DNA of 64,000 nucleotides from Ornithinibacillus bavariensis (GTDB lineage Bacteria; Bacillota; Bacilli; Bacillales; Amphibacillaceae): positions 434,001-498,000 of the forward strand of contig NZ_BORP01000002.1 of NCBI RefSeq assembly GCF_018333235.1, written 5' to 3'. Shown in pieces: positions 1 to 64,000 of this stretch. The stretch's first letter is position 1, and each line of letters begins with the position of its first letter. The position numbers and the translations under genes were made by a program. The notes under the pieces were generated by a model, which saw only the letters and a program-made list of their open reading frames with translations, ran no database searches and had not been told where the DNA came from.

Positions 1-1
1 T

Positions 2-154
2 CATACCTCAAATACGAAAATGTTTGGGGCTAATTTTTCTTTGGGAGATTTGTCTGCAAATGGCTCACAGCTAAATACATTTATTATTGATCCTGATGTT
101 AGTGATCAAGATCAAATTGCAAACCCTTCTCTACCAATGGTTGGGCAGGTTTAG
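2..154 (+). CDS. GerPA/GerPF-family spore germination protein, C-terminal part
   Basis: The reading frame is open from the left edge to a TAG at 152-154, giving the last 50 residues; the start lies outside the window. The segment IDPDVSDQDQ matches the C-terminal D-x-D-x-x-D-Q pattern that I recall from the small GerPA and GerPF proteins, which are needed for germinant access through the spore coat. A tail of about 13 residues after that pattern is longer than in the Bacillus subtilis proteins. The gene ends 23 bp before the Hsp20 gene, so the two are probably one, likely sporulation-time, unit. The family call rests on a short segment. Confidence 0.65.
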   Translation, partial: HTSNTKMFGANFSLGDLSANGSQLNTFIIDPDVSDQDQIANPSLPMVGQV

Positions 155-177
155 TCCAGTTTTAATGGGGTGATGTC

Positions 178-648
178 ATGGATATTGAGAAAGTTAAAAA
201 GTGGGTAGACTTTACTCAAGATTTTCAAAAAAGCAGCTTATGGCCTAATAAGAATGAGAACTATTCACCCGAAAAGTTTTTCAAAGGAAATGAAAAAAAG
301 GACCGTCCTGTAGTTTTACAGAAAGAAAAAGACTTCCCTAAAGTCGATGTATATCGAGACGACACTTATGTTTACATGCTGATTGAAGTTCCTGGAATCG
401 ACCCAAAGGCATTGCAAATTTCCCTACAATCCAAGCATCAATTAATTATAAAAGGAAATGTTCAGCAGCCATTCATTTCACCAGAAACTGCTGTTAGAAA
501 AGAACGGTTTTATGGTAGCTTTGAACGGATAATCCAACTCCCCGAACCAACCGAACCGCAGCTAATCCAACTAAGCTCATACCAAGGTGTAATACAAGTT
601 ATATATCCCCGCTCGAACGAGATAACTCCACTACATTTTAGTTGGTGA
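178..648 (+). CDS. Hsp20/alpha-crystallin family protein
   Basis: A 156-residue small heat-shock-type protein. The ATG at 178 follows a GGGGTGATG ribosome site. Residues 1-50 are a charged, poorly conserved arm. The alpha-crystallin domain spans about 55-140, with the usual segments YVYMLIEVPGID and LIIKG and then RKERFYGSFERIIQLPEP. The C-terminal I-x-I motif used for oligomer docking is not evident. Spore formers often have divergent Hsp20 proteins associated with the coat (CotM and CotP are the known examples). Its position right after a GerP-type gene supports a spore role over a general heat-shock role, but that is inference. Confidence 0.85.
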   Translation: MDIEKVKKWVDFTQDFQKSSLWPNKNENYSPEKFFKGNEKKDRPVVLQKEKDFPKVDVYRDDTYVYMLIEVPGIDPKALQISLQSKHQLIIKGNVQQPFISPETAVRKERFYGSFERIIQLPEPTEPQLIQLSSYQGVIQVIYPRSNEITPLHFSW

Positions 649-715
649 ATAAGGTGCTACTTCGATAGGGAGATTTACCTTTCAATAGATTTAGATAAAG
701 AACTGATGTAAGCAT

Positions 716-756
716 AGTAGGTAAAATTATTGGGATAACTTTACCTACTATTTTTC
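716..756 (+). terminator. Rho-independent terminator after the Hsp20 gene
   Basis: AGTAGGTAAA (716-725) pairs perfectly with TTTACCTACT (740-749) and is followed by a T-rich run. It closes the GerP-like/Hsp20 unit. Confidence 0.8.
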
Positions 757-931
757 TGTTGTATCGTTAAAAAATTCGACGATCTCTGTTAGCAAGGAGT
801 GCATGAAAACAAAAGCTAACAAAGAATTTTTTAGTGTTTAAATTGAATAGGCGTAGTCAAATCTAGTGAAAACCTTTTACAAAACCAATGACCTATTGCT
901 TACTAATTCCTTAAATTATAGACTTTTATCA

Positions 932-1351
932 TTAATTATTTATTTCTTTGTAAACAATTACTTTTAAAGCTGTTATTTCTTCTTCAGTAAAATTGTTTTC
1001 GATTTTTTGTAAGAGTTCTTCTTTGTTAATTTGCCCTTCCTGAACTTGTGATTGAATATCCTGTAGCTCTTTTATACCTAGTTTTTTAACCATTAATCTA
1101 GTAGCTTCTTCTTTAGTAGTAAAAGGCAAGTCAGCTTCATCTACTGATTTGGCATCATTTAAAAAAGCTTTTAATTCAGGATTACTTTCAATGGTTTGTT
1201 TTATTTTTTCCATTTCTCCACTATTTAGAAATTCGGTAGATAATATTTCCACGAGTTTTTCCGATGCTATCTTCGTTCCAAAGAAGTAAATCCCATATCC
1301 AAGACCGACTAAAGCTATAATTACAATTAATAAATATTTAAGTAACCTCAT
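932..1351 (-). CDS. Membrane-anchored hypothetical protein
   Basis: A 139-residue protein of unknown function. Residues about 4-26 form one hydrophobic segment that could be a signal anchor. The rest is charged and predicted helical, rich in Glu and Lys, with repeated short hydrophobic spacing that suggests helical bundles or a coiled coil outside the membrane. I see no enzyme motif. The start is supported by a GGGGTGGAG ribosome site just upstream on the minus strand. It is monocistronic, convergent with the Hsp20 gene and divergent from the PTS operon. It is probably a surface-exposed small protein; I do not recognise a named family. Confidence 0.6.
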   Translation of the reverse strand: MRLLKYLLIVIIALVGLGYGIYFFGTKIASEKLVEILSTEFLNSGEMEKIKQTIESNPELKAFLNDAKSVDEADLPFTTKEEATRLMVKKLGIKELQDIQSQVQEGQINKEELLQKIENNFTEEEITALKVIVYKEINN

Positions 1352-1785
1352 TATATCTCCACCCCTTTATATAAATATACAATAATTACTAATTTAGAAA
1401 TAATATTAATAAAAATTACCTGAAAGGAAATTATGAGATTTTAGCAATTGAAATGCAGAAAATTTAAGCGATAATTCGGGTGTTTTTTCACTAAACTTAA
1501 ATACGTTAATGATTAACTCAACAGAAATCAAGTAAAATTGGTATCGTGAAACAGTTGTAGAAAATGGATTGGAATTCGAACCGGTTATCACTATTATAAC
1601 GATATAAGAGAAGGTTAGATAGTACATTATTTTCCTTTATAGCTATAGGTTAAAAGGATTATACTATTAGTAGGGTTGAACTATGGAAATGGTGTTTTCA
1701 TGATTTTTTGATGTTACTTGAATTTGACGCTAGGAAAACTAAAAGGTATCCAGAACTTTAAAATGGCATCACTTGCAATAGACCT
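1352..1785. other. Intergenic stretch without recognised gene
   Basis: About 430 bp between the minus-strand hypothetical and the PTS promoter. A 73-codon minus-strand reading frame here has low-complexity composition and no convincing ribosome site, so I do not call it. I see no clear repeat or RNA. Confidence 0.5.
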
Positions 1786-1814
1786 TTGATATTTTTTTAG
1801 AAAAATGTTATTCT
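1786..1814 (+). promoter_or_regulatory. Sigma-A-type promoter of the PTS operon
   Basis: TTGATA at 1786-1791 and TATTCT at 1809-1814 are separated by 17 bp. The predicted start near 1821 lies about 10 bp before the RAT-like element, the usual arrangement for antiterminator-controlled PTS leaders. Confidence 0.55.
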
Positions 1815-1831
1815 ACATTTAGAAGTTAAAT

Positions 1832-1917
1832 AGGATCACATGTTACTGATACGATCAGGCATGGTGGTAACTGTTGGGATAGGTTTTGCCTATCTTTGTT
1901 ACCTCATGCCTTTTTTT
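1832..1917 (+). promoter_or_regulatory. RAT-like antiterminator site overlapping a leader terminator
   Basis: The stretch 1832-1860 (AGGATCACATG, then TTACTGATACGATCAGGCA) resembles the ribonucleic antiterminator of the BglG/SacY/LicT/GlcT family, with conserved TTACTG and CAGGCA boxes. Its 3' end is shared with a long terminator hairpin: AGGCATG plus GTGGTAAC on the 5' side (about 1857-1870) pairs with GTTACCTCATGCC (1898-1910), followed by seven or more T. The two structures exclude each other. The operon encodes an antiterminator of the matching family, so it is expected to regulate itself: substrate present, antiterminator dephosphorylated by the transporter and bound to the RAT, transcription continues. 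The mechanism is inferred from family knowledge. Confidence 0.75.
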
Positions 1918-2031
1918 GTTGTGTAATCAACATACCATCAACCGTGACAATCTCATTCTTTTGGTTAAATGAGTTGCTTATGAGAATACTAATGAACATC
2001 TAAGTTATACAGAAATAGGGAGGAAAAATTT

Positions 2032-2535
2032 ATGTTTAAGAACCTTTTTAAATCTAAGGAAAAGCATACAACAAATGGGATGGAGGTTTTTGCTCCAATT
2101 ACGGGTAAATTTGTTTCAATTGAAGAGGTGCCTGATCCTGTGTTTAGCCAAAAAATGATGGGAGAAGGCGGAGCTATTATTCCTTCTAATGGACAAGTTG
2201 TTGCACCTATTAGCGGTGAAATTATTCAAGTGGCACCGACAAAGCATGCAATTGGTATTTTAGCTGAGGATGGCTCGGAATTATTATTACATATCGGGTT
2301 AGAGACGGTTGCAATGAGTGGGGAAGGATTTACTGTTCACGTCAACCAGGGTGATAAAGTGCAAGTTGGACAGCCCTTATTGGATTTTGATTTAGCATCG
2401 GTTAAAGAGAAGGCAAAGGATAGTATATCACCAATTGTATTTACTAATAGTGGTGATACTGGTAAGACTTATGAGCCAGTACATGTATCCGAATGTCAAG
2501 CAGGGGAAACAGTAATTTTTCAAGTAAAGAAATAG
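2032..2535 (+). CDS. PTS glucose-type EIIA component
   Basis: A 167-residue stand-alone EIIA of the glucose/beta-glucoside family (Crr-like). It carries phosphate from HPr to the EIIB domain of the permease two genes downstream. The domain fills about residues 15-165. The two active-site histidines are visible: H72 in PTKHAIG and H87 in LLLHIGLET, the latter being the expected phosphorylation site. A good AGGGAGG ribosome site precedes the ATG. It is the first gene of the operon. In many Bacillaceae this domain is fused to EIICB, but here it is separate. It could also serve other EIICB proteins that lack their own EIIA. Confidence 0.9.
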   Translation: MFKNLFKSKEKHTTNGMEVFAPITGKFVSIEEVPDPVFSQKMMGEGGAIIPSNGQVVAPISGEIIQVAPTKHAIGILAEDGSELLLHIGLETVAMSGEGFTVHVNQGDKVQVGQPLLDFDLASVKEKAKDSISPIVFTNSGDTGKTYEPVHVSECQAGETVIFQVKK

Positions 2536-2577
2536 GATATTGACTATCTATGCCTTTTTAATAAGGAGGTGAGGAAT

Positions 2578-3402
2578 GTGAAGATAAAGAAAGTCCTAAA
2601 TAATAATGCTGTTATAGTCGTGGATGAGGGACAAGAAAAGATTGCTATTGGTGCAGGTGTTGCTTATAGCAAAGGGAAGAATGACTTAGTGAATATCACT
2701 AAAATAGAGAAGCTTTTTATTTTAAAAGAAAATGAAAAGCTACAGCGATTATTAGAAAGAATTCCTGAGGAGCATTTTATCCTTGCAGAGGAAATTATTT
2801 CCCATGCAGAAAAGGAGCTGGAAGGAAAGCTGAATGACCATATTTATTTAGCATTAAGTGATCATATTTCCTATGCCATAGACCGTCACCAACAGGGAAT
2901 TGTAGTGAAGAATAAGCTGTTTGATGAAATTAAAGTCTTGTATCCAAAGGAATTTTCCATAGGTTTGTGGGCGATCGACTATATAAAGGACAAAATTAGG
3001 GTCGAGCTTCCTATTGATGAAGCGGCATTTATTGCACTTCACATCCACACCATGAAAATGCGAGGAGGTGATTTACGTACAACGGTTCGGCAAACGTCTA
3101 TTTTAAAGGATATGGTGGACATGATTCAGGACTATTTAGGTATTGCTATTAACGAACACCATTTATCCTATGAAAGACTCATTACGCATCTTCGCTTTGC
3201 TTTAGTGCGATCAGAACGCCGAGAAAGAAATACGATGGATGAAGAACTGCTTATCATGATTAAAAAGAAGTTCGAGGACTCGTTTCGTTGTGCTAAAAGG
3301 GTTGGTGAAGAATTATCCTCTGTTCACGGTATTCATTTACCAGAGGAGGAGTTAGGTTATATTGCCCTTCATATTGAAAGGATAAAAAATATTAATAATT
3401 AG
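2578..3402 (+). CDS. BglG/LicT/GlcT-family transcriptional antiterminator
   Basis: An RNA-binding antiterminator of 274 residues. I take the GTG at 2578 as start because AAGGAGGTGA (2562-2571) has ideal spacing to it and the product then begins MKIKKVLNNNAVIV, the usual start of the co-antiterminator RNA-binding domain (about residues 1-55). Two PRD domains follow (about 65-170 and 175-274). Their phosphorylatable histidines are seen in LSDHI, LHIHTMKM, THLRFAL and LHIERI. PTS-dependent phosphorylation of these domains sets activity according to substrate. It lies between the EIIA and EIICB genes and very likely acts on the RAT-like leader at 1832. I cannot tell GlcT from a beta-glucoside type from sequence alone. 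Confidence 0.9.
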   Translation: MKIKKVLNNNAVIVVDEGQEKIAIGAGVAYSKGKNDLVNITKIEKLFILKENEKLQRLLERIPEEHFILAEEIISHAEKELEGKLNDHIYLALSDHISYAIDRHQQGIVVKNKLFDEIKVLYPKEFSIGLWAIDYIKDKIRVELPIDEAAFIALHIHTMKMRGGDLRTTVRQTSILKDMVDMIQDYLGIAINEHHLSYERLITHLRFALVRSERRERNTMDEELLIMIKKKFEDSFRCAKRVGEELSSVHGIHLPEEELGYIALHIERIKNINN

Positions 3403-3415
3403 GAGGAAAAAGACC

Positions 3416-4873
3416 ATGATGAAATATTTACAAAGACTTGGTCGCTCATTAATGTTACCGGTTGCAGTATTACCTGCAGCAGCGGTTTTAATGGGGATTG
3501 GGTACTGGATTGACCCAGATTGGGGTACCGGTAGTGCTTTTGCTGCATTTTTAATAAAAGCCGGTAGCTCCATCATTGATAATATTCCAATTCTTTTTGC
3601 AGTAGGTGTAGCACTTGGAATGGCTAAAACCCGTGATGGTTCTGCTGCATTAAGTGGTTTGGTTGGTTTTCTAGTTGTAACAACATTACTATCACCCGAT
3701 TCGGTCGCTATGTTAAAAGGAATTGATGTTGAAGCGGTTGACCCTGCATTTGAAAATATTAAAAACGCATTTATAGGTATTCTTTCGGGATTAGTTGCAG
3801 CAAATATGTTCAACCGATTTAGTGAGGTGCAATTACCAGATGCCTTGGCATTCTTTAGTGGAAAACGACTAGTTCCTATTATGACATCAGCAGTAATGCT
3901 AGTAGTTTCTGGTATTTTATTCTTTGTTTGGCCAATTGTATATGGATGGCTTGTTGCGTTTGCAGAAGCAATTGTTGGTTTAGGTGCTGGTGGTGCAGGT
4001 TTATACGGATTCTTTAACCGTTTATTAATTCCAACAGGATTACACCATGCCTTAAACTCAGTATTCTGGTTTGATGTTGCTGGAATCGCGGATATTAATA
4101 ACTTCTGGTCTGGAAATGGTACGAAAGGTATTACCGGTATGTACCAGGCTGGATTCTTCCCAATTATGATGTTTGGTTTACCTGCAGCAGCACTTGCGAT
4201 GTATCATACTGCTAAAACAAAGCGTAAAAAGCAAGCAGCTTCCTTATTAATGGCAGCTGGATTTGCTTCTTTCTTAACTGGGGTAACAGAACCACTTGAG
4301 TTCTCCTTTATGTTCCTTGCGCCAGCACTTTATGTTGTACATGCTGTACTTACAGGTCTTTCACTATTTATTGCAGCTGCATTCCATTGGACTGCTGGAT
4401 TTACCTTTAGTGCAGGATTAATCGACTTTTCATTAAGCTCAGCCTTACCATTAGCAAACCAGCCTTATATGCTATTACTTCAAGGTCTTGGATTTGCGGT
4501 AGTGTATTATGTGTTATTCCGTTTCTTAATTACGAAATTCAATTTAAAGACTCCTGGTCGTGAAGACGATGAAATGATTGAATCGGAAGAGGACGAAGTA
4601 GCTACATCTAAAGGCGATAGTAAAAAAGATCGTTTTGCTACAATGGCAGCGCAAATTTACGCAGGTTTAGGTGGGGATGAGAACGTTACTTCCTTAGATA
4701 ACTGTACAACGCGCCTACGTTTGGAAGTAAAAGATATGGATAAGGTTGACCAAGCGAAAATCAAAGCAACCGGTGTACCCGGAATTAATGTTATAGATAA
4801 ACATAATATCCAAGTTGTTGTTGGAACTAATGTTCAATTTGTTGCTGATGAAATGGAGAAGTTACGTAAATAA
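3416..4873 (+). CDS. PTS EIICB permease, glucose/N-acetylglucosamine family
   Basis: A 485-residue membrane permease that imports and phosphorylates a hexose. The EIIC domain (about 1-375) has about ten hydrophobic segments and the family stretches LPAAAVLMGIGYWID, IPTGLHHALN and GVTEPLEF, the last containing the conserved Glu. After a linker of acidic residues comes EIIB (about 405-485), with the phosphorylated cysteine C430 in LDNCTTRLR. The length and the NagE-like N-terminus (KYLQRLGRSLMLPVAVLP) favour N-acetylglucosamine, but glucose or maltose cannot be excluded. AGGAGG at 3402-3407 serves an ATG at 3416 or 3419. It is the last gene of the operon, followed by a terminator. Confidence 0.88.
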   Translation: MMKYLQRLGRSLMLPVAVLPAAAVLMGIGYWIDPDWGTGSAFAAFLIKAGSSIIDNIPILFAVGVALGMAKTRDGSAALSGLVGFLVVTTLLSPDSVAMLKGIDVEAVDPAFENIKNAFIGILSGLVAANMFNRFSEVQLPDALAFFSGKRLVPIMTSAVMLVVSGILFFVWPIVYGWLVAFAEAIVGLGAGGAGLYGFFNRLLIPTGLHHALNSVFWFDVAGIADINNFWSGNGTKGITGMYQAGFFPIMMFGLPAAALAMYHTAKTKRKKQAASLLMAAGFASFLTGVTEPLEFSFMFLAPALYVVHAVLTGLSLFIAAAFHWTAGFTFSAGLIDFSLSSALPLANQPYMLLLQGLGFAVVYYVLFRFLITKFNLKTPGREDDEMIESEEDEVATSKGDSKKDRFATMAAQIYAGLGGDENVTSLDNCTTRLRLEVKDMDKVDQAKIKATGVPGINVIDKHNIQVVVGTNVQFVADEMEKLRK

Positions 4874-4882
4874 ATTGGGTAG

Positions 4883-4918
4883 CAGGATAGGAGAAAAAAT
4901 CTCTTGTCCTGTTTTTTT
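4883..4918 (+). terminator. Terminator of the PTS operon
   Basis: CAGGATAGGAGA pairs with TCTCTTGTCCTG across a run of A, followed by seven T. Confidence 0.85.
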
Positions 4919-5044
4919 GTTAGTAGGATATGGGTGACTTCCAAAGAGGACTTGCAGATGTTTTTATGATTATCTATGAATAGCTGCTGATGGTTAAAGT
5001 TTATTGAGATAGAGAGTGGAACTAATCCAATAGATGAATAGAGG

Positions 5045-5564
5045 TCTCTATACATCATTTTGAAGAGAAATTTGAAACGAAATAACGAATATCGATTCTC
5101 TATGCATCATTATGGGGAGGAATTTAAAATGAAAAGATGCGTAGCGGATCTCTATGTATCATTTTGAAGAAAGATTTGAAACGAAATGACGAATAGCGGG
5201 TGTCTATGCATCATTTTGGAGAGAAATTTGAAATGAAAAGATGCATAGCGGTTCTCTATGTATCATTTTGAAGAAAGATTTGAAACGAAATGACGAATAG
5301 CAGGTGTCTATGCATCATTTTGGAGCGAAATTTGAAACGAAAAGAAGCATAGCGGATCTCTATGTATCATTTTGGAGAAATATTTGTAACGAAATGACGA
5401 ATAGCAGGTGTCTATGCATTATTTTGGAGCGAATTTTGAAACGAAAAGAAGCATAGCGAATCTCTATGTATCATTTTGAAGAAAAATTTGAAGCGAAATG
5501 ACGAATAGCAGTTCTCTATGCATCATTTAGAAAGTAAATCTGTATCAAAATGAAGAATTACGAA
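5045..5564. repeat. Tandem array of ten 52-bp hairpin-forming units
   Basis: Units begin at 5045, 5097, 5149, 5201, 5253, 5305, 5357, 5409, 5461 and 5513, exactly 52 bp apart with no indel. The first and last are more diverged, and a decayed half unit may precede 5045. From 5149 two subtypes alternate, so the larger period is 104 bp: type A has CTATGTATCATTTTG and type B has CTATGCATCATTTTG. Each unit is a 15-nt arm, 15-nt loop, 15-nt arm and 7-nt linker. The arms pair at 13 of 15 positions with GU allowed (type A with CGAAATGACGAATAG, type B with CGAAAAGAAGCATAG). 52 is not a multiple of 3, so the array is not coding. It is close to five helical turns. It lies between a terminator and the next operon. 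Confidence 0.9.
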
Positions 5565-5707
5565 TTTCTTCGGGCATTACTTAGCAAAAAAAATGATGTT
5601 CATTGTAACGTTTCAGCTTAACAAAGAAAGAACACTACACGCTTTTCTTCCCTTCGCCACCTTAGTCGTCATTCTTTCGAATATAGGGATGAAAGGAGGT
5701 GTTAAGA

Positions 5708-5932
5708 ATGGCAGTAGCTGATTTAATGAATACGCAGCTGCGCTTAGTACTTTTTGATGGGAATGATCCATCCTCTGGTGAACCTATTTATAAAGTAAAG
5801 AGCTTCAATGGTGTGAAGACAAGTGCAACTGCAGATCAATTATATGCAATTGCTAATGCTTTTGCTGGATTACAGCAACGCCCATTAAATATCATCGAGC
5901 GTAAGGATAGCTCAGATATTCGCCAGGCTTAG
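5708..5932 (+). CDS. DUF1659 family small protein
   Basis: A 74-residue protein of unknown function. I take the ATG at 5708, eight bases after AAGGAGG (5693-5699), rather than an upstream GTG that overlaps the ribosome site. The sequence (about residues 20-70: GEPIYKVKSFNGVKTSA, then QLYAIANAFAGLQQRPLNIIER) matches my memory of the DUF1659 family. That family is found in Bacillales, almost always next to a DUF2922 gene, as here 47 bp downstream. No membrane segment or catalytic motif is visible. A third common partner of this pair, a YvrJ-type short gene, is not seen after it. Confidence 0.8.
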   Translation: MAVADLMNTQLRLVLFDGNDPSSGEPIYKVKSFNGVKTSATADQLYAIANAFAGLQQRPLNIIERKDSSDIRQA

Positions 5933-5979
5933 AAGGGTGTTGAAGCTGTAAAAGTAAGAAGTAGAAAGGAGGGAGAGTT

Positions 5980-6195
5980 ATGAAAAGACTAGAACTAAAG
6001 TTTGAGAATGAAGAAGGAAAGATTGTTACGTATTCCTTGGAAGAACCAATTGAGCCAGTGGATCCGGTTGCGGTAACAAGTGCAATGGATGTTATTCTCG
6101 AACAAAACGCTTTTTCAACTAGTGGTGGTGATTTAGTCGCGAAAAAGGGTGCACGTCTAGTAGAGAATAATGTTCAGGATATCGAAATCATTTAA
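5980..6195 (+). CDS. DUF2922 family small protein
   Basis: A 71-residue protein. Its pattern, an N-terminal strand (KRLELKFENEEGK), a central EEPIEPVDPVAVTSAMD stretch and a C-terminal LVENNVQDIEII, is that of the DUF2922 family, which travels with DUF1659. AAAGGAGGGAG precedes the ATG. It is probably co-transcribed with the gene before it. The function is unknown in the family as far as I know. Confidence 0.8.
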   Translation: MKRLELKFENEEGKIVTYSLEEPIEPVDPVAVTSAMDVILEQNAFSTSGGDLVAKKGARLVENNVQDIEII

Positions 6196-6198
6196 GAC

Positions 6199-6243
6199 GA
6201 AAGGGGGTTATCATGGGTACTATCCTAGTGGTGCCCCCTTTAC
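6199..6243 (+). terminator. Hairpin after the DUF1659/DUF2922 pair
   Basis: AAAGGGGG pairs with CCCCCTTT across a partly paired centre. The T-tract after it is short, so termination may be partial. Confidence 0.5.
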
Positions 6244-6391
6244 AGATGCAGATATAGTTTAAAGAGATTGATTTTATTATCGAAAAACTTGATATAGTTT
6301 GAAATTTCGTGTCATATTAATAGATAATAGTAAAAAGAACTGCTGGTGCTAGACCCTCCTTTACTAACTATGGAATAAGGAAGTGAGAGAA

Positions 6392-7162
6392 TTGATTGAT
6401 ATTCACACACATATTCTTCCTGGTATTGATGATGGTGCCAAGACCATGGAAGACAGTCTTGCAATGGCACGTGCAGCGGTTGAGCAAGGAATCCACACAG
6501 TTTTTGCAACGCCACATCATCAAAACGGGTATTATATGAATAAAAAACAAGATATCGTAAACAAGGTAAAGCAATTCAGGAATTGTTTACAGGATCTTAA
6601 TATTCCACTTACTATACTAGTTGGGCAGGAAACGAGAATACACGCTGATTTTATGGCAGAGCTAAATGAAGATATCATAGCACCCCTACAAGATACATCG
6701 TATATTTTAGTTGAATTTCCTTCTTTTGAAGTTCCTCGTTATGCTGATAAACTATTATTTGATATACAAGTTGCCGGTTTCATGCCTATTATTGTTCATC
6801 CTGAACGAAATCAACAAATAGCTGAGCATCCGTCCATTCTTTATGATTTTGTCAAAAAAGGTGCCCTTACACAGATTACTGCTGCAAGTCTGACAGGTAG
6901 ATTTGGAAAGAAGACGCAACAGTTATCCTATCAGCTCATTGAGCATCATTTAACACATTTTATTGCCTCAGATGCACATAATACTTCCTCGAGAAGATTT
7001 ATTTTGCAGGAAGCATTTCAACTCGTAAGGAAGGAATTTGGATGGGATGTCTATTATACATTCATGGAAAATCCACAGCTGTTACTTGAAAATCAATATG
7101 TTCATCGCGTAGAGCCAATTCTTGTTAAAAAGAAAAATAGTATTTTTAAAATTTTTCCTTAA
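6392..7162 (+). CDS. PHP-domain protein-tyrosine phosphatase, YwqE/CpsB family
   Basis: A manganese-type PHP phosphatase that removes phosphate from the bacterial tyrosine kinase of EPS synthesis. Metal-ligand motifs occur in order: DIHTHILPGIDDG near the N-terminus, ATPHH about residue 40, GQETRI about 78, VHPERN about 138 and SDAHN about 195. I prefer the TTG at 6392 because AAGGAAGTGA (6378-6387) is then correctly spaced and the product begins MIDIHTH, as in characterised relatives. A GTG at 6383 is too close to that site. It is the first gene of the EPS region, separated by its own leader from the rest. Its likely substrate is the kinase encoded at 11760. Confidence 0.88.
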   Translation: MIDIHTHILPGIDDGAKTMEDSLAMARAAVEQGIHTVFATPHHQNGYYMNKKQDIVNKVKQFRNCLQDLNIPLTILVGQETRIHADFMAELNEDIIAPLQDTSYILVEFPSFEVPRYADKLLFDIQVAGFMPIIVHPERNQQIAEHPSILYDFVKKGALTQITAASLTGRFGKKTQQLSYQLIEHHLTHFIASDAHNTSSRRFILQEAFQLVRKEFGWDVYYTFMENPQLLLENQYVHRVEPILVKKKNSIFKIFP

Positions 7163-7180
7163 TCGATTGTAAAAAATTAC

Positions 7181-7209
7181 TTGTCACCAATCCTTTTATC
7201 GTTTATGAT
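7181..7209 (+). promoter_or_regulatory. Sigma-A promoter of the EPS gene cluster
   Basis: TTGTCA (7181-7186) and TATGAT (7204-7209) with exactly 17 bp between them. The predicted start near 7216 falls at the first GTTC-N8-GAAC palindrome and leaves a leader of about 265 nt before the first glycosyltransferase gene. Confidence 0.65.
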
Positions 7210-7217
7210 GTTATTAT

Positions 7218-7233
7218 GTTCTTTAAAATGAAC
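7218..7233. promoter_or_regulatory. Candidate SinR-type operator 1
   Basis: GTTCTTTAAAATGAAC is a perfect GTTC-N8-GAAC inverted repeat; with flanks, ATGTTC pairs with GAACAT. The left half contains GTTCTTT, which fits the GTTCTYT consensus known for SinR. It covers the predicted transcription start, a position suited to repression by the SinR-like protein encoded at 16490. Confidence 0.5.
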
Positions 7234-7289
7234 ATTATTCGCGAGTTATTTTAATATTTTACTTTCTAAATATTTTTTTTAAACATAAC

Positions 7290-7305
7290 GTTCTATATAG
7301 TGAAC
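7290..7305. promoter_or_regulatory. Candidate SinR-type operator 2
   Basis: GTTCTATATAGTGAAC repeats the GTTC-N8-GAAC architecture 72 bp downstream of operator 1. The half sites GTTCTAT and GTTCACT match the consensus less well. Confidence 0.42.
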
Positions 7306-7332
7306 AACAAAAAGGAGTACACACTGGTCATG

Positions 7333-7440
7333 TCTACAAAACCGTTATCAAAGTAGGCACTCGGTCATTCTGTGGGTTGAAATAGACCTTAGATGCAAGT
7401 CGTCGATGGAGTGATGTGAGGGAGGGTTAGATGCCCTTAT
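7333..7440 (+). ncRNA. Structured leader RNA candidate, possibly EAR-like
   Basis: About 110 nt of GC-richer, structure-prone sequence in an otherwise AT-rich leader. CACTC (7358-7362) can pair with GAGTG (7409-7413), enclosing GGGTT...GACCT (7374-7389) and a single-stranded-looking GATGCAAGTCGTCG. AGGG-TTAGATG-CCCT may form a 3' hairpin. Its place ahead of an EPS operon is where Bacillales carry the EAR antitermination RNA (between epsB and epsC in B. subtilis). I cannot confirm EAR membership without a covariance model. No reading frame of note lies here. Confidence 0.42.
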
Positions 7441-7481
7441 ACTATCCATACAAATCAATAGAAGGGGGGAGGAAGTAAGAG

Positions 7482-8660
7482 TTGAAGTGTTTAGTCGTTA
7501 CGAATACAGATCGTATCATTAAGGTTTTTTTTATTCCACATATCAGACTACTACAGAATATGGGATTTGAGGTATCTGTCGCTACTGCCGTAACTGACGT
7601 AAAAAGTTTGGAAAAAGCATTACCAGGGGTTACATTTCACCATATACCCTTCCAGAGAAACCTCAATCCTTTTGATAATGCAAAAGTCTATTTCTCTTTA
7701 AGAAAGCTGCTAAAGCAAATGGAATATGATCTTATTCACGTGCATACACCAATTGCTTCTTTTTTAGTTAGACTAGCTGCACAAAAGGGGCAACCAGTAA
7801 TCTATACGGCACATGGGTTTCATTTTCACGATAATGGTTCTCGGATAAGTAATTGGCTTTATTTAGCTATTGAGCGTGTAATGGAGAGAAAAACAACAAA
7901 GCTAATCGTTATCAACGAGGAAGACTATTTGCAGGCTAAAGAGATATTTCCACTGGACAAAATTCACTTTATAAACGGCGTAGGTATCGACTCATCAGTA
8001 TTTAATCCGGAAAAGTATACCAACTCTATGAAAAGTAGCATAAAAGAAAGGCTCCACATAGATGGACATAAAAAGGTGATTACTCATTTGGCAGAGTTTA
8101 ATTCTAATAAACGTCAGATTGATATTGTTTTGGCTGCAGAACAATTAAAGGAATATAATCAGGAGTTTATATTTCTACTACTTGGGGATGGACCATTAAA
8201 GGATGAGATACAAAATCAAATCCAGAGTAGAAATCTAGAACCGTATATTCGTTGTTTAGGATATCGAACAGATATAGAAGATATTTTGAGTATTACAGAT
8301 ATTGGCTTACTAGTTTCGATTCGGGAAGGCCTGCCGAAATCTGTCATGGAAATGATGGCAATGGAAATTCCGTTAATTGTAACGGATATTCGTGGAAATA
8401 GGGATCTTGTCCAAAATGAAAATGGTTTTATCATCCCAATACAAAGTCCGATTGATCTGATGACTTCGTGTCTAACCTTGATTCAAGATGAAAATTTACG
8501 ACAAACTATGGGGAGGGCAGGTAGAAAAAAGATCCTTGAGAGGTTTGATTTGCGCATCATTTTAGAGGAGTTGCAGACAGTTTATGAAGCATCCCGATAT
8601 CCAATGGCAAGGGGAGTAGTATATGAGAGGCAAAGTGATCATCTCAAGCAACTTCCTTAA
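7482..8660 (+). CDS. Glycosyltransferase family 4 (EpsD/CapM-like)
   Basis: A 392-residue GT-B glycosyltransferase. The N-terminal Rossmann half (about 1-180) contains HVHTPIASFLVR and YTAHGFHFH. The C-terminal nucleotide-sugar half (about 200-375) contains HLAEFNSNKRQ, LLLGDGPLK and the E-x7-E region REGLPKSVMEMMAME. The TTG at 7482 follows a very strong GGGGGGAGGAAG site and yields MKCLVVTNTD. It resembles the EpsD/CapM group, which adds a sugar to the lipid-linked repeat unit at the cytoplasmic face. It is the only recognisable glycosyltransferase in the cluster, which is unusual. Confidence 0.88.
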   Translation: MKCLVVTNTDRIIKVFFIPHIRLLQNMGFEVSVATAVTDVKSLEKALPGVTFHHIPFQRNLNPFDNAKVYFSLRKLLKQMEYDLIHVHTPIASFLVRLAAQKGQPVIYTAHGFHFHDNGSRISNWLYLAIERVMERKTTKLIVINEEDYLQAKEIFPLDKIHFINGVGIDSSVFNPEKYTNSMKSSIKERLHIDGHKKVITHLAEFNSNKRQIDIVLAAEQLKEYNQEFIFLLLGDGPLKDEIQNQIQSRNLEPYIRCLGYRTDIEDILSITDIGLLVSIREGLPKSVMEMMAMEIPLIVTDIRGNRDLVQNENGFIIPIQSPIDLMTSCLTLIQDENLRQTMGRAGRKKILERFDLRIILEELQTVYEASRYPMARGVVYERQSDHLKQLP

Positions 8661-8683
8661 TGTAAAAATTTGGTGGTGATGAT

Positions 8684-9694
8684 GTGAATACTAAAGGCAT
8701 ATTAGTAATATCCTTGGATTTTGAATTAAATTGGGGGGGTCATGACTGTTTACCATTAGAAAGATATCAGGATAATTTACTTGGTGCAAGAAAGGTAATA
8801 CCTATGCTACTAGAAAGATTTAATAAAAATGAGATACATGCAACATGGGCAATTGTTGGATTCTTATTTTATTCGAATAAGCGAGCTTTATTAAAGGATA
8901 TTCCCAAGAGTCTACCAAACTATGATAATGAGAAGATTTCTTCCTATTTACATTTAAAGAGTATCGGTGAAAATGAATTCGTTGATCCGGTCCATTTTGG
9001 CTCCTCTTTAGTTGGGCTCATTAGTGAACATGAAAATCAGGAAATTGCAACACATACTTTCAGTCATTATTATTGCTTAGAAAAAGGTCAAACCATTCAA
9101 GATTTTGAAGCGGATTTAATGCAAGCAATACATGTAGCAAAGAGAAAAAATAAAACGATTAAATCCTTTGTTTTCCCCCGAAATCAAGTGAATTCCGCCT
9201 ATTTAACGATATGTGAAAAACATCAAATAACTGCGTATAGAGGCTGTGAAAGGCATTGGTTATATCGGGCAATGCCAGGTGAGGACGGGGGATTGAAGCG
9301 AGCTATTAGACTTCTTGACAGTTACATGAATATTACTGGGGACCATACTTATTCTTTTACCGAGTTAACACAAGAATCGAAACTCATAAATGTTCCATCT
9401 AGTCGATTCCTTAGACCATATTCCAAACGATTTCGTTCTCTTGAAGGATTAAAATTAAAAAGAATAAAGGATAGCATGACAAAGGCAGCCATAGAGGGTG
9501 GCCTGTATCATCTTTGGTGGCATCCGCATAATTTTGGTGTACACATAGAGGAAAATATGCAAATGTTAGACACCATTCTGGACCATTTTCTCATGCTAAA
9601 GAAGCAATATGGCATGGAGAGCTTAACGATGGAAGAGGTCAGTGAGAAAGTAAGAAGTAAATTGAAGCGTTTATCAGAATTAAGGCTGTTTTAA
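8684..9694 (+). CDS. Polysaccharide deacetylase (NodB-like) family protein
   Basis: A 336-residue carbohydrate esterase-4 type protein that probably removes acetyl groups from an N-acetylated sugar. It shows SLDFELNWGGHD (first aspartates), HTFSHYY (metal-binding H-x3-H), FVFPRNQ (usual catalytic Arg region) and HLWWHPHNFG near residue 282 (C-terminal His motif). No signal peptide is evident, so it may act on the cytoplasmic lipid-linked unit and not on the exported polymer. GTG start at 8684, after GGTGGTGATG. It lies 23 bp after the glycosyltransferase, in the same operon. Confidence 0.8.
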   Translation: MNTKGILVISLDFELNWGGHDCLPLERYQDNLLGARKVIPMLLERFNKNEIHATWAIVGFLFYSNKRALLKDIPKSLPNYDNEKISSYLHLKSIGENEFVDPVHFGSSLVGLISEHENQEIATHTFSHYYCLEKGQTIQDFEADLMQAIHVAKRKNKTIKSFVFPRNQVNSAYLTICEKHQITAYRGCERHWLYRAMPGEDGGLKRAIRLLDSYMNITGDHTYSFTELTQESKLINVPSSRFLRPYSKRFRSLEGLKLKRIKDSMTKAAIEGGLYHLWWHPHNFGVHIEENMQMLDTILDHFLMLKKQYGMESLTMEEVSEKVRSKLKRLSELRLF

Positions 9695-9736
9695 GGTGAA
9701 CCTATTGGAAAATAATTTAAAACGTGGTGTTACCAA

Positions 9737-10981
9737 ATGCATTTGTTAATACGGAGAATTGATCTATTCTTAATCGGGCTCCTAATTTGTTGTATACCGT
9801 TTATGTTTCATTTGAATTTAATCATTGAATGGAATGTGTCTTATGGTGATATGCTGATGGTTGCCATTCTCATTTGGTTAATCGCAAATAAAGAAAATAA
9901 CGCGATTATAGCGATTGTTATAAGAAAATATTACCTCATTATCTTGTACAGTCTACTGCTTATTTATTGCTGTATCTTAAGCATGGTGAATTACTTTACG
10001 AATATATTCGTTGATATTCCCTATGGTATATCCTCAGTAGTAAAGTTAACCATTAACTTTTTGTACATAATTGTTTTCTTGATTTTTTTGGAAAAATATA
10101 AAGAAGCATTGCTACAACATATTCTTCGCTGGTGGAAATATACTGCAATCGCGATTTCTATTATTTGTATTGGAAGTGTTATTTTATATCGAATGGGTAT
10201 TGAAAACGGGCTAACCTTAGATGGACGTGCACAGGCAACATTAAATGATCCAAATTTAGCAGCCTTATACTTAATTGTTTCTTTTTCTATTATCGCTCTT
10301 TCCTCCATCTATTTACAAAAAAGAACGGTGATTAATTCTTCCATGGTTATTGTGTTAGTAGCTTTATTCTCAACAGCATCACGTGGTGGAACTTTGAGTA
10401 TTATGCTTGGTCTAAGCTTTGTTTTGTATCTATGCTTCATAGCAGGGAGAATAAAGGAATTAATTTTGTTTATCTGTGTTATTGGCATATTTTCTTCTGT
10501 AATGTATTGGGTCCATTCCACATCTGATGTTATTAGCTTTGCGATAGAGAGAGTGTCAAATATAGGATCCAATGGAGATGGAACGTCTTACCGAATTTTT
10601 TTATGGAAGTCTGCACTTGAAATGTGGGCAAAAAATCCTTTTCTTGGGGTAGGAATTGGTCAATATATTTCCTATTCACCTGAGATTTTTGGATATTCCT
10701 TAACGAACATCCCACATAATACCTATCTTTCTTTCTTATCGGAAACGGGGATAATCGGGTTTAGTGCTTTTATTTGGTTCCCGGTATATCTCATTACAAA
10801 ATTAATAGTGGGGCTCATTAGCTATGGAGAAAAGAAGTATTTCTATTTACTGATAGGATTAATTGCAGTAGCCATTCAGGCATTATCAATCAATATTGAA
10901 AATATCCGTTTTATCTGGTTATTTATAGCAATTTCCTATGTAGTCGTAGACAAATCATATATACCATATACAAACCAGTAG
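9737..10981 (+). CDS. O-antigen ligase/Wzy-type polymerase
   Basis: A 414-residue membrane protein with about eleven hydrophobic segments. The Wzy_C-type region (about 280-340) has GTSYRIFLWKSALEMW, NPFLGVGIGQY and PHNTYLSFLSETGIIG, the Arg/His-containing loop typical of polymerases and ligases that join repeat units outside the membrane. In this setting a polymerase is the natural reading. The ribosome site is weak, so expression may depend on coupling with the upstream gene. Confidence 0.82.
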   Translation: MHLLIRRIDLFLIGLLICCIPFMFHLNLIIEWNVSYGDMLMVAILIWLIANKENNAIIAIVIRKYYLIILYSLLLIYCCILSMVNYFTNIFVDIPYGISSVVKLTINFLYIIVFLIFLEKYKEALLQHILRWWKYTAIAISIICIGSVILYRMGIENGLTLDGRAQATLNDPNLAALYLIVSFSIIALSSIYLQKRTVINSSMVIVLVALFSTASRGGTLSIMLGLSFVLYLCFIAGRIKELILFICVIGIFSSVMYWVHSTSDVISFAIERVSNIGSNGDGTSYRIFLWKSALEMWAKNPFLGVGIGQYISYSPEIFGYSLTNIPHNTYLSFLSETGIIGFSAFIWFPVYLITKLIVGLISYGEKKYFYLLIGLIAVAIQALSINIENIRFIWLFIAISYVVVDKSYIPYTNQ

Positions 10982-11032
10982 ACAAACTATCATGTCAGCT
11001 GACCCTATTGTAGAGAAAATGGAGGTGAAATT

Positions 11033-11770
11033 GTGAAAGATACCCTTACTATTCAAGATATTGCTCAACTACTAAAAAAACGCATCGTACTAATCGCAGC
11101 TCTAACCATTGGTTTTATCGTGATTGCTGCAATTATCAGCTTCTATCTCCTGACACCTACATACAAGTCATCCTCACAATTTATCGTCAATCAACAACAA
11201 AGTGATTCGATTCCATTTAGTGTAAATGAGATCCAGAAAAACTTAGAGTTGATCAATACATATACCGAAATTATGAAGAGCCCATTTATTCTGGAGAAGG
11301 TTATTACCGAATTAAATCTAAGTCTTACCCCAACAGAACTAGGGAAAAAAATTGAAGTCATTAGTAATGAAAACTCTCAAGTAGTGAGTGTTTCTGCTTT
11401 GGCTGACACCCCTGAGGAAGCGGCCGAGCTTGCTAATGTGATTGTTACTCAGTTCAAGAATACAATTCCTTCTATAATGAATATCGAAAATGTATTTGTC
11501 TTATCAGAGGCAAACCCAGTCTTATCACAGGACCCTGTGTTTCCTAGGCCATTTATTAATATGATTATCGCAGGAATAATAGGAGCAGCAACGAGTGTTG
11601 GATTAGTATTCCTTCTAGAATTTTTAAATACAAAGGTAAAGCTAGAAAGCGATATCGAGGTACTAGGAATAACCGTACTAGGAGTCATTTCGAAAATGGC
11701 CAGAACAACGCAAAGAAATAGAGAAGCACATAATGATTTTGCTAAGGAGGAGAGGAGCCTTGAGGCGTAA
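11033..11770 (+). CDS. Wzz-type chain-length determinant / tyrosine kinase modulator
   Basis: A 245-residue protein with two membrane segments (about 22-45 and 178-202) flanking an extracytoplasmic domain, the layout of CapA/YwqC/EpsA modulators. A proline-rich stretch, VFPRPFINM, precedes the second membrane segment as in Wzz proteins. The C-terminal cytoplasmic tail is expected to activate the partner kinase, whose gene overlaps its last bases. GTG start with ATGGAGGTGA upstream. It controls polymer length and export. Confidence 0.88.
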   Translation: MKDTLTIQDIAQLLKKRIVLIAALTIGFIVIAAIISFYLLTPTYKSSSQFIVNQQQSDSIPFSVNEIQKNLELINTYTEIMKSPFILEKVITELNLSLTPTELGKKIEVISNENSQVVSVSALADTPEEAAELANVIVTQFKNTIPSIMNIENVFVLSEANPVLSQDPVFPRPFINMIIAGIIGAATSVGLVFLLEFLNTKVKLESDIEVLGITVLGVISKMARTTQRNREAHNDFAKEERSLEA

Positions 11771-12434
11771 AAATTTGAAAGCTGCTAGAGGTAGTCTAAT
11801 GACAATAGAAAATAAAAACAAACAGGGTCTAGAACAATTTCGTAGCTTAAGATCAAATATTTATTTTTCCTCTATTGATAAAGAATTACGAACTATTGCT
11901 GTATCGTCGCCTAGCTCTGGTGACGGAAAGACGATGACTGCATCTAATCTTGCTGTTGTTATTAGTCAGGAAGGAAAAAAGGTCTTATTAGTAGATGCTG
12001 ATTTGCGAAAGCCAAGTGTTCATCATGTATTTTGGCTAGAAAATAGATATGGACTTAGTAATTATTTAATTGGCCAAAAAACTCTACATACTATCATACA
12101 CTGTGCGTATCCCAATCTAGACATTATTACCAGCGGTATTGTACCCCCTAACCCATCAGAATTATTAGGGTCTATTCAAATGAGTGAGTTTATACAAGCA
12201 GTTAAAGAGAAATATGATGTCGTTATTTTCGATACACCACCAGTACTAATTGTGACGGATCCTACATTAGTAGCTAGTAAATGTGATGGATTGCTACTAG
12301 TTGTCCGGGCAAAGAAAAATGATATGAAGGAAGTAAAAAGGGTGCAGGAGCAACTAACCTTTGCTGGAGCAAATATAATTGGAGCGGTTTTGAATGGAAA
12401 AAAACAACCAAAGGGCTCTTATTATTATCAATAG
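11760..12434 (+). CDS. CpsD/CapB-family tyrosine-protein kinase (BY-kinase)
   Basis: A 224-residue cytoplasmic kinase. Motifs: Walker A SSGDGKTM, Walker A' LLVDADLRKP and Walker B VVIFDTPPVL. The tyrosine cluster at the very C-terminus (GSYYYQ) is the autophosphorylation site and is shorter than in most relatives. I take the TTG at 11760, nine bases after AAGGAGGA, giving MRRKNLK. The gene overlaps its modulator by 11 bp. The PHP phosphatase at 6392 is its probable antagonist. Confidence 0.9.
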   Translation: MRRKNLKAARGSLMTIENKNKQGLEQFRSLRSNIYFSSIDKELRTIAVSSPSSGDGKTMTASNLAVVISQEGKKVLLVDADLRKPSVHHVFWLENRYGLSNYLIGQKTLHTIIHCAYPNLDIITSGIVPPNPSELLGSIQMSEFIQAVKEKYDVVIFDTPPVLIVTDPTLVASKCDGLLLVVRAKKNDMKEVKRVQEQLTFAGANIIGAVLNGKKQPKGSYYYQ

Positions 12435-12452
12435 AAAAGGAGTTAGTTAAAC

Positions 12453-13298
12453 ATGGTAGAGGTTCATTATAAGCGCGGATTCATTCACATGATGGATCTA
12501 TATGGTTCTACTAATATTGAACACAAAAGGGAAGTAGACATTATTATTGCACAAGAGGTGTTGTTTCCGAACAGAGAGAGTGTGAAACATGTATCTCCAA
12601 AAGGCTTTTTACATAGCTTTGGTAAAACATTAGTAATTAATTTGAATCGAACAGAAGATGAGATTTTTTCGGATATACATAAAAATACTAGATATAAGAT
12701 TAATCGTGCTGAGAAAAGAGATTCTATTAACTATCATGAATTAACGGCTCCGACAGATGAACAAATTTGGGAGTTTAAACAATTTTTCGATCAATTTGCA
12801 GCGCAAAAGAAATTACCAAAGGCAAACTATGGAAGATTAAAAAGTCTAAGAGATAAAGAAGCGCTTATTATTTCATATGCCACAGACGAAGATGCCACGG
12901 TTCTTTGCTATCATGCGTATGTAAAAGTAACAGGCTATTGCTCCCTTTTATATTCCGCATCTGCCAGATTTCATAATGGGGAGATTCGTAATAAGATTGG
13001 TAGAGCGAATCGATATCTTCACTGGCAGGACATGAGAAGCTTTAAAAGAATGGGTCTAATATGGTTTGACTTTGGGGGATTGTTTGTTCATGCAAGTACA
13101 GATGGGGAAAATCATATAAATCGATTCAAAAAGGAATTTGGTGGAGAAGAAGTGGATGTTGATAAAAGGATTTATCCTCAGTCCATGATTGGGAGACTAG
13201 TAGTCTTCGTATTTTGGTTAAAAATGAGGAAACGATCTGAATTTTTGAGGGCGAGAAGATTAGAGAACAACCGGACATATGTTACGAAGAAAACGTAA
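12453..13298 (+). CDS. FemAB/GNAT-like acyltransferase
   Basis: A 281-residue protein resembling FemAB-type acyltransferases, which transfer aminoacyl or similar groups. Supporting stretches: LNRTEDEIFSDIHKNTRYKI (residues about 70-89), GRANRYLHWQDM (about 187) and FKKEFGGEEV near residue 230, the last resembling the N/H-x-F-K-x-x-F-G signature. No membrane segment. In an EPS cluster the acceptor is more likely a polysaccharide repeat unit than peptidoglycan; that is inference. ATG start after AAAAGGAG. Confidence 0.72.
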   Translation: MVEVHYKRGFIHMMDLYGSTNIEHKREVDIIIAQEVLFPNRESVKHVSPKGFLHSFGKTLVINLNRTEDEIFSDIHKNTRYKINRAEKRDSINYHELTAPTDEQIWEFKQFFDQFAAQKKLPKANYGRLKSLRDKEALIISYATDEDATVLCYHAYVKVTGYCSLLYSASARFHNGEIRNKIGRANRYLHWQDMRSFKRMGLIWFDFGGLFVHASTDGENHINRFKKEFGGEEVDVDKRIYPQSMIGRLVVFVFWLKMRKRSEFLRARRLENNRTYVTKKT

Positions 13299-13329
13299 AT
13301 CCTATTTTAAAGTGATTGAGGGGAACAAT

Positions 13330-14613
13330 GTGGTATTAAAAAAACTATCATTGAAAAAGAATATTGCCTGGACGTTAGCCGGCAGTATTATATACTCAGT
13401 TACACAATGGCTTCTATTAATTGTAATCGCTAAGTTAGGTACTCCAGAAATGGTCGGGCAATATGCCCTTGGGTTAGCAATAACTGCTCCTGTTGTTATG
13501 CTTACTGACATGAAGCTTAGACTTTCCCTTGTTACAGACGCTAAAACTAGCTTTCAATTTGAGCATTATTTAGGCACGAGAATTTTTTCTACTATCATTT
13601 CCCTCATTATTTTTATACTGATTGTTCTCCTTTTTGGATATGACTTTCATACCTCTATGATAATTATTTTAATTGGTTTGGCAAAATTACCAGAAGCAGT
13701 AAGTGATATATTTCATGGTTTATTACAAAAACATGAACGGATGGATTTTTGCACCATTTCAAATATTATTAAAGGGGTTTTAACGGTTATCGTATTTGCA
13801 ATCATTTTATATAGTACTCAGGATCTAATTTTAGCTATTATTGGTCAACTATTAGTTTGGACACTGATACTACTTTTCTATGATGGGCGAATTGCAAAAC
13901 AATATACAGCTATTAAAATTAGCTTTCATTTGCCTAAGATAAAAGAGTTAACGAAATTAACTATACCATTAGGGTTTATGGGGCTATTAACCTCTTTTAA
14001 TACGAATATTCCAAGTTACTTCATTGAACATTTTTTAGGTAAAGAAGAGCTAGGGTATTTTGTTGCTCTTTATTATATTTTGTTAGCAGGAAACCGAGTA
14101 GCAAATTCACTCAAACAACCAGCAGCTCCTAGACTTGCGGTCTTATATCAGGAAGAAGACAAAAGTGGTTATAAGAAGCTGCTTATTATATTAATTGGCT
14201 TAGGGCTTCTTATGGGATTAGGTGTGCTTCTTATTGCTTATGTATTTGGGGATATATTGTTAACCCTTATTTATACTCCTTCGTATGCAGCTTATACTGG
14301 GCTATTTATAGCTCTTATGATTGCAGGGATATTTAATTACCCGTCAACGTTCCTGAGTACAGCAATTATTGCAACAAGACATTTTAAATCTCAGCCATAT
14401 CTAGCGGCTCTATGGGTCTTCGTTAGTGTGATTGGTTGTATTATTTTCATCCCGCTATTTGGCGTAATTGGTGCTACACTGGCTGTGATATTGTCATCGT
14501 TTATTGAAGCTTTTAGCTTACTTATCGTCTTAATCAGTATTGTTAAGAAAGATAAACCCGAATTAGGAAATAAAAGAAAGGAGTCCACGTTACTTGAGGA
14601 GGTGTCATATTGA
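13330..14613 (+). CDS. Polysaccharide flippase, Wzx/MVF superfamily
   Basis: A membrane protein of about 427 residues with 12 to 14 hydrophobic segments, typical of oligosaccharide-lipid flippases. The N-terminus, KKNIAWTLAGSIIYSVTQWLLL, is characteristic of the RfbX/Wzx group. I prefer the GTG at 13330, preceded by TGAGGGG. An ATG at 13279 would overlap the upstream gene by 20 bp and lacks a ribosome site. It would carry the lipid-linked repeat unit to the outside for the polymerase at 9737. It overlaps the next gene by four bases. Confidence 0.85.
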   Translation: MVLKKLSLKKNIAWTLAGSIIYSVTQWLLLIVIAKLGTPEMVGQYALGLAITAPVVMLTDMKLRLSLVTDAKTSFQFEHYLGTRIFSTIISLIIFILIVLLFGYDFHTSMIIILIGLAKLPEAVSDIFHGLLQKHERMDFCTISNIIKGVLTVIVFAIILYSTQDLILAIIGQLLVWTLILLFYDGRIAKQYTAIKISFHLPKIKELTKLTIPLGFMGLLTSFNTNIPSYFIEHFLGKEELGYFVALYYILLAGNRVANSLKQPAAPRLAVLYQEEDKSGYKKLLIILIGLGLLMGLGVLLIAYVFGDILLTLIYTPSYAAYTGLFIALMIAGIFNYPSTFLSTAIIATRHFKSQPYLAALWVFVSVIGCIIFIPLFGVIGATLAVILSSFIEAFSLLIVLISIVKKDKPELGNKRKESTLLEEVSY

Positions 14614-15410
14614 AATATAAGGACGTTATACGGCACATGAAAAAGGATGAAGCGAATAATTATTATACGGTTTTAAAAAGAAAATCCGGTGCTATGTTAA
14701 CCTGGGTAATTTTAAAGCTCTTCCCATCGATTTCCGCTAATTTTGTTACTTTGAGTATGCTGCCATTAAATCTACTAGCTGCTGGCATGCTTTATTATGC
14801 AATTGTTTCCTTTAACCTATTGTTTCTATTTATTTCGTTATTGATTTCATTTTTTACGCTTTCCCTTGATTCTGTGGATGGAAATATAGCAAGAATCAAG
14901 AAAACTGCTTCAATAAAGGGGGTCTTTTTTGATAGATTAGTTCATAATATTTGCCACCCTTTATATTTCTTTATTATTGGTTTTGCATTTTACGAAACAA
15001 GTAATCAAATTGCCTACTTAATCATTTTTCTCATTGTTGGCTTATTAAGTGAGCTATCACCATTCGATATTTCACAGAAGGATGTAGAGGCGTTATTTAT
15101 TAGGCAGGCTGTTTATCATAACACGATTACCTATAATTATGAATCACATAAAAATAGGGATTATAAAAAACAGCATACGACCAACCACTTTAAATCAACC
15201 GTAAGAAAGTGGATAACTACTATACTTATGAATGATTTTTTCTATCTCATGATCCTATTGGATATGTTGATATTTGATAAACAATATTATTTCACCGTGT
15301 TCTTGGCGTTCGTTGATATTATCGGTATGATCTATGTCCGAGCAAATATAAACCGTTGGGAAAATAATCTTAGTGAAGTACTTGAGCGATTAACCGTGTA
15401 TAAAAATTAA
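14610..15410 (+). CDS. CDP-alcohol phosphatidyltransferase-family membrane protein
   Basis: A 266-residue protein with about six membrane segments. The family signature D-x2-D-G-x2-A-R-x8-G-x3-D-x3-D is seen at about residues 87-112: DSVDGNIAR, then GVFFDRLVH. The last aspartate, the proposed general base, is His here. Known members transfer a phosphoalcohol from a CDP-alcohol to a lipid or polyol. In a sugar-polymer cluster it may attach a phosphoalcohol or start the chain. TTG start after GAGGAGGTG; overlaps the flippase gene by four bases. The residue change may mean altered chemistry. Confidence 0.8.
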   Translation: MKYKDVIRHMKKDEANNYYTVLKRKSGAMLTWVILKLFPSISANFVTLSMLPLNLLAAGMLYYAIVSFNLLFLFISLLISFFTLSLDSVDGNIARIKKTASIKGVFFDRLVHNICHPLYFFIIGFAFYETSNQIAYLIIFLIVGLLSELSPFDISQKDVEALFIRQAVYHNTITYNYESHKNRDYKKQHTTNHFKSTVRKWITTILMNDFFYLMILLDMLIFDKQYYFTVFLAFVDIIGMIYVRANINRWENNLSEVLERLTVYKN

Positions 15411-15438
15411 TTGTACATAAGGGATGGGTGGTGATCAT

Positions 15439-16500
15439 TTGGCTGTTCTTGTTACGGGTGGTGCTGGTTATATAGGAAGTCATCTATGTATTGAATTACT
15501 TGAATCAGGCTATGACATAATTGTTTTGGACAATTTTTCTACGAGTAGCCCTGAAGCATTAAAACGTGTTCAGAAAATTATTGGAAGAACATTACGTGTC
15601 TACAATGTTGATCTAAATAATAAAATGAATTTAATGCGGATATTTTCTAAGGAGTCTATTGATTCGGTTATTCATCTTGCAGGATTTAAATCCGTTGGCG
15701 AATCGACGTCATCCCCGTTAAAATACTATGCCAATAATATAACAGGTACGATTAATTTATGTGAAGTCATGGAGATTTTTAATGTTAAGAAGCTAGTATT
15801 TAGTTCCTCTGCTACGGTTTACGCACCAACTAATAATCATATGCCAATATCTGAGAACCATCCACTTGGAGCAATTAATCCGTATGGTCATACAAAGCAA
15901 ATAATTGAAGATATGCTTCGAGGATTATATCATTCTTCCCCTATGTGGAGTGTTAGTATTTTACGATACTTTAATCCAGTAGGTGCACATGATAGTGGGT
16001 TAATTGGAGAAGATCCAAAAGGTGTACCGACGAATCTTCTTCCATATATAGCGGAAGTTGCAGTCGGTAATATTTCGACTCTATTTGTGTATGGAAATGA
16101 TTATCCAACAAAGGACGGAACTGGGATTAGAGATTATATCCATGTAGGGGATCTAGCAAAAGGGCATAAAGAAGTGCTTAAGCGTACAATGGATACTACT
16201 GGCTTTGAAACATTTAATCTTGGTACGGGTAAAGGTTATAGTGTCATGGAGATGATTCAAGCATTTGAGCGAGTATCTGGAAAAAGAATTAATTATCAAA
16301 TAAAGCCTCGCAGAAAGGGAGATATCGCTTTTTGTGTTGCAGATGTTTCCAAGGCAAAGAATCAACTCGGTTGGGCGGCTGAGAAAGATATAAATACAAT
16401 GTGTGAGGATACCTGGAGGTGGCAAAAGGCAAATCCGAGTGGGTATAAGCATAGGAATAACCTGTCTTTTGAAAAAGAGGTAATTATCAATGATCGGTGA
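15439..16500 (+). CDS. galE: UDP-glucose 4-epimerase
   Basis: A 353-residue SDR epimerase interconverting UDP-glucose and UDP-galactose (or the N-acetyl forms) to supply precursors. Residues 2-14 carry the NAD motif VTGGAGYIGSH. The active-site serine lies in SSSATVY (about 122) and the Y-x3-K pair in PYGHTKQ (about 147). I choose the TTG at 15439 because GGTGGTGATC just upstream matches the ribosome and the product then begins MAVLVTGG. An ATG at 15424 has no spacing for a ribosome site. It overlaps the SinR-like gene by 11 bp. Confidence 0.93.
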   Translation: MAVLVTGGAGYIGSHLCIELLESGYDIIVLDNFSTSSPEALKRVQKIIGRTLRVYNVDLNNKMNLMRIFSKESIDSVIHLAGFKSVGESTSSPLKYYANNITGTINLCEVMEIFNVKKLVFSSSATVYAPTNNHMPISENHPLGAINPYGHTKQIIEDMLRGLYHSSPMWSVSILRYFNPVGAHDSGLIGEDPKGVPTNLLPYIAEVAVGNISTLFVYGNDYPTKDGTGIRDYIHVGDLAKGHKEVLKRTMDTTGFETFNLGTGKGYSVMEMIQAFERVSGKRINYQIKPRRKGDIAFCVADVSKAKNQLGWAAEKDINTMCEDTWRWQKANPSGYKHRNNLSFEKEVIINDR

Positions 16501-16849
16501 AAATCTGAAAAGGGTAAGAATGGAAAGAGGACTCAGTTTATCGGAACTAGCAGAAAAGGCAAATATCTCCAAGTCCTACCTAAGCAATATGGAGCGACAC
16601 TTAAATGAAAACCCGTCTATACATGTAATCATTAAAATAGCAGAAGCACTAGACGTAACCATCCCAACGTTAGTCGAAAAATCACCAAAAAGCAACATAA
16701 TCGAAACTGAATGGATCGAATTTATCGAGGAAATAAGAAAACTAGGAATACAAAAAGAAAAAATCCAACAACTCCTCCCAATAATTGAGTTCATCAAATG
16801 GCAACAAGAAAAAGGTATTGGAGAGAAAGTAGAGGAAATCAAGCAGTGA
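16490..16849 (+). CDS. SinR-like XRE-family transcriptional regulator
   Basis: A 119-residue regulator. Residues 5-60 are a Cro/CI helix-turn-helix with SLSELAEKANISKSYLSNMER, close to SinR. Residues about 74-108 (EWIEFIEEIRKLGI and IQQLLPIIEFIKWQ) resemble the SinI/SinR hairpin by which SinR forms multimers and binds SinI. In B. subtilis SinR represses EPS genes from a separate locus. Here the gene is the last of the EPS cluster and overlaps galE, so the repressor may be made together with the genes it controls. Operators are proposed at 7218 and 7290. No SinI-like antagonist gene is seen. Confidence 0.85.
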   Translation: MIGENLKRVRMERGLSLSELAEKANISKSYLSNMERHLNENPSIHVIIKIAEALDVTIPTLVEKSPKSNIIETEWIEFIEEIRKLGIQKEKIQQLLPIIEFIKWQQEKGIGEKVEEIKQ

Positions 16850-17025
16850 ATAACCGAAGTAACATCTCACTAAAGATGACAAGATGCATTTTATTTCCTC
16901 GGAAATATTCGACAAAAATAGCCTCCATTCAAATAACTACTTTTTAACATTATCTACTTTAATACTTGTTTATGTATAGGAATCTTTTATAAAGTCATTC
17001 ATTGGAAAATAGAAATATTGTAAAG

Positions 17026-17066
17026 GAAAAACCATTTCAGCTTACAATATACTGAAATGGTTTTTC
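17026..17066. terminator. Bidirectional terminator
   Basis: GAAAAACCATTTCAG (17026-17040) pairs perfectly with CTGAAATGGTTTTTC (17052-17066). It closes the EPS cluster on the plus strand and the isomerase gene on the minus strand. The core CCATTTCAGCTT recurs in the hairpin at 35084. Confidence 0.85.
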
Positions 17067-17101
17067 AATAGAATGTTATAGCATTCGGGAATAGATAAGA
17101 C

Positions 17102-18070
17102 CTATGCCCACCACATTTCATCAATGGAGTCTTTTACCATGATTGGTTTTAGCGTTTGAATCGCTTTCGTGAATCCCTCGTTTATGGACATAAGGCCATC
17201 TTCGTGTTCGATGCTTACAACATAGTCATATCCGTATAGCCTAAGTGTGCTTATTATGTCTGCCCACACCTTTGATTCGTGTCCAAATCCTACTGTCCGG
17301 AAGTACCAAGCCCGATTTTGCATATTAGAATAGGGAGTCATGTCGGTTAACCCGTTTCTGTTAAGGTTCGATTGATCGACTATAGTATCTTTTGCATGAA
17401 AATGATGAATAGCATTTTCTTTCCCAAGTATTTTAATAGCTTCTACTGGATCAATTCCTTGCCACCACATATGGCTTGGGTCCAAATTTGCACCAATAGC
17501 TGGACCACATGCATCACGTAATTGTAATAATGTGGCAGGGGTATGTACAGAAAACCCTCCATGAAGCTCTAAACCAATCTTTACATTATACTTCTCGGCA
17601 AAATTTGCTTTATCTGTCCAATACGGAATAATTTTTTCCTTCCATTGCCACTTTAAGATTTCTTGGTACTCGTTTGGCCATGGGGAGACTGGCCAATTAG
17701 GATATAGTGCATTTTCGTGATCACCAGGACATCCCGAAAATGTATTTACAACCGGAACACCGAGCTGACTAGCTAATTTAACGGTCTTTTCGAATAACTG
17801 ATCTGCTTCCTGAGCAATTTTTTTCTGTGGATGAAGTGGATTGGAATGACAACTTAGTGCACTAATCATTAAACCGCGCCTGTCAATGTTATCCATGAAT
17901 TCTTTCTGTTTTTGCCCATTGTCTAATAATTCATCAACATCGCAATGAGTATTTCCTGAATATCCTCCTGTACCCAACTCTATTGCTTCAATTCCGCTTG
18001 CTGCTACATGATCAAGCATTTCTTCAAGCTTCTTGTCTGAAAATAAGACTGTAAAAACTCCTAATTTCAT
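17102..18070 (-). CDS. Sugar phosphate isomerase/epimerase, TIM-barrel family
   Basis: A 322-residue xylose-isomerase-like TIM barrel. Likely metal and substrate residues: E in GLELHGG (about 166), D and H in GANLDPSHMWW (about 192), H in HFHAKD (about 221) and E in VSIEHEDG (about 285). Related proteins (IolE, IolH and many unnamed) act on inosose or keto-sugar intermediates. It is transcribed away from the LacI gene, and its -10 is followed directly by operator A. Together with three Gfo/Idh oxidoreductases it suggests a keto-sugar or cyclitol pathway. The exact reaction cannot be given. Confidence 0.82.
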   Translation of the reverse strand: MKLGVFTVLFSDKKLEEMLDHVAASGIEAIELGTGGYSGNTHCDVDELLDNGQKQKEFMDNIDRRGLMISALSCHSNPLHPQKKIAQEADQLFEKTVKLASQLGVPVVNTFSGCPGDHENALYPNWPVSPWPNEYQEILKWQWKEKIIPYWTDKANFAEKYNVKIGLELHGGFSVHTPATLLQLRDACGPAIGANLDPSHMWWQGIDPVEAIKILGKENAIHHFHAKDTIVDQSNLNRNGLTDMTPYSNMQNRAWYFRTVGFGHESKVWADIISTLRLYGYDYVVSIEHEDGLMSINEGFTKAIQTLKPIMVKDSIDEMWWA

Positions 18071-18084
18071 CCTAAACCCTCCTT

Positions 18085-18110
18085 AAATGTAAACCATTAC
18101 ATTTATTATA
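18085..18110 (-). promoter_or_regulatory. Operator A with -10 box of the isomerase gene
   Basis: TGTAAACCATTACA (within 18085-18104) is a LacI-family type inverted repeat. A minus-strand TATAAT occupies 18110-18105 and the operator lies immediately downstream of it. The 20-bp core is identical, in reverse complement, to operator C at 20283. Confidence 0.7.
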
Positions 18111-18172
18111 CATATTTTTTTTAAAAATAATATATGAATTTACTGTATTCTAAATTTATTCATAATTTATCA

Positions 18173-18201
18173 TTGACAAATAATTCGTTAAAATCTACAA
18201 T
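18173..18201 (+). promoter_or_regulatory. Sigma-A promoter of the lacI-family gene
   Basis: TTGACA (18173-18178), 17 bp, TACAAT (18196-18201). The expected start at about 18208 lies inside operator B. Confidence 0.75.
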
Positions 18202-18206
18202 CAAAT

Positions 18207-18220
18207 TGTAATCGATTACA
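18207..18220. promoter_or_regulatory. Operator B, perfect palindrome
   Basis: TGTAATCGATTACA is a perfect 14-bp palindrome with the central CG usual for LacI-family operators. Its position at the transcription start implies negative autoregulation. Confidence 0.72.
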
Positions 18221-18243
18221 TATTTGAAAAGGTAGGAATCTTC

Positions 18244-19230
18244 ATGGCGAATATACAACAAATTGCTAAAAGGGCGGGTGTTTCGATTGCTACGGTTTCC
18301 AGGGTGTTAAATAATGCCACTTCCGTAAGCCCGAAAACAAGAAGTAAGGTTGAAGACGCTATAAAAGAACTAAATTATGAACCGAGTATGCTAGGTCGTA
18401 ATTTAAGAAATTCGGAAAGTCGTCTTTTATTAGTACTTTTACCTAATATTTCCAATCCCTTTTACACTGAAATTATTAATGGGATTCAGGATACTGCGAT
18501 AGCAAGTGGTTATCATATCCTACTTTGTGAAACGGACTCTAAGCCTGAACGAGAAAATATTTACTTTAATATGGTGAAGAATAAGCTTGCAGATGGTGTT
18601 ATCTCGATGGATCCGACTGTCAATATGCAAAAATTGAATGAGCTTGCCGAACATTATCCAGTTATTCTATGTAGTGAATATGAGGAGAACGGGGAAATAC
18701 CATACATAACTGTAGATAGTGAGTTGGCTGCATACCAAGCAGTGAAGCATTTAATAAAACTTGGAAATGAAAAGGTTGCACTCATTACCTCCGATGAAAA
18801 ATTTCTTTATGCAAGACTACGCCGTACAGGGTATGAGAGGGCATTAAAGGAATATAACTTACCGATTCGCGAGGAGTGGATTTACCATACAAAGGGACTC
18901 GATTTCCATTATGGTGTACATGCGATGAGAATGTTATTACAGAACGAGGATAGACCAACAGCGGTTTTCGCTATTTCAGATACATTAGCAATAGGTGCAC
19001 TGAAAACGATCAATATGGAATTAAAGGATTCAGAGCCAATTGCAGTTGTCGGGTTTGATAATATAAGTTTTTCTAGTATGACCAATCCAACGCTTACTAC
19101 GATTTCGCAACCAATGTACATGATGGGATGTCAGGCAACGGAAATGCTCCTCTCTAGAATTAAGGGTGAGAATGTAGAAAATATAGTATTGGAACATGAA
19201 TTGATCATTCGGGAGTCAACGATGGAATAG
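18244..19230 (+). CDS. LacI-family transcriptional repressor
   Basis: A 328-residue repressor. The N-terminal helix-turn-helix and hinge (about 1-60) read IQQIAKRAGVSIATVSRVLNN, and the periplasmic-binding-protein-like effector domain fills about 62-325. GGTAGG precedes the ATG at 18244. Three similar operators flank it (18085, 18207, 20283), so it probably controls the isomerase gene, itself and the downstream oxidoreductase/ABC genes. The inducer is presumably the imported sugar or an early intermediate. Confidence 0.92.
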   Translation: MANIQQIAKRAGVSIATVSRVLNNATSVSPKTRSKVEDAIKELNYEPSMLGRNLRNSESRLLLVLLPNISNPFYTEIINGIQDTAIASGYHILLCETDSKPERENIYFNMVKNKLADGVISMDPTVNMQKLNELAEHYPVILCSEYEENGEIPYITVDSELAAYQAVKHLIKLGNEKVALITSDEKFLYARLRRTGYERALKEYNLPIREEWIYHTKGLDFHYGVHAMRMLLQNEDRPTAVFAISDTLAIGALKTINMELKDSEPIAVVGFDNISFSSMTNPTLTTISQPMYMMGCQATEMLLSRIKGENVENIVLEHELIIRESTME

Positions 19231-19264
19231 GTAAGATTATCAAGTGATTAGGAGGTCTGAGCAA

Positions 19265-20278
19265 ATGGGGATTCATGTAGGCATTATCGGTTGTGGTTCG
19301 ATAACTAAATACCGCCATGCTCCAGAATATAAAGCAAATCCACATGTTGATGAAATTGTTTTTTTCGATAGAAATAAAGGTAGAGCTAAGCAGCTTGCTG
19401 AAGAATTTGGTGGGAGCGTCGCTAATACACTGGAGGATTTGCTAAATGATCCTTCCATTGTAGCTGTAAGTGATTGCTCGTCAAATGAAATGCATCATTT
19501 TTATACACCAAAAGCGTTATTAAATGGAAAACACGTTCTTTGTGAAAAGCCTCTTGCAATAAGCGTAGAGCACGCGATGAAAATAGTGGAAGCGGAGCGT
19601 CAATCAGGTAAGATTTTAATGGTTGATCATAACCAACGGTTTACAAAAGCACATCAAAAGGCAAGAGAAATGATTAAAAATAAAGAATTAGGTGAAGTTC
19701 TGACTTTTAGAACTACCTTTGGACATAAAGGTCCAGAGAGCTGGAGTGTATCAAAATCCAATTCTACATGGTTCTTCAAAAAAGAACGTTCATACAGTGG
19801 CGTTATTGGTGATTTAGGAATTCATAAGATAGATTTAATCCATTGGTTACTCGAGGATGAAATAGAAGATGTCCACGCATTTCATGGAGCTCTCGATAAA
19901 GTAAACGAGCATGGTAACCCAATTGAAGTTCCAGATAATGCAGTCGCAATACTTCGAACGAAGAAAGGGTACTTAGGGACGGCTTCATTTTCCTGGACTT
20001 ATTATGGAGCTGAAGATAATTCAACAACGATCTATTGTCAAAAGGGAATTATTAAACTTTACCACCGACATGATGCGCAGCTTATTATTGAAATGAAAGA
20101 TGGAACGAAAATCAACTATGAGCTCGAACATATGCAAACCAATGATAACCAAATGAAGACAGGTGTCATCGATGCCTTTATTGACTGTATTATTCATGGG
20201 AAAACTGCACCAGTAACCAGTAAGGAGGCTATTACTTCCTTGCAGGTAGTAGAAAAAATCTTGGCTCAACAAGGTTAA
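19265..20278 (+). CDS. Gfo/Idh/MocA family oxidoreductase
   Basis: A 337-residue NAD(P)-dependent dehydrogenase of sugars or cyclitols. Rossmann motif GIIGCGSIT at the N-terminus, the family E-K-P motif in LCEKPLAIS (about 93) and a C-terminal substrate domain with DLGIHKIDL (about 181), the latter giving the catalytic Asp/His pair. The ATG at 19265 is spaced nine bases from AGGAGG (19250-19255). First gene after the repressor. One of three paralogues in the locus, so successive oxidation and reduction steps are likely. Confidence 0.87.
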   Translation: MGIHVGIIGCGSITKYRHAPEYKANPHVDEIVFFDRNKGRAKQLAEEFGGSVANTLEDLLNDPSIVAVSDCSSNEMHHFYTPKALLNGKHVLCEKPLAISVEHAMKIVEAERQSGKILMVDHNQRFTKAHQKAREMIKNKELGEVLTFRTTFGHKGPESWSVSKSNSTWFFKKERSYSGVIGDLGIHKIDLIHWLLEDEIEDVHAFHGALDKVNEHGNPIEVPDNAVAILRTKKGYLGTASFSWTYYGAEDNSTTIYCQKGIIKLYHRHDAQLIIEMKDGTKINYELEHMQTNDNQMKTGVIDAFIDCIIHGKTAPVTSKEAITSLQVVEKILAQQG

Positions 20279-20282
20279 ATTT

Positions 20283-20302
20283 AAATGTAATGGTTTACAT
20301 TT
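20283..20302. promoter_or_regulatory. Operator C
   Basis: TGTAATGGTTTACA (20286-20299) with AAA/TTT flanks is the exact reverse complement of operator A over 20 bp. It lies between two genes of the locus and suggests a second repressor-controlled promoter for the downstream genes. Confidence 0.65.
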
Positions 20303-20349
20303 AAATTTATCAATGAAAACTCAATCAAAAACGAATTGGGGATGATATC

Positions 20350-21336
20350 ATGCAGCGAGTAGGGCTTGTAGGAATGGGGTTTATTGGAAAAGCCCATTTA
20401 GAGGCATATCAAAAAATCTCTAATGCTGAAGTAGTTGCCATTTGCACTCGAAATGGAGAAGGAGATGAGGAGCATTTCCCTGAGTATACCTTTATTGCTG
20501 ATTATGAAACCTTCCTTATGCGTGATGATATAGATATTGTTGATATCTGTCTACCTACATATTTACATGAGGAATATATCATTAAAGCGGCAAGAGCCAA
20601 AAAACATATTATTTGTGAAAAACCACTTTCCTTGTCGGTAAGATCTGTGATGAGAATTTATGATGAGGTGAACAAGTGTGGAGTGAGGCTCTTTATCGGG
20701 CATGTACTTCGTTTTTGGCCGGAATACCAACTGATAAAACAATATAGTGAGACAGATATGCTAAGGAACATTGACATTGTGCATGCAAGGCGGTTAGGGC
20801 AATTGCCTAATTGGAGCACCTGGTTTCAACATCCCCAAAAAAGTGGTGGAGCATTATTTGATCTTCATTTACATGATATTGATTTTGTTTATTATCTTTT
20901 GGGAGAGGTTGAGCATGTGTATGCGGCAGGCTCTCAGAATGAATACGGAGCTTGGAATCATATAATGACAACGCTTACTTTTAAAAGCGGAGTCAAAGCG
21001 TTTGTGGAAGCATCCCAAAGAATGCCAGTGGGATATCCATTTACAATGGCATTTAGAGCACAAACTCCAAATAATACACTGGAATTCCAATTGACTGCTG
21101 GAGAGAACATTGAGGGTATTAATAGTCGTCAATTTGTTTTATATGAGAATGAGGAGATGACCGAAGTAAAGGTCGAGGAGGCGGATGCCTTCCAAAATGA
21201 ATTAGCGTATTTTGTAGATTGTGTGGAGAGTAATAGGGAGAATAGGATTATTCCATTAAAGGATGTTCAGTATGTGATTAGACTATTAGAAGCTATTAAT
21301 CTATCACTCGAGACCGGGCATGAAGTGTATATTTAA
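20350..21336 (+). CDS. Gfo/Idh/MocA family oxidoreductase
   Basis: A 328-residue paralogue. GLVGMGFIGKAHL is the nucleotide-binding loop, IICEKPLSLS (about 90) the family motif, and GGALFDLHLHDIDFVYYL (about 174) the catalytic region. A GGGGATGAT ribosome site precedes the ATG. It follows operator C and comes just before the binding-protein gene, so it may be expressed with the importer. Substrate unknown; sugar or inositol-type substrates are usual. Confidence 0.87.
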   Translation: MQRVGLVGMGFIGKAHLEAYQKISNAEVVAICTRNGEGDEEHFPEYTFIADYETFLMRDDIDIVDICLPTYLHEEYIIKAARAKKHIICEKPLSLSVRSVMRIYDEVNKCGVRLFIGHVLRFWPEYQLIKQYSETDMLRNIDIVHARRLGQLPNWSTWFQHPQKSGGALFDLHLHDIDFVYYLLGEVEHVYAAGSQNEYGAWNHIMTTLTFKSGVKAFVEASQRMPVGYPFTMAFRAQTPNNTLEFQLTAGENIEGINSRQFVLYENEEMTEVKVEEADAFQNELAYFVDCVESNRENRIIPLKDVQYVIRLLEAINLSLETGHEVYI

Positions 21337-21396
21337 TCACAATTGGTTTCATTATTTTTTACTATATCAATTCAAAAAATTAAGGGGGTTTTCGTA

Positions 21397-22371
21397 ATGA
21401 AAAAGTATTTGAAGGTTTTAGTTCTGCTAGTACTCTTAATAGCTCCTGTACTTGCAGCATGTGGTTCTGATGATGCATCTAGTAGTGAAAAGAAGTCAGA
21501 AAAGTCTGGTGACAAGTACAAGGTTGGTATTTTAGCACCGGCTGTAACACATGGTTGGGTTGCTGCTGTTGCCTATCATGCAGAGGCACGTGCGAAAGAA
21601 TTATCCAAGGAGATTGACTATCAAATTTATACAAGCAGTAATGCATCAGAGATGACATCTCAATTAGATGACTTAATTACTTGGGGGGCAGATGCGATTG
21701 TTGCATTCCCACAATGGGAAGGGATGGAAGTTCCAATCCAACGTGCTTTAGAGGAAGGAATCAAGGTGGTTAACTTTGACATTGTTATTGATGTACCTGA
21801 TGTATATCGTGTCGCTGGTGACAACTATGATATGGGTGTTCAAGGTGCTAAGTATATCGTGGACAAGATTGGAAAGGAAGGCGAAGTTGTTATTCTAGAA
21901 GTGCCTTCATCTGGTTCCGTCTCAGAATTACGTAAGAATGGCTTCCTTGATACGGTAAAGGAGATTGCCCCTGATTTAAAACTTCACACGTATGCAACTC
22001 AATTTACAAGAGAAGATGGTTTGAAGGATTTTGCTGATATTTTAACAAGCTTAGATCACATCGATGCAGTTTATTCCTTGGATGATGAAACTTCAATTGG
22101 TGTCTTACAAGCAATTAGTGAAGCTGGAAGAACTGACATAAAGGTAGTAACTGGTGGTGGGGGTATGCAAGAGTATTTCAATATGATGCCAGAAAACGAG
22201 GATATTTGGATTCAATCAGCACTATATAGCCCAGCAATGGTAAAGGATGCTGTAGATACAGCTGTTAAGATACTAAATGGTGAGTCCGTGGAAAAGGAAA
22301 TCATCATCCCAACTACTGTAGTTGACAGGGATAATTATAAGGAATTCTTAGATGCTGAATCGCCATACTAA
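21397..22371 (+). CDS. Sugar ABC transporter substrate-binding lipoprotein (RbsB-like)
   Basis: A 324-residue periplasmic-binding-protein-like lipoprotein. The ATG at 21397 follows AAGGGGG and gives a signal peptide with lipobox LAAC near residue 23. The mature part starts with a Ser/Lys-rich linker, then YKVGILAPAVTHGW. The fold and the partner genes (ATPase with two nucleotide domains, one permease) place it in the ribose/galactose/inositol importer group. A terminator-like hairpin follows, which could raise its expression relative to the membrane parts. Confidence 0.9.
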   Translation: MKKYLKVLVLLVLLIAPVLAACGSDDASSSEKKSEKSGDKYKVGILAPAVTHGWVAAVAYHAEARAKELSKEIDYQIYTSSNASEMTSQLDDLITWGADAIVAFPQWEGMEVPIQRALEEGIKVVNFDIVIDVPDVYRVAGDNYDMGVQGAKYIVDKIGKEGEVVILEVPSSGSVSELRKNGFLDTVKEIAPDLKLHTYATQFTREDGLKDFADILTSLDHIDAVYSLDDETSIGVLQAISEAGRTDIKVVTGGGGMQEYFNMMPENEDIWIQSALYSPAMVKDAVDTAVKILNGESVEKEIIIPTTVVDRDNYKEFLDAESPY

Positions 22372-22483
22372 TTCACAAGTAGAGATGCTTTGGTTAATGG
22401 GAATGGATTACTTTTTAAGAAAAGTAGCTTAAGATATTTTAAATCAGCAAATCCCAAGTTTTCTAATTCGATTGCACCAAAAG

Positions 22484-22517
22484 GAGGGGTTATGGCTTAG
22501 CTGTAGCCTCTCTTTTT
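22484..22517 (+). terminator. Intra-operon terminator or attenuator
   Basis: GAGGGGTTA (22484-22492) pairs with TAGCCTCTC (22504-22512), followed by five T. Placed between the binding protein and the ATPase gene, it would lower downstream expression. Confidence 0.6.
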
Positions 22518-22570
22518 AAACATAGGAACTGCTACAATGTTCGCTTTAAAATTAGTCTGGAAGTGATTAC

Positions 22571-24088
22571 ATGAAAATAGAAATGAATACGATTAGAAAA
22601 TCCTTTGGCAGCAATGATGTTTTAAAGGATGTCACTTTCTCTGTACAGGGTGGGGAAATCTGTGCATTGCTTGGCGAAAATGGAGCTGGAAAATCCACAC
22701 TTATGAACATATTAGGTGGAGTTGTTCGGATGGATTCTGGATCTATTTTAATTGATGATAAGGAGGTTCAATTTGAAACTCCTGTTGATTCCTTAGAAGC
22801 AGGAATTGCATTTATTCATCAAGAGTTAAACTTAATTAATGATCTACCTGTCTATGAAAATATGTTTCTAGGTCGGGAGATTAAAAGAAAAAGAGGAATT
22901 CTTGATTTAGAGCAAATGTATGATAAAACCGTCGAGATATTTGAACGGATGAATGTAAAGCTAGACCCGAATACAATGGTTCGTGATCTGGATGCTTCCT
23001 ACAAACAGATAGTAGAAATCTGTAGAGCGATGATGATGAATGCCTCTATCATTATTATGGATGAACCTACAACATCATTAACGGAAACAGAAATTGAACG
23101 AGTATTTGCGATGATGAGAACCTTACAAGAGAATAATGTTGGAATTATTTTTATTTCGCATAAGTTAAACGAAGTAAAGGAAATCTGTAATCGATATATC
23201 GTCTTAAGAGATGGAATTTTAGTTTCAACTGGAAATGTAAGTGATGTGACAAATAAGGATTTAGCAAGCTATATGGTAGGGTTTGATGTAAGAACGGAAT
23301 CCTTAAGAAGAAACAACATACAAGAAAAGGATAAGGAAGTTCTACGAGTTGAAAGATTAACGGACAATTGTCACTTTAAGGATATTCATTTTTCCATTCA
23401 TGCTGGAGAGATTGTTGGGATAACGGGACTTCTCGGAGATGGTCGTAGTGAACTGTTTCAAGCAATATTTGGTGCAAATAGCTATGAATCTGGAAAGATT
23501 TTTTTAGAAGGAAAAGAAGTAACGATTAAGGACACGTACCATGCTATTCAAGAAGGAATTGCCTATCTTCCTAGAAATCGAAAAGAAAATGCCATTATCA
23601 AGGATATGAATATAATCGAAAATGCTTCAATAGTAACTTGGCCGATGTTTTCTAACCGTGGCATTATCAATACAACAAGACATGAACAGCTATTTAATGA
23701 GCAACAGGAAGCTTTACGGATTAAAATGGACAAAATGACGGACAACATTACGAGTCTATCAGGTGGAAATCAACAGAAGGTTGTCCTATCGAAATGGCTA
23801 GCAGCAAACCCTAAGGTGCTTATACTAGATAACCCAACCCAGGGTGTTGATGTCGGGGCGAAGGAAGATATTTACGATATCATTTTGAAATTAGCAGAAG
23901 AAAATATTGCAATTATTGTATTATCCAGTGAAGCACAGGAGATCATTCGCGTATGTGATCGGGCACTTGTCATGTACCATGGAGTTATTAAAGGTGAGGT
24001 TCGTGATGAGATGATGAATGAACAGATAATAATGAGCTTAGCAACTGGTGGGGAGCTTGGGGAAGAGAAGGGAGTGTACCAGCAATGA
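22571..24088 (+). CDS. Sugar ABC transporter ATP-binding protein (RbsA-like)
   Basis: A 505-residue protein with two fused nucleotide-binding domains. The first has GENGAGKST (about 36) and IIIMDEPTTSLTE. The second starts near 255, with a degenerate P-loop GLLGDGRSE as is usual in this group, then LSGGNQQKVVLSKWL (about 397) and VLILDNPTQGVDVG. ATG after GGAAGTGATT. Its stop overlaps the permease start (ATGA). It powers import with the 21397 and 24085 products. Confidence 0.93.
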   Translation: MKIEMNTIRKSFGSNDVLKDVTFSVQGGEICALLGENGAGKSTLMNILGGVVRMDSGSILIDDKEVQFETPVDSLEAGIAFIHQELNLINDLPVYENMFLGREIKRKRGILDLEQMYDKTVEIFERMNVKLDPNTMVRDLDASYKQIVEICRAMMMNASIIIMDEPTTSLTETEIERVFAMMRTLQENNVGIIFISHKLNEVKEICNRYIVLRDGILVSTGNVSDVTNKDLASYMVGFDVRTESLRRNNIQEKDKEVLRVERLTDNCHFKDIHFSIHAGEIVGITGLLGDGRSELFQAIFGANSYESGKIFLEGKEVTIKDTYHAIQEGIAYLPRNRKENAIIKDMNIIENASIVTWPMFSNRGIINTTRHEQLFNEQQEALRIKMDKMTDNITSLSGGNQQKVVLSKWLAANPKVLILDNPTQGVDVGAKEDIYDIILKLAEENIAIIVLSSEAQEIIRVCDRALVMYHGVIKGEVRDEMMNEQIIMSLATGGELGEEKGVYQQ

Positions 24089-25152
24089 TTCCAAATAAGA
24101 AAGAAAACTATGATGATATAAACCCTTTGAAAAAGAGTTTCACGAAGTGGTTTAAAAACAAGTGGTCAAATGACCCGTTATTTAGTATTCTGATTGCACT
24201 TATTATTATGGTAGTATTACAGACATTAACCTTAGGTTTTGATTTTAATTCCTTTGGTGAGTGGTTCCAAGCATGGACCAGTAACTGGATTAATATTTTA
24301 CGTAACAATGCTGGCGTTGGAATTGTAGCTTTAGGAATGACATTTGTCATTATGACCGGTGGAATCGATTTATCAGTTGGTTCAACATTAGTAGTCACTG
24401 GTGCATTTGCAATGTACCTATTGGATACAGGCACACAAGGTATTTTGGGTATGGTAGGAATTACTGGTGCCCCAGCTATCCTACTAACGATTGTTTTGGT
24501 GTTAGCATTTGGATATGCATTGGGTGCATTAATTGGTATTTCAATTACGAAAGGTATGGTACCACCGTTTATAGCAACTTTAGGTGCAATGATGATTTTT
24601 AGAAGTGTTACACAGCATTTTACACAAGGCTATAATACGACAGTGCCTATAGAATTTTTGCAAATTTCTAGTTTTAAAATAGGTAATCTTATGATTATGC
24701 CTATCATTTATTGGGCAATAATTGCGGCAATCCTCTATTATGTATCCAAGCGTACTACCTTTGGAAGACAGATTATTGCGGTTGGATCGAACGAAAGAGC
24801 GGCAAAGCTTTCTGGTGTTAATGTCAATAAGGTTAAGCTTCGTGTATATGCATTAATGGGATTACTAGTGTCAATTGCGGCTATTATTCAGGTATCACGT
24901 ATTGGTTCCATGGATTTTTCTAATGCTGGAAGAGGGATGGAAATGGATGCAATCGCCGCTGCTGTTGTTGGTGGAACGAATATGCTTGGTGGCCGAGGGT
25001 ATATTCTTGGTACAGTGTATGGGATGCTCATTATTGCGGTAATGAATAATTTATTAAACTTGTTCGGTGTACCACCTTTCCTTCGTGAAGCATTTAAAGG
25101 AGTTATAGTAATTGTAGCTGTGCTATTACAAAGAAAAGAGAAAACTGCGTAA
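24085..25152 (+). CDS. Sugar ABC transporter permease (RbsC-like)
   Basis: A 355-residue membrane protein with an N-terminal cytoplasmic extension of about 40 residues and about nine hydrophobic segments. GMTFVIMTGGIDLSVGS (about 88) and AAAVVGGTNMLGGRG (about 293) are signatures of the RbsC family. It overlaps the ATPase gene by four bases. It forms the channel of the importer. Confidence 0.92.
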   Translation: MIPNKKENYDDINPLKKSFTKWFKNKWSNDPLFSILIALIIMVVLQTLTLGFDFNSFGEWFQAWTSNWINILRNNAGVGIVALGMTFVIMTGGIDLSVGSTLVVTGAFAMYLLDTGTQGILGMVGITGAPAILLTIVLVLAFGYALGALIGISITKGMVPPFIATLGAMMIFRSVTQHFTQGYNTTVPIEFLQISSFKIGNLMIMPIIYWAIIAAILYYVSKRTTFGRQIIAVGSNERAAKLSGVNVNKVKLRVYALMGLLVSIAAIIQVSRIGSMDFSNAGRGMEMDAIAAAVVGGTNMLGGRGYILGTVYGMLIIAVMNNLLNLFGVPPFLREAFKGVIVIVAVLLQRKEKTA

Positions 25153-25222
25153 TTTTAATGGGGTGGGGAATAATTTCTAGCCCCATTATTCTATTAATTT
25201 GGTGGATAGTGAGGGAGTTCGA

Positions 25223-25909
25223 ATGAAGAATGTCGTTTTTGCAAAATGGAATCGAATTGCTGCTAGCTCAAAAACAGCCGGAGTAGTTGATTCTCTTTCT
25301 CTGGATGGGAAGGAGATAGTGGTTCTTGATGTAGATAAGCTTTCATTAAGTGGCTTAGAAAAATATGATGTGTATGTCCCTGCTACGGTGATAGATACTA
25401 TTCAGGGAAATAATGTCAAAGCTTATCATGAACTTCTGCAATACCCCTTTTTCCAACGGACAAAGGAGACTATCTTGGAAGAAGGTACTCCAAAGGGAGT
25501 TTTTCGGTTACGTAGAATGGTAGATAGTGTGAAGAATAATGCTGTTATCTTAAGTGATCTTTGTGTGCTAGCTTCTATGTTCGGAGAAACAGAGAAAGTG
25601 GTTATAAGGCACAGTCGATTGGGAGTAGTGCCTGCACATGTTATTGTATTAATTCGTTATGTTTGTGGAACAATGGCACAGATTGATTATACGTTTTCTG
25701 ATAAAGAATTTGTTGAGCTTGAATGGAGTGGCATTAGGAAAATAATAGAATTTCATAGTGAAGAAGTGAATCCAGTGAAGCCAAGTTTATATCATCCAAT
25801 AACGTTACAGTATGATATAAAGTCTATTTTGGAGAGTTCAAAACGGTTAGATTTGGTATGGGAAGAGTTCCAGAGATATCGGTCATTAGTAGGAGGGGAT
25901 GAGTCGTGA
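25223..25909 (+). CDS. Hypothetical protein of the sugar locus
   Basis: A 228-residue protein I do not recognise. I use the ATG at 25223 after GAGGGAG; a TTG at 25199 has no ribosome site. No signal peptide or membrane segment. It has alternating strands and helices, a basic segment GVFRLRRMVDSV (about 95) and a C-terminal helical part ending SLVGGDES. Its stop overlaps the third Gfo/Idh gene by four bases, so it is tightly tied to the pathway. It could be an accessory subunit or a small enzyme; no catalytic motif is evident. Confidence 0.6.
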   Translation: MKNVVFAKWNRIAASSKTAGVVDSLSLDGKEIVVLDVDKLSLSGLEKYDVYVPATVIDTIQGNNVKAYHELLQYPFFQRTKETILEEGTPKGVFRLRRMVDSVKNNAVILSDLCVLASMFGETEKVVIRHSRLGVVPAHVIVLIRYVCGTMAQIDYTFSDKEFVELEWSGIRKIIEFHSEEVNPVKPSLYHPITLQYDIKSILESSKRLDLVWEEFQRYRSLVGGDES

Positions 25910-26871
25910 AGATTGGAATAATGAGCTTTGCACATATGCATGCATATAGCTATGCAGATTGTTTATTGAAGCTAGAGGAAGTAGAACTTGTTGGTATTTT
26001 TGATGATGACGTTTCTCGTGGAAAGGAGGCAGCAATCAAATACGAGACAATCCATTTTGGGGACCAAAAGGAATTTCTTGCGGAGGAAATGGATGCAGTC
26101 ATTATTTGTAGTGAGAATATACGACATAAAGAAATGGTTATAAATGCTGCTAGGGCAGGTAAACATATTTTGTGTGAAAAACCAATTGCAACTACTATTG
26201 AGGATGCTCAAGCGATGATTGATGTTTGTGCTGATTGTGGAGTGACCTTACAAATTGCTTTTCCAGTGCGTTTTAGTCCCGCCATTCAACAAGTAAAACA
26301 GTTAATTGACAACGGTGAACTTGGAGAAATCGTTGCTTTTCGTTCAACAAATCGCGGGCAATATCCAGGTGGTTGGTTTGTAGATAAGGAACAAAGTGGT
26401 GGTGGGGCTATTCTTGATCATACTGTACATATGGTTGATATTATGCGCTGGTACCTCGGTATGGAGGTTGTTAAGGTCGACGCGATTCTGGATTCTTTTT
26501 TTCAAAATGGAGATATAGACGATGCAGGGTTACTTACATTAGAATTTGAAAATGGGGTCATTGCCTCCCATGATGTTAGCTGGTCTCGGCTTCCAGAATA
26601 TCCAACCTGGGGAGATGCTACAATTGAAGTTATAGGGACAAAACAAACAGTGAAAGCAGATGGCTTTGGTGAGTATTTTCGGCTGTTTTCAAATGAAAGG
26701 AAATCTTTGACTCATGTCCTATACGGAAGTGATATAGACTTTGAATTAATAAAAGACTTCGTCAATTGCATTAAACAAGGAAATTCCCCTACCATAACAG
26801 GTCATGACGGATTAAAAGCGTTAGAAGTCGCTCTAACCGCATATGAAAATGCCTGCAATTTTTCGAGATAG
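25906..26871 (+). CDS. Gfo/Idh/MocA family oxidoreductase
   Basis: A 321-residue third paralogue. The N-terminal loop KIGIMSFAHMHAYSY departs from the usual G-x-G-x-x-G, while ILCEKPIATT (about 90) and GGAILDHTVHMVDIM (about 166) keep the family pattern. The altered nucleotide loop suggests a different cofactor preference or tightly bound NAD. Start overlaps the preceding gene. Last gene of the locus. Confidence 0.85.
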   Translation: MKIGIMSFAHMHAYSYADCLLKLEEVELVGIFDDDVSRGKEAAIKYETIHFGDQKEFLAEEMDAVIICSENIRHKEMVINAARAGKHILCEKPIATTIEDAQAMIDVCADCGVTLQIAFPVRFSPAIQQVKQLIDNGELGEIVAFRSTNRGQYPGGWFVDKEQSGGGAILDHTVHMVDIMRWYLGMEVVKVDAILDSFFQNGDIDDAGLLTLEFENGVIASHDVSWSRLPEYPTWGDATIEVIGTKQTVKADGFGEYFRLFSNERKSLTHVLYGSDIDFELIKDFVNCIKQGNSPTITGHDGLKALEVALTAYENACNFSR

Positions 26872-26932
26872 AATTAACTTTTCGCAATGGATATAGCTCT
26901 TTGACTAAATGCATAATAAGGGCTATACATAG

Positions 26933-26959
26933 AAAAAACCGCATGATTTCATGCGGTTT
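26933..26959 (-). terminator. Terminator of the minus-strand PTS operon
   Basis: AAACCGCATGA (26936-26946) pairs with TCATGCGGTTT (26949-26959). On the minus strand it is followed by a run of six T. It may also stop plus-strand transcripts, with a poorer T-run. Confidence 0.8.
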
Positions 26960-27024
26960 CATCTTGGTTACTCTGTTTCGTCGAGAAAATGTAATAGCTG
27001 GGAATAATTGATACCCAATTTCTT

Positions 27025-27753
27025 TTACAGTTTAACTCGGTCACTATATTTCTTTATTAGTTCTTCATTATGCTGGTCTGCGCCTTCGATGTTGCCACTT
27101 AGAAAAACAGGTGGGGTAAATCCGGAGCTTCCCATTATGCCAACAGCTTCAGCCAGAATTGCATTTAAAATAGTTGCACCAATTACAGTTGAGCTTGGAG
27201 CAAATTTGACTTCTACTTTGTCATGAGATAAGAGCGCATCTCCGACTGGTGCATGATTGTTAATGACTAAATCTACTGCGTCGAAAAGATGTTCACCACT
27301 CGTATGTCTGGATGGTTGACTGCTAGAATACTCGATGGAAGTAATTCCAATGATGTAGGCACCTTTTTCTTTAGCAATATGCGCAACATCAACTGGTACA
27401 GGGTTTCTTCCTGATGTGGAGATGACAAATACAACATCGCCTTTGCGAATGTCCTGTTCACCCATAAATGTTTTCGCATAATCATTTTTTCGTTCTAGGG
27501 AGGAAGAGCGAACAGCTCCTTCATGAAGCATTAATGGTTCATGTAAGATAGGATGGATTGGAACAAGCCCACCTGCGCGATAATAAACTTCTTCTGTTAG
27601 GATATGGGAATGTCCGCAACCGAATAAGTGGATAACACCATCTTGCTGAATGGCTTCTGCAACCTTCTCAGCAGCTTGCTTCATATTCATTGATTGTTCT
27701 TTTTCAACCGTTGCTAATAATTCACTGATTTTATGAAAATAATCATGAATCAT
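27025..27753 (-). CDS. SIS-domain protein, UPF0309-like
   Basis: A 242-residue sugar isomerase-fold protein. It shows VIHLFGCGHSHILTEEVYYRAGGLVP near residues 40-65 and VFVISTSGRNPVPVD (about 110), the phosphosugar-binding SIS segments. This subgroup has been called UPF0309; its reaction is not established to my knowledge. Last gene of the operon, its start abutting the aldolase stop. In context it may isomerise a phosphorylated amino sugar or keto sugar. Confidence 0.85.
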   Translation of the reverse strand: MIHDYFHKISELLATVEKEQSMNMKQAAEKVAEAIQQDGVIHLFGCGHSHILTEEVYYRAGGLVPIHPILHEPLMLHEGAVRSSSLERKNDYAKTFMGEQDIRKGDVVFVISTSGRNPVPVDVAHIAKEKGAYIIGITSIEYSSSQPSRHTSGEHLFDAVDLVINNHAPVGDALLSHDKVEVKFAPSSTVIGATILNAILAEAVGIMGSSGFTPPVFLSGNIEGADQHNEELIKKYSDRVKL

Positions 27754-28469
27754 TATAACCCCTCCACTTCGTTTAAGATTTCTTGTACTTTTTCAGGAAT
27801 TGTTTCACCAGATTCTTTATCAATGGTAGTACCGAATATATGTGGCATGAAGAATTCGATATCGATGTCCTTCACACCTTGGATAATTTCTTTAATATTA
27901 CTTGCACTAATTCCACCAGCAGGTTCGACACCACGAATACCTTTTTTACTAGCCACTTTTGTTACGTAGATAAGCTCTTCTAGATGCTGTGTACCTTTAA
28001 CTGGCATCATTTTGATGCTTTCAATTCCTAAACCTGAAGCAACTTCCATGAATTCTTCAACAGCTAGAATTGTCCCTGAATTAGCTAATTTGATTTTACC
28101 AACTTCGCCAGTAGGTTGAATTAGCGCATTTACTAATTGCTTTGGGGTTCCGTTTCCATCTAAATAACCTTTTGAATAGGTTGCTGTTTCAAATGGCTGG
28201 TTGATATGACCAGGATTTGAAGCAGCTGCAATTTCTAGAACCTTCTTCCAATTGGCTGTGTTACCGCCACCGCCAAGTCCAATACTAACCATATTTGTTA
28301 CCGTTTTTAATTCTTTTACTTTTTCAGCAGCTTCTTCCACTGTATTAAATTTATCGGCCGTTATACCTGGTACGACAAAGCCTTTTCCAGCTTCCATAAC
28401 AGCTTCAGCATTCTTCTGGTCTTTAGCTAAAAAGTTAAATAAAAATTTCCCATAAAGTTTATCGTTCAT
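27753..28469 (-). CDS. KDGP-type aldolase (DgaF-like)
   Basis: A 238-residue TIM-barrel aldolase of the family that includes DgaF, which cleaves 2-keto-3-deoxygluconate 6-phosphate to pyruvate and glyceraldehyde 3-phosphate. Family stretches: MVSIGLGGGGNTANWKKVL (about 60), IKMMPVKGTQHLEELIYV (about 155) and GVEPAGGISASNIKEI near residue 190. The Lys in MMPVKGT is a possible Schiff-base residue. ATG at 28469 is better spaced from AAGAAGGTG than the GTG at 28475. It gives the operon its likely end product, central three-carbon metabolites. Confidence 0.85.
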   Translation of the reverse strand: MNDKLYGKFLFNFLAKDQKNAEAVMEAGKGFVVPGITADKFNTVEEAAEKVKELKTVTNMVSIGLGGGGNTANWKKVLEIAAASNPGHINQPFETATYSKGYLDGNGTPKQLVNALIQPTGEVGKIKLANSGTILAVEEFMEVASGLGIESIKMMPVKGTQHLEELIYVTKVASKKGIRGVEPAGGISASNIKEIIQGVKDIDIEFFMPHIFGTTIDKESGETIPEKVQEILNEVEGL

Positions 28470-28548
28470 TCCCACTCACACCTTCTTATTAAGTTTCTAA
28501 TGTATAACAGGGAAAGATTGTTAAAACCTTTCCCCTCTATTACAGCTC

Positions 28549-29271
28549 TTATCCTTTTAATTCGTCAATCATTTTAACCATATTCTCTAAAGCGATATCA
28601 ACAATGTATTTACCCTTATCTTCTGTTGCTAGTTTAGCATCGCCTAGTACAGCTGTTTCTGTGAATTCTTCCCAAGGAGTTGGGGTGAAATCAGCTGCCA
28701 TAGAGATAATCGGATCTTCTGATAGTGCTTTACTCATGTCTACGTATTCTGGAGCTAGATAGAGCATATAAGATGTTTCGATTTCACATGCATGAAAATA
28801 GGCGTTGTGTGCCGATTTCTTATCTCGGACTTCGGCTGCTGCCTTATTCATTCCTGGATAGAAGAAATAGAACACGCGCATTTCTGGACATGTTTCATAT
28901 AGAACTCTGGCAGCCTCTTTTAATGCTGTTTGATTTCCTAAATGACCATTTACCATAGCAAAAGTTCGGAAGCCTTGATTAAATAAACTTTCACCTATAT
29001 CGACTAGAAAACTAATAAGAGATTCATTACTTACATTGATACTTCCAGGAAAATTACGAAGACTCCAAACCTGACCATATGGTAAGGTTGGTAGTACAAA
29101 ACCGTTCACACGCTCTGCTAATTTTTGTGAAAGTCTTTCAGCAAGTAAATTATCAGTTCCTAATGGTAAATGGGGACCATGTGCCTCAACTGCTCCAATA
29201 GGTAAAATTGCAATTTTGGATTGATTAATTTTTTCCTTTACTTCAAAGGAGTTTTCATATTGGAATTCCAT
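28549..29271 (-). CDS. Creatininase-family amidohydrolase
   Basis: A 240-residue metal hydrolase. Metal-ligand motifs: ILPIGAVEAHGPHLPLGTDN (about 24-43, giving E, H and D), VNGHLGNQ (about 108, H) and HACEIETS (about 148, E). Members open cyclic amides or lactams, for example creatinine. Riboflavin-pathway and mycofactocin relatives are also known. In this operon it may open a ring or amide in a sugar acid derivative. Substrate unknown. Confidence 0.85.
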   Translation of the reverse strand: MEFQYENSFEVKEKINQSKIAILPIGAVEAHGPHLPLGTDNLLAERLSQKLAERVNGFVLPTLPYGQVWSLRNFPGSINVSNESLISFLVDIGESLFNQGFRTFAMVNGHLGNQTALKEAARVLYETCPEMRVFYFFYPGMNKAAAEVRDKKSAHNAYFHACEIETSYMLYLAPEYVDMSKALSEDPIISMAADFTPTPWEEFTETAVLGDAKLATEDKGKYIVDIALENMVKMIDELKG

Positions 29272-29357
29272 AAATTTTCACCGTCCAGCCTAAATTTTTC
29301 TTGATAGAAACGATATACACAGATGACTCCGTGCACTTTCCGCTTTTCTTAGTGACC

Positions 29358-30350
29358 TTATTTCTTGAATGCAAAGCAACGTGCAGGGTTCTGAACGAAG
29401 AATTTATCGATTAGCTTATTGCCGTCAAAGCCTTTTTTATTCGCTTCATCTATAAAACGCGGTACCCATTTACCAATGATATTCTCAAGACCTAATCCGA
29501 AATCATAGTGTTTATAATAGGATTTTCTTGCGGTATCACCACTTACCAAAATTTGATCCTCATAGCCTTTCTCAACAAGGTCTAAGATACATTGAATACG
29601 GGTGCTTTCCGGTGCGTACTTAATTTTAGAAATACCATCAAATGAAAGAAGTGCACCAGTTTTAGCAATTTGTTCATGGTAATATGGATCTGGGTTACGG
29701 TCCATATGACCGAAACTGATGTATTCTAAATTAACTCCCTCGCTTTTAAGTAGTTCAATTTGTTCTAATCCCATTGTACCTGCCTCAGTATGAGAATGTA
29801 GAGGAGCCTTTGTTTCATGATGAGCTCTTGCAACTGCACGTAATGTTTTTTCCTCTAAAGGAGTAATTCGGTTATAGCCAGTACCAAATTTAACTTGGCC
29901 GCCACGAATTGTAGTGCCTTCTAAGCCCTCTTCAATTTCTTTGATTACAAAATCAGCAAGTTCATTGATGGATTTTGCATCGATCCATTCATGGTACGTA
30001 TCATAATCTCCAATAACGTTCTTTAGGCGCTCAGGAATTTTAGCATCCCATAAAAAGCTTTTATTAAAGCCAGCAGTACCAACGATTTTTACACCAGTTT
30101 CTTCAGCAATTTCTTTTACTGCTTGAACATCACGTCCATAGTCAATTGCAGTTGCATCTACAATTGCTTGTCCGCCTAGATTTTTGAAATCTAAGACATC
30201 TAATTTTGATTTTTCTTTATCATCAAGTAGTAAGTCGTCTGCCTTATGCTCTACCCAATATGGAGGTCTGCAAACAATATGCTCATGTGAATACGTAAAA
30301 CCTAATTCTGATGGGTCTATATCTCCATGAAATGTTCTAATAAAACTCAT
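29358..30350 (-). CDS. Phosphotriesterase-family hydrolase / sugar-phosphate lactonase
   Basis: A 330-residue amidohydrolase-superfamily protein. Binuclear metal motifs: SHEHIVC (H-x-H, about 20), GQVKFGTGYN (the Lys to be carboxylated, about 141), HSHTEAG (H), FGHMDRNPD (H) and VSGDTAR (D, about 265). Relatives in Firmicutes and mycoplasmas have been reported to hydrolyse phosphorylated sugar lactones. The ATG at 30350 follows GGAGTGAT; an upstream start at 30386 lacks one. In this operon lactone opening of a PTS product before aldol cleavage is plausible. Confidence 0.87.
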   Translation of the reverse strand: MSFIRTFHGDIDPSELGFTYSHEHIVCRPPYWVEHKADDLLLDDKEKSKLDVLDFKNLGGQAIVDATAIDYGRDVQAVKEIAEETGVKIVGTAGFNKSFLWDAKIPERLKNVIGDYDTYHEWIDAKSINELADFVIKEIEEGLEGTTIRGGQVKFGTGYNRITPLEEKTLRAVARAHHETKAPLHSHTEAGTMGLEQIELLKSEGVNLEYISFGHMDRNPDPYYHEQIAKTGALLSFDGISKIKYAPESTRIQCILDLVEKGYEDQILVSGDTARKSYYKHYDFGLGLENIIGKWVPRFIDEANKKGFDGNKLIDKFFVQNPARCFAFKK

Positions 30351-30515
30351 ATCAATCACTCCTATATAGATTCTTGTTGTCTTCAAACATCATGTAAGCA
30401 TTTCTTTCTAAAAAAACTGACACCCAATTAGAATTGATGAAAGTATCAGGGTCATTCCTATTTATTCACCAATGGAAAGGGGGAAGTAAAAACACCTCCC
30501 CGCAATTAATATTCT

Positions 30516-31811
30516 TTAGAATAATAGCTGTGCTAAGAATTTAACAATTGGACCTAAAATAAACATGTCTGAATCTGCTGCCCACATCGCTGTATCTGGA
30601 ACAGTATTAGGAAGTAACATTTTAACCATGATAAATTGTCCCCAAGCTACGACAGTAGATGTGATAAATCCACCAAGTATTGCACCACGGACACCACCAG
30701 TAGCGTTACCAAATACACCAGCTGTAGCTGAGTGGAAGAATAATACGATCATTGTTGGAACGAAGATATAACTTACCGTATTACCTAAAACTACTAACCA
30801 AATTAATGCTCCTGCAAATGAACCTAAGAATCCTAAGATAACAGCATTTGGAGCGAATGGGAATACAACTGGGCTATCTAGTGCTGGTCTTGCACCTGGA
30901 ACGATTTTAGTTGCAATCCCTTTAAATGCTGGGACCATTTCACCGATAAACATACGTACCCCAAGTAATACTACTGCAATACCAGCAGCAAAAGTGAATG
31001 ATTGGATAATCGCATAAACGATAAAGTTTTGATCACCTGCAGCAGCTACAAGTTCCTGTGCTCCTGGAGTGTTCTTAAAGGAAATAATAATTGCACCGAC
31101 TAAAAATAGTAATCCCATTGTTAGTGCTGTAATAACGTTAGAGTCTCTTAAGAATTCTAAGCCTTTAGGTAACTTGATCTTTTCAGAATCATTTTCTTTG
31201 TTACCTAAAAATTTACCAGCTAGTGCTGCAAGTAAAGAAACGGATGCAGACGTATGACCTAATGCGATATTGTCATTTCCCATTATTTTACGCATGATTG
31301 GTTGCGTTAATGCTGGCTGAATAGTCCAGTATAGACCCATAAAGATAGCTAGGAAGATAACTAGTTTACCAAATGAAACGTCTCCAGCTGCCTGAACAAC
31401 AATTCCTGCAAAAATAGTAGTTGTCCAGAACATCATGTGTCCAGTTAGATAGATGAATTTTAATTTCGTAAATCTAGCTAATATAACGTTAATGATAAAT
31501 CCAAGTGTCATTGCCAAAGTAACGGCACTACCGAATTTAGCATTGAATTTTTCCTGACCCATAAAATCTTTAAGTGGTTCAGCTGAAAGGTTGAAAACCT
31601 CTTTCCATAGTGGTTCAAATACAGTTAATGCACCTACAATAACGCTTGAACCTGCACTAATGATTAAAAATCCAATTATGGCTTTAAAGGTTCCACTAAT
31701 AACTTGGCTGGCACTCTTCTTTTGTAGTAATAGCCCTAGAAGGACGATTGCACCAAGTAGTATTGCTGCTTGTCCAAAAATGTTTGTGGCAATCCAAAAA
31801 ATTACATCCAT
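30516..31811 (-). CDS. PTS EIIC, ascorbate (UlaA/SgaT) family
   Basis: A 431-residue permease with about eleven hydrophobic segments. TLGFIINVILARFTKLKFIYLTGHMMFW-type sequence (about 79-106) and GHTSASVSLLAALAGKFLG (about 185) are familiar from the ascorbate-type group. It imports a sugar acid or related compound. It has its own EIIB and EIIA genes upstream, with EIIB only 16 bp away. An intergenic gap of about 165 bp separates it from the hydrolase genes. Confidence 0.88.
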   Translation of the reverse strand: MDVIFWIATNIFGQAAILLGAIVLLGLLLQKKSASQVISGTFKAIIGFLIISAGSSVIVGALTVFEPLWKEVFNLSAEPLKDFMGQEKFNAKFGSAVTLAMTLGFIINVILARFTKLKFIYLTGHMMFWTTTIFAGIVVQAAGDVSFGKLVIFLAIFMGLYWTIQPALTQPIMRKIMGNDNIALGHTSASVSLLAALAGKFLGNKENDSEKIKLPKGLEFLRDSNVITALTMGLLFLVGAIIISFKNTPGAQELVAAAGDQNFIVYAIIQSFTFAAGIAVVLLGVRMFIGEMVPAFKGIATKIVPGARPALDSPVVFPFAPNAVILGFLGSFAGALIWLVVLGNTVSYIFVPTMIVLFFHSATAGVFGNATGGVRGAILGGFITSTVVAWGQFIMVKMLLPNTVPDTAMWAADSDMFILGPIVKFLAQLLF

Positions 31812-31827
31812 TATTTTTCCCCCTTAT

Positions 31828-32097
31828 TTAACCAGCGATATTTTCATCAATAGCTTTATTGATCTCATCCATATCAAAGTAGTTATTTACGATGAAAACT
31901 TTTGCGCTATGGCCAATTAGACTTTCAGCTAGCTCGTTACTAGTAATGATATAGTCTGCAGACATACTAGATGCTGTAGAAACATCTGTATGTTCCACAT
32001 CAGCACTAATTCCTTTAGATGCTAGAGCTTGCTCCACATTCATTTTTAAAATTAAGCTAGTTCCTTGTCCTAATCCACATACTGTTAATATCTTCAT
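31828..32097 (-). CDS. PTS EIIB, ascorbate/lactose-like fold
   Basis: An 89-residue EIIB. The phosphocysteine is C8 in TVCGLGQGTS, the P-loop pattern C-G-x-G-x-G-T-S of the ascorbate type. It overlaps the EIIA gene by four bases and passes phosphate to the substrate bound in EIIC. Confidence 0.9.
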   Translation of the reverse strand: MKILTVCGLGQGTSLILKMNVEQALASKGISADVEHTDVSTASSMSADYIITSNELAESLIGHSAKVFIVNNYFDMDEINKAIDENIAG

Positions 32098-32540
32098 CCT
32101 AATCTCTCCATTTCTAAAATGTTCTTAATTTCATCATAGCTTTTAGCATTTGTTAGTTTTTCTACATTTTCCTGATTATTTAATAGGCTTGTTAATTCTC
32201 GTAGTAATGTTAAATGCTCATCACTTGAAGATGCACCTAATCCAAATACAAGACGCACCGGATCATTCGATGCATGGCCAAACTTAATTGGATTCTTTAG
32301 CTGGACCATCGAAACAGAAGCCTCGTTTACTCCATCTTCTGGTCTTGCATGTGGAATTGCGATTTGCGGCGCAAGTACAAAATAAGGCCCATTTTCTTTA
32401 AAGGAATTCTTCATAGCTTCAATATAGGACCTTTCTACTAGTCCTTGGGTAAAAAGAAGGTTGCCAGCAGCTTCTATTGCGCTTTCCGCATCGGCTACTT
32501 CCACACCAACCTTAACAATGTTTTCCTCTAAAAACTTCAT
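32094..32540 (-). CDS. PTS EIIA, mannitol/fructose-ascorbate type
   Basis: A 148-residue EIIA. The phosphorylated histidine is in IAIPHARPEDGV (about 64), and VRLVFGLGASSSDEHLTLL (about 98) is the second family segment. It accepts phosphate from HPr and serves the EIIB encoded downstream. It lies 12 bp from the regulator gene. Confidence 0.9.
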   Translation of the reverse strand: MKFLEENIVKVGVEVADAESAIEAAGNLLFTQGLVERSYIEAMKNSFKENGPYFVLAPQIAIPHARPEDGVNEASVSMVQLKNPIKFGHASNDPVRLVFGLGASSSDEHLTLLRELTSLLNNQENVEKLTNAKSYDEIKNILEMERLG

Positions 32541-32552
32541 TTTCTTTTACAC

Positions 32553-34685
32553 CTACTCCTTGTTGTTAATCTGAGTAGTCGAATAAGCTTGAATTAGGCT
32601 TAATATACGACTTCTATCCGTGGTGCTCATCATAATTTTTTTATGTTCCTTGTCAGTAAGTAGCTTGGTTAGCTGCTGTAGAGCTCTTAAATGCTGCTCA
32701 TTGTCTCGAGACGCTAATATAACAAAAGCGCTTACCTTTTTCCCTAGCATGTCAACTGGATTCTCCAGAAGTAGCATACTCATACCTGTTTTGAGAACAC
32801 CGTCCTCCGGATTTGCATGTGGTAAAGTGAAATTATCGGAGATAACCACATACGGTCCTAGCTTGATGATGTTTTGAATCATCTTTTCAATATAGTTTTC
32901 ATTGATGAAGCCTTCTTTTAATAATGGCATAGAAGCGTAGCGAACTGCCTCTTCCCAACTAGAAATCTGTTTTTTAAACGAAATTCGTTCCTCTGGAAGT
33001 AGCTCACTTAAGTTTGGCTTCATCATTTCTGTTTCCGTGTTTTTCGGTGAGTAGAAATACCTTCTAAGCTCTTTCGATAAAGCTTCTGAATCCTCAATTT
33101 TTGCATATCTCCCGACAATATCCATTACTGTATCAACAGAATAAATCTGTTGCTTTGATGAATTTTCAAATAAAGAATTTACTCTCTTTAAGAGCTGTTC
33201 TTTATCTTCATTATTTAAGACGGGATTTACGACAAATACTGGTACACCTTTATCTGGAAGAGGAATAGTCGATACGATAAAATGAACATTTAAAGCCATC
33301 TTTTCATAATCCCTTAAAGAGGTGACACCGACTATTTGTACATCGGAAATCAATCCTTCCAGTTGACTTTCTAGAAGTCGTGAAGTACCTAGACCGTTAG
33401 TACAGACGATTAACATTTTTTTTCGTGTTTTATCGAGTGTTACTCCCTCTTTACGTAGCCATCCACCGAAGTGCATGGTAATAAAGGCGACTTCATTATC
33501 ATTTATTCTCTTCCCAATGACGTCCTCAAAGTGATGGACTACCTTTTTCGTAATGTGAAATACTTCTGGATAATTATTCATTACGGATTCTCGTAACGTA
33601 TTTTCAACATCGATCCCATACTTAATTCGGTAGTAAGCAGGCTTCAGATGTAACAATAGATTTTGAATCATCTGCTCAGGGTTTTGAAATTCAATGGCTG
33701 CATATAATTGAAAATCGGCAACCATTTTTTCCACAACATTTCGCAAAGCCTTCTTTTCTTCCCCTTTTAGTTTTGGGCTAGAGTTGTAATTCACTTTGGC
33801 ACTAAGAAGATACATCGCAAAATAGTAAATCTCATTTGCTGGAATCTGCATGTTTAGGCTTTCAGAAATACTGTTACATAGGAAGTCTGCTCCTACGTAT
33901 TCATCGGTTTCCCAAATAATTTCCTTTTCGATCGAATCAACCTCAACAAATGCCTGCTGCATGATTCGTTTGATGAAAAAGTGAAACCAAACCACGATAC
34001 TATTTAAAATGTCATCAGTAAGTTCTATCATATATCGCTGTTCATAATCATTTAAAAGTTTTCGTAATAGGTTTAGTAGTGGAACGTCAAATATTTTGTA
34101 AGGCTCAAGAGCACGGTCTTTCCTACCCTTTGTAGCGTTTTCTAAGTCCGCAGTTAGGCCATACCAGCCTTCCTTTGGAATTACCTGAGATAAGAAATAA
34201 ATAAGTACCCTACGAATATCATCTTCATTTCCAATTATCTGGTATCCACTTTTTCTTTCTGTTGTAACCTGTAGCCTATAAGCAGCTAGGTCATTCTTTA
34301 ACCGCTTAATATCATCAAGTGCTGTATTCCGACTAACTTGAAATAATTCCCGAACATCCTCTAAAAAGTAGGGCTTGTTCTGTCCAACAATATGGATATA
34401 TATCCAAGCTTTTCTTTCATCGGGGGAAAATTCATAATATGATATTTCCGAGAAGGAGTAGCTATTCAATATTTCTTTTTTTGTTAGCTCATCTAAATAC
34501 AATCCTTGAGCTCTAACCTGTTGAATCTCTGGTAAGTCATGATCCTTTAACCAATCATTTATTTTATCGAGATCATTATAAATGGTGCGTCGCGACACGT
34601 TTAATTTTTCAGCAAGCTCTTGAACAGAAATATATGAATCCCTTTGCAATAACTGATTAAAAACTGCCATACTACGTTGATCCAT
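32553..34685 (-). CDS. PRD-containing transcriptional activator with EIIB and EIIA domains
   Basis: A 710-residue MtlR/LicR-type regulator. Order: winged/helix-turn-helix region (about 1-85, with ISVQELAEKLNVSRRTIYNDL), a second helix-turn-helix like region (about 88-150), PRD1 and PRD2 (about 190-410, with conserved LHLKPAYYRIKYG and FITMHFGGW), EIIB-Gat-like domain (C in LIVCTNGLGTS, about 428) and EIIA domain (H in FTLPHANPEDGV, about 630). It is the first gene of the operon and the likely activator of its own promoter, tuned by PTS phosphorylation and by the EIIB and EIIA genes next to it. Confidence 0.92.
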   Translation of the reverse strand: MDQRSMAVFNQLLQRDSYISVQELAEKLNVSRRTIYNDLDKINDWLKDHDLPEIQQVRAQGLYLDELTKKEILNSYSFSEISYYEFSPDERKAWIYIHIVGQNKPYFLEDVRELFQVSRNTALDDIKRLKNDLAAYRLQVTTERKSGYQIIGNEDDIRRVLIYFLSQVIPKEGWYGLTADLENATKGRKDRALEPYKIFDVPLLNLLRKLLNDYEQRYMIELTDDILNSIVVWFHFFIKRIMQQAFVEVDSIEKEIIWETDEYVGADFLCNSISESLNMQIPANEIYYFAMYLLSAKVNYNSSPKLKGEEKKALRNVVEKMVADFQLYAAIEFQNPEQMIQNLLLHLKPAYYRIKYGIDVENTLRESVMNNYPEVFHITKKVVHHFEDVIGKRINDNEVAFITMHFGGWLRKEGVTLDKTRKKMLIVCTNGLGTSRLLESQLEGLISDVQIVGVTSLRDYEKMALNVHFIVSTIPLPDKGVPVFVVNPVLNNEDKEQLLKRVNSLFENSSKQQIYSVDTVMDIVGRYAKIEDSEALSKELRRYFYSPKNTETEMMKPNLSELLPEERISFKKQISSWEEAVRYASMPLLKEGFINENYIEKMIQNIIKLGPYVVISDNFTLPHANPEDGVLKTGMSMLLLENPVDMLGKKVSAFVILASRDNEQHLRALQQLTKLLTDKEHKKIMMSTTDRSRILSLIQAYSTTQINNKE

Positions 34686-34734
34686 TATTATCCCCCTAAT
34701 TCAATAGTTCATAAGTAGTATGTCCTATACCCAA

Positions 34735-34763
34735 ATTATAGACCGATATGGTTTAAGGAGTAA
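34735..34763 (-). promoter_or_regulatory. Putative promoter of the ascorbate-type PTS operon
   Basis: Minus strand TTACTC (34763-34758), 17 bp, TATAAT (34740-34735), about 50 bp before the regulator start. The poor -35 fits a promoter that needs an activator. Confidence 0.5.
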
Positions 34764-35083
34764 GACCAAATCAATCACAACCGAATTTGCAAAATTGGAC
34801 TGCAATATGGGTGGGTTCCTTAGACTTCCCCAAATTTGTTGTCTATAGTCGATTTTGAATAAATGCAAGGACGGGAATAACTACTGTAGGTATTAATTAT
34901 AAATGAGATACTAGCTATTGGGTAAATTGGACGATTCATTGGGAATAGCTAATGATTTTGATAGGATACTAAATACACCCGAAGTTATGTGACCCTAATA
35001 ACTTTCTATAGTTGTTCGGGATACTTAATTTGAAATTAAATGTAAAATTATCATGGGAACACTTAAGTTCGACAAAATAATAT
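34764..35083. other. Intergenic stretch, nothing recognised
   Basis: About 320 bp of AT-rich sequence between the PTS promoter and the chemoreceptor terminator. I see no reading frame with a ribosome site, no strong repeat and no RNA motif. Confidence 0.5.
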
Positions 35084-35119
35084 AGAGTCCATTTCAGCTT
35101 GCTAACTGAAATGGACTCT
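35084..35119 (-). terminator. Hairpin terminator after the chemoreceptor gene
   Basis: AGAGTCCATTTCAG (35084-35097) pairs perfectly with CTGAAATGGACTCT (35106-35119). The core CCATTTCAGCTT is shared with the terminator at 17026. Confidence 0.7.
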
Positions 35120-35168
35120 TTCGACAAAGTTATATTAAGAGGTAGAATGTTTACCGAATAAAACTGCT

Positions 35169-36956
35169 TTAAATCTTAAATCGTTCTGCAAGGTTTTGTA
35201 AATCTATTGCCATGTCGGCTAGTAGCCTTGTTGCAGATGAGACTTCTTGCATGGAGGCAGTTTGTTCTTCGGTTGCTCCTGCTACCTCTTGCATGTAGGT
35301 AGACGTCTTTTCAGATATATTCGAAACGTTCTCCATGGATGTCACTAAATCGTCCGTGTTTATACTAATTTGCGTAATTGCTTTGGAGACATCACCCATT
35401 TTTTGAACAATGTCATCAATGGAGTCTGAGATATTTATGAATGTATCACCAGCAGTTTGCACTAATTCCGTACCTTTACCGACTGCTTCTTCTCCTGTTT
35501 TCATGGAATCCACGACCATTCCAGTCCGCTGTTGAATTTCATTAATGATTTGGGAAATTTGTTTTGTAGATTCACTAGACTGCTCTGCTAGTTTGCGAAC
35601 CTCATCAGCAACAACTGCAAATCCCTTTCCATGTTCACCAGCTCTTGCTGCCTCAATTGCAGCATTTAATGAAAGTAGATTTGTTTGATTTGCTATATCA
35701 TTAATGATTGATAGGATTTTTTCTATTTCTTTGGAACGAGCTTCCAAATCATAAATGATAGTCGATGTGTTCTTCGTATTGTCGCTTATAGCATGCATTT
35801 GTTCTACAGCTTGATGAATAATATCTCTACCTTTCCTTGCTTGAATCGAACTCCCTTCTGATGTTAAGGAAACAGCTTGTGAGCTTTTCTGGATTGCATT
35901 AACATCGTGCAATGTTCTATGCACAAAATCCATTGATAGTTTCATCTTGGAAAGCTGGTCATCTGTACCAGCTGTTACCTCTTGAATGGAACGAGTAATA
36001 TGGTCAGTAGCTTTAGAAGTTTCCTCAGAATTTGCACTTAACTGTTCAGAGGAAGTTGCTACCTGTTCTGAAGTCTGAATAACGTTAGTAACTAATTCCT
36101 TTAAATTTATAAGCATTTTATTATAGCTAGATGATAATTGTCCTAATTCATCCTTACTAGTTGTTTCGACAATTTCAGTCCTTAGATCACCAGTAGCTAG
36201 TTTTTCCATGCCATGCTGGATCTTGCTTAGGCTACGATTAAAGCGACGAACAAATAAATAAACAAAAAATATTCCTATTAGAAGTGAAATGCCGCCAATA
36301 ATAGATGTGTTTTTTATAATTTGCATCCGAACTAAACGTGCCAGCTTTTGCATATCAAAGTCTAAACCTACAACTCCAACAATCTTTCCATTTTCATCAA
36401 CCATTGCTTTTGCCAAAGTAATGGTTGATTTTCCAGTGCCGGTGTCCATGTATGGCTCAGTCCAAATGATATCACCATCAGCTGCCTCGGCATTCATGTA
36501 CCATTCCCGCTGTCTTGGATCAAACTCTGACAAATCAACTTCAACAGGAGGTATATTAGAAAGATAAAATTCACCTTCTAATGTTGCAAAATATGTATTC
36601 AATAAGTAATCATATTGCTTTTCGATGTTTTTTAAAAACGCTTCATAGAAGGCTGTCTTCACTGGGTCATTAATATTCGGCATATTTGCTATATCATCTT
36701 TTTTATCATTACTATAGGTATAGGATTGATAATCCAACTCTTCCATAGCAGCAATATCCGTGATAATTTTCTCATATTCAAGAAAAACCTTCTTAAATTT
36801 CCCTCCAATATTTTCCATTTCCTCTTTGTAGATGACAGCCTGCTCTAGTACTTTCGTCTGGCTAAAGCTAAGTAAGCCGACAATTGACATTGGAATAATT
36901 AGTAACAAAGCCATCATAAAAGGAAGTTTAAATCTTATTTGAGTTAGCATTTTCAC
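35169..36956 (-). CDS. Methyl-accepting chemotaxis protein, Cache type
   Basis: A chemoreceptor of about 595 residues. One membrane segment near 12-32, an extracellular double-Cache sensor (about 40-215, with [27 protein letters not shown]-type sequence), a second membrane segment (about 215-240), HAMP (about 240-290) and the signalling domain (about 300-595). The signalling tip has [20 protein letters not shown] and [17 protein letters not shown] prefer the GTG at 36956, nine bases after AAAGGAG; the ATG at 36965 abuts that site. dCache sensors bind small molecules such as amino acids or organic acids. Monocistronic. Implies a motile cell. Confidence 0.92.
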
Positions 36957-37185
36957 TTCAATCATCTCCTTTCGAATAGTAAACTAACTCAACCTCAATT
37001 CATAATTCGACATTTTTTTACTTCTTTAGAACATTATACCTATAAACGATATATAATTAAATGATTATTTAGTAAATAACTACTATTTTGTTAAATAATA
37101 ACTATCTAACAATTTATTTCGTGACAATATTTAATGTAATAACAATAAAAAAACATCCATACTAAAATAAAAAGGAGGAATAGAA

Positions 37186-37932
37186 TTGGCTAATGATGAG
37201 AATAAAGCACCGTTTTATAAGAGATGGTGGTTTTGGTTAATTGTGGTTATTGTTCTACTCATTATCATATTTAGTGCCGGTCGGAATGACGAAGATAATA
37301 AGGATACTACCAATACTGGAACAGAAGAAACTACTAATGATACTAACAATAAAACAAAAGACAATAATAGAACAAATGAAGATAATGATACTACAAAGGA
37401 AGAATCTGCGGCAGCAAAGCGTGATAATTCGTCAGCGAAGGAGACGACACTTAATGCAGGAAAATTTACAGTGGGTACTGATATTCCAGCAGGTCGTTAT
37501 GTGATAACGGGTGAGGGTACAGGAAATTTATTTGTCTATGATGAGGATGGTTTGCCAGTAGTAAATGAAATTCTCGATAAAAGTGCTGATATGGGTGTAC
37601 CGAATGTTACGACAGACATAAAAGATGGACAAGAAATTGAAATATCCGGACTAAACGCTGTAACCTTTACTCCTGCGAAGACTAAGTTATCTAACAAGCT
37701 AACAACAGGTACATGGATAGTTGGACTAGATATTAAAGCAGGGAGATATAATGTTACAACACCTAGTGGATCGGGAAATTTCTTCATATATAATAATCTT
37801 GGAGTGCCAACTACAAATGAAATACTAGATGCAACAGGTGAAATGGGAGTAAAACAAATAACTGTAACCTTGGAAGATGGTCAACAGATTGGTATTAGTG
37901 GATTAAACGAAGTTGATTTTACTAAGAAGTAA
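37186..37932 (+). CDS. Membrane-anchored protein with two tandem beta-rich domains
   Basis: A 248-residue protein. TTG start after AAAGGAGG at 37171. Residues about 12-29 are a membrane segment (WWFWLIVVIVLLIIIFSAG), then a Thr/Asn/Asp-rich linker of about 55 residues. Two copies of a domain of about 67 residues follow (about 90-165 and 173-246). Each has the order VG-x-DI-x-AGRY, a GSGN/GTGN-F-F/V-Y strand, NEILD, MGV and a final DGQ-x-I-x-ISGLN-x-V-x-FT. Such GRY domains occur in uncharacterised Gram-positive surface proteins. The linker composition fits a wall-spanning stalk. Function unknown. Confidence 0.75.
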   Translation: MANDENKAPFYKRWWFWLIVVIVLLIIIFSAGRNDEDNKDTTNTGTEETTNDTNNKTKDNNRTNEDNDTTKEESAAAKRDNSSAKETTLNAGKFTVGTDIPAGRYVITGEGTGNLFVYDEDGLPVVNEILDKSADMGVPNVTTDIKDGQEIEISGLNAVTFTPAKTKLSNKLTTGTWIVGLDIKAGRYNVTTPSGSGNFFIYNNLGVPTTNEILDATGEMGVKQITVTLEDGQQIGISGLNEVDFTKK

Positions 37933-37939
37933 AATCATT

Positions 37940-37973
37940 ATAGCCGCTACGGAATGTGGGGGCTATTTTTTTT
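37940..37973 (+). terminator. Terminator after the tandem-domain gene
   Basis: ATAGCC pairs with GGCTAT across a partly paired loop, followed by eight T. Confidence 0.75.
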
Positions 37974-38092
37974 GTTGTTAAGCAAATGTGCTGGAGAAAA
38001 AGCAGATGCAGTTTATGTCTTGAAAATAACTATAATACTTGTATTTTTAATTAAAAGAGTTAATTTTGCTAACACTGTGATCGTTTAAAAAT

Positions 38093-38138
38093 AAAGAGTT
38101 GATACATATCTGACAAGTTAAATATGTATCAACTCTTT
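38093..38138. terminator. Perfect 17-bp inverted repeat, probable terminator
   Basis: AAAGAGTTGATACATAT (38093-38109) pairs perfectly with ATATGTATCAACTCTTT (38122-38138) around a 12-nt loop. The flanking A and T runs would allow termination in both directions. No gene ends right beside it. Confidence 0.55.
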
Positions 38139-38187
38139 ATGAATTATTGACTAAAACTATCATTTACAATGGCTGTGAGGTGATAGA

Positions 38188-38390
38188 GTGAAGAACCGAC
38201 TAAAAGAACTAAGAGCAAGAGATGGATTGAATCAAACAGAGCTAGCCAAGAGAACGAAAATTTCTAGGCAAACGGTTAGTTTAATTGAAGAAATGAATAT
38301 ATGCCATCCTTATTGATAGCGGTAAAAATTGCTAATGTATTTCAAGAGCCAATTGAAAAAAATTTCATTTTTAATGAGGTGGAATTGTAA
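38188..38390 (+). pseudogene. Frameshifted small XRE-family regulator
   Basis: From GTG 38188, after a good GAGGTGAT site, the frame gives a helix-turn-helix domain (LKELRARDGLNQTELAKRTK, then ISRQTVSLIE) and stops early at about 38312. In the next frame from about 38293 the expected family remainder follows: NEYMPSLLIAVKIANVFQEP and NFIFNEVEL, ending at the TAA 38388-38390. One missing A near 38287-38293 explains the break. Intact relatives are about 66 residues and usually precede a small membrane-protein gene, which here is also damaged. A sequencing error remains possible. Confidence 0.72.
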
Positions 38391-38684
38391 TGAAAATGAT
38401 TGTAATTTATACACTAATGAGTGTATATGGATTACACAAACTAATTTTCGGCTATAACACTCAAACAGTTTCGGCAAATTTATTAATGACGGGAAAAGAT
38501 TTGTCATATTAAAAGGTCTATTAAGTTACATAGGCTGGTAAATCTTAGGTTGATTATTTGATTGTTTGGATTAATGTTTTATTCTGCTTTCACTGGAAAT
38601 TCACAGATAATTAGTATCGTGAGGATAGGTATTTTGCTATTATTTATACAACTTAGTTTTATATTTAGTATGATGCCAAAATAA
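38390..38684 (+). pseudogene. Decayed small membrane-protein gene
   Basis: An ATG at 38390 starts a 40-codon frame (MKMIVIYTLMSVYGLHK...). The continuation shifts frame more than once: RFVILKGLLSYIGW at about 38490-38540 and then GLMFYSAFTGNSQIIS and a hydrophobic tail LLLFIQLSFIFSMMPK ending at 38684. Together they look like a membrane protein of about 95 residues with several frameshifts. It is probably the partner of the broken regulator in front of it. After it (to 38853) I see only a weak hairpin near 38685-38720. Confidence 0.5.
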
Positions 38685-38853
38685 GGAGAGGTTATTAGCT
38701 ATAATTTGCTATTCTCTTTTTAAACATTACTTTTTTGAAGGAGAAATACCTTTAACAATAAGCGGTTAGGGGGTCTATGTCACCATATATTCAATGGAAA
38801 GTATGGCAAGGAAGTAAAAGCTTTTATAGATAAGATCATAGGAGGAATTTAAA

Positions 38854-39678
38854 TTGATTACAAGCTTATCTGATAAGGTAGTATTAAACAATGGTATTGA
38901 AATGCCAGGATTTGGTCTTGGTGTTTATAAGGTAGACGAGGGAGATACAGTTATTCGAGCTGTTCGCACTGCAGTTGAAGTTGGTTACCGAAGTATAGAT
39001 ACTGCTTCCTTCTATAATAATGAACGTGGTGTTGGTCAAGGTGTTCGGGAGTCTGGCATCCCGCGTGAGGAAATTTTTATTACTTCAAAGGTTTGGAATG
39101 ACGAACAAGGATATGAATCGACACTTAGAGCATTTGAGCAAAGTATCGAAAAGCTAGGTTTGGATTATTTGGATTTATATTTGGTTCACTGGCCAGTAAG
39201 TGGAAAATATATAGAAACTTATCTAGCATTAGAAAAATTATATAAAGAGGGAAGAGTACGGGCAATTGGTGTAAGTAACTTCCATGTACATCATTTAGAG
39301 AGCCTTCTAAAGGACTGTTCTGTGAAGCCGGTAATTAACCAGGTTGAATATCATCCCCATCTAACACAAAAAGAGCTAAAAAATTATTGTGAAAGAGAAA
39401 ATATTCAACTTGAGTCATGGTCACCGTTAAAGCGTGGAAAATTATTAACAGAACCTACATTAATTGAAGTCGGACAGAAATATGGTAAATCACCAGCTCA
39501 GGTAATCCTTCGCTGGAATATACAACATAATGTAATTACCATCCCGAAATCGACTAGTGCAGAACGTATTAAAGAGAATGCAACTATTTTTGACTTTGTC
39601 TTATCAGACGAAGATATGAAAAAAATTGACAGCTTGAATATAAATGATCGTAGTGGATCAAATCCAGATGATTTTTAG
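38854..39678 (+). CDS. Aldo/keto reductase
   Basis: A 274-residue NADPH-dependent reductase of small aldehydes and ketones (AKR5-like, resembling YvgN/DkgA). The catalytic tetrad is visible: D in YRSIDTASFYNNE (about 50), Y55, K in FITSKVWN (about 80) and H in YLVHWP (about 113). NADPH segment IPKSTSAERIKEN (about 232). TTG start eight bases after GGAGG (38841-38845). Monocistronic, ending at a bidirectional terminator. Confidence 0.92.
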   Translation: MITSLSDKVVLNNGIEMPGFGLGVYKVDEGDTVIRAVRTAVEVGYRSIDTASFYNNERGVGQGVRESGIPREEIFITSKVWNDEQGYESTLRAFEQSIEKLGLDYLDLYLVHWPVSGKYIETYLALEKLYKEGRVRAIGVSNFHVHHLESLLKDCSVKPVINQVEYHPHLTQKELKNYCERENIQLESWSPLKRGKLLTEPTLIEVGQKYGKSPAQVILRWNIQHNVITIPKSTSAERIKENATIFDFVLSDEDMKKIDSLNINDRSGSNPDDF

Positions 39679-39762
39679 GTGCTTGTTTCAGGGGAGAGTT
39701 GTACATAACTCCTGATTTGAATGGTATGTAGATATGAATATATAGTTATTAGAATAAAATAA

Positions 39763-39801
39763 AAAATCCCAAGAATGAACATGAACGATTCTTGGGATTT
39801 T
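39763..39801. terminator. Bidirectional terminator
   Basis: AAAATCCCAAGAAT (39763-39776) pairs with ATTCTTGGGATTTT (39788-39801). It serves the aldo/keto reductase gene and the convergent transketolase gene. Confidence 0.88.
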
Positions 39802-39828
39802 CTAATATAATGAGAACCTCTTATAACG

Positions 39829-41829
39829 TTATAAGATTGCTTCTACAGTTTTCACGACATTTTCTACAGTAAATCCATATTCCTCAATTATTTTTTCACC
39901 AGGAGCTGATGCGCCGAAACGATCAATACCTAATACTTTTCCTTCTAGACCAACATAGCGCTCCCAACCAAACGTAGATCCCATTTCAATGGCAATTCGT
40001 GCTTTAACTTCCGTTGGGAGGATACTGTTCTTATACGCTTGATCTTGCGCTTCAAAACGATCCCAAGATGGCATGCTAACTACTCGTACATCAATCCCTT
40101 TTTCCTTTAGTGCATCCTGTGCCTGCATAGCTAAAGGAACTTCTGAACCAGTTGCTAATAGAATAGCATCAGGTACTTCCTTTTCTGAATTGCTAATAAT
40201 GTAGGCACCTTTTTTCACGCCCTGATAAGCATGTTCTTTCGTCCCTTCTAAAGTAGGAAGTGCTTGTCTTGTAAGAACTAACGCAGTCGGTGTATCAGTT
40301 GATTCGACTGCTAAACGCCAGGCAGCAGCTGTTTCATTTGCATCAGCTGGGCGGATCACTGAAAGTCCAGGCATTGCACGTAACGCTGCCAAATGTTCAA
40401 TTGGTTCATGGGTTGGACCATCTTCACCAACTGCAATTGAATCGTGAGTAAGTACATAAGTCACTGGTTGATTCATTAAAGCCGCTAAACGTATTGCTGG
40501 ACGTAAGTAGTCATTAAATACGAAGAATGTACCACCGAATACCTTTAGTCCTCCGTGAAGTGCCATCCCATTTAAGGCAGCCCCCATTGCAAATTCACGT
40601 ACACCAAACCAAATATTTCGGCCTGTATAGTCATGACGAGAGAAGTCTTTTTCATTATTAATAGTTGTCTTGTTTGAACCTGCTAGGTCAGCACTTCCAC
40701 CTATGAAGTTTGAGACTGTGTTAGCAATTTGGTTGATGACTTTACCAGAAGCATCTCGTGTTGCAAGCTTATCGACACCAGGCTCAAATACCGGTAAAGA
40801 TTTTTCCCAGCCTTCAGGTAGCTCCCCATTTATAATGCCTTTTAGTTCTCTAGCAGTCTCTGGGTATTTTTCTTCGTAGTTAGCAAATAAATTGTTCCAG
40901 CTAGCCTCTTCTTTTTCACCTGCAACGACAATCTTCTCGTTAAAATCAGCATATACCTCTTCTGGAACTTCGAATGGCTTATGTTGCCAACCATAAAATT
41001 CTTTCGTGAGTTTTACTTCATCGATCCCAAGTGGTGCACCATGTGAAGCAGCAGATGCAGACTTATTTGGTGAACCATAACCAATTACAGTTTTGACTTC
41101 AATTAATGTTGGTTGCTCTGTATTTTCTTGAGCTGCTTGGATAGCCTTTCTAATATTTGTTAAGTTAGTTCCATCTTCCACAAATAGGGTTTGCCAGCCA
41201 TAGGATTGGAAGCGTTCTTGAATATTTTCAGAGAAGGAACGGTTTAAATCACCGTCTAGTGAAATATCATTTGAATCATATAATACTACGATTTTACCAA
41301 GACCTAGATGTCCTGCGAGAGAGGCTGCTTCATGAGAGATACCTTCCATTAGGTCACCATCCCCAACTAAAGCATAGGTGAAATGATCAATAATATTAAA
41401 ATCTTCTTTATTATACTTAGTGGCGAGATGACGTTCTGCCATTGCCATTCCTACTGCCATCGCAATTCCTTGCCCAAGAGGTCCAGTTGTAGCTTCTACA
41501 CCATCCGTGTGATTCACTTCAGGATGTCCAGGAGTTTTAGAGCCCCATTGTCTGAAAGACTTAATATCTTCAATCGATACTTGATATCCAGACAGGTGGA
41601 GAAGACTATACAGTAGCATAGAGCCATGACCAGCCGAAAGAATAAAACGGTCGCGATTAAACCATTTGGAATTTTTCGGATTGTGCTTCATGAAATCTGT
41701 CCAAAGTGTATATGCCATTGGTGCAGCCCCCATTGGTAATCCAGGATGACCAGAGTTTGCCTTTTCAATAGCGTCTATGGATAGTGTACGGATTGTATTG
41801 ATTGATTGTTGTTCAATAGCATTAGCCAT
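39829..41829 (-). CDS. tkt: Transketolase
   Basis: A 666-residue thiamine-diphosphate enzyme of the pentose phosphate pathway, transferring two-carbon units from xylulose 5-phosphate. [18 protein letters not shown] (about 26), the cofactor motif GDGDLMEG-x-SHEA (about 157), [14 protein letters not shown]-like [19 protein letters not shown] (about 465) and full length fit the family. ATG after AAAGGAGAT. It is divergent from a PTS polyol operon and could take up the xylulose 5-phosphate that operon may make. A cre-like site (41865-41880) lies just upstream. Confidence 0.97.
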
Positions 41830-41864
41830 ATCTAATAATCTCCTTTGTTAATTTACTAGTTTTT

Positions 41865-41880
41865 ATGAAATTGCTTTCAT
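41865..41880. promoter_or_regulatory. Cre-like palindrome upstream of transketolase
   Basis: ATGAAATTGCTTTCAT is palindromic and differs at one core position (TG in place of CG) from the CcpA cre consensus WTGNAANCGNWNNCAW. Weak candidate. Confidence 0.35.
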
Positions 41881-42010
41881 AATCAAATAGTAAAACGAAA
41901 TATGTCGAATAACAAGTCCTATGTTGTACAAAACTGTGAATAATTAATGTAAATACTTTGATTAATATTGTAAATCACAATATTGTACAAAGATTGTTCG
42001 GTAAATTGGG

Positions 42011-42037
42011 ATGAAAACGGATACAAAACGTGTATAA
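42011..42037 (+). promoter_or_regulatory. Perfect cre match and -10 of the polyol PTS operon
   Basis: ATGAAAACGGATACAA (42011-42026) matches WTGNAANCGNWNNCAW at every defined position. A TATAAT box follows at 42032-42037 with no good -35, so the promoter probably needs the PRD activator. CcpA bound here would block the polymerase, giving repression in the presence of preferred sugars. Confidence 0.7.
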
Positions 42038-42074
42038 TAGGTGCTACAATAATACATGTCAAGGGGAGATAGAA

Positions 42075-44138
42075 GTGATACTAAGTGATCGATATAAAAG
42101 AATCTTAGATGACTTAATGAGTTATCCTAGTATGACAAGCATGGAGCTTGAAAGGAAATATAGCTTAACCCGAAGGCAACTCGGGTACGGCATTACAAAA
42201 ATAAATGAATGGCTGAAGGGTCATGATCTCCCGGCAATTGAAAGAACAAGACAAGGTCATTTTGTAATTGATCAAGCTATATTAACAAAGCTCTGTGGAA
42301 ATTGGGAAGCGATTTCTAAGAAAGTCAATCGAACAATTTTGAGGGAAGATGAAAGAGTGCACTTTATTCTAATGATGCTTCTAAGTTCAGAGGAAGAATT
42401 GTCACTTAATCATTTTACGTATGAATTGGATGTGAGTAAAAACACCGTTCTAAATGATTTAAAGCAGGCACAGACCTATGTGCACGAATACAATATAGTG
42501 ATTCGTTATTCGAGAAAATTTGGATATGTACTTGAAGGAAAGGAATTCCAAATTCGAAAACTGCTTATGTATATGACATTTCAAATCCTGCAATTACGTG
42601 GTGGGGAAAGCTGGTTACAAAAGATAGCCAATATAAAAGCTGATGAATTAAATGAATTCAAGTTGCGTGTGGAAAAGGTTGAAAATCAACTCAACCTAAA
42701 ATTCACCGATGAGAAGCATGATATGATGCCATACGTCTTGATCTTACTGTTAAGACGAATTAAAAAGGGCCATCAAATGGAAGCATTTTCAATTGAATAT
42801 GAGGAGCTTTCAAATACTAAAGAATATAAGGCGACCGAAGAGCTTTTATACGATATGGAAGACATCCCGTTATCGGATCGCTTATTCATAACGCTTCATA
42901 TTCTCACGACAAACATTTTTTCATCAGAAATATTGGAAGATGATCTGATGACGAACCTCTTACCTGCAATCGATAATATGCTAAGGCATTTTGAAAAGAG
43001 TGCTTGTGTTTATTTGCGGGATCGAGATCAACTGTTAGATAAGCTATTACAGCATTTGAAGCCAGCTTATTATCGAATTAAGTATCATCTTACAGATACC
43101 ATCCTTTTTCAAGGTTCTCTAAGTAGAGAGTTCAAGGAGCTACACCATTTAGTAAAACGTTCAATTGGACCACTTCGTGAATTGATAGGTTCAGAGATAC
43201 CTGATAATGAAATTGCTTTCATAACAATGCTTATTGGCGGATGGATGGATCGTCAAGGGGAAAGCATTGATAAAAAAGTAAAGGCTGTTGTCGTTTGTCC
43301 ACAAGGCATTTCTGTATCAAGGCTTATGTTTAATGAGCTGAGAGAATTGTTTCCTGAGTTTATTTTTCTTGATTTTTTATCGGTGCGAGAGTTCTTAAAA
43401 TATCCTTTAGAATATGATGTTATCTTTTCCCCGATAAATTTGGAGACAAATAAGAAACTATTTGTGACAAAGGCTTTTCTAGGAAAAGAAGAAAAATATC
43501 GTCTTCGGAAACAGGTCATGCTTGGTATTCATGGCTATGTTCCTGAAAGTGTTAATATTGATTACTTATTGGAGTTAATTGCTAACTATGCGACGATTCA
43601 TCAGGAAGCGGAATTAAAGCAGTCTTTAGTACAGTACTTGGATTTAAATGAAAATGGGAAATTTGTTACACATCATTACGTTGGGAATGATTTGAATTTA
43701 GAAGATTTAATCAATCCGGATACTATTACTCTAGTTGATTCGGTAGATTCATGGGAAACAGCTATTCGTTTAGGTGCAAATCCGCTGTTGAAAAAAGGGA
43801 TTATAGAACCTCGATATGTTGATGCAATGCTCCGCTATTGTGAGGAAGACTCTTATATTGTAATTGCACCTGGTGTTGCTATTCCGCATGCTGCTCCAGA
43901 TGATGGTGCTAAGCAGGTTGGAATGAGCTTTCTTAGAATCCGGGATGGTGTTTCCTATACGAATGATTATGACATCTATTTAATAATTGCTATTTCAGCG
44001 GTGGACAAGCAACAGCATATTCATGCTTTAATGCAACTCATGAATTTGGTTGGTTCTGAGAAGGAATGTAATAAATTAATTAACGCCAATTCAGTTCAAG
44101 AAATAGTTGAGATCATTCAACACTATTCCAAGGATTGA
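42075..44138 (+). CDS. PRD-containing activator of the polyol PTS operon
   Basis: A 687-residue MtlR/LicR-type regulator. I use the GTG at 42075 after AAGGGGAGAT, since the upstream frame runs over the -10 box. Order: helix-turn-helix regions (about 1-160), PRD1 and PRD2 (about 180-400, with LLQHLKPAYYRIKYH and FITMLIGGW), EIIB-Gat-like domain with C in VVVCPQGISVSR (about 417), where the usual second Gly of the loop is Ile, and an EIIA domain with H in VAIPHAAPDDGA near residue 603. It precedes and probably activates the EIIA-EIIB-EIIC genes. Confidence 0.9.
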   Translation: MILSDRYKRILDDLMSYPSMTSMELERKYSLTRRQLGYGITKINEWLKGHDLPAIERTRQGHFVIDQAILTKLCGNWEAISKKVNRTILREDERVHFILMMLLSSEEELSLNHFTYELDVSKNTVLNDLKQAQTYVHEYNIVIRYSRKFGYVLEGKEFQIRKLLMYMTFQILQLRGGESWLQKIANIKADELNEFKLRVEKVENQLNLKFTDEKHDMMPYVLILLLRRIKKGHQMEAFSIEYEELSNTKEYKATEELLYDMEDIPLSDRLFITLHILTTNIFSSEILEDDLMTNLLPAIDNMLRHFEKSACVYLRDRDQLLDKLLQHLKPAYYRIKYHLTDTILFQGSLSREFKELHHLVKRSIGPLRELIGSEIPDNEIAFITMLIGGWMDRQGESIDKKVKAVVVCPQGISVSRLMFNELRELFPEFIFLDFLSVREFLKYPLEYDVIFSPINLETNKKLFVTKAFLGKEEKYRLRKQVMLGIHGYVPESVNIDYLLELIANYATIHQEAELKQSLVQYLDLNENGKFVTHHYVGNDLNLEDLINPDTITLVDSVDSWETAIRLGANPLLKKGIIEPRYVDAMLRYCEEDSYIVIAPGVAIPHAAPDDGAKQVGMSFLRIRDGVSYTNDYDIYLIIAISAVDKQQHIHALMQLMNLVGSEKECNKLINANSVQEIVEIIQHYSKD

Positions 44139-44171
44139 ACTAATTGGCAAAAGGAAGTGGGAGTGACAACG

Positions 44172-44660
44172 ATGAGTGACTTAATATTTGATGAATCTGT
44201 AATTCTATTAGATGTTGAAGCAGATACAAAGGAATCCGTATTAGAAATTGTTGCAAAAAATCTAGTGGATAAAGGCTTAGTGAAGGAGAGCTTTATTCCA
44301 GCAATTTTAAAACGTGAAAGTGAGTTTGCAACAGGCCTTCCTACTGCTGGAGTTTCTGTAGCAATTCCACATACGGATGTAGAGCATGTGAATCAAAAAA
44401 CCATCAGTGTAGCTGTACTAAAACAACCAGTTGATTTTGTCATCATGGGAGACGATCAAGAAACAACTCCAGTACAGATTATTTTTATGTTGGCAATGAA
44501 TGAAGCGCATTCACAGCTAACATTGTTACAAAAACTGATGCAGATTTTCCAGGATGAACAAACATTAACAACGATTGCTAATGAAACAAGTAAAACGAAT
44601 ATAAAAAAACTATTAGAAGAGAAATTAGACTTAGCAGCATATGAAGGAGGTGAAAGATAA
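44172..44660 (+). CDS. PTS EIIA, galactitol family
   Basis: A 162-residue EIIA. Phosphohistidine in VAIPHTDVEHV (about 65). The ATG at 44172, preceded by GGGAGTG, is better than an upstream start at 44157. Its stop overlaps the EIIB start. Galactitol-family EIIA proteins serve galactitol and pentitol systems. Confidence 0.9.
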   Translation: MSDLIFDESVILLDVEADTKESVLEIVAKNLVDKGLVKESFIPAILKRESEFATGLPTAGVSVAIPHTDVEHVNQKTISVAVLKQPVDFVIMGDDQETTPVQIIFMLAMNEAHSQLTLLQKLMQIFQDEQTLTTIANETSKTNIKKLLEEKLDLAAYEGGER

Positions 44661-44944
44661 TGGCTAAAAAGACCGTTTTAGTAGCTTGTGGTGCAGGTAT
44701 TGCTACTTCTACTATTGTAAACAGTGCAATTGAAGAAATGGCTAAGGAACATAATATTGATGTGAATCTAGTTCAAATTAAAATTGCAGAGGTTAATAGT
44801 TATTTAGATACTGCAGACTTATTAGTTACAACTGCTATGACAAAAACTGAATATCCATTCCCGGTAATAAATGCACGTAATTTCTTAACTGGTATTGGTA
44901 TTGAAGATACAAAAAAACAAATCTTGGATGAACTTAAAAAGTAA
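44660..44944 (+). CDS. PTS EIIB, galactitol family
   Basis: A 94-residue EIIB. Phosphocysteine C10 in VLVACGAGIATSTIV, the galactitol-type loop. AAGGAGGTGA just before the ATG. It phosphorylates the polyol carried by the EIIC encoded 102 bp downstream. Confidence 0.92.
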   Translation: MAKKTVLVACGAGIATSTIVNSAIEEMAKEHNIDVNLVQIKIAEVNSYLDTADLLVTTAMTKTEYPFPVINARNFLTGIGIEDTKKQILDELKK

Positions 44945-44971
44945 TGCGGGTTTGGTGGTCCTAAAGAATAG

Positions 44972-45001
44972 AGGTCGGCCTAAATTCCTTTAGTCTGACC
45001 T
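44972..45001 (+). other. Intercistronic hairpin between EIIB and EIIC genes
   Basis: AGGTCGGCCTAAA and TTTAGTCTGACCT can pair around TTCC. No T-run follows, so mRNA processing or stability is more likely than termination. Confidence 0.5.
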
Positions 45002-45046
45002 TCGTTTGGGACAATCTAAAATCTCTCTTCATTAGGAGGAAAAAGA

Positions 45047-46306
45047 ATGCAATCATTTGTTGATTTTATACAAGGATTTCTAGCATTAGGTGCAACTGTA
45101 ATTCTGCCTGTCGCAATATTCTTACTTGGTTTATTCTTTGGACAAAAGCCAGGGAAAGCATTCCGTTCAGGCTTAACAATTGGGGTAGCTTTTGTTGGTA
45201 TTTTCTTAGTTATTGATTTGTTAACGACTAACTTAGGCCCAGCTGCTCAAGGTATGGTTGATCGTCTAGGAGTGGAATTGAATGTGATTGATGTGGGTTG
45301 GCCTGCAACATCTTCCATTGCGTGGGCTTCTGTTGTAGCTGCATTTATAATTCCACTAGGATTAGTGGTTAACGTTGTCATGCTTTTAACAAAGACAACG
45401 AGAGTAATGAATGTTGATATTTGGAACTACTGGCATTATACATTTATGGCAGCTGTTATTTATGCCATCTCTGGAAGTATTATTCAAGGCTTAATTGCTG
45501 CTGTTCTTTTCCAAATTGTATGTTTGAAAATTGCAGACTGGACGACACCAATGGTTCGTGATTTCTATGAAATGCCTGGTGTATCTGTTGCGACAGGAAG
45601 TACAATATCTTATGCTCCTTTCATTTTTTTAGTAAAAGGTATTCAAAGAATTCCAGGTCTTAAGAATTTAAAAGCAGATGCAGATTCGATTCAGAAGCGT
45701 TTTGGTGTGTTTGGGGATTCTATGGTAATCGGACTAATACTGGGTGCTGCTATCGGTGCATTAGCTGGTTATGATTTTGGTAAGATCATTAATATTGGTA
45801 TGTCAATGGCTGCTGTAATGATTTTGATGCCACGTATGGTTAAGATTTTGATGGAGGGCTTAATGCCAGTATCAGAATCAGCACGTAACTGGTTAAATAA
45901 GAAGTTTGGAGATAGTGATATTACTATCGGTCTAGATGCAGCTGTACTATTAGGACATCCCTCAGTAATCGCTACAGCACTAATTTTGACACCGATTACA
46001 GTTTTAATTGCAGTAATCTTACCTGGTAATAATGTTTTGCCATTCGGTGACTTAGCAACAATTCCATTTGTAATCGCTTTTATCGTTGGTGCTGCTCGTG
46101 GTAATATTATTCACTCTGTTATTGTTGGTACCATTATGATTGCTTTATCTCTTTATATGGCTACTGATATTGCCCCAGTGTTTTCACAAATGGCTACAGA
46201 GGCAAGTATTAAATTACCAGAAGGCTCAGCAATGGTTTCAAGTATTGACCAAGGTGGTAACCTGATTAACTGGGTAATCTGGAGAGTATTCGATTTATTT
46301 AATTAA
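45047..46306 (+). CDS. PTS EIIC, galactitol family
   Basis: A 419-residue permease with about ten hydrophobic segments. LTTNLGPAAQGMVDRLG (about 63) and DIWNYWHYTFMAAVIY (about 124) are typical of GatC. TTAGGAGG precedes the ATG. It moves a hexitol or pentitol. A hairpin follows the gene. Confidence 0.9.
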   Translation: MQSFVDFIQGFLALGATVILPVAIFLLGLFFGQKPGKAFRSGLTIGVAFVGIFLVIDLLTTNLGPAAQGMVDRLGVELNVIDVGWPATSSIAWASVVAAFIIPLGLVVNVVMLLTKTTRVMNVDIWNYWHYTFMAAVIYAISGSIIQGLIAAVLFQIVCLKIADWTTPMVRDFYEMPGVSVATGSTISYAPFIFLVKGIQRIPGLKNLKADADSIQKRFGVFGDSMVIGLILGAAIGALAGYDFGKIINIGMSMAAVMILMPRMVKILMEGLMPVSESARNWLNKKFGDSDITIGLDAAVLLGHPSVIATALILTPITVLIAVILPGNNVLPFGDLATIPFVIAFIVGAARGNIIHSVIVGTIMIALSLYMATDIAPVFSQMATEASIKLPEGSAMVSSIDQGGNLINWVIWRVFDLFN

Positions 46307-46314
46307 TAATGAAG

Positions 46315-46340
46315 AGTGGGGCTAACTGGTTAGTCCCACT
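46315..46340 (+). other. Intercistronic hairpin after the EIIC gene
   Basis: AGTGGGGCTAA pairs with TTAGTCCCACT around CTGG. It lacks a T-run, so it probably affects mRNA stability and allows downstream transcription. Confidence 0.55.
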
Positions 46341-46378
46341 AAATTATTTGGACCTAGTTTCTAAAGGAGGAGACATCA

Positions 46379-47410
46379 ATGAAATCATTAGTCAAAACAG
46401 AATTAGGATTTGGTCATCTTGAGGTACAAGATAAACCTGTACCAACATCTGGTCCAGACCAGGTAAAGATTGAAGTGAAATATGCAGGGATTTGTGGTTC
46501 TGATATCCATACCTATGAAGGACATTATAAAGTTGCTGTTCCAGTGACTTTAGGCCATGAATTTTCTGGTGTGGTTGTAGAAGTTGGCGAGAATGTAACC
46601 GAGTTTAAAGTGGGTGATCGCGTTACTTCAGAAACAACTTTTTATATTTGTGGAGAATGTAACTATTGCCAATCTGGTGATTATAATCTTTGTAACCATC
46701 GTAAAGGACTTGGTTCCCAACAAGATGGTGGCTTTGCAAAGTATTTAATTGCTCGGAAAGAAAGCGTCCACCATTTACCGGAAAATGTTGATTATCAATC
46801 TGCTGCAATGACTGAGCCTTTAGCATGTACACACCATGCAGTTGCAAAAACAGATATAAATCAGGGGGATGTCGTTTTAGTAACTGGTCCTGGTCCAATT
46901 GGACTTCTAGCTGCACAAGTAGCTAAAAGTCATGGTGCAACTGTAATTATTACGGGTTTATCAAATGATAAGGTACGCCTAGATAAAGCAAAGGAAGTTG
47001 GTATTGATTATACAGTCAATACACAGGAGCAAGATCTATCAGAACTAGTAAACAAATTAACAAATGGTTATGGAGTAGATGTTGTACTTGAATGCTCAGG
47101 TGCCGTTCCAGCAGCGAATCAAGCACTAGGCCTTTTGCGTAAAAAAGGACAATATGCACAGGTCGGACTCTTTGCTAAACCAATGGTTGAATTTGATTTG
47201 GACAAAATCATTCAAAAGGAGATTCGTGTGGTAGGTAGTAGAAGTCAAAGACCTGCTGACTGGGAGCCTTCTTTAGCATTGATGGATGAAGGAAAAGTAA
47301 ATGCCAAAGCTCTTGTAACGCATATCTTTGATATTACTGAATGGGATAAGGCATATGAAGCAATTAAAAGCGGTGAGGCTATTAAAGTTTTATTAACACC
47401 AGTAGAATAA
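46379..47410 (+). CDS. Zinc-dependent polyol dehydrogenase
   Basis: A 343-residue medium-chain dehydrogenase. Catalytic zinc: C39 in AGICGSD, H60 and E61 in LGHEFSG. Structural zinc cysteines in CGECNYCQSGDYNLC (about 94-108). NAD motif GPGPIGLLAAQ (about 169). Sorbitol-dehydrogenase-like. In this operon it probably oxidises a polyol phosphate or a polyol. AAAGGAGGAG before the ATG. Confidence 0.9.
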   Translation: MKSLVKTELGFGHLEVQDKPVPTSGPDQVKIEVKYAGICGSDIHTYEGHYKVAVPVTLGHEFSGVVVEVGENVTEFKVGDRVTSETTFYICGECNYCQSGDYNLCNHRKGLGSQQDGGFAKYLIARKESVHHLPENVDYQSAAMTEPLACTHHAVAKTDINQGDVVLVTGPGPIGLLAAQVAKSHGATVIITGLSNDKVRLDKAKEVGIDYTVNTQEQDLSELVNKLTNGYGVDVVLECSGAVPAANQALGLLRKKGQYAQVGLFAKPMVEFDLDKIIQKEIRVVGSRSQRPADWEPSLALMDEGKVNAKALVTHIFDITEWDKAYEAIKSGEAIKVLLTPVE

Positions 47411-47443
47411 TAGAATCTCTATTTTAACGGGGGGGCAGTCAGA

Positions 47444-48115
47444 ATGAATAAAGAAGAATTAATTTCCATTATTGATTATACATTGTTAAAACCAACAGCA
47501 ACGAAAGAAGATATTAAGCTATTTTGTGAAGAAACAATTGAATATGGATTTAAAACAGTATTTGTTAACCCATATTATGTTTCTTATGCTCATCGTTTAT
47601 TGTCTTCACATGGTATTAAGGTAGGGGTTCCAATCGGATTCTCACTAGGTGGAGCAACTACACATGTAAAGGTAGAAGAAACAAAGGAAGCAATTAAAAA
47701 TGGAGCAACTGAAATTGATATGCTCATTAATTTAGGAGCACTTAAATCTGGTGAATATGATGTTGTACGTGATGATATAGCTGCAGTTGTGAAAGCAGCT
47801 AATGGACTAACAACGAAGGTAATCATTGAAACAGCCTTATTATCGGATGATGAAAAAGTAAAAGCTACGGAGTTAATTATGGAGGCTGGAGCTGACTTTG
47901 TAAAGACTGCTACAGGATTTAATGGTGGTGGTGCGACTGAAAAAGATGTAAAACTACTTCACTCTGTCGCTGGAGATAAACTTGGTGTAAAGGCAGCAGG
48001 TGGTATTAAAACCTATGAGGATGCTGTAAAAATTGTCAAAGCCGGTGCAACCCGCATTGGCGCAAGTGGTGCCACTGCAATCATTAACGGTGGAGTATCG
48101 ACATCATCTTACTAA
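47444..48115 (+). CDS. deoC: Deoxyribose-phosphate aldolase
   Basis: A 223-residue class I aldolase. The Schiff-base Lys is in FVKTATGFNGGGAT (about 153), the second Lys in KAAGGIKTYEDA (about 182), and the substrate segment EIDMLINLGALKSGEYD lies near 90. It cleaves 2-deoxyribose 5-phosphate to acetaldehyde and glyceraldehyde 3-phosphate. No nucleoside phosphorylase gene is nearby, so here it may act on a product of the polyol pathway. GGGGGG precedes the ATG. Confidence 0.95.
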   Translation: MNKEELISIIDYTLLKPTATKEDIKLFCEETIEYGFKTVFVNPYYVSYAHRLLSSHGIKVGVPIGFSLGGATTHVKVEETKEAIKNGATEIDMLINLGALKSGEYDVVRDDIAAVVKAANGLTTKVIIETALLSDDEKVKATELIMEAGADFVKTATGFNGGGATEKDVKLLHSVAGDKLGVKAAGGIKTYEDAVKIVKAGATRIGASGATAIINGGVSTSSY

Positions 48116-48203
48116 ATGAAGTGCCAGATATTTCCCCATTTTTATCTGAAATCTTGTCATATAACAAGGAATAATGAAAATTATGGAAGGAAAGTGAACA
48201 ACC

Positions 48204-48362
48204 ATGGTAGATGCTCTTTTAGACTTTATGTTAGGACCTTTACGAGGTATTAGTCAATTTTATATTGAACACCAAATGATTATGAACACAATTGTCATCG
48301 GATTTGCTGTGTATAAAATCTTAAACAATAATAAAAAAACTGAGAAAAAGTCAGCTAGTTAA
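48204..48362 (+). CDS. 52-residue membrane microprotein
   Basis: ATG at 48204, about 90 bp after deoC, preceded by GGAAGGAAAGTG. Residues 1-24 are hydrophobic/amphipathic (VDALLDFMLGPLRGISQFYI), residues about 28-42 a second hydrophobic stretch (IMNTIVIGFAVYKIL), and the tail is Lys-rich. One or two membrane passes with a positive inside tail. It sits in the operon between deoC and the GatD-like gene, in the same direction and with plausible spacing. I know no named family. It may assist the permease or be an unrelated small membrane protein. Confidence 0.65.
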   Translation: MVDALLDFMLGPLRGISQFYIEHQMIMNTIVIGFAVYKILNNNKKTEKKSAS

Positions 48363-48387
48363 CACAACAAAGAAAAGGGTGTTTGTT

Positions 48388-49434
48388 TTGAAGGCTTTAA
48401 ATTTATATGGTGTAGAGGATCTACGATTTGAAGAGAATACACCGAAACCGGTAATCGAAGATGCAAATGATGTTATCATTAGGGTCAAATCTGTTGGAAT
48501 ATGTGGCTCCGACACTTCCCGTTATCGAAAACTTGGTCCTTATGTAGAAGGTATGACATTTGGTCATGAGTTCGCAGGTGAAGTGGTTGAAATAGGTGCT
48601 AATGTGACCAATGTAAAAGTTGGAGATCGTGTTGCGGGTTGTCCAGCATTTGTTTGTGATGAATGTAAAAGCTGTAAAAAAGGCGAGCCTGCTCGCTGTG
48701 AAAAGCTTTCTGTCATTGGTGCATACCGCCCAGGCGCTTATGCAGAATATACGAAACTACCAAATACACATGTCATCCCATTACCCGATAATGTAGATTT
48801 TGATACGGCTGCAATGGTTGAACCATCTGCAGTAGTTGCCCATGGCTTTTATAGAACTACCATTCAGCCAGGTGCTGAAGTAGCTATTATGGGTGTGGGT
48901 AGTATTGGATTACTTGCCATTCAGTGGGCAAAAATATTTGGGGCAAAGAAGGTATATGCTATTGATATCGACAACAACAAACTAGAAATTGCTAAAAAGC
49001 TAGGCGCTGATGTTGCTATCAATTCGTTAGAAAAGCCTGCACATGAACAAATTATGGATTATACAAATGGACAAGGAGTAGATTTAGCTGTAGAGTCAGC
49101 AGGCTCACCGATAACCTCTGCCCAGGTATTTGCATTGCCACGTAAAGGCGGTGAAGTAGTATTTTTGGGTATTCCATATGCAGACATTCATATTGAGCGT
49201 TTCTTCTTTGAAAAAATTGTTCGTAACGAGCTAACCGTCTATGGCTCATGGAATGCTATATCAGCCCCATTTCCGGGAAAAGAATGGAGCACCACCATTC
49301 ATTATATGAGCACAGGACAAATACAGTCAGAACCAATGATTTCTCACCGTCTATCATTAGAAGAAGGACCAGAAGCTTTCCGAAAAATCATCCATCGTGA
49401 AATGGATTCTGTAAAAGTAATTTTCCATCCGTAA
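48388..49434 (+). CDS. Galactitol-1-phosphate 5-dehydrogenase-like (GatD family)
   Basis: A 348-residue zinc dehydrogenase. Catalytic zinc in VGICGSD and FGHEFAGE, structural cysteines in CDECKSCKKGEPARC (about 92-106), NAD motif GVGSIGLLAIQ (about 171). YGSWNAISAPFPGKEW (about 287) resembles the GatD-specific stretch of Escherichia coli. I take the TTG at 48388, eight bases after AAAGGGTG, giving MKALNLYG. It would oxidise the PTS product, galactitol 1-phosphate or a pentitol phosphate, to a keto-sugar phosphate. Last gene of the operon. Confidence 0.88.
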   Translation: MKALNLYGVEDLRFEENTPKPVIEDANDVIIRVKSVGICGSDTSRYRKLGPYVEGMTFGHEFAGEVVEIGANVTNVKVGDRVAGCPAFVCDECKSCKKGEPARCEKLSVIGAYRPGAYAEYTKLPNTHVIPLPDNVDFDTAAMVEPSAVVAHGFYRTTIQPGAEVAIMGVGSIGLLAIQWAKIFGAKKVYAIDIDNNKLEIAKKLGADVAINSLEKPAHEQIMDYTNGQGVDLAVESAGSPITSAQVFALPRKGGEVVFLGIPYADIHIERFFFEKIVRNELTVYGSWNAISAPFPGKEWSTTIHYMSTGQIQSEPMISHRLSLEEGPEAFRKIIHREMDSVKVIFHP

Positions 49435-49510
49435 TCCGAGCTTAGTTTCCATTGTTATTGATAAGATATAGTTAGGATTATTTAATATTAAAATAGATAG
49501 TCATTTATCC

Positions 49511-49539
49511 ATCCAGCATTTATTGCTGGATTTTTTTTT
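49511..49539 (+). terminator. Terminator of the polyol PTS operon
   Basis: ATCCAGCA pairs with TGCTGGAT around a five-base loop, followed by eight or more T. Confidence 0.9.
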
Positions 49540-49976
49540 ATGTAATAACTAGGGTAGTTGTTTTCTAGCAGCTAGTAGATATCAATACTAGTATAGAAAT
49601 CCTTTGTTACGATACAGGATACAAGTTATGTTGCCTAATATTAATCAGTGATTATTCCTGCAAAGCAAGGAATAAGTAATGTATAGTTGGTGACTTCTAG
49701 TAATTGAAGGGATTATGTAAAATATCTTTGTTTAATGGGCAAAGTAAATAGAGGGTTTGACAATAACATTGAAGTTGGCAAACACCGTAATCTCAAGGGT
49801 TTTATTTTATGTTTGTTAAATAATAAAAACCATTGTACCAATCATATCAGTTTACGTTATAATTAGGGATGGTATATTTTACATAGTGATAATGCTAACT
49901 CTGTTTTAGGGAATTTACATGGATATACTTTCATGAACGTATACAATAGAAGGTAATTTACTGAAGGAGGCTATTC
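49540..49976. other. Intergenic stretch with possible promoter
   Basis: About 440 bp. A TATAAT at 49858-49863 without a convincing -35 is the best promoter candidate for the ABC genes. A TTGACA at 49757 has no -10 at the right distance. No RNA or repeat recognised. Confidence 0.4.
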
Positions 49977-51509
49977 ATGCAAAACGTATTCAAAAAACTG
50001 GTACCTATAACCATATTTTTTGCATTGTTTTTAGTAATAAGTGCTTGTTCAACAGGGGATAGTGATAAGAATAAGGATGGATCTAGTAGCCAAGAAATTA
50101 ATATACGAGTGAATAATGATCCTGATTTTCTTGATCCACATATGGCAGAGGCTTCGATTACATTTCAAATGCTTTTAAACATTTTTGATGGCTTAATGGT
50201 TGGGGATACAGATGGTTCACTCAAGCCAGCACTTGCCAAGGATTATTCGATTTCTGACGATGGATTAACGTATACCTTTACAATTCGGGATAATGTGAAA
50301 TTTCATAATGGTGATCCTTTGACAACGGAGGATATCATGTATTCCTTTGAACGCTTAATGGGCAAAGGCTCTGGAAAGCCGTTAACTTCTAATTTTGATA
50401 ATATTGCATCTCTAGAGGCTCCAGATGATAAAACCTTTGTCATTACGTTGAAAGAACCGAATTCAGCGTTTCTATCGTATTTAACTGCACAGGACTCGGC
50501 TATATTACCAAAGAGTAATGATGGGAAACATAATGAGGAGCCAATTGGTACTGGTCCATTTAAATATCAAAGCTATAGTCCACAAAATAATCTCGTATTA
50601 GTAAAAAATAAAGATTACTGGAAAGAAGGACTACCATATTTAGATAAAGTAACGTTTACGTTTCAGCCTGATGATCAGACTGCATTAATGTCTCTCCAGG
50701 CGGGTGAAATGGACTTTGTTTCCGTTGGGGCACATCGAGTTCCAGAGGTTGAAAATAATTTTAAGCTAGAATATCAAAACAGTAATGCTACCTTATTAGT
50801 TGGATTTAATGAAGCAAGAGAACCGTTTAATGATACACGAGTTCGCCAAGCAATTAATTATGCGATTAATAAGGATGATATTATTGAAGCAGTATTTTCT
50901 GGGTACGCAACAAAGATTGGGTCGAATATGAGTCCTGCAATGGGAGCATTTTACGAGGAAGGCCTTGAAAAAATGTATGACCATGACGTCGAAAAGGCGA
51001 AGAACTTATTAAGTGAAGCTGGTTATCCAGATGGATTTGAAACTACTATTTCCATTTCTTCACATGCTGCAATGTATACAGATGTTGCACAGATTGTTGT
51101 GGAAAACTTAAAAGAAATAGGAATAAAAGCAAAAATTGAAGTTGTGGAATGGGGAATATGGCTTGACCGTATTTACAAAGGTAGAGACTATGATATGACC
51201 ATTATAGACTTTACTGGAAAGCTTTCTCCTTATGAAACCATTAAACGTTATCAATCAGAGGATAGTGGTAACTTAGTTCATTTCTCCAACAATGAGTATG
51301 ATGAATTAATGAAAAATGTATTGTTAGAAACAGATGAAAACCGTCAGATTGAGATGTATCATCGTGCACAGGAGATACTTGCTGAAGAAGCAGCTGCAGC
51401 ATTTATCGCTGATTATCAAATCATTTGGGCGATGAATCCTAAAATGGAAGGTTATAAGCTATACCCGTATTTCTTCCATGATTTATCTGAAGTGAAATTG
51501 GTTGACTAG
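49977..51509 (+). CDS. Peptide/nickel-type ABC transporter substrate-binding lipoprotein
   Basis: A 510-residue SBP_bac_5 (DppA/OppA) type protein. Signal peptide with lipobox VISACS (Cys about 24). Family stretches NDPDFLDPHMAEAS (about 45), FTIRDNVKFHNGDPLTTED (about 101) and VRQAINYAINKDDI (about 289). AAGGAGG before the ATG. It would capture short peptides or a related ligand for the two permeases downstream. Confidence 0.92.
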   Translation: MQNVFKKLVPITIFFALFLVISACSTGDSDKNKDGSSSQEINIRVNNDPDFLDPHMAEASITFQMLLNIFDGLMVGDTDGSLKPALAKDYSISDDGLTYTFTIRDNVKFHNGDPLTTEDIMYSFERLMGKGSGKPLTSNFDNIASLEAPDDKTFVITLKEPNSAFLSYLTAQDSAILPKSNDGKHNEEPIGTGPFKYQSYSPQNNLVLVKNKDYWKEGLPYLDKVTFTFQPDDQTALMSLQAGEMDFVSVGAHRVPEVENNFKLEYQNSNATLLVGFNEAREPFNDTRVRQAINYAINKDDIIEAVFSGYATKIGSNMSPAMGAFYEEGLEKMYDHDVEKAKNLLSEAGYPDGFETTISISSHAAMYTDVAQIVVENLKEIGIKAKIEVVEWGIWLDRIYKGRDYDMTIIDFTGKLSPYETIKRYQSEDSGNLVHFSNNEYDELMKNVLLETDENRQIEMYHRAQEILAEEAAAAFIADYQIIWAMNPKMEGYKLYPYFFHDLSEVKLVD

Positions 51510-51524
51510 AAGGGATTGGCTGGC

Positions 51525-52463
51525 ATGGCCTATTTTATTCGAAGGCTCTTTCTGTTATTTATTACATTAGTGCTTGTATCACTAATAACTTTTGCGGTCT
51601 TTCAAATTATACCTGGTGACCCCATTCGAATTATGCTAGGGCCAGAAGCCGATGAAACGCAAATTGAAACGTTAGAAAAAGAGCTTGGTTTAGATCAGCC
51701 CCTCCATATCCAGTACGTAGACTGGGTTGGTGGGGCAATTACTGGTGATTTTGGAAAATCTATTCGTTTTTCTCGTCCAGTTTCCGACTTAATTTATGAC
51801 CGAATACCAATAACATTTTCTCTTGCAGTGTTATCTGTCATTCTAGTGGTAATAATAGCCATTCCACTTGGCATATATGTTGCTAAAAAGCCTAATTCAT
51901 TGATGGACTATGCTCTTTCGACAGTAACTCAAGTGGGAATGGCAATCCCATCCTTTTGGTTAGGAATGTTATTAATCCTATATCTAGGGATGACATTTTC
52001 ATTTTTTCAGATTAGTGGCTATGTACCATGGTCGGAGAGTATCTTGGGAGCGCTTGGAACCTTAATATTGCCAGCACTTACTATTGCTATTCCACAAATT
52101 GCCGTTTCTTTTCGATATATTCGTACCTCTGTACTAGAGCAAATGCAGCGTGACTATGTTCGTACCGCCCGTAGTAAAGGAATGCGGGAAGGTTCCTTGA
52201 TGTATCGGCATGTACTACGGAATGCAATGATCCCAATTTTAACGGTCTTTGGCCTAATCTTTGCTGAAGTAGTTGCAGGTACGATTATTGTAGAACAAGT
52301 ATTTGGCCTACCTGGTCTTGGTAGTCTATTAATAACGGCAATTAGTTATCGTGATTTTCCATTAGTACAGGGGATTGTCATGTATATTACCTTGATTGTC
52401 GTCTTCATTAACTTTATTATTGATATTTTATATTCTATTATAGATCCTCGTATACGACTATAG
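51525..52463 (+). CDS. Peptide-type ABC transporter permease (DppB family)
   Basis: A 312-residue permease with six hydrophobic segments. The EAA-type loop appears as YVRTARSKGMREGSLMYRHVL (about 208-228) and the N-terminal FQIIPGDPIRIMLGPEA is typical. I take the ATG at 51525; a TTG at 51516 overlaps the AGAAGGG site. Confidence 0.92.
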   Translation: MAYFIRRLFLLFITLVLVSLITFAVFQIIPGDPIRIMLGPEADETQIETLEKELGLDQPLHIQYVDWVGGAITGDFGKSIRFSRPVSDLIYDRIPITFSLAVLSVILVVIIAIPLGIYVAKKPNSLMDYALSTVTQVGMAIPSFWLGMLLILYLGMTFSFFQISGYVPWSESILGALGTLILPALTIAIPQIAVSFRYIRTSVLEQMQRDYVRTARSKGMREGSLMYRHVLRNAMIPILTVFGLIFAEVVAGTIIVEQVFGLPGLGSLLITAISYRDFPLVQGIVMYITLIVVFINFIIDILYSIIDPRIRL

Positions 52464-52480
52464 CTAGGAGGTGGACCCGT

Positions 52481-53308
52481 ATGAAACGATTACGAAATGT
52501 TGGAAAACATATTAATCTATTACTCGGTGGGGCAATCCTAGTTTTTTTTCTAGTGATGATGACGGTTAGTTTCTTCTATACGCCATATGGTGTAGAGGAG
52601 ATGGATATTCCGAACAAATTGCAGTCACCAAGTGCTGCTCACTTGCTTGGTACAGATGAATTTGGCAGGGATATTTTTAGTCGAATGATGAAAGGAACAC
52701 AGACAGCATTTTTTGTTGGAATTGTTGCAGTAGGAATTGGCCTTGTTGTCGGTACGATAGTTGGTGGTATTTCTGGTTATCTTGGGGGCTGGGTCGATGA
52801 AATTATTATGCGGGTTATCGATGCATTAATGGCATTTCCAGGAATTATTCTCGCACTAATGCTTGTGGCAGTATTTGGTTCAGGAATGTGGAATACGGCG
52901 ATTGCTCTTGGGTTAATGGCTATTCCAGGTATTGCTAGAATTGCACGTAGTGGATTTCTGCAGACAAAGGAGCAGGATTTTGTGTTGGCTGCCAAAGCGA
53001 TGGGAATAAAGCCTATTACCATTATGTTTCGCCACATATTACCTAATGTATCCTCACCATTGATTGTTGCAGCTTCGATAGCTTTCGCAGTAGCAATTTT
53101 AGCTGAGGCAGGTCTTAGTTATTTAGGCCTTGGTGTACAGCCACCTGATCCAAGCTGGGGAAGGATGCTTAAGGATTCACAGCCCTACTTAGTAAGTGCT
53201 CCGTGGTATACTTATGCGCCAGGGGTAGCTATTACGTTAGTTGTGCTAGGTTTTTATATGTTGAGTAATGCAATCAGTGAGATTAGTGATCCTAGAATGA
53301 GGGATTAA
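52481..53308 (+). CDS. Peptide-type ABC transporter permease (DppC family)
   Basis: A 275-residue permease. HLLGTDEFGRDIFSRMM (about 51) is the DppC signature and FVLAAKAMGIKPITIMFRHILPN (about 167) the ATPase-contacting loop. AGGAGGTG before the ATG. A terminator follows directly: no DppD or DppF ATPase gene is present, so the importer must borrow ATPases from another locus. Confidence 0.92.
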   Translation: MKRLRNVGKHINLLLGGAILVFFLVMMTVSFFYTPYGVEEMDIPNKLQSPSAAHLLGTDEFGRDIFSRMMKGTQTAFFVGIVAVGIGLVVGTIVGGISGYLGGWVDEIIMRVIDALMAFPGIILALMLVAVFGSGMWNTAIALGLMAIPGIARIARSGFLQTKEQDFVLAAKAMGIKPITIMFRHILPNVSSPLIVAASIAFAVAILAEAGLSYLGLGVQPPDPSWGRMLKDSQPYLVSAPWYTYAPGVAITLVVLGFYMLSNAISEISDPRMRD

Positions 53309-53325
53309 TGAAATATATATAGATA

Positions 53326-53373
53326 GGGAATAGCACTTATGAGAGAGTTTCATGAAGGTGCTATTCCCTTTAT
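53326..53373 (+). terminator. Terminator of the peptide ABC operon
   Basis: GGGAATAGCACTT (53326-53338) pairs with AAGGTGCTATTCCC (53355-53368), followed by a short T-run. Confidence 0.8.
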
Positions 53374-53404
53374 TCATTTAGAAAACATTTTCCCAAGTAA
53401 TAGC

Positions 53405-53427
53405 TAGCATTGCTCCAACCAATGCTA
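53405..53427 (-). terminator. Hairpin after the glycerophosphodiesterase gene
   Basis: TAGCATTG pairs with CAATGCTA around seven bases. Poor T-run on the minus strand, so termination is uncertain. Confidence 0.35.
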
Positions 53428-53458
53428 AGTAATCACATGTAATCCTAAGCGTAATGAA

Positions 53459-55750
53459 CTAGTTGGATATATTTACTTCAATTGGTACAGATACTAAGTT
53501 CCACTGTTTGCCGAGCATTTCAAATGTATGCATAGCAAATATTTGCGCTTGTCCAGGTGATAGAGCTGTAATGGTGTTTCCTTCAATTTGGACATTTTGT
53601 TCGTTCTCAGACGCAAAGAGTGTTGTTTCAATGTTTTGCTTTTCATCTACCCGATAGTTAACAAAAGTCTTAGCTTGAATGGTTGCCGTTTTTCCTACCT
53701 TTAAATTCCGCTTTTTAATTGGTGTGTCGATTTTAGTAGGCGCATCTGTTAGCCACTGTGTATAATCGGTTATTGGTCCAATAAGTCCTTTTTTGAGTAG
53801 TTCTTCAAAAGGCTCCTGACTACGGAATGTCCAGTGCATATTTATAATACCTCGCTGTCTCATATACGTAATAGATTCCTCGGAAAGACTACCATAGCTA
53901 GAATTTAATCTCGCGCCGATTGTTGTTGCATAATTGAGCATTTGTTCTGCATCCTGTATGCGCTGTTGCTCGGAACCAGGTACAGAGGCTGAATATAGAT
54001 AGCCTACACTAATCCCCGGTGCAATTTCACGGAATTTCTTGACCGTGTCTATACTAAAGCTTTGTAGGACAACCATGTCTTCCATTCCTTCGTCCTTAAT
54101 CTCTTGCAAAACTTGCTCTTCAATATTTTCAGCCTTTACTTCGATTAGAAGTATGATATCTTTGTCTTTAAACCCTTGAAGGAATTCACGGAAGGTTGGT
54201 ACTTTTTCTCCTGCAAATTCAGGTCCGAATTTTATTCCTGCATCAAGTGAACGGATTTCCTCTAAGGTCAAATCTGCAACATTTCCAGTGCCGTTTGTCG
54301 TCCGATTGACAGTGGTATCATGCATTATAATTAGCTGTCCGTCTTTTGTTTGTTGTACATCAGTTTCAATAAGGTCTGCGCCTAAGTCGTATGCCAAATG
54401 ATAGCCTACCATTGTATTCTCTGGGGCAAGGGAAGGTACGCCACGATGCGCGACAACAATAGGACGTTGTACGAATGTGTTTTCTGGATAAAGACTGTAT
54501 GCTGTTACAGCCTTACTTGGATTTTCGGTAATAATCCCATCAACACCAGCGTGTAGTAAATCATGGATATTCTCCCCAATTCCCCAAACAGCAATCGCAC
54601 GAGTATGGAAATAGTAAACAGTTTTATCGGTTATAAGACGCTCTGGTAGAACAATACTCATTGAACGACTACGGTTTGCATCCGTAACTAGCTTTTTTAG
54701 ATCGTGCTTATTTAAATGTTCTTTATTGTAAAGAATCGCACCACGTACTTGAGGGTGTGCTGCTTTAATTTGGTTAATAATTTCTTGATTGGAGGATATG
54801 ATGTGAATATCTTTTGTGGAAACAGTGTCTAGAACTTCAATCACTCCATTTGCTACGTCTTGATTTTCTACTTGGATAGTTGGTATTGCTTTCCCTCTTA
54901 TACTAGCAAGCATATCCAAGAGTAATATATCTCCAACTATAATGTTACCGCTTTCATTTAATTGCGCATCTAGTAGCACATTGGAAGCACCTGATAATAG
55001 GTTGGTATCACTAGAAATAATTGTTGGTGCATTTACCATATTTGTGTCTGGTTCATCTGGTAAGAAGGCATTAGAATGTTCAATTGGTGGTAAATCATTT
55101 GCTCTGGTAGTTACGAGTACATTATCAAATTCTACAGTGGCGCCAGATACTTGAAAACCTAAATTTCCCTCTAACCATTGATTCGCAAGATCAGTATCAA
55201 TTACTAGCTGACCGTTAATATATTGTTGAATACGTTCACCTTTTGCAATTACCTTAAGCCGATATGCTTGCCCATATCGAAAGTCCTCCGGATAGAACTT
55301 CTTTGCAGGTACACTCCATGTATTTGATTCTGTCCTTATTGCAAATTCTACTCCGTTTAAGGCAGAAGTTCCCTTACGAACAGCAAATTGGTAATATGGG
55401 TAGTTATCATTCTGTACGCGATACATGAGAGATACCCATCGAGCATTATCTACAGCAGATTTAAATGTTACATCTGCTTCAAAAACGTAGTCTCCGATTT
55501 TGTCAGGCACTGGAATTAATACTCTAGAAGGTGACGAAGTACTTGAAGATGATAAGATCAGCTTCCCATCTTGAGTGGTTGCATTTCCCTCTAGAATCTC
55601 CCACCCGTCTGGTAGCTGTCCGTTTGTTAGCTGATTAAAGTTCTCTTCAATTAGCTTATTTTCATTTGCGGAAGCATGAGGTGTCTGTAGTAAATAGGTA
55701 AGCATAAATAAAATTGCTAGCATAGGAATTAGATAAATACGTTTCCTCAT
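53459..55750 (-). CDS. Secreted multidomain glycerophosphodiester phosphodiesterase
   Basis: A 763-residue exported enzyme. Signal peptide about 1-28. A LamG/jelly-roll-like domain follows (about 35-215). About 265-420 looks like a GDPD domain missing its catalytic half, ending AVWGIGENIHDLLHAGVDG. The intact GDPD domain is about 430-680, with VAHRGVPSLAPENT, IETDVQQTKDGQLIIMHD and VNRTTNG as catalytic and metal segments. A C-terminal beta domain covers about 690-763. It would release glycerol 3-phosphate from glycerophosphodiesters or teichoic acid outside the cell. No sorting signal is seen. It is divergent from an ABC importer; its leader has a terminator, and glpP is nearby. Confidence 0.9.
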   Translation of the reverse strand: MRKRIYLIPMLAILFMLTYLLQTPHASANENKLIEENFNQLTNGQLPDGWEILEGNATTQDGKLILSSSSTSSPSRVLIPVPDKIGDYVFEADVTFKSAVDNARWVSLMYRVQNDNYPYYQFAVRKGTSALNGVEFAIRTESNTWSVPAKKFYPEDFRYGQAYRLKVIAKGERIQQYINGQLVIDTDLANQWLEGNLGFQVSGATVEFDNVLVTTRANDLPPIEHSNAFLPDEPDTNMVNAPTIISSDTNLLSGASNVLLDAQLNESGNIIVGDILLLDMLASIRGKAIPTIQVENQDVANGVIEVLDTVSTKDIHIISSNQEIINQIKAAHPQVRGAILYNKEHLNKHDLKKLVTDANRSRSMSIVLPERLITDKTVYYFHTRAIAVWGIGENIHDLLHAGVDGIITENPSKAVTAYSLYPENTFVQRPIVVAHRGVPSLAPENTMVGYHLAYDLGADLIETDVQQTKDGQLIIMHDTTVNRTTNGTGNVADLTLEEIRSLDAGIKFGPEFAGEKVPTFREFLQGFKDKDIILLIEVKAENIEEQVLQEIKDEGMEDMVVLQSFSIDTVKKFREIAPGISVGYLYSASVPGSEQQRIQDAEQMLNYATTIGARLNSSYGSLSEESITYMRQRGIINMHWTFRSQEPFEELLKKGLIGPITDYTQWLTDAPTKIDTPIKKRNLKVGKTATIQAKTFVNYRVDEKQNIETTLFASENEQNVQIEGNTITALSPGQAQIFAMHTFEMLGKQWNLVSVPIEVNISN

Positions 55751-55832
55751 TAGAAATATTCCTCCTTACATATTGGTAAAAACTTACTTAAATACTATTT
55801 CTACGATTCTTTCCCCCTTTCGATATACGGTA

Positions 55833-55893
55833 GAAAAAAAGAGAAGAAACCAAATAGCCCTATAAATTAGGGGGATATTCGGTATCTTCTCTT
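55833..55893 (-). promoter_or_regulatory. Leader terminator of the glycerophosphodiesterase gene (candidate GlpP target)
   Basis: On the minus strand AAGAGAAGATACC (55893-55881) pairs with GGTTTCTTCTCTT (55851-55839) around an inner CCCTAA/TTAGGG-type hairpin, followed by seven T at 55840-55834. It lies in the 5' leader, about 85 nt before the start codon, so it must be overcome for expression. It begins with the 9-mer AAGAGAAGA, also found in the leader at 56179. Confidence 0.7.
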
Positions 55894-55928
55894 GGACTCC
55901 TACCAGTATATAAAGTTAATAATAGTAT

Positions 55929-55947
55929 ATCCTATGGCGCATAGGAT
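55929..55947. promoter_or_regulatory. Operator-like palindrome between divergent genes
   Basis: ATCCTATG-GCG-CATAGGAT is a perfect 8-bp inverted repeat with a 3-bp centre, and a further CATAGG lies at 55953. It sits upstream of the glycerophosphodiesterase leader. The binding protein is unknown. Confidence 0.45.
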
Positions 55948-56113
55948 TCGTCCATAGGGAGAAGTCTTCATTCTATTAAACGGATTCTAGTAATTTAGAA
56001 TTATATTTCTTTCCCAAGTTGTAGGTCCTGTAACTGGTAAGGATATAGATTACTCAGATTATTATAAAATACTGAGATACTATAATTATGTAATGAATTT
56101 AAAAATTTCCCTA

Positions 56114-56142
56114 TTTACAAAAATGAAACCGTTTGCTAAAAT
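56114..56142 (+). promoter_or_regulatory. Sigma-A promoter with embedded cre-like site
   Basis: TTTACA (56114-56119), 17 bp, TAAAAT (56137-56142). ATGAAACCGTTTGCTA at 56123-56138 fits the CcpA cre consensus with one mismatch. The predicted start near 56149 leaves a leader of about 140 nt containing a terminator. Confidence 0.6.
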
Positions 56143-56178
56143 TAATACAACCTTAATTGAATAGTTCTCAGAGAATAT

Positions 56179-56243
56179 AAGAGAAGAGAATGAAATGAAG
56201 GCCCTTTCTTTTTGGAGAGGGGGAATTTTTCGTTCTCTTTTTT
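56179..56243 (+). promoter_or_regulatory. Leader terminator of the ABC operon (candidate GlpP target)
   Basis: GAGAATGAA (56186-56194) pairs with TTCGTTCTC (56229-56237), inner CCCTTT/GAGGG pairing, then six T. It is preceded by AAGAGAAGA at 56179-56187, the same 9-mer as in the divergent leader. It lies upstream of the true ATG at 56288, so the operon needs antitermination. Confidence 0.7.
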
Positions 56244-56287
56244 CTATCATGGGAATTTATTCACTTAAAATTCAAAGGGGGATATAC

Positions 56288-57331
56288 ATGAAACGAATAG
56301 TTTTGGCATTATTTTCATTAGTATTTTTAGTAGGTTTTCTTGCCGCATGTGCAGGTGAATCTTCTGGTGATGGAAAGGGGAAAGGAAAAGGGGATTCCTC
56401 TGATCCAATAACACTTTATTCACCAGAAACTCCTGATTTAACAAAGGAACTGGCTGCAAAGTTCGAGGAATTGTATGGACAAAAGGTAAACGTTCACTAT
56501 GCTGGTACGAATGTGTTAGTAAACCAAATGATGGCGGAAAAGGGTAATCCACAAGCTGACGTTTGGTATGGTGGTGGGGGACTTCTACCGTTTGAATCTG
56601 CAGTTGATAAAGGTATCATTACGAAATACATACCAGAAAGTGCAGAAGACTGGGAAGTAGTTGAAAATGGTATCAAAATGAAGCATCAAGATGGATATTA
56701 TGTTGGTACTGAATTATTCGTATTAGGTTTTGCTTACAATACAGATCTGGTAACTGAAGAAGAAGCACCAAAAACTTGGGAAGATTTATTAGATCCAAAA
56801 TGGGAAGGGAAAATTCAATTCCCGAATCCAGCAGCATCCGGAACAGCAACACTTATGGTGCTAAGCCACATGATGCAGTATGGTGAGGAAGCTGGTTGGG
56901 AATATTTCCAAAAGCTAGCAGATCAATCAAACTCAATTCCTGACTCTGGTTCAGCTCCTACGAAAGCAGTAGCAATGGGTGAAGCACATATCGCAGTTGG
57001 ATTTGACTTTATGGCATATGAGCATAAAGCAAAGGGTGAAACAGTAGATTTTGTTGTTCCTGATAAAACTCCTATTCTTGTAAACCCAGCAACTCTTGTA
57101 GAGGGTGCTCCAAACCCTGAGGGTGGAAAGAAATTCATGGACTTTATGCTAGGTAAGGAAGCACAACAAATTCTTGCAAATTGGTATCATATTCCAATTA
57201 ATAAAGAAGTAGAATCTAAGACACCTTTAAATATTGATTCTATTAAGGAAAATGCAGTTGATTTAGATATTGATTGGGTAAACGAAAATTATGATCGTAT
57301 TCGTAATGAGTGGAAAAGTAAAATTAACTAA
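56288..57331 (+). CDS. ABC transporter substrate-binding lipoprotein (Fe/phosphonate-type fold)
   Basis: A 347-residue extracellular solute-binding protein of family 1. ATG at 56288 after AAAGGGGG; a longer frame starting at 56195 would run through the leader terminator. Lipobox LAAC near residue 21, then a Gly/Lys-rich linker. YSPETPDLTKELAAKFEE (about 45) and PQADVWYGGGGLLPFESAV (about 85) resemble iron(III) and 2-aminoethylphosphonate binding proteins. The gene context (glycerophosphodiesterase, GlpP, phosphatase) favours glycerol 3-phosphate or a glycerophosphodiester as ligand. That is inference. Confidence 0.85.
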   Translation: MKRIVLALFSLVFLVGFLAACAGESSGDGKGKGKGDSSDPITLYSPETPDLTKELAAKFEELYGQKVNVHYAGTNVLVNQMMAEKGNPQADVWYGGGGLLPFESAVDKGIITKYIPESAEDWEVVENGIKMKHQDGYYVGTELFVLGFAYNTDLVTEEEAPKTWEDLLDPKWEGKIQFPNPAASGTATLMVLSHMMQYGEEAGWEYFQKLADQSNSIPDSGSAPTKAVAMGEAHIAVGFDFMAYEHKAKGETVDFVVPDKTPILVNPATLVEGAPNPEGGKKFMDFMLGKEAQQILANWYHIPINKEVESKTPLNIDSIKENAVDLDIDWVNENYDRIRNEWKSKIN

Positions 57332-57345
57332 AGGAAGTTGATAAT

Positions 57346-58467
57346 ATGGGGTCAGTTGTAGTAGAACAGCTTAGGAAGGATTTTTCGGGTGTAACTGTAC
57401 TTCAGAACATTGATTTGGACATTAAAGAGGGCGAATTCTTTGCTCTCTTAGGTCCATCTGGTTGTGGAAAAACAACGACAATGAGATGTATAGCTGGGTT
57501 TGAAAGTCCGACAAGTGGAACTATCAAAATTGGAGATAGGGATGTAGCTAAATTAGCACCAAATGAAAGAAACTGTGGAATGGTATTCCAGAGCTACGCA
57601 TTATTTCCACATATGAATGTATTTGATAATGTTGCTTATAGTTTAAATATTAAAGAGCTACGAAAGGGTAACTTGTTCAAAAAGGTCGGGGTTTACACAC
57701 GTATGCTCAATAGTAAATTAGTCAAATATCCTAAAGAAATCGAAAAGAAGGTTATGGATATTTTAGAGTATGTTGAGCTTACCGACCATGCAAAAAAATT
57801 GACGAGTGAGCTTTCTGGTGGACAACAACAGCGTGTTGCCTTAGCTAGAGCCCTTGTAATGGAACCGGAAGTACTATTAATGGATGAACCTTTATCCAAC
57901 CTCGATTTAAAGCTACGTCACACGATGCGTAATACTATTCGACGTATTCAACAGGATTTGAAAATTACAACAATCTTCGTTACACATGATCAAGAAGAAG
58001 CAATGAGTATGGCAGACCGGATTGCCGTTATGAAGGATGGAGAAATATTACAGATCGGTACACCAACTGATTTATATAGTAATCCAAAGACACCATTTAT
58101 TGCTGACTTCGTAGGAACGTCGAATATTCTTCCTGGTAAAGTGGTAGCAAGTGATAATGGAATTACTACTGTCCAGATTGGAAATCAACAGATTAAATCA
58201 GTTACGCAAACCGATAAGACGGATGTTCAAGTAATTATTCGTCCAGAAAATATCAATGTCTTAAATGGCGGTAGCGATGATTATGACAATGCTTTTGAAG
58301 GTACTATCCAGTTTGCTACTTACCTAGGTAACACCGTTCGTTACGATATAAAAGTTGGTGAGCATCAGCTTGTAGTGGACACTACATATGAATCTGGGGA
58401 TAGTATTAAACGAAGCGGGGAGAAGGTTCGATTAGGAGTATCACCTGAAAGGGTGTTACTAATATGA
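57346..58467 (+). CDS. ABC transporter ATP-binding protein (PotA/FbpC/UgpC type)
   Basis: A 373-residue ATPase. Walker A GPSGCGKTTT (about 37), Q-loop MVFQSYALFPHM, signature LSGGQQQR (about 155), Walker B VLLMDEPLSNLD and H-loop FVTHDQEE. A TOBE-type regulatory domain fills about 290-373. An insertion of about 25 residues (LRKGNLFKKVGVYTRMLNS, about 105-123) lies between the Q-loop and signature. Its start is 14 bp after the binding protein; its stop overlaps the permease. Confidence 0.92.
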   Translation: MGSVVVEQLRKDFSGVTVLQNIDLDIKEGEFFALLGPSGCGKTTTMRCIAGFESPTSGTIKIGDRDVAKLAPNERNCGMVFQSYALFPHMNVFDNVAYSLNIKELRKGNLFKKVGVYTRMLNSKLVKYPKEIEKKVMDILEYVELTDHAKKLTSELSGGQQQRVALARALVMEPEVLLMDEPLSNLDLKLRHTMRNTIRRIQQDLKITTIFVTHDQEEAMSMADRIAVMKDGEILQIGTPTDLYSNPKTPFIADFVGTSNILPGKVVASDNGITTVQIGNQQIKSVTQTDKTDVQVIIRPENINVLNGGSDDYDNAFEGTIQFATYLGNTVRYDIKVGEHQLVVDTTYESGDSIKRSGEKVRLGVSPERVLLI

Positions 58468-60167
58468 GTAAATTAAAACGTTTTTTATCAGGAATGGGAT
58501 TTATTAAGCTTCTTATCTATGGATTTTTCCTGTTGTTTCTCATTATCCCGTTGTTATCCGTGTTTTTGGTTGCTTTTACAAATGAACCAATAAATGTATT
58601 TGGCTCATTGATAAGTCTTGAGCAGATGCAAACTACCATCGAGCAATTCAAAAATGCGACACTTGATAATTTTAAGTCTATTTTTTCCTATGGGCATTAT
58701 TTTCAAGGGTTACTGAATAGTTTAAAGCTATCATTAATCGTTTCATTATGGGTGCTTGTCATCTGTATCCCGATAGCATATGGTATTGCCCGCACAAAAA
58801 TGCCATTTAAGAAAACAATAAGTGGATTAGTAACTATTCCATTAGTTATTCCTACATTTATTTCTGCATATGCATTCATTATCATGTTCGGTCGTTCAGG
58901 CTGGGTAACGTATATTTATCAGCAATTGGGTGGAGAAGGGATGCTAATTGATCCGTATTCCATGACTGGAATAGCTATCGTGCAAATCTTTTTCTTCTTT
59001 CCTTATGCTTTATGGCCAATGGTAGCTGCATTCAAAGTAAGTGATGTATCGCTTGAGGAAGCTTCTCGTAATATGGGTGCAAAAAGTTGGTTAACCTTTA
59101 TTACTGTTACCTTCCCATTAGTTATTCCTGGAATGCTTTCCACTGCTCTGGTGATTTTTGCAGTTAGCTTTTCAGACTTTGGAACTCCTATTATTTTAGC
59201 ACCAAGTGATCTAAATCTGATTGTAGTTGATGCATATCGTGAAATTGCAGGATTCTTTAACTGGGGTGGAGCGGCAATCCTAACCGTCATCATGATTGCA
59301 GTAGCTGGTGTGATTTATTGGCTGCAGAATTACCTTCTAAAGGGAAGGGACTATGGAACGCTTTCCGGAAAGCCTAAGAAAATTAAGTTAATCGAGAATA
59401 AAGCATTAACAGTTCCGTTAGCAATTTTCTCTGGCTTTGTAGTAATTATTCCTTTGTTAGCCATGGGTACAATCTTTTTACAATCGATTGCAACAACTTG
59501 GGGTAAGGATCCATTACCAAGTGGCTATACACTAGAACACTATAAAACGATTTTTACATCTTCATTAGGAAATATACAAAATAGCCTTGTCCTAGCTGGT
59601 GGGGCACTAGTGCTTAGTGTAATCATTGCCATTTTCGTATCCTACTTTGTTGTGCGCCATCGCTCAATAACATTGGATTTTATGACAACCGTTCCATTAA
59701 TTGTACCAGGTATTGCGCTAGGTATTGCATTAATACAAACATTTAATACAGCACCTTTACAGCTTACTGGTACCGCTTTGATTCTGATTATTGCGTATAC
59801 AATCCGACGATTACCTTATATGGTTCGTTCTACGGTTGGTACCATGAAATCTATTAAACAGGATATTGAGGAAGCAGCAGTTAACCTTGGCGCTTCCACC
59901 TTGACCGCTGCTGTTACAGTTGTTGGTCCGTTAATGTTACCAGGTATTGCTGCAGGATCGATTCTAGTTTTCGTAACGGTCATTAAAGAAACTAGTATTT
60001 CTATATTAATGGCTCCAGCAGAGTGGGCACCAATGAGTTTAGCAATTTTCCAAAATGTGCTACGGGCAGAGTACTACTCCGCTGCAGCGATGTCCGTAAT
60101 CCTAGTTATCATGGTCCTTCTGCTACAGGCTCTTGCTAATAAACTATCTGGGGGAAATAAATCATAG
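58464..60167 (+). CDS. Fused ABC transporter permease (FbpB-like)
   Basis: A 567-residue permease made of two fused halves, about twelve hydrophobic segments. Two ATPase-contacting loops are visible: EEASRNMGAKSWLTFITV (about 196) and EEAAVNLGASTLTAAVTV (about 474). Fused permeases of this kind serve iron, putrescine-like and phosphonate importers. With the preceding two genes it forms a complete transporter. Confidence 0.92.
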   Translation: MSKLKRFLSGMGFIKLLIYGFFLLFLIIPLLSVFLVAFTNEPINVFGSLISLEQMQTTIEQFKNATLDNFKSIFSYGHYFQGLLNSLKLSLIVSLWVLVICIPIAYGIARTKMPFKKTISGLVTIPLVIPTFISAYAFIIMFGRSGWVTYIYQQLGGEGMLIDPYSMTGIAIVQIFFFFPYALWPMVAAFKVSDVSLEEASRNMGAKSWLTFITVTFPLVIPGMLSTALVIFAVSFSDFGTPIILAPSDLNLIVVDAYREIAGFFNWGGAAILTVIMIAVAGVIYWLQNYLLKGRDYGTLSGKPKKIKLIENKALTVPLAIFSGFVVIIPLLAMGTIFLQSIATTWGKDPLPSGYTLEHYKTIFTSSLGNIQNSLVLAGGALVLSVIIAIFVSYFVVRHRSITLDFMTTVPLIVPGIALGIALIQTFNTAPLQLTGTALILIIAYTIRRLPYMVRSTVGTMKSIKQDIEEAAVNLGASTLTAAVTVVGPLMLPGIAAGSILVFVTVIKETSISILMAPAEWAPMSLAIFQNVLRAEYYSAAAMSVILVIMVLLLQALANKLSGGNKS

Positions 60168-60187
60168 GTCTGTATAGGAGGAGAAAG

Positions 60188-61006
60188 ATGCAAAAGGGTT
60201 TTATCTTTGATCTGGATGGAACAGTTTATATTGATAACCAATTGATTGATGGAGCTGCTGAAGCTATTAAAGAACTGAAGGAACGTGGCGATAAGGTTGT
60301 CTTTTTAACAAACAAATCGATAGAAACGGTTTCTGCATATGTTGAAAAGCTAACAAAGCTAGGTATTACAGTAACCCGAGAAAATGTCATAAACTCTAAT
60401 TTCTTAGTTGCTCGATATTTAGCTTCACGAATCAGTAGTGAGGAAAAGGTGATGGTTATTGGTGAGCAACCCCTATTGGATGAACTAACAAATATGGGTA
60501 TTAGCATTTCCGATGATGAGACAGAGGTTAGTTATGTGGTTTTAGGTTGGGATCGGGAATTCACCTATGCCAAGCTGAATCGTGCTTTTCAAGCTTGGCG
60601 TAATGGTGCTATTGTCGTTGCAACTAACCCTGATCGAACTTGTCCAGTAGAAGGTGGCCAAATTCCAGATTGTGGTGCAATGATTGGTGCAATGGAAGGG
60701 GCAACAGGGGAGAAGGTAGAACTAATTCTCGGTAAACCTTCCCCTCTTGCTGCGAAATTCATTGTAGAGGATATTTTAAATCTACCACCTGAAAATTGTT
60801 ATATGGTCGGAGATCGATTAGAGACAGATATTCGAATGGGGAATGATTGCGGCTTACAATCTGTTCTCGTATTAACAGGTATAACTGAAAAGGGTATGCT
60901 TGAGCATACCCAACATCAGCCGAAATATGTACTGAACAGTATTAGCGAAATTCCTGAGATTACTAGATATTCAGATTCCAAAGCTTTGGATCACCTGAAG
61001 AAATAG
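60188..61006 (+). CDS. HAD-family phosphatase, NagD/AraL type
   Basis: A 272-residue HAD-IIA hydrolase. Motif I FDLDGTVYIDN (about 5-15), motif II FLTNKS (about 40), motif III Lys in LGKPSPLAAKF (about 183) and motif IV GDRLETDIRMG (about 213). Such enzymes dephosphorylate small phosphates such as glycerol phosphate, phosphoglycolate or sugar phosphates. Co-transcribed with the importer. It could convert imported glycerol 3-phosphate to glycerol and phosphate. The 3' end overlaps the convergent glpP by 44 bp. Confidence 0.9.
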   Translation: MQKGFIFDLDGTVYIDNQLIDGAAEAIKELKERGDKVVFLTNKSIETVSAYVEKLTKLGITVTRENVINSNFLVARYLASRISSEEKVMVIGEQPLLDELTNMGISISDDETEVSYVVLGWDREFTYAKLNRAFQAWRNGAIVVATNPDRTCPVEGGQIPDCGAMIGAMEGATGEKVELILGKPSPLAAKFIVEDILNLPPENCYMVGDRLETDIRMGNDCGLQSVLVLTGITEKGMLEHTQHQPKYVLNSISEIPEITRYSDSKALDHLKK

Positions 61007-61529
61007 CTAGCGCTCCGGCTTCTAGTCCGTTATTAATTTCAGTTCTATTACTTACTAACCCTCCTGCTATAATTGGTAGGTGGGTTAGTTTTGTTAATTT
61101 ATCGATGATTTGTGGCATTACGCCAGGCAAAACCTCTATTGCATCTGGTTTACAAGTGTGAGCGATTTCAATTCCTTTTTTCATGGCATTCCTGTCAATT
61201 AAAAAAATACGCTGGATTGCCATGAGACCTTCTTCCTTAGCATATTTAATTAAATTACTTTTCGTCGTAATAATACCTTTCGGCTGCCATACTTCTGTTA
61301 TATATTGAATTGCACTCTTCGTATTGGAGAGCCCGTCAATAAAATCTATATGAACAAAGGTTGTTTTATTATATTTCTTTAAACGGTCTAAATAATCCTT
61401 CGTTGTCATCAAGTCGCCAGTTAATAGGAAAATGATATTTGAATTACTGTGAATTGCCATATCTAAATGATCCTCATGCTTGACCGAAGCAATAACCTGG
61501 GATTGAACTAAATCTACTATATTGTCCAC
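60963..61529 (-). CDS. glpP: Glycerol-3-phosphate-responsive antiterminator
   Basis: A 188-residue TIM-barrel-like RNA-binding antiterminator. FVHIDFIDGLSNTKSAIQYI (about 74), GIITTKSNLIKYAKEEGLMA (about 98), AIQRIFLIDRNAMKKGI (about 117) and DAIEVLPGVMPQIIDKL (about 138) match GlpP as I remember it. In B. subtilis it binds glycerol 3-phosphate and lets transcription pass leader terminators of glpD, glpFK and glpTQ. Here the two leader terminators at 55833 and 56179 are the nearby candidate targets. GTG start after GGGGAGTGAG. Confidence 0.92.
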   Translation of the reverse strand: MDNIVDLVQSQVIASVKHEDHLDMAIHSNSNIIFLLTGDLMTTKDYLDRLKKYNKTTFVHIDFIDGLSNTKSAIQYITEVWQPKGIITTKSNLIKYAKEEGLMAIQRIFLIDRNAMKKGIEIAHTCKPDAIEVLPGVMPQIIDKLTKLTHLPIIAGGLVSNRTEINNGLEAGALAISSGDPKLWNLNI

Positions 61530-61560
61530 TAATTTCTCACTCCCCTATTTTTTGAATCGA

Positions 61561-61866
61561 TTATACCATAACAATAAAGAGCAGGTATAGAGCATAAAAC
61601 AAAAAACTCCCTATTTTTCGACAATAAATGACAAAAAACAAGGCGAAAGCAATCAATATCGATAAACTACAATTTAAAAAAACAAAAGATGATATCTCCC
61701 CAAAAGCTAGCGAAAATACCATAAGTGGGGTTCATAAAAATAAGCCTATTATTTGTCCCATGCCAATGCGTAAAATAATGAACATTGTATTTACAATTTT
61801 CCCCCCCATTACATCATGCATTGATGAGATTGGTTTGTAAAGTGAGTAGAGAAGGTCGTATTTCAT
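61561..61866 (-). pseudogene. Small membrane-protein gene interrupted by an in-frame stop
   Basis: From ATG 61866 to TAA 61561 the minus strand gives 102 codons in one frame, with a single TGA at 61734-61732. The two halves read MKYDLLYSLYKPISS...GQIIGLFL and TPLMVFSLAFGEISS...ALYLLFIVMV, together three or four hydrophobic segments with plausible loops. One base change (TGA from TGG or CGA) explains it. The C-terminus faintly resembles cation/proton or calcium antiporters, but I would not name it. The ribosome site is weak, so the true start may differ. Confidence 0.5.
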
Positions 61867-61907
61867 AACAATTATTAACTCTCTATGACTAGTTATACAA
61901 TTCCATC

Positions 61908-61948
61908 AAAAAAAGCCAACTCCTCCGTATACGCACAGGAAATCGGCC
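61908..61948 (-). terminator. Terminator of the peptide/M50 protease unit
   Basis: On the minus strand GCCGATTTCC pairs, with GU pairs, to GGAGGAGTTGGC, followed by seven T at 61914-61908. Confidence 0.65.
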
Positions 61949-62021
61949 ATTTTTAGGTTGAAGCTTTGTTTTTAGGTTAAGTAAAATTGCTTTTATTTAT
62001 TCCAGAATAGCTGCCATTCCT

Positions 62022-63047
62022 CTAGAGCCAAATAAAAACGAGAAGTGCAACCGTTAGAGGAGGACCAATCAGGTAAAGAATACTATACAGTCGTACGACT
62101 AGGCTTTCACCTGAAAAGATTTCGGTATTTTCTTTTTGTTTAAGAAACGGAAACCATTTGCTTAAGTAATCTTTACTATTTTCCATGAGGCTATAGCAAC
62201 TAGTCATATTTTCGAAAACATAGTATAAATCTGTTTTCATATAAATACAGCATTGGTAAACCGTTTTTATACAAATATCAAAGATGATAATTGTAAGTAT
62301 ACTAGTCCAAAAGGTACCGCTTCCATTTAAGAAGATAGAGAGTAGTAAGGTGGTGCTTAAAATCACTTGTTCAAATGCCATACCACCTAGATAAAGTGTA
62401 TTTCGTTTACGAGGTGGTAATTTCCAAGCGGAAGTTAAGTCTGTTTCCAGGACAATAAAAATTAGTCTATGTCCCACAGATAGTTTTGTTGGTAAATCGT
62501 AAGAACGGATTGCTAAAATATGGCCAAGTTCGTGTATCATAAGAAGTAAAAAGGATATGGCCGCATAAATAAGGACACTAAGAACAATAGAATCAACTAA
62601 AAAGATATCACGATAATGTGGAATAAATTCTGGATGAAAGATAATTAATGTAATATTCATGATGAAAAAAGCGAAATACAGTATAGTCGATATCTTATTA
62701 AAAAAAAGTTTTCCAAGCTTGGGTGAAATCCACTGCATCCCTTTTATTGAAGGTGCTTTCTTCACAACCGAAGTAGCTTGTCCATCTACTGTTTTAACTA
62801 GTCCAAATTCCATTAATTGATAGGCAAAATCAATAACTTCCACTTCTTCAGAAGAATATACTTGTAATAATTGATACTCCACCTCGCTAAGCTTTTTTCC
62901 TTGGTTGATTAGCTCGATTGCATCAATGCAAATCTGTGGCATCTCAAAAAACTCTCCAGTAGCTTCATCTTCAATAATGAAGTTCTTTTTATCTGGGTGT
63001 ATTTTTAGTGGATATAAAGTAAGCTTAGACTCTGCATTTAGTTTCAT
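62022..63047 (-). CDS. M50-family (site-2 protease-like) membrane metalloprotease
   Basis: A protein of about 341 residues. Residues 1-90 are a soluble winged-helix-like domain (FFEMPQICIDAIELINQG, FAYQLMEFGLVKTV) reminiscent of PqqD-type peptide-binding domains. Then come five or six hydrophobic segments. HELGH near residue 170 is the zinc motif, followed by AIRSYDLPTKLSVGHRLIF. The layout resembles peptide metalloproteases of RiPP clusters such as YydH. I take the ATG at 63047 after GTGGTGGTG; a GTG at 63062 lacks a ribosome site. Only 42 bp separate it from the 22-residue peptide gene, its likely substrate. Confidence 0.82.
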   Translation of the reverse strand: MKLNAESKLTLYPLKIHPDKKNFIIEDEATGEFFEMPQICIDAIELINQGKKLSEVEYQLLQVYSSEEVEVIDFAYQLMEFGLVKTVDGQATSVVKKAPSIKGMQWISPKLGKLFFNKISTILYFAFFIMNITLIIFHPEFIPHYRDIFLVDSIVLSVLIYAAISFLLLMIHELGHILAIRSYDLPTKLSVGHRLIFIVLETDLTSAWKLPPRKRNTLYLGGMAFEQVILSTTLLLSIFLNGSGTFWTSILTIIIFDICIKTVYQCCIYMKTDLYYVFENMTSCYSLMENSKDYLSKWFPFLKQKENTEIFSGESLVVRLYSILYLIGPPLTVALLVFIWL

Positions 63048-63089
63048 GATTGGCACCACCACTTCTCTCTATGTTCATAGAATGCTAGA

Positions 63090-63158
63090 TTAGTTTAGTG
63101 GGAAAAAGATGCACCACCAGCAAGTTGCTTTAACTTTTTTTAGCTTACGGACTTTCAT
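63090..63158 (-). CDS. 22-residue CWWC peptide, putative protease substrate or signal
   Basis: Minus strand ATG at 63158, stop TAA at 63092-63090. A perfect AAAGGAGGTG ribosome site lies eight bases upstream, unusually strong for this window. Residues 1-12 are strongly basic (seven Lys or Arg). Residues 13-22 read CWWCIFFPLN, so a C-x-x-C of two tryptophans is followed by a hydrophobic tail. There is no long leader and no double-Gly motif. It is encoded 42 bp before an M50 protease with a PqqD-like domain. A ribosomally made peptide processed within the membrane, as a pheromone or small bacteriocin, is my best guess. No modifying enzyme or dedicated exporter is visible. Confidence 0.7.
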   Translation of the reverse strand: MKVRKLKKVKATCWWCIFFPLN

Positions 63159-63189
63159 TTTTATACACCTCCTTTCAAATTTCCTATAG

Positions 63190-63244
63190 AAAAAGGAAAG
63201 CGAATGCCTTCCCACTTTTTTAATGCATTTCCCCTTTGGAAATG
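63190..63244 (-). terminator. Two hairpins between the HD-GYP gene and the peptide gene
   Basis: On the minus strand GCATTTCC-GGAAATGC type pairing (63244-63224), then GGAAGGC/GCTTTCC (63212-63195) followed by five T. The second is a likely terminator only about 35 bp before the peptide start, leaving little room for a separate promoter, so it may act as an attenuator. Confidence 0.6.
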
Positions 63245-63249
63245 CGAAG

Positions 63250-64000
63250 TTATTTTGTTTGCTCATGGTGTTGTTTATAATGTATTTCTTCCCAAGTGGG
63301 ATATACTTGGATAAATATGTCGACTAGTTCAGGATCAAATTGAGTACCTTTTCCTTCTAAAATACGATTATACGCTACTTCATTTGTAAGTGCATCTCGA
63401 TATGCCCTTGATGAGGTCATAGCATCAAAAGCATCTGCTATGGATGTAATTCTAGCAAGAAAAGGGATTTCTTTTTCCTTTAATCCATTTGGATAGCCTT
63501 TCCCATCCCAGCGTTCATGATGGTGTAAGATCACACCGAGGTTATTCGAGATTTCAACCACATCCTCTACAGCCTTAGCGCCAATCACGGGATGTTGTTT
63601 TATTAAATCAAATTCTTCTTTTGTAAGCTTCCCTGGCTTTGTTAGAATGGCATCTGGAATACGAATTTTTCCAACATCATGTAATAGGCAAGCAAAATAA
63701 TAGTATCGAAGTTCTTCTTTATTTAAGCTGCCAGTAGCTTTTGCTAGAGAAAGTGCATATTCTGCCACCCGTTCACTATGCCCACGAGTGTATGGGTCCT
63801 TCATTTCAAGCGTTTGAATTATTGCTTTCACTATACCTTCTAGTCGGTTATCATATTCTTGTTTTACTGCCTCTAAATAACTCATAAAACGATGAAGAAT
63901 GATATAAGAGATTATAGATAAGATAATAACAATTAACAATGGAAGGATTACAATAGAATCCCGGATCACACTACCGATAATTATGTATTTTAATAGGACT
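63250..64000 (-). CDS. HD-GYP domain protein, cyclic-di-GMP phosphodiesterase-like, 5' end missing
   Basis: The frame stays open to the right edge, so the N-terminus is outside the window; a GTG at 63969 is not compelling. Visible part: a membrane segment, a short coiled-coil linker and an HD-GYP domain with ERVAEYALSLA, CLLHDVGKIRIPD (HD), IKQHPVIGAKAVE, HHHERWDGKGYPNGL (GYP) and RITSIADAFDAM. Such proteins hydrolyse cyclic-di-GMP or related dinucleotides. C-terminus ends YKQHHEQTK. It may tie to EPS/motility control, but no direct link is seen. Confidence 0.88.
   Translation of the reverse strand, partial: VLLKYIIIGSVIRDSIVILPLLIVIILSIISYIILHRFMSYLEAVKQEYDNRLEGIVKAIIQTLEMKDPYTRGHSERVAEYALSLAKATGSLNKEELRYYYFACLLHDVGKIRIPDAILTKPGKLTKEEFDLIKQHPVIGAKAVEDVVEISNNLGVILHHHERWDGKGYPNGLKEKEIPFLARITSIADAFDAMTSSRAYRDALTNEVAYNRILEGKGTQFDPELVDIFIQVYPTWEEIHYKQHHEQTK

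Follow-up and report, generated by a model that had tools for sequence, protein, structure and literature searches.

The EpeX/EpeE/EpeP (YydF/YydG/YydH) locus of Bacillus subtilis encodes a precursor, a radical-SAM epimerase, an M50 protease and an ABC exporter. In the SHP/Rgg, agr and ComX systems, a small peptide with a basic N-terminus and a hydrophobic C-terminus is processed at the membrane, and the peptide has a variable specificity region and a sensor encoded alongside it; the SHP pheromones are processed by Eep and have the cytosolic Rgg as receptor.

The maturation of epipeptides by M50 proteases is described in PMC10885120. Two further papers describe the precursors of ThiF-like RiPPs as RRE-bound peptides, about 20 residues long, whose leader contains a (V/I)RKA motif, the enterofaecin precursor having a WW core (PMC12250964, PMC12150305).

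The window, the whole stretch of 64,000 nucleotides analysed here, contains at its right end, in minus-strand order, the end of an HD-GYP gene, a 22-codon ORF and an M50-type protease gene (Table 1). The peptide and protease genes had been read from the sequence as a minimal two-gene RiPP or pheromone unit (the original prediction).

Table 1. Features of the locus in the window and of the leaderless copy in a related genome
Feature	Position	Strand	Remarks
Window	G000:C2:434001-498000		Draft genome of 3.47 Mb
MASE12-HD-GYP gene, C-terminal part	63250..63999	minus	Gene leaves the window, to about 64425
Ribosome-binding site GAAAGGAGGTG	63176..63166	minus	7 nt before the peptide ATG
CWWC precursor peptide, 22 residues, MKVRKLKKVKATCWWCIFFPLN	63158..63090	minus	ORF and conservation
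Peptide parts: basic leader MKVRKLKKVKAT, then CWWC, then tail IFFPLN	63090..63158	minus
Gap between peptide and protease, 42 nt	63048..63089	minus	6-bp stem only in the window
RRE-M50 membrane protease, 341 aa	62022..63047	minus	ATG 63047, stop 62022-62024
RRE/PqqD-like domain, protease residues 8-87	62787..63026	minus	Secondary structure, fold matches, weak profile matches in relatives
HELGH zinc-protease motif, residues 172-176	62520..62534	minus	H, E, G and H invariant in 44 aligned relatives
KTD motif, residues 271-273	62229..62237	minus	Invariant in the family
Leaderless CWWC peptide MMARIFSCWWCFFVPKK	L160 (G143:C27), about 2098-2151		Good ribosome site, no protease following

The Peptide Gene and Its Conservation

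The 22-codon gene has the strong ribosome-binding site noted in the original prediction, and its relatives encode precursors of about 18-26 residues with the consensus MKIRKLKKxKxTCWWC, which is under strong purifying selection, followed by a hypervariable tail of 2-10 residues. Peptide genes were compared from 43 loci, all of them different from one another in DNA sequence. In the 39 with regular spacing, L6, C13, W14, W15 and C16 are invariant and the tandem TGG is always present. The codon test, from which the four irregularly spaced peptides were left out, gave a crude pS of 0.76 and pN of 0.11 over codons 2-16, and a pN of 0.57 versus a pS of 0.77 in the tail codons 17-19, so that the peptide is conserved as a protein, beyond the nucleotide level. 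A chance ORF was rejected for the 22-codon gene because of this amino-acid-level conservation.

Every collected peptide keeps CWxC, with V or I in place of the second W in L029 and L031. In a set of 77 peptides, F, W, Y, P and G abound in the tails, and only 4 of 454 tail residues are acidic. The peptide has the conserved leader and variable core found in the precursors of RRE-dependent RiPPs; it had no match in NCBIfam and one chance-like match in Pfam (E 0.2). At only 18-26 residues, such precursors are likely to be missed by genome annotation.

Pairing of the Peptide and Protease Genes

Protease homologues were gathered by searching 101 relative genomes, 24 of which gave a match, and by adding 24 loci from named genomes, mostly Neobacillus, Fredinandcohnia and Gracilibacillus; 47 loci were kept, with the exclusion of L001 and L003 (duplicates of the window) and L026 (a fragment with 28% identity). 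The peptide was found at 43 of the 47 protease loci by a scan of 450 nt upstream, and at 44 once L034 is added, where it sits 2042 nt upstream of the protease. By inspection, a group II intron reverse-transcriptase-like gene separates the two at that locus, in the stretch from about 2042 to 100 nt ahead of the protease. The three loci without the peptide (L023, L024 and L025) have proteases about 30% identical to that of the window and belong to a protease clade of their own, which is accompanied by ThiF enzymes and in which the small peptides are mostly of other kinds. The peptide is retained by all 44 close relatives that keep the protease, so that the loss which would have refuted the original prediction was not seen. 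The gap from peptide to protease is 35-123 nt in the 43 loci in which it was measured. It is far longer, about 690 nt up to the protease match, at L065 (G139:C4).

Separate searches were also made with one profile for the peptide and another for the protease. In the family sample, the peptide is present in 36 of 159 genomes and a near full-length close protease in the same 36 (Fisher 1.5e-36), with G108, which additionally has a broken protease remnant, scored as protease-negative. Four of these 36 protease matches contain one stop (G000, G003, G139 and G142), which in the window genome (G000) is the natural end. In the order sample, 43 of 397 genomes have a strong peptide match (E <=7e-7), and exactly these 43 have a strong protease match (E <=1e-136; Fisher 1.1e-58). 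Ten weaker peptide matches in this sample (E 0.0076-0.098) were treated as chance and excluded from the 43, and 17 of the 60 protease-positive genomes had the distant clade or a fragment only and were not counted as close relatives. Among the 220 genomes of the class sample, the sole one from outside the order with a close protease, G701, carries the peptide MNIRKLKKVKVTCWWCILFPKG. A plasmid search using the region gave no match.

The predicted pairing of the peptide and M50 protease genes is therefore confirmed as an observation, and the unit is almost certainly real. The peptide is likely the substrate of the adjacent protease, a membrane enzyme that would probably trim it.

The RRE-M50 Protease

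The original prediction placed a HELGH protease 42 nt after the peptide stop, which is what was found. The ORF listing gives a GTG at 63062 as the start, and the alignment of relatives begins at 63047. D273, in the KTD motif, is proposed as the third zinc ligand. At its C-terminus, the window protease lacks about 50 residues that its relatives have, and translation of the following DNA in three frames (window 61850-62024) showed no matching protease tail.

An AlphaFold2 model from 44 relatives (pLDDT 85.8) starts with strands, followed by three helices. Its six top Foldseek matches are crystal structures of RRE domains in complex with leader peptides (TbiB1, lasso B1 protein), with a probability of 0.98-1.00, TMt of 0.60-0.67 and E of 0.1-0.5. 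Lower matches include parts of McbBCD, ThcOx, SkfB and the sactipeptide enzyme 5why. There are 152 matches in all, every one of them weaker than E 0.001, and the best 50 include no M50 structure. In NCBIfam, the 44 relatives gave weak matches to a daptide protease model (28), a PqqD-type model (5), YydH/LiaK (4) and PqqD (1). The window protease alone matched PF02163 (17 bits) and NF041824 (15.4 bits) and had no PqqD match in Pfam, and the profile of the protease family had no match among solved structures at E up to 1. The N-terminal domain that had been expected to hold the substrate is thus RRE-like, with a PqqD-like fold, by its fold matches, and by sequence it is so weakly and in few relatives.

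The Upstream MASE12-HD-GYP Gene

By neighbour clustering, 44 of the 47 loci share one further gene, which immediately precedes the peptide gene. Whole copies were found at L051:3254-4426 and at L028, where Pfam assigns MASE12 (1.9e-52) and an HD domain. The HD and HHExxDGxGYP motifs are kept in 44 aligned copies, and the predicted structure (pLDDT 89.3) has low-E fold matches (down to 4e-11, c-di-GMP-type HD-GYP structures), all of which cover the HD part. The upstream gene has the motifs and the fold of HD-GYP phosphodiesterases, and, judged from its sequence, its product probably breaks down c-di-GMP. The window genome has nine GGDEF matches, so that c-di-GMP is likely in use.

A motif search of the fetched loci gave 78 distinct peptide genes, all 78 with an HD-GYP frame no more than 400 nt upstream and an M50 gene downstream; as in pheromone systems, a receptor-candidate gene is linked to a hypervariable signal gene in every case. 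The three genes stay together in many relatives of Bacillus. The MASE12-HD-GYP protein probably senses the CWWC peptide.

A search for MASE12 by itself found it in 39 of the 159 family genomes, comprising the 36 peptide genomes and G106, G108 and G143. In the order sample, it is present in 52 of 397 genomes, including 42 of the 43 peptide genomes; in the 43rd (G221), the peptide is 693 nt from a contig end and the HD-GYP gene is partial. In the ten order genomes with MASE12 and no peptide, the MASE12 gene is not HD-GYP, and in eight it has a kinase H-box. Pfam identifies the gene at L187 as a kinase, that at L188 looks almost the same as L187, and the copy in G441 is cut by a contig end. MASE12 histidine kinases of peptide-free genomes were seen at L189-L191 and L194-L196, among others. 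Such kinases may respond to a different ligand, or they may eavesdrop on neighbours. A MASE12-cluster gene with no HD-GYP motif also lies near the locus in 21 of the 24 named-genome loci, two of the 21 being confirmed by Pfam as MASE12 kinases.

Directly upstream of MASE12-HD-GYP, PspA and LiaF-, LiaS- and LiaR-looking genes were observed at L035, L043, L045, L047, L048 and L049. These PspA/Lia-like genes are present in 6 of the 24 named-genome loci, with the PspA profile run on one.

Covariation of the Tail with the Sensor

Tail distances were compared with domain distances over 77 loci, with L119 dropped because a contig end truncates its HD-GYP gene. In these distance permutations, which remove phylogeny incompletely, the tail correlates with MASE12 given HD (r=0.246, p=0.0005) and given HD and M50 (r=0.231, p=0.0005). 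The correlation with M50 is r=0.094 (p=0.0035) given HD and r=-0.029 (p=0.80) given HD and MASE12, that with RRE is r=0.070 (p=0.049) given HD and M50, and that with HD given MASE12 and M50 has p=0.084 (n=77 throughout).

In a stricter version, pairs and permutations were confined to clusters of relatives at three thresholds. Within clusters, the tail correlates with MASE12 at r 0.557, 0.459 and 0.338 (p=0.0005 at all three), the correlation with M50 is not significant (p 0.98, 0.23 and 0.12), and HD has p=0.008 at one threshold. With RRE as an extra control, MASE12 is significant in all four settings (p 0.0005-0.0025), and RRE itself, given HD, M50 and MASE12, is significant in two of the four (p=0.0015, 0.0020, 0.34 and 0.083). 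Because the tail also covaries with RRE, HD and M50 in some settings, the signal is not exclusive to MASE12. The pattern favours recognition of the tail by MASE12 and is also compatible with a degree of recognition by the RRE domain.

Other Neighbours, Sister Clade and Natural Losses

Neighbour clustering of the 47 loci, 23 of which span only about 1.5 kb on each side, gave no modifying enzyme or exporter among the conserved neighbours; leaving aside the clusters of the protease and of MASE12, the most frequent one occurs in 11 of the 47 loci. No conserved cluster fits a radical-SAM enzyme, an ABC transporter or immunity genes, and a ThiF gene is not a conserved neighbour at the 44 CWWC loci. 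The modifying enzyme that RRE-dependent RiPPs have in their locus is thus missing from the conserved clusters, and the absence of a radical-SAM enzyme and of a dedicated exporter, already noted in the original prediction, holds for the conserved neighbours. The interpretation as a minimal two-gene unit is partly supported: the pairing stands, but the constant third gene, MASE12-HD-GYP, had been overlooked. With this constant partner, a signal that has a receptor of its own becomes a likelier role than an antimicrobial RiPP.

The distant protease clade was sampled at 18 loci (L162-L179). A ThiF-type gene lies nearby at all 18 (the ThiF profile was run on two), and 14 of them have small leader-tail ORFs behind good ribosome sites, such as MKIEVKKTEKLKPTVIPYGG and MKKIVVRKLATVTVPQLRPGT, with the small peptides in two or three copies at 7. 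The sister proteases have HExxH in 18 of 18 and a K/R-T/S-D motif in 16 of 18. HTH-TPR-like genes were also seen at six sister loci, one of them tested by Pfam. These features suggest that the sister loci likewise hold peptide signalling or RiPPs, and their leader-tail peptides point to a basic leader with a variable short tail as the ancestral partner of the protease. The CWWC clade differs from its sister in having the sensor gene and no ThiF gene.

Two genomes have incomplete loci. G143 had no match to the peptide profile or the protease profile; it has an intact-looking MASE12-HD-GYP gene, followed by the leaderless CWWC peptide (Table 1), a hairpin and unrelated genes. Its same-genus relatives have the tails FIIPKG and FLVPKF. 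In this single case, the leader and the protease appear to have been lost together, with the sensor and the CWWC-tail part retained, which lends indirect support to the proposed removal of the leader by the protease. G108 has protease fragments with three TAA, a MASE12 match with two TAG and a frame ending in MCWWCTFLRW, which shows plain decay of the whole locus.

Proposed Mechanism and Alternative Explanations

Here it is proposed, with moderate confidence, that the locus is a three-gene peptide-pheromone unit in which the RRE-M50 protease cleaves a peptide that MASE12-HD-GYP then detects; the chances that the peptide is an extracellular pheromone are about even. Beyond the observed three-gene linkage, co-occurrence, selection pattern, RRE fold, M50 and HD-GYP motifs and tail-sensor covariation, we infer leader binding, cleavage and its site, release, sensing and the direction of the c-di-GMP response along the following lines. 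A precursor of about 18-26 residues would be made from the strong ribosome site, and its basic leader, KIRKLKKxKxT, would bind the RRE domain of the protease, which would present the peptide to the intramembrane HExxH site. Cleavage near the T-C junction would free a short hydrophobic CWWC-tail peptide, unmodified or disulfide-bearing, that would go into the membrane or outside the cell. The multi-helix MASE12 domain of the HD-GYP protein would sense it and change the breakdown of c-di-GMP. Several genera also have a MASE12 histidine kinase beside the locus, which may respond to this signal too. The tail would set specificity, so that lineages would differ in signalling type.

Several observations count against this pheromone unit. 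No exporter is among the conserved neighbours, 10 of the 52 MASE12 genomes have MASE12 kinases and no peptide, G143 is a single case, G108 represents decay of the whole locus, the window copy is atypical, and no M50 structure is among the best 50 Foldseek matches, none of the matches reaching E 0.001.

The missing exporter also fits an explanation in which the peptide is never secreted and acts as a membrane microprotein inside the producer, as a subunit or inhibitor of the HD-GYP protein that is turned over by the protease, with CWWC perhaps reading redox state or metal. The constant HD-GYP linkage (78/78), the CWxC present in every peptide, L029 and L031 included, and the peptide kept in G143 with no protease agree with it. 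However, a hypervariable tail with lineage-specific covariation resembles signal specificity, and the leader with an RRE domain and the tandem peptides of the sister clade (7 of 18 loci) resemble precursor maturation, and a microprotein is thus unlikely.

A membrane-active antimicrobial or toxic peptide of the epipeptide type, produced by the RRE-M50 protease, with the HD-GYP protein and, in some genera, the Lia-like genes as regulators or response and not as receptor, is quite improbable. The peptide is basic, aromatic and nearly free of acidic residues, M50 proteases mature epipeptides according to PMC10885120, a weak YydH/LiaK match is present in 4 of 44 protease relatives, and 6 of the 24 named-genome loci have PspA/Lia-like genes on the upstream side; however, these Lia-like neighbours are confined to one group of loci, no conserved radical-SAM-like, transporter or immunity cluster was found, and the tail variation tracks the adjoining sensor, which a killing function alone does not predict.

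If the pheromone unit is correct, it may represent a new class of communication, in which a CWWC pheromone is matured by an RRE-M50 protease with no modifying enzyme and is read directly by a membrane c-di-GMP phosphodiesterase, although we hold this only tentatively. Under direct reading, cell density or kinship would set c-di-GMP with no two-component relay, and MASE12 would be a peptide-receptor domain.

The Gap between the Peptide and Protease Genes

Folding z-scores in the gap average -3.2, versus -0.6 in an upstream control stretch, and are below -1.5 at 70 of the 78 loci. A perfect stem of at least 8 bp is present within 90 nt of the peptide stop at 72 of 78 loci, T-rich sequence follows the stem at 63, and GGATGC or GCATCC is present at 64. 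This terminator-like hairpin is read as keeping the peptide in excess over the protease. The window gap has no terminator-like hairpin (z +1.4), and Rfam over 61500-64000 gave no match; with its missing hairpin and shorter protease, the window copy may be atypical or starting to decay.

A trp-type attenuator, in which translation of the tandem-Trp ORF would control the hairpin before the protease, is very improbable: it would account for the tandem TGG (39 of 39 regular peptides), the frequent stem with T-rich sequence after it and the slightly greater length over which the ORF can pair with the hairpin arm, 6.50 compared with 6.01 after codon shuffling, but the non-Trp leader is conserved at the amino-acid level, the tandem Trp is broken in L029 and L031 though CWxC remains, the hairpin lies anywhere between 24 and 85 nt from the first W codon, the peptide and hairpin persist in G143 with no protease following, and the window has neither the hairpin nor an Rfam match.

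Comparison with Known Systems

A search of the open-licence literature found no published description of the CWWC peptide, of a function of MASE12 or of the three-gene unit. Processed peptides with a linked sensor are already known as a kind of system; an RRE-M50 protease combined with a CWWC peptide and a MASE12-HD-GYP phosphodiesterase has no match in that literature and looks undescribed. If the proposed pheromone unit is true, extracellular peptide signalling would be tied directly to c-di-GMP turnover in Gram-positive bacteria, the MASE12 sensor domain would gain a ligand, and a RiPP leader-recognition domain would be usable for maturing an unmodified signal. The natural tail variants and G143, with neither leader nor protease, make the receptor-ligand question directly testable.

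Like the EpeX/EpeE/EpeP locus, the CWWC locus has a short precursor and an M50 membrane protease, with YydH/LiaK matched weakly by 4 of 44 homologues. Unlike that locus, it has no conserved radical-SAM or ABC-transporter cluster, so that by neighbour clustering the epimerase and exporter of epipeptides are missing beside the precursor, and it has an RRE fused to the protease and a constant MASE12-HD-GYP partner.

The RiPPs of ThiF-like adenylyltransferases (microcin C analogues, enterofaecin, IndA) share precursors of about 20 residues, and the sister clade of the CWWC protease sits with ThiF-type genes. In contrast to these RiPPs, the 44 CWWC loci have no conserved ThiF/E1 neighbour, and the RRE sits on the protease.

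The daptide metalloprotease model NF041824 is matched by 28 of 44 homologues (best E 4.6e-10) and is collinear with the window protein, which, however, scores 15.4 bits and stays below the curated cut-off of 300.

The upstream protein shares the HD and HHExxDGxGYP motifs and the fold (E to 4e-11) of the HD-GYP phosphodiesterases DvhD, PA4781 and 4mcw; unlike them, it carries a MASE12 membrane sensor and has the peptide and protease genes as constant neighbours.

The SHP/Rgg, agr and ComX systems are matched in the basic N-terminus and hydrophobic C-terminus of a small peptide, the proposed processing at the membrane, the variable region and the adjoining sensor gene. The CWWC unit differs from them in that its protease bears its own leader-binding domain and in that the proposed receptor is a membrane c-di-GMP phosphodiesterase, and not a cytosolic Rgg or a histidine kinase alone.
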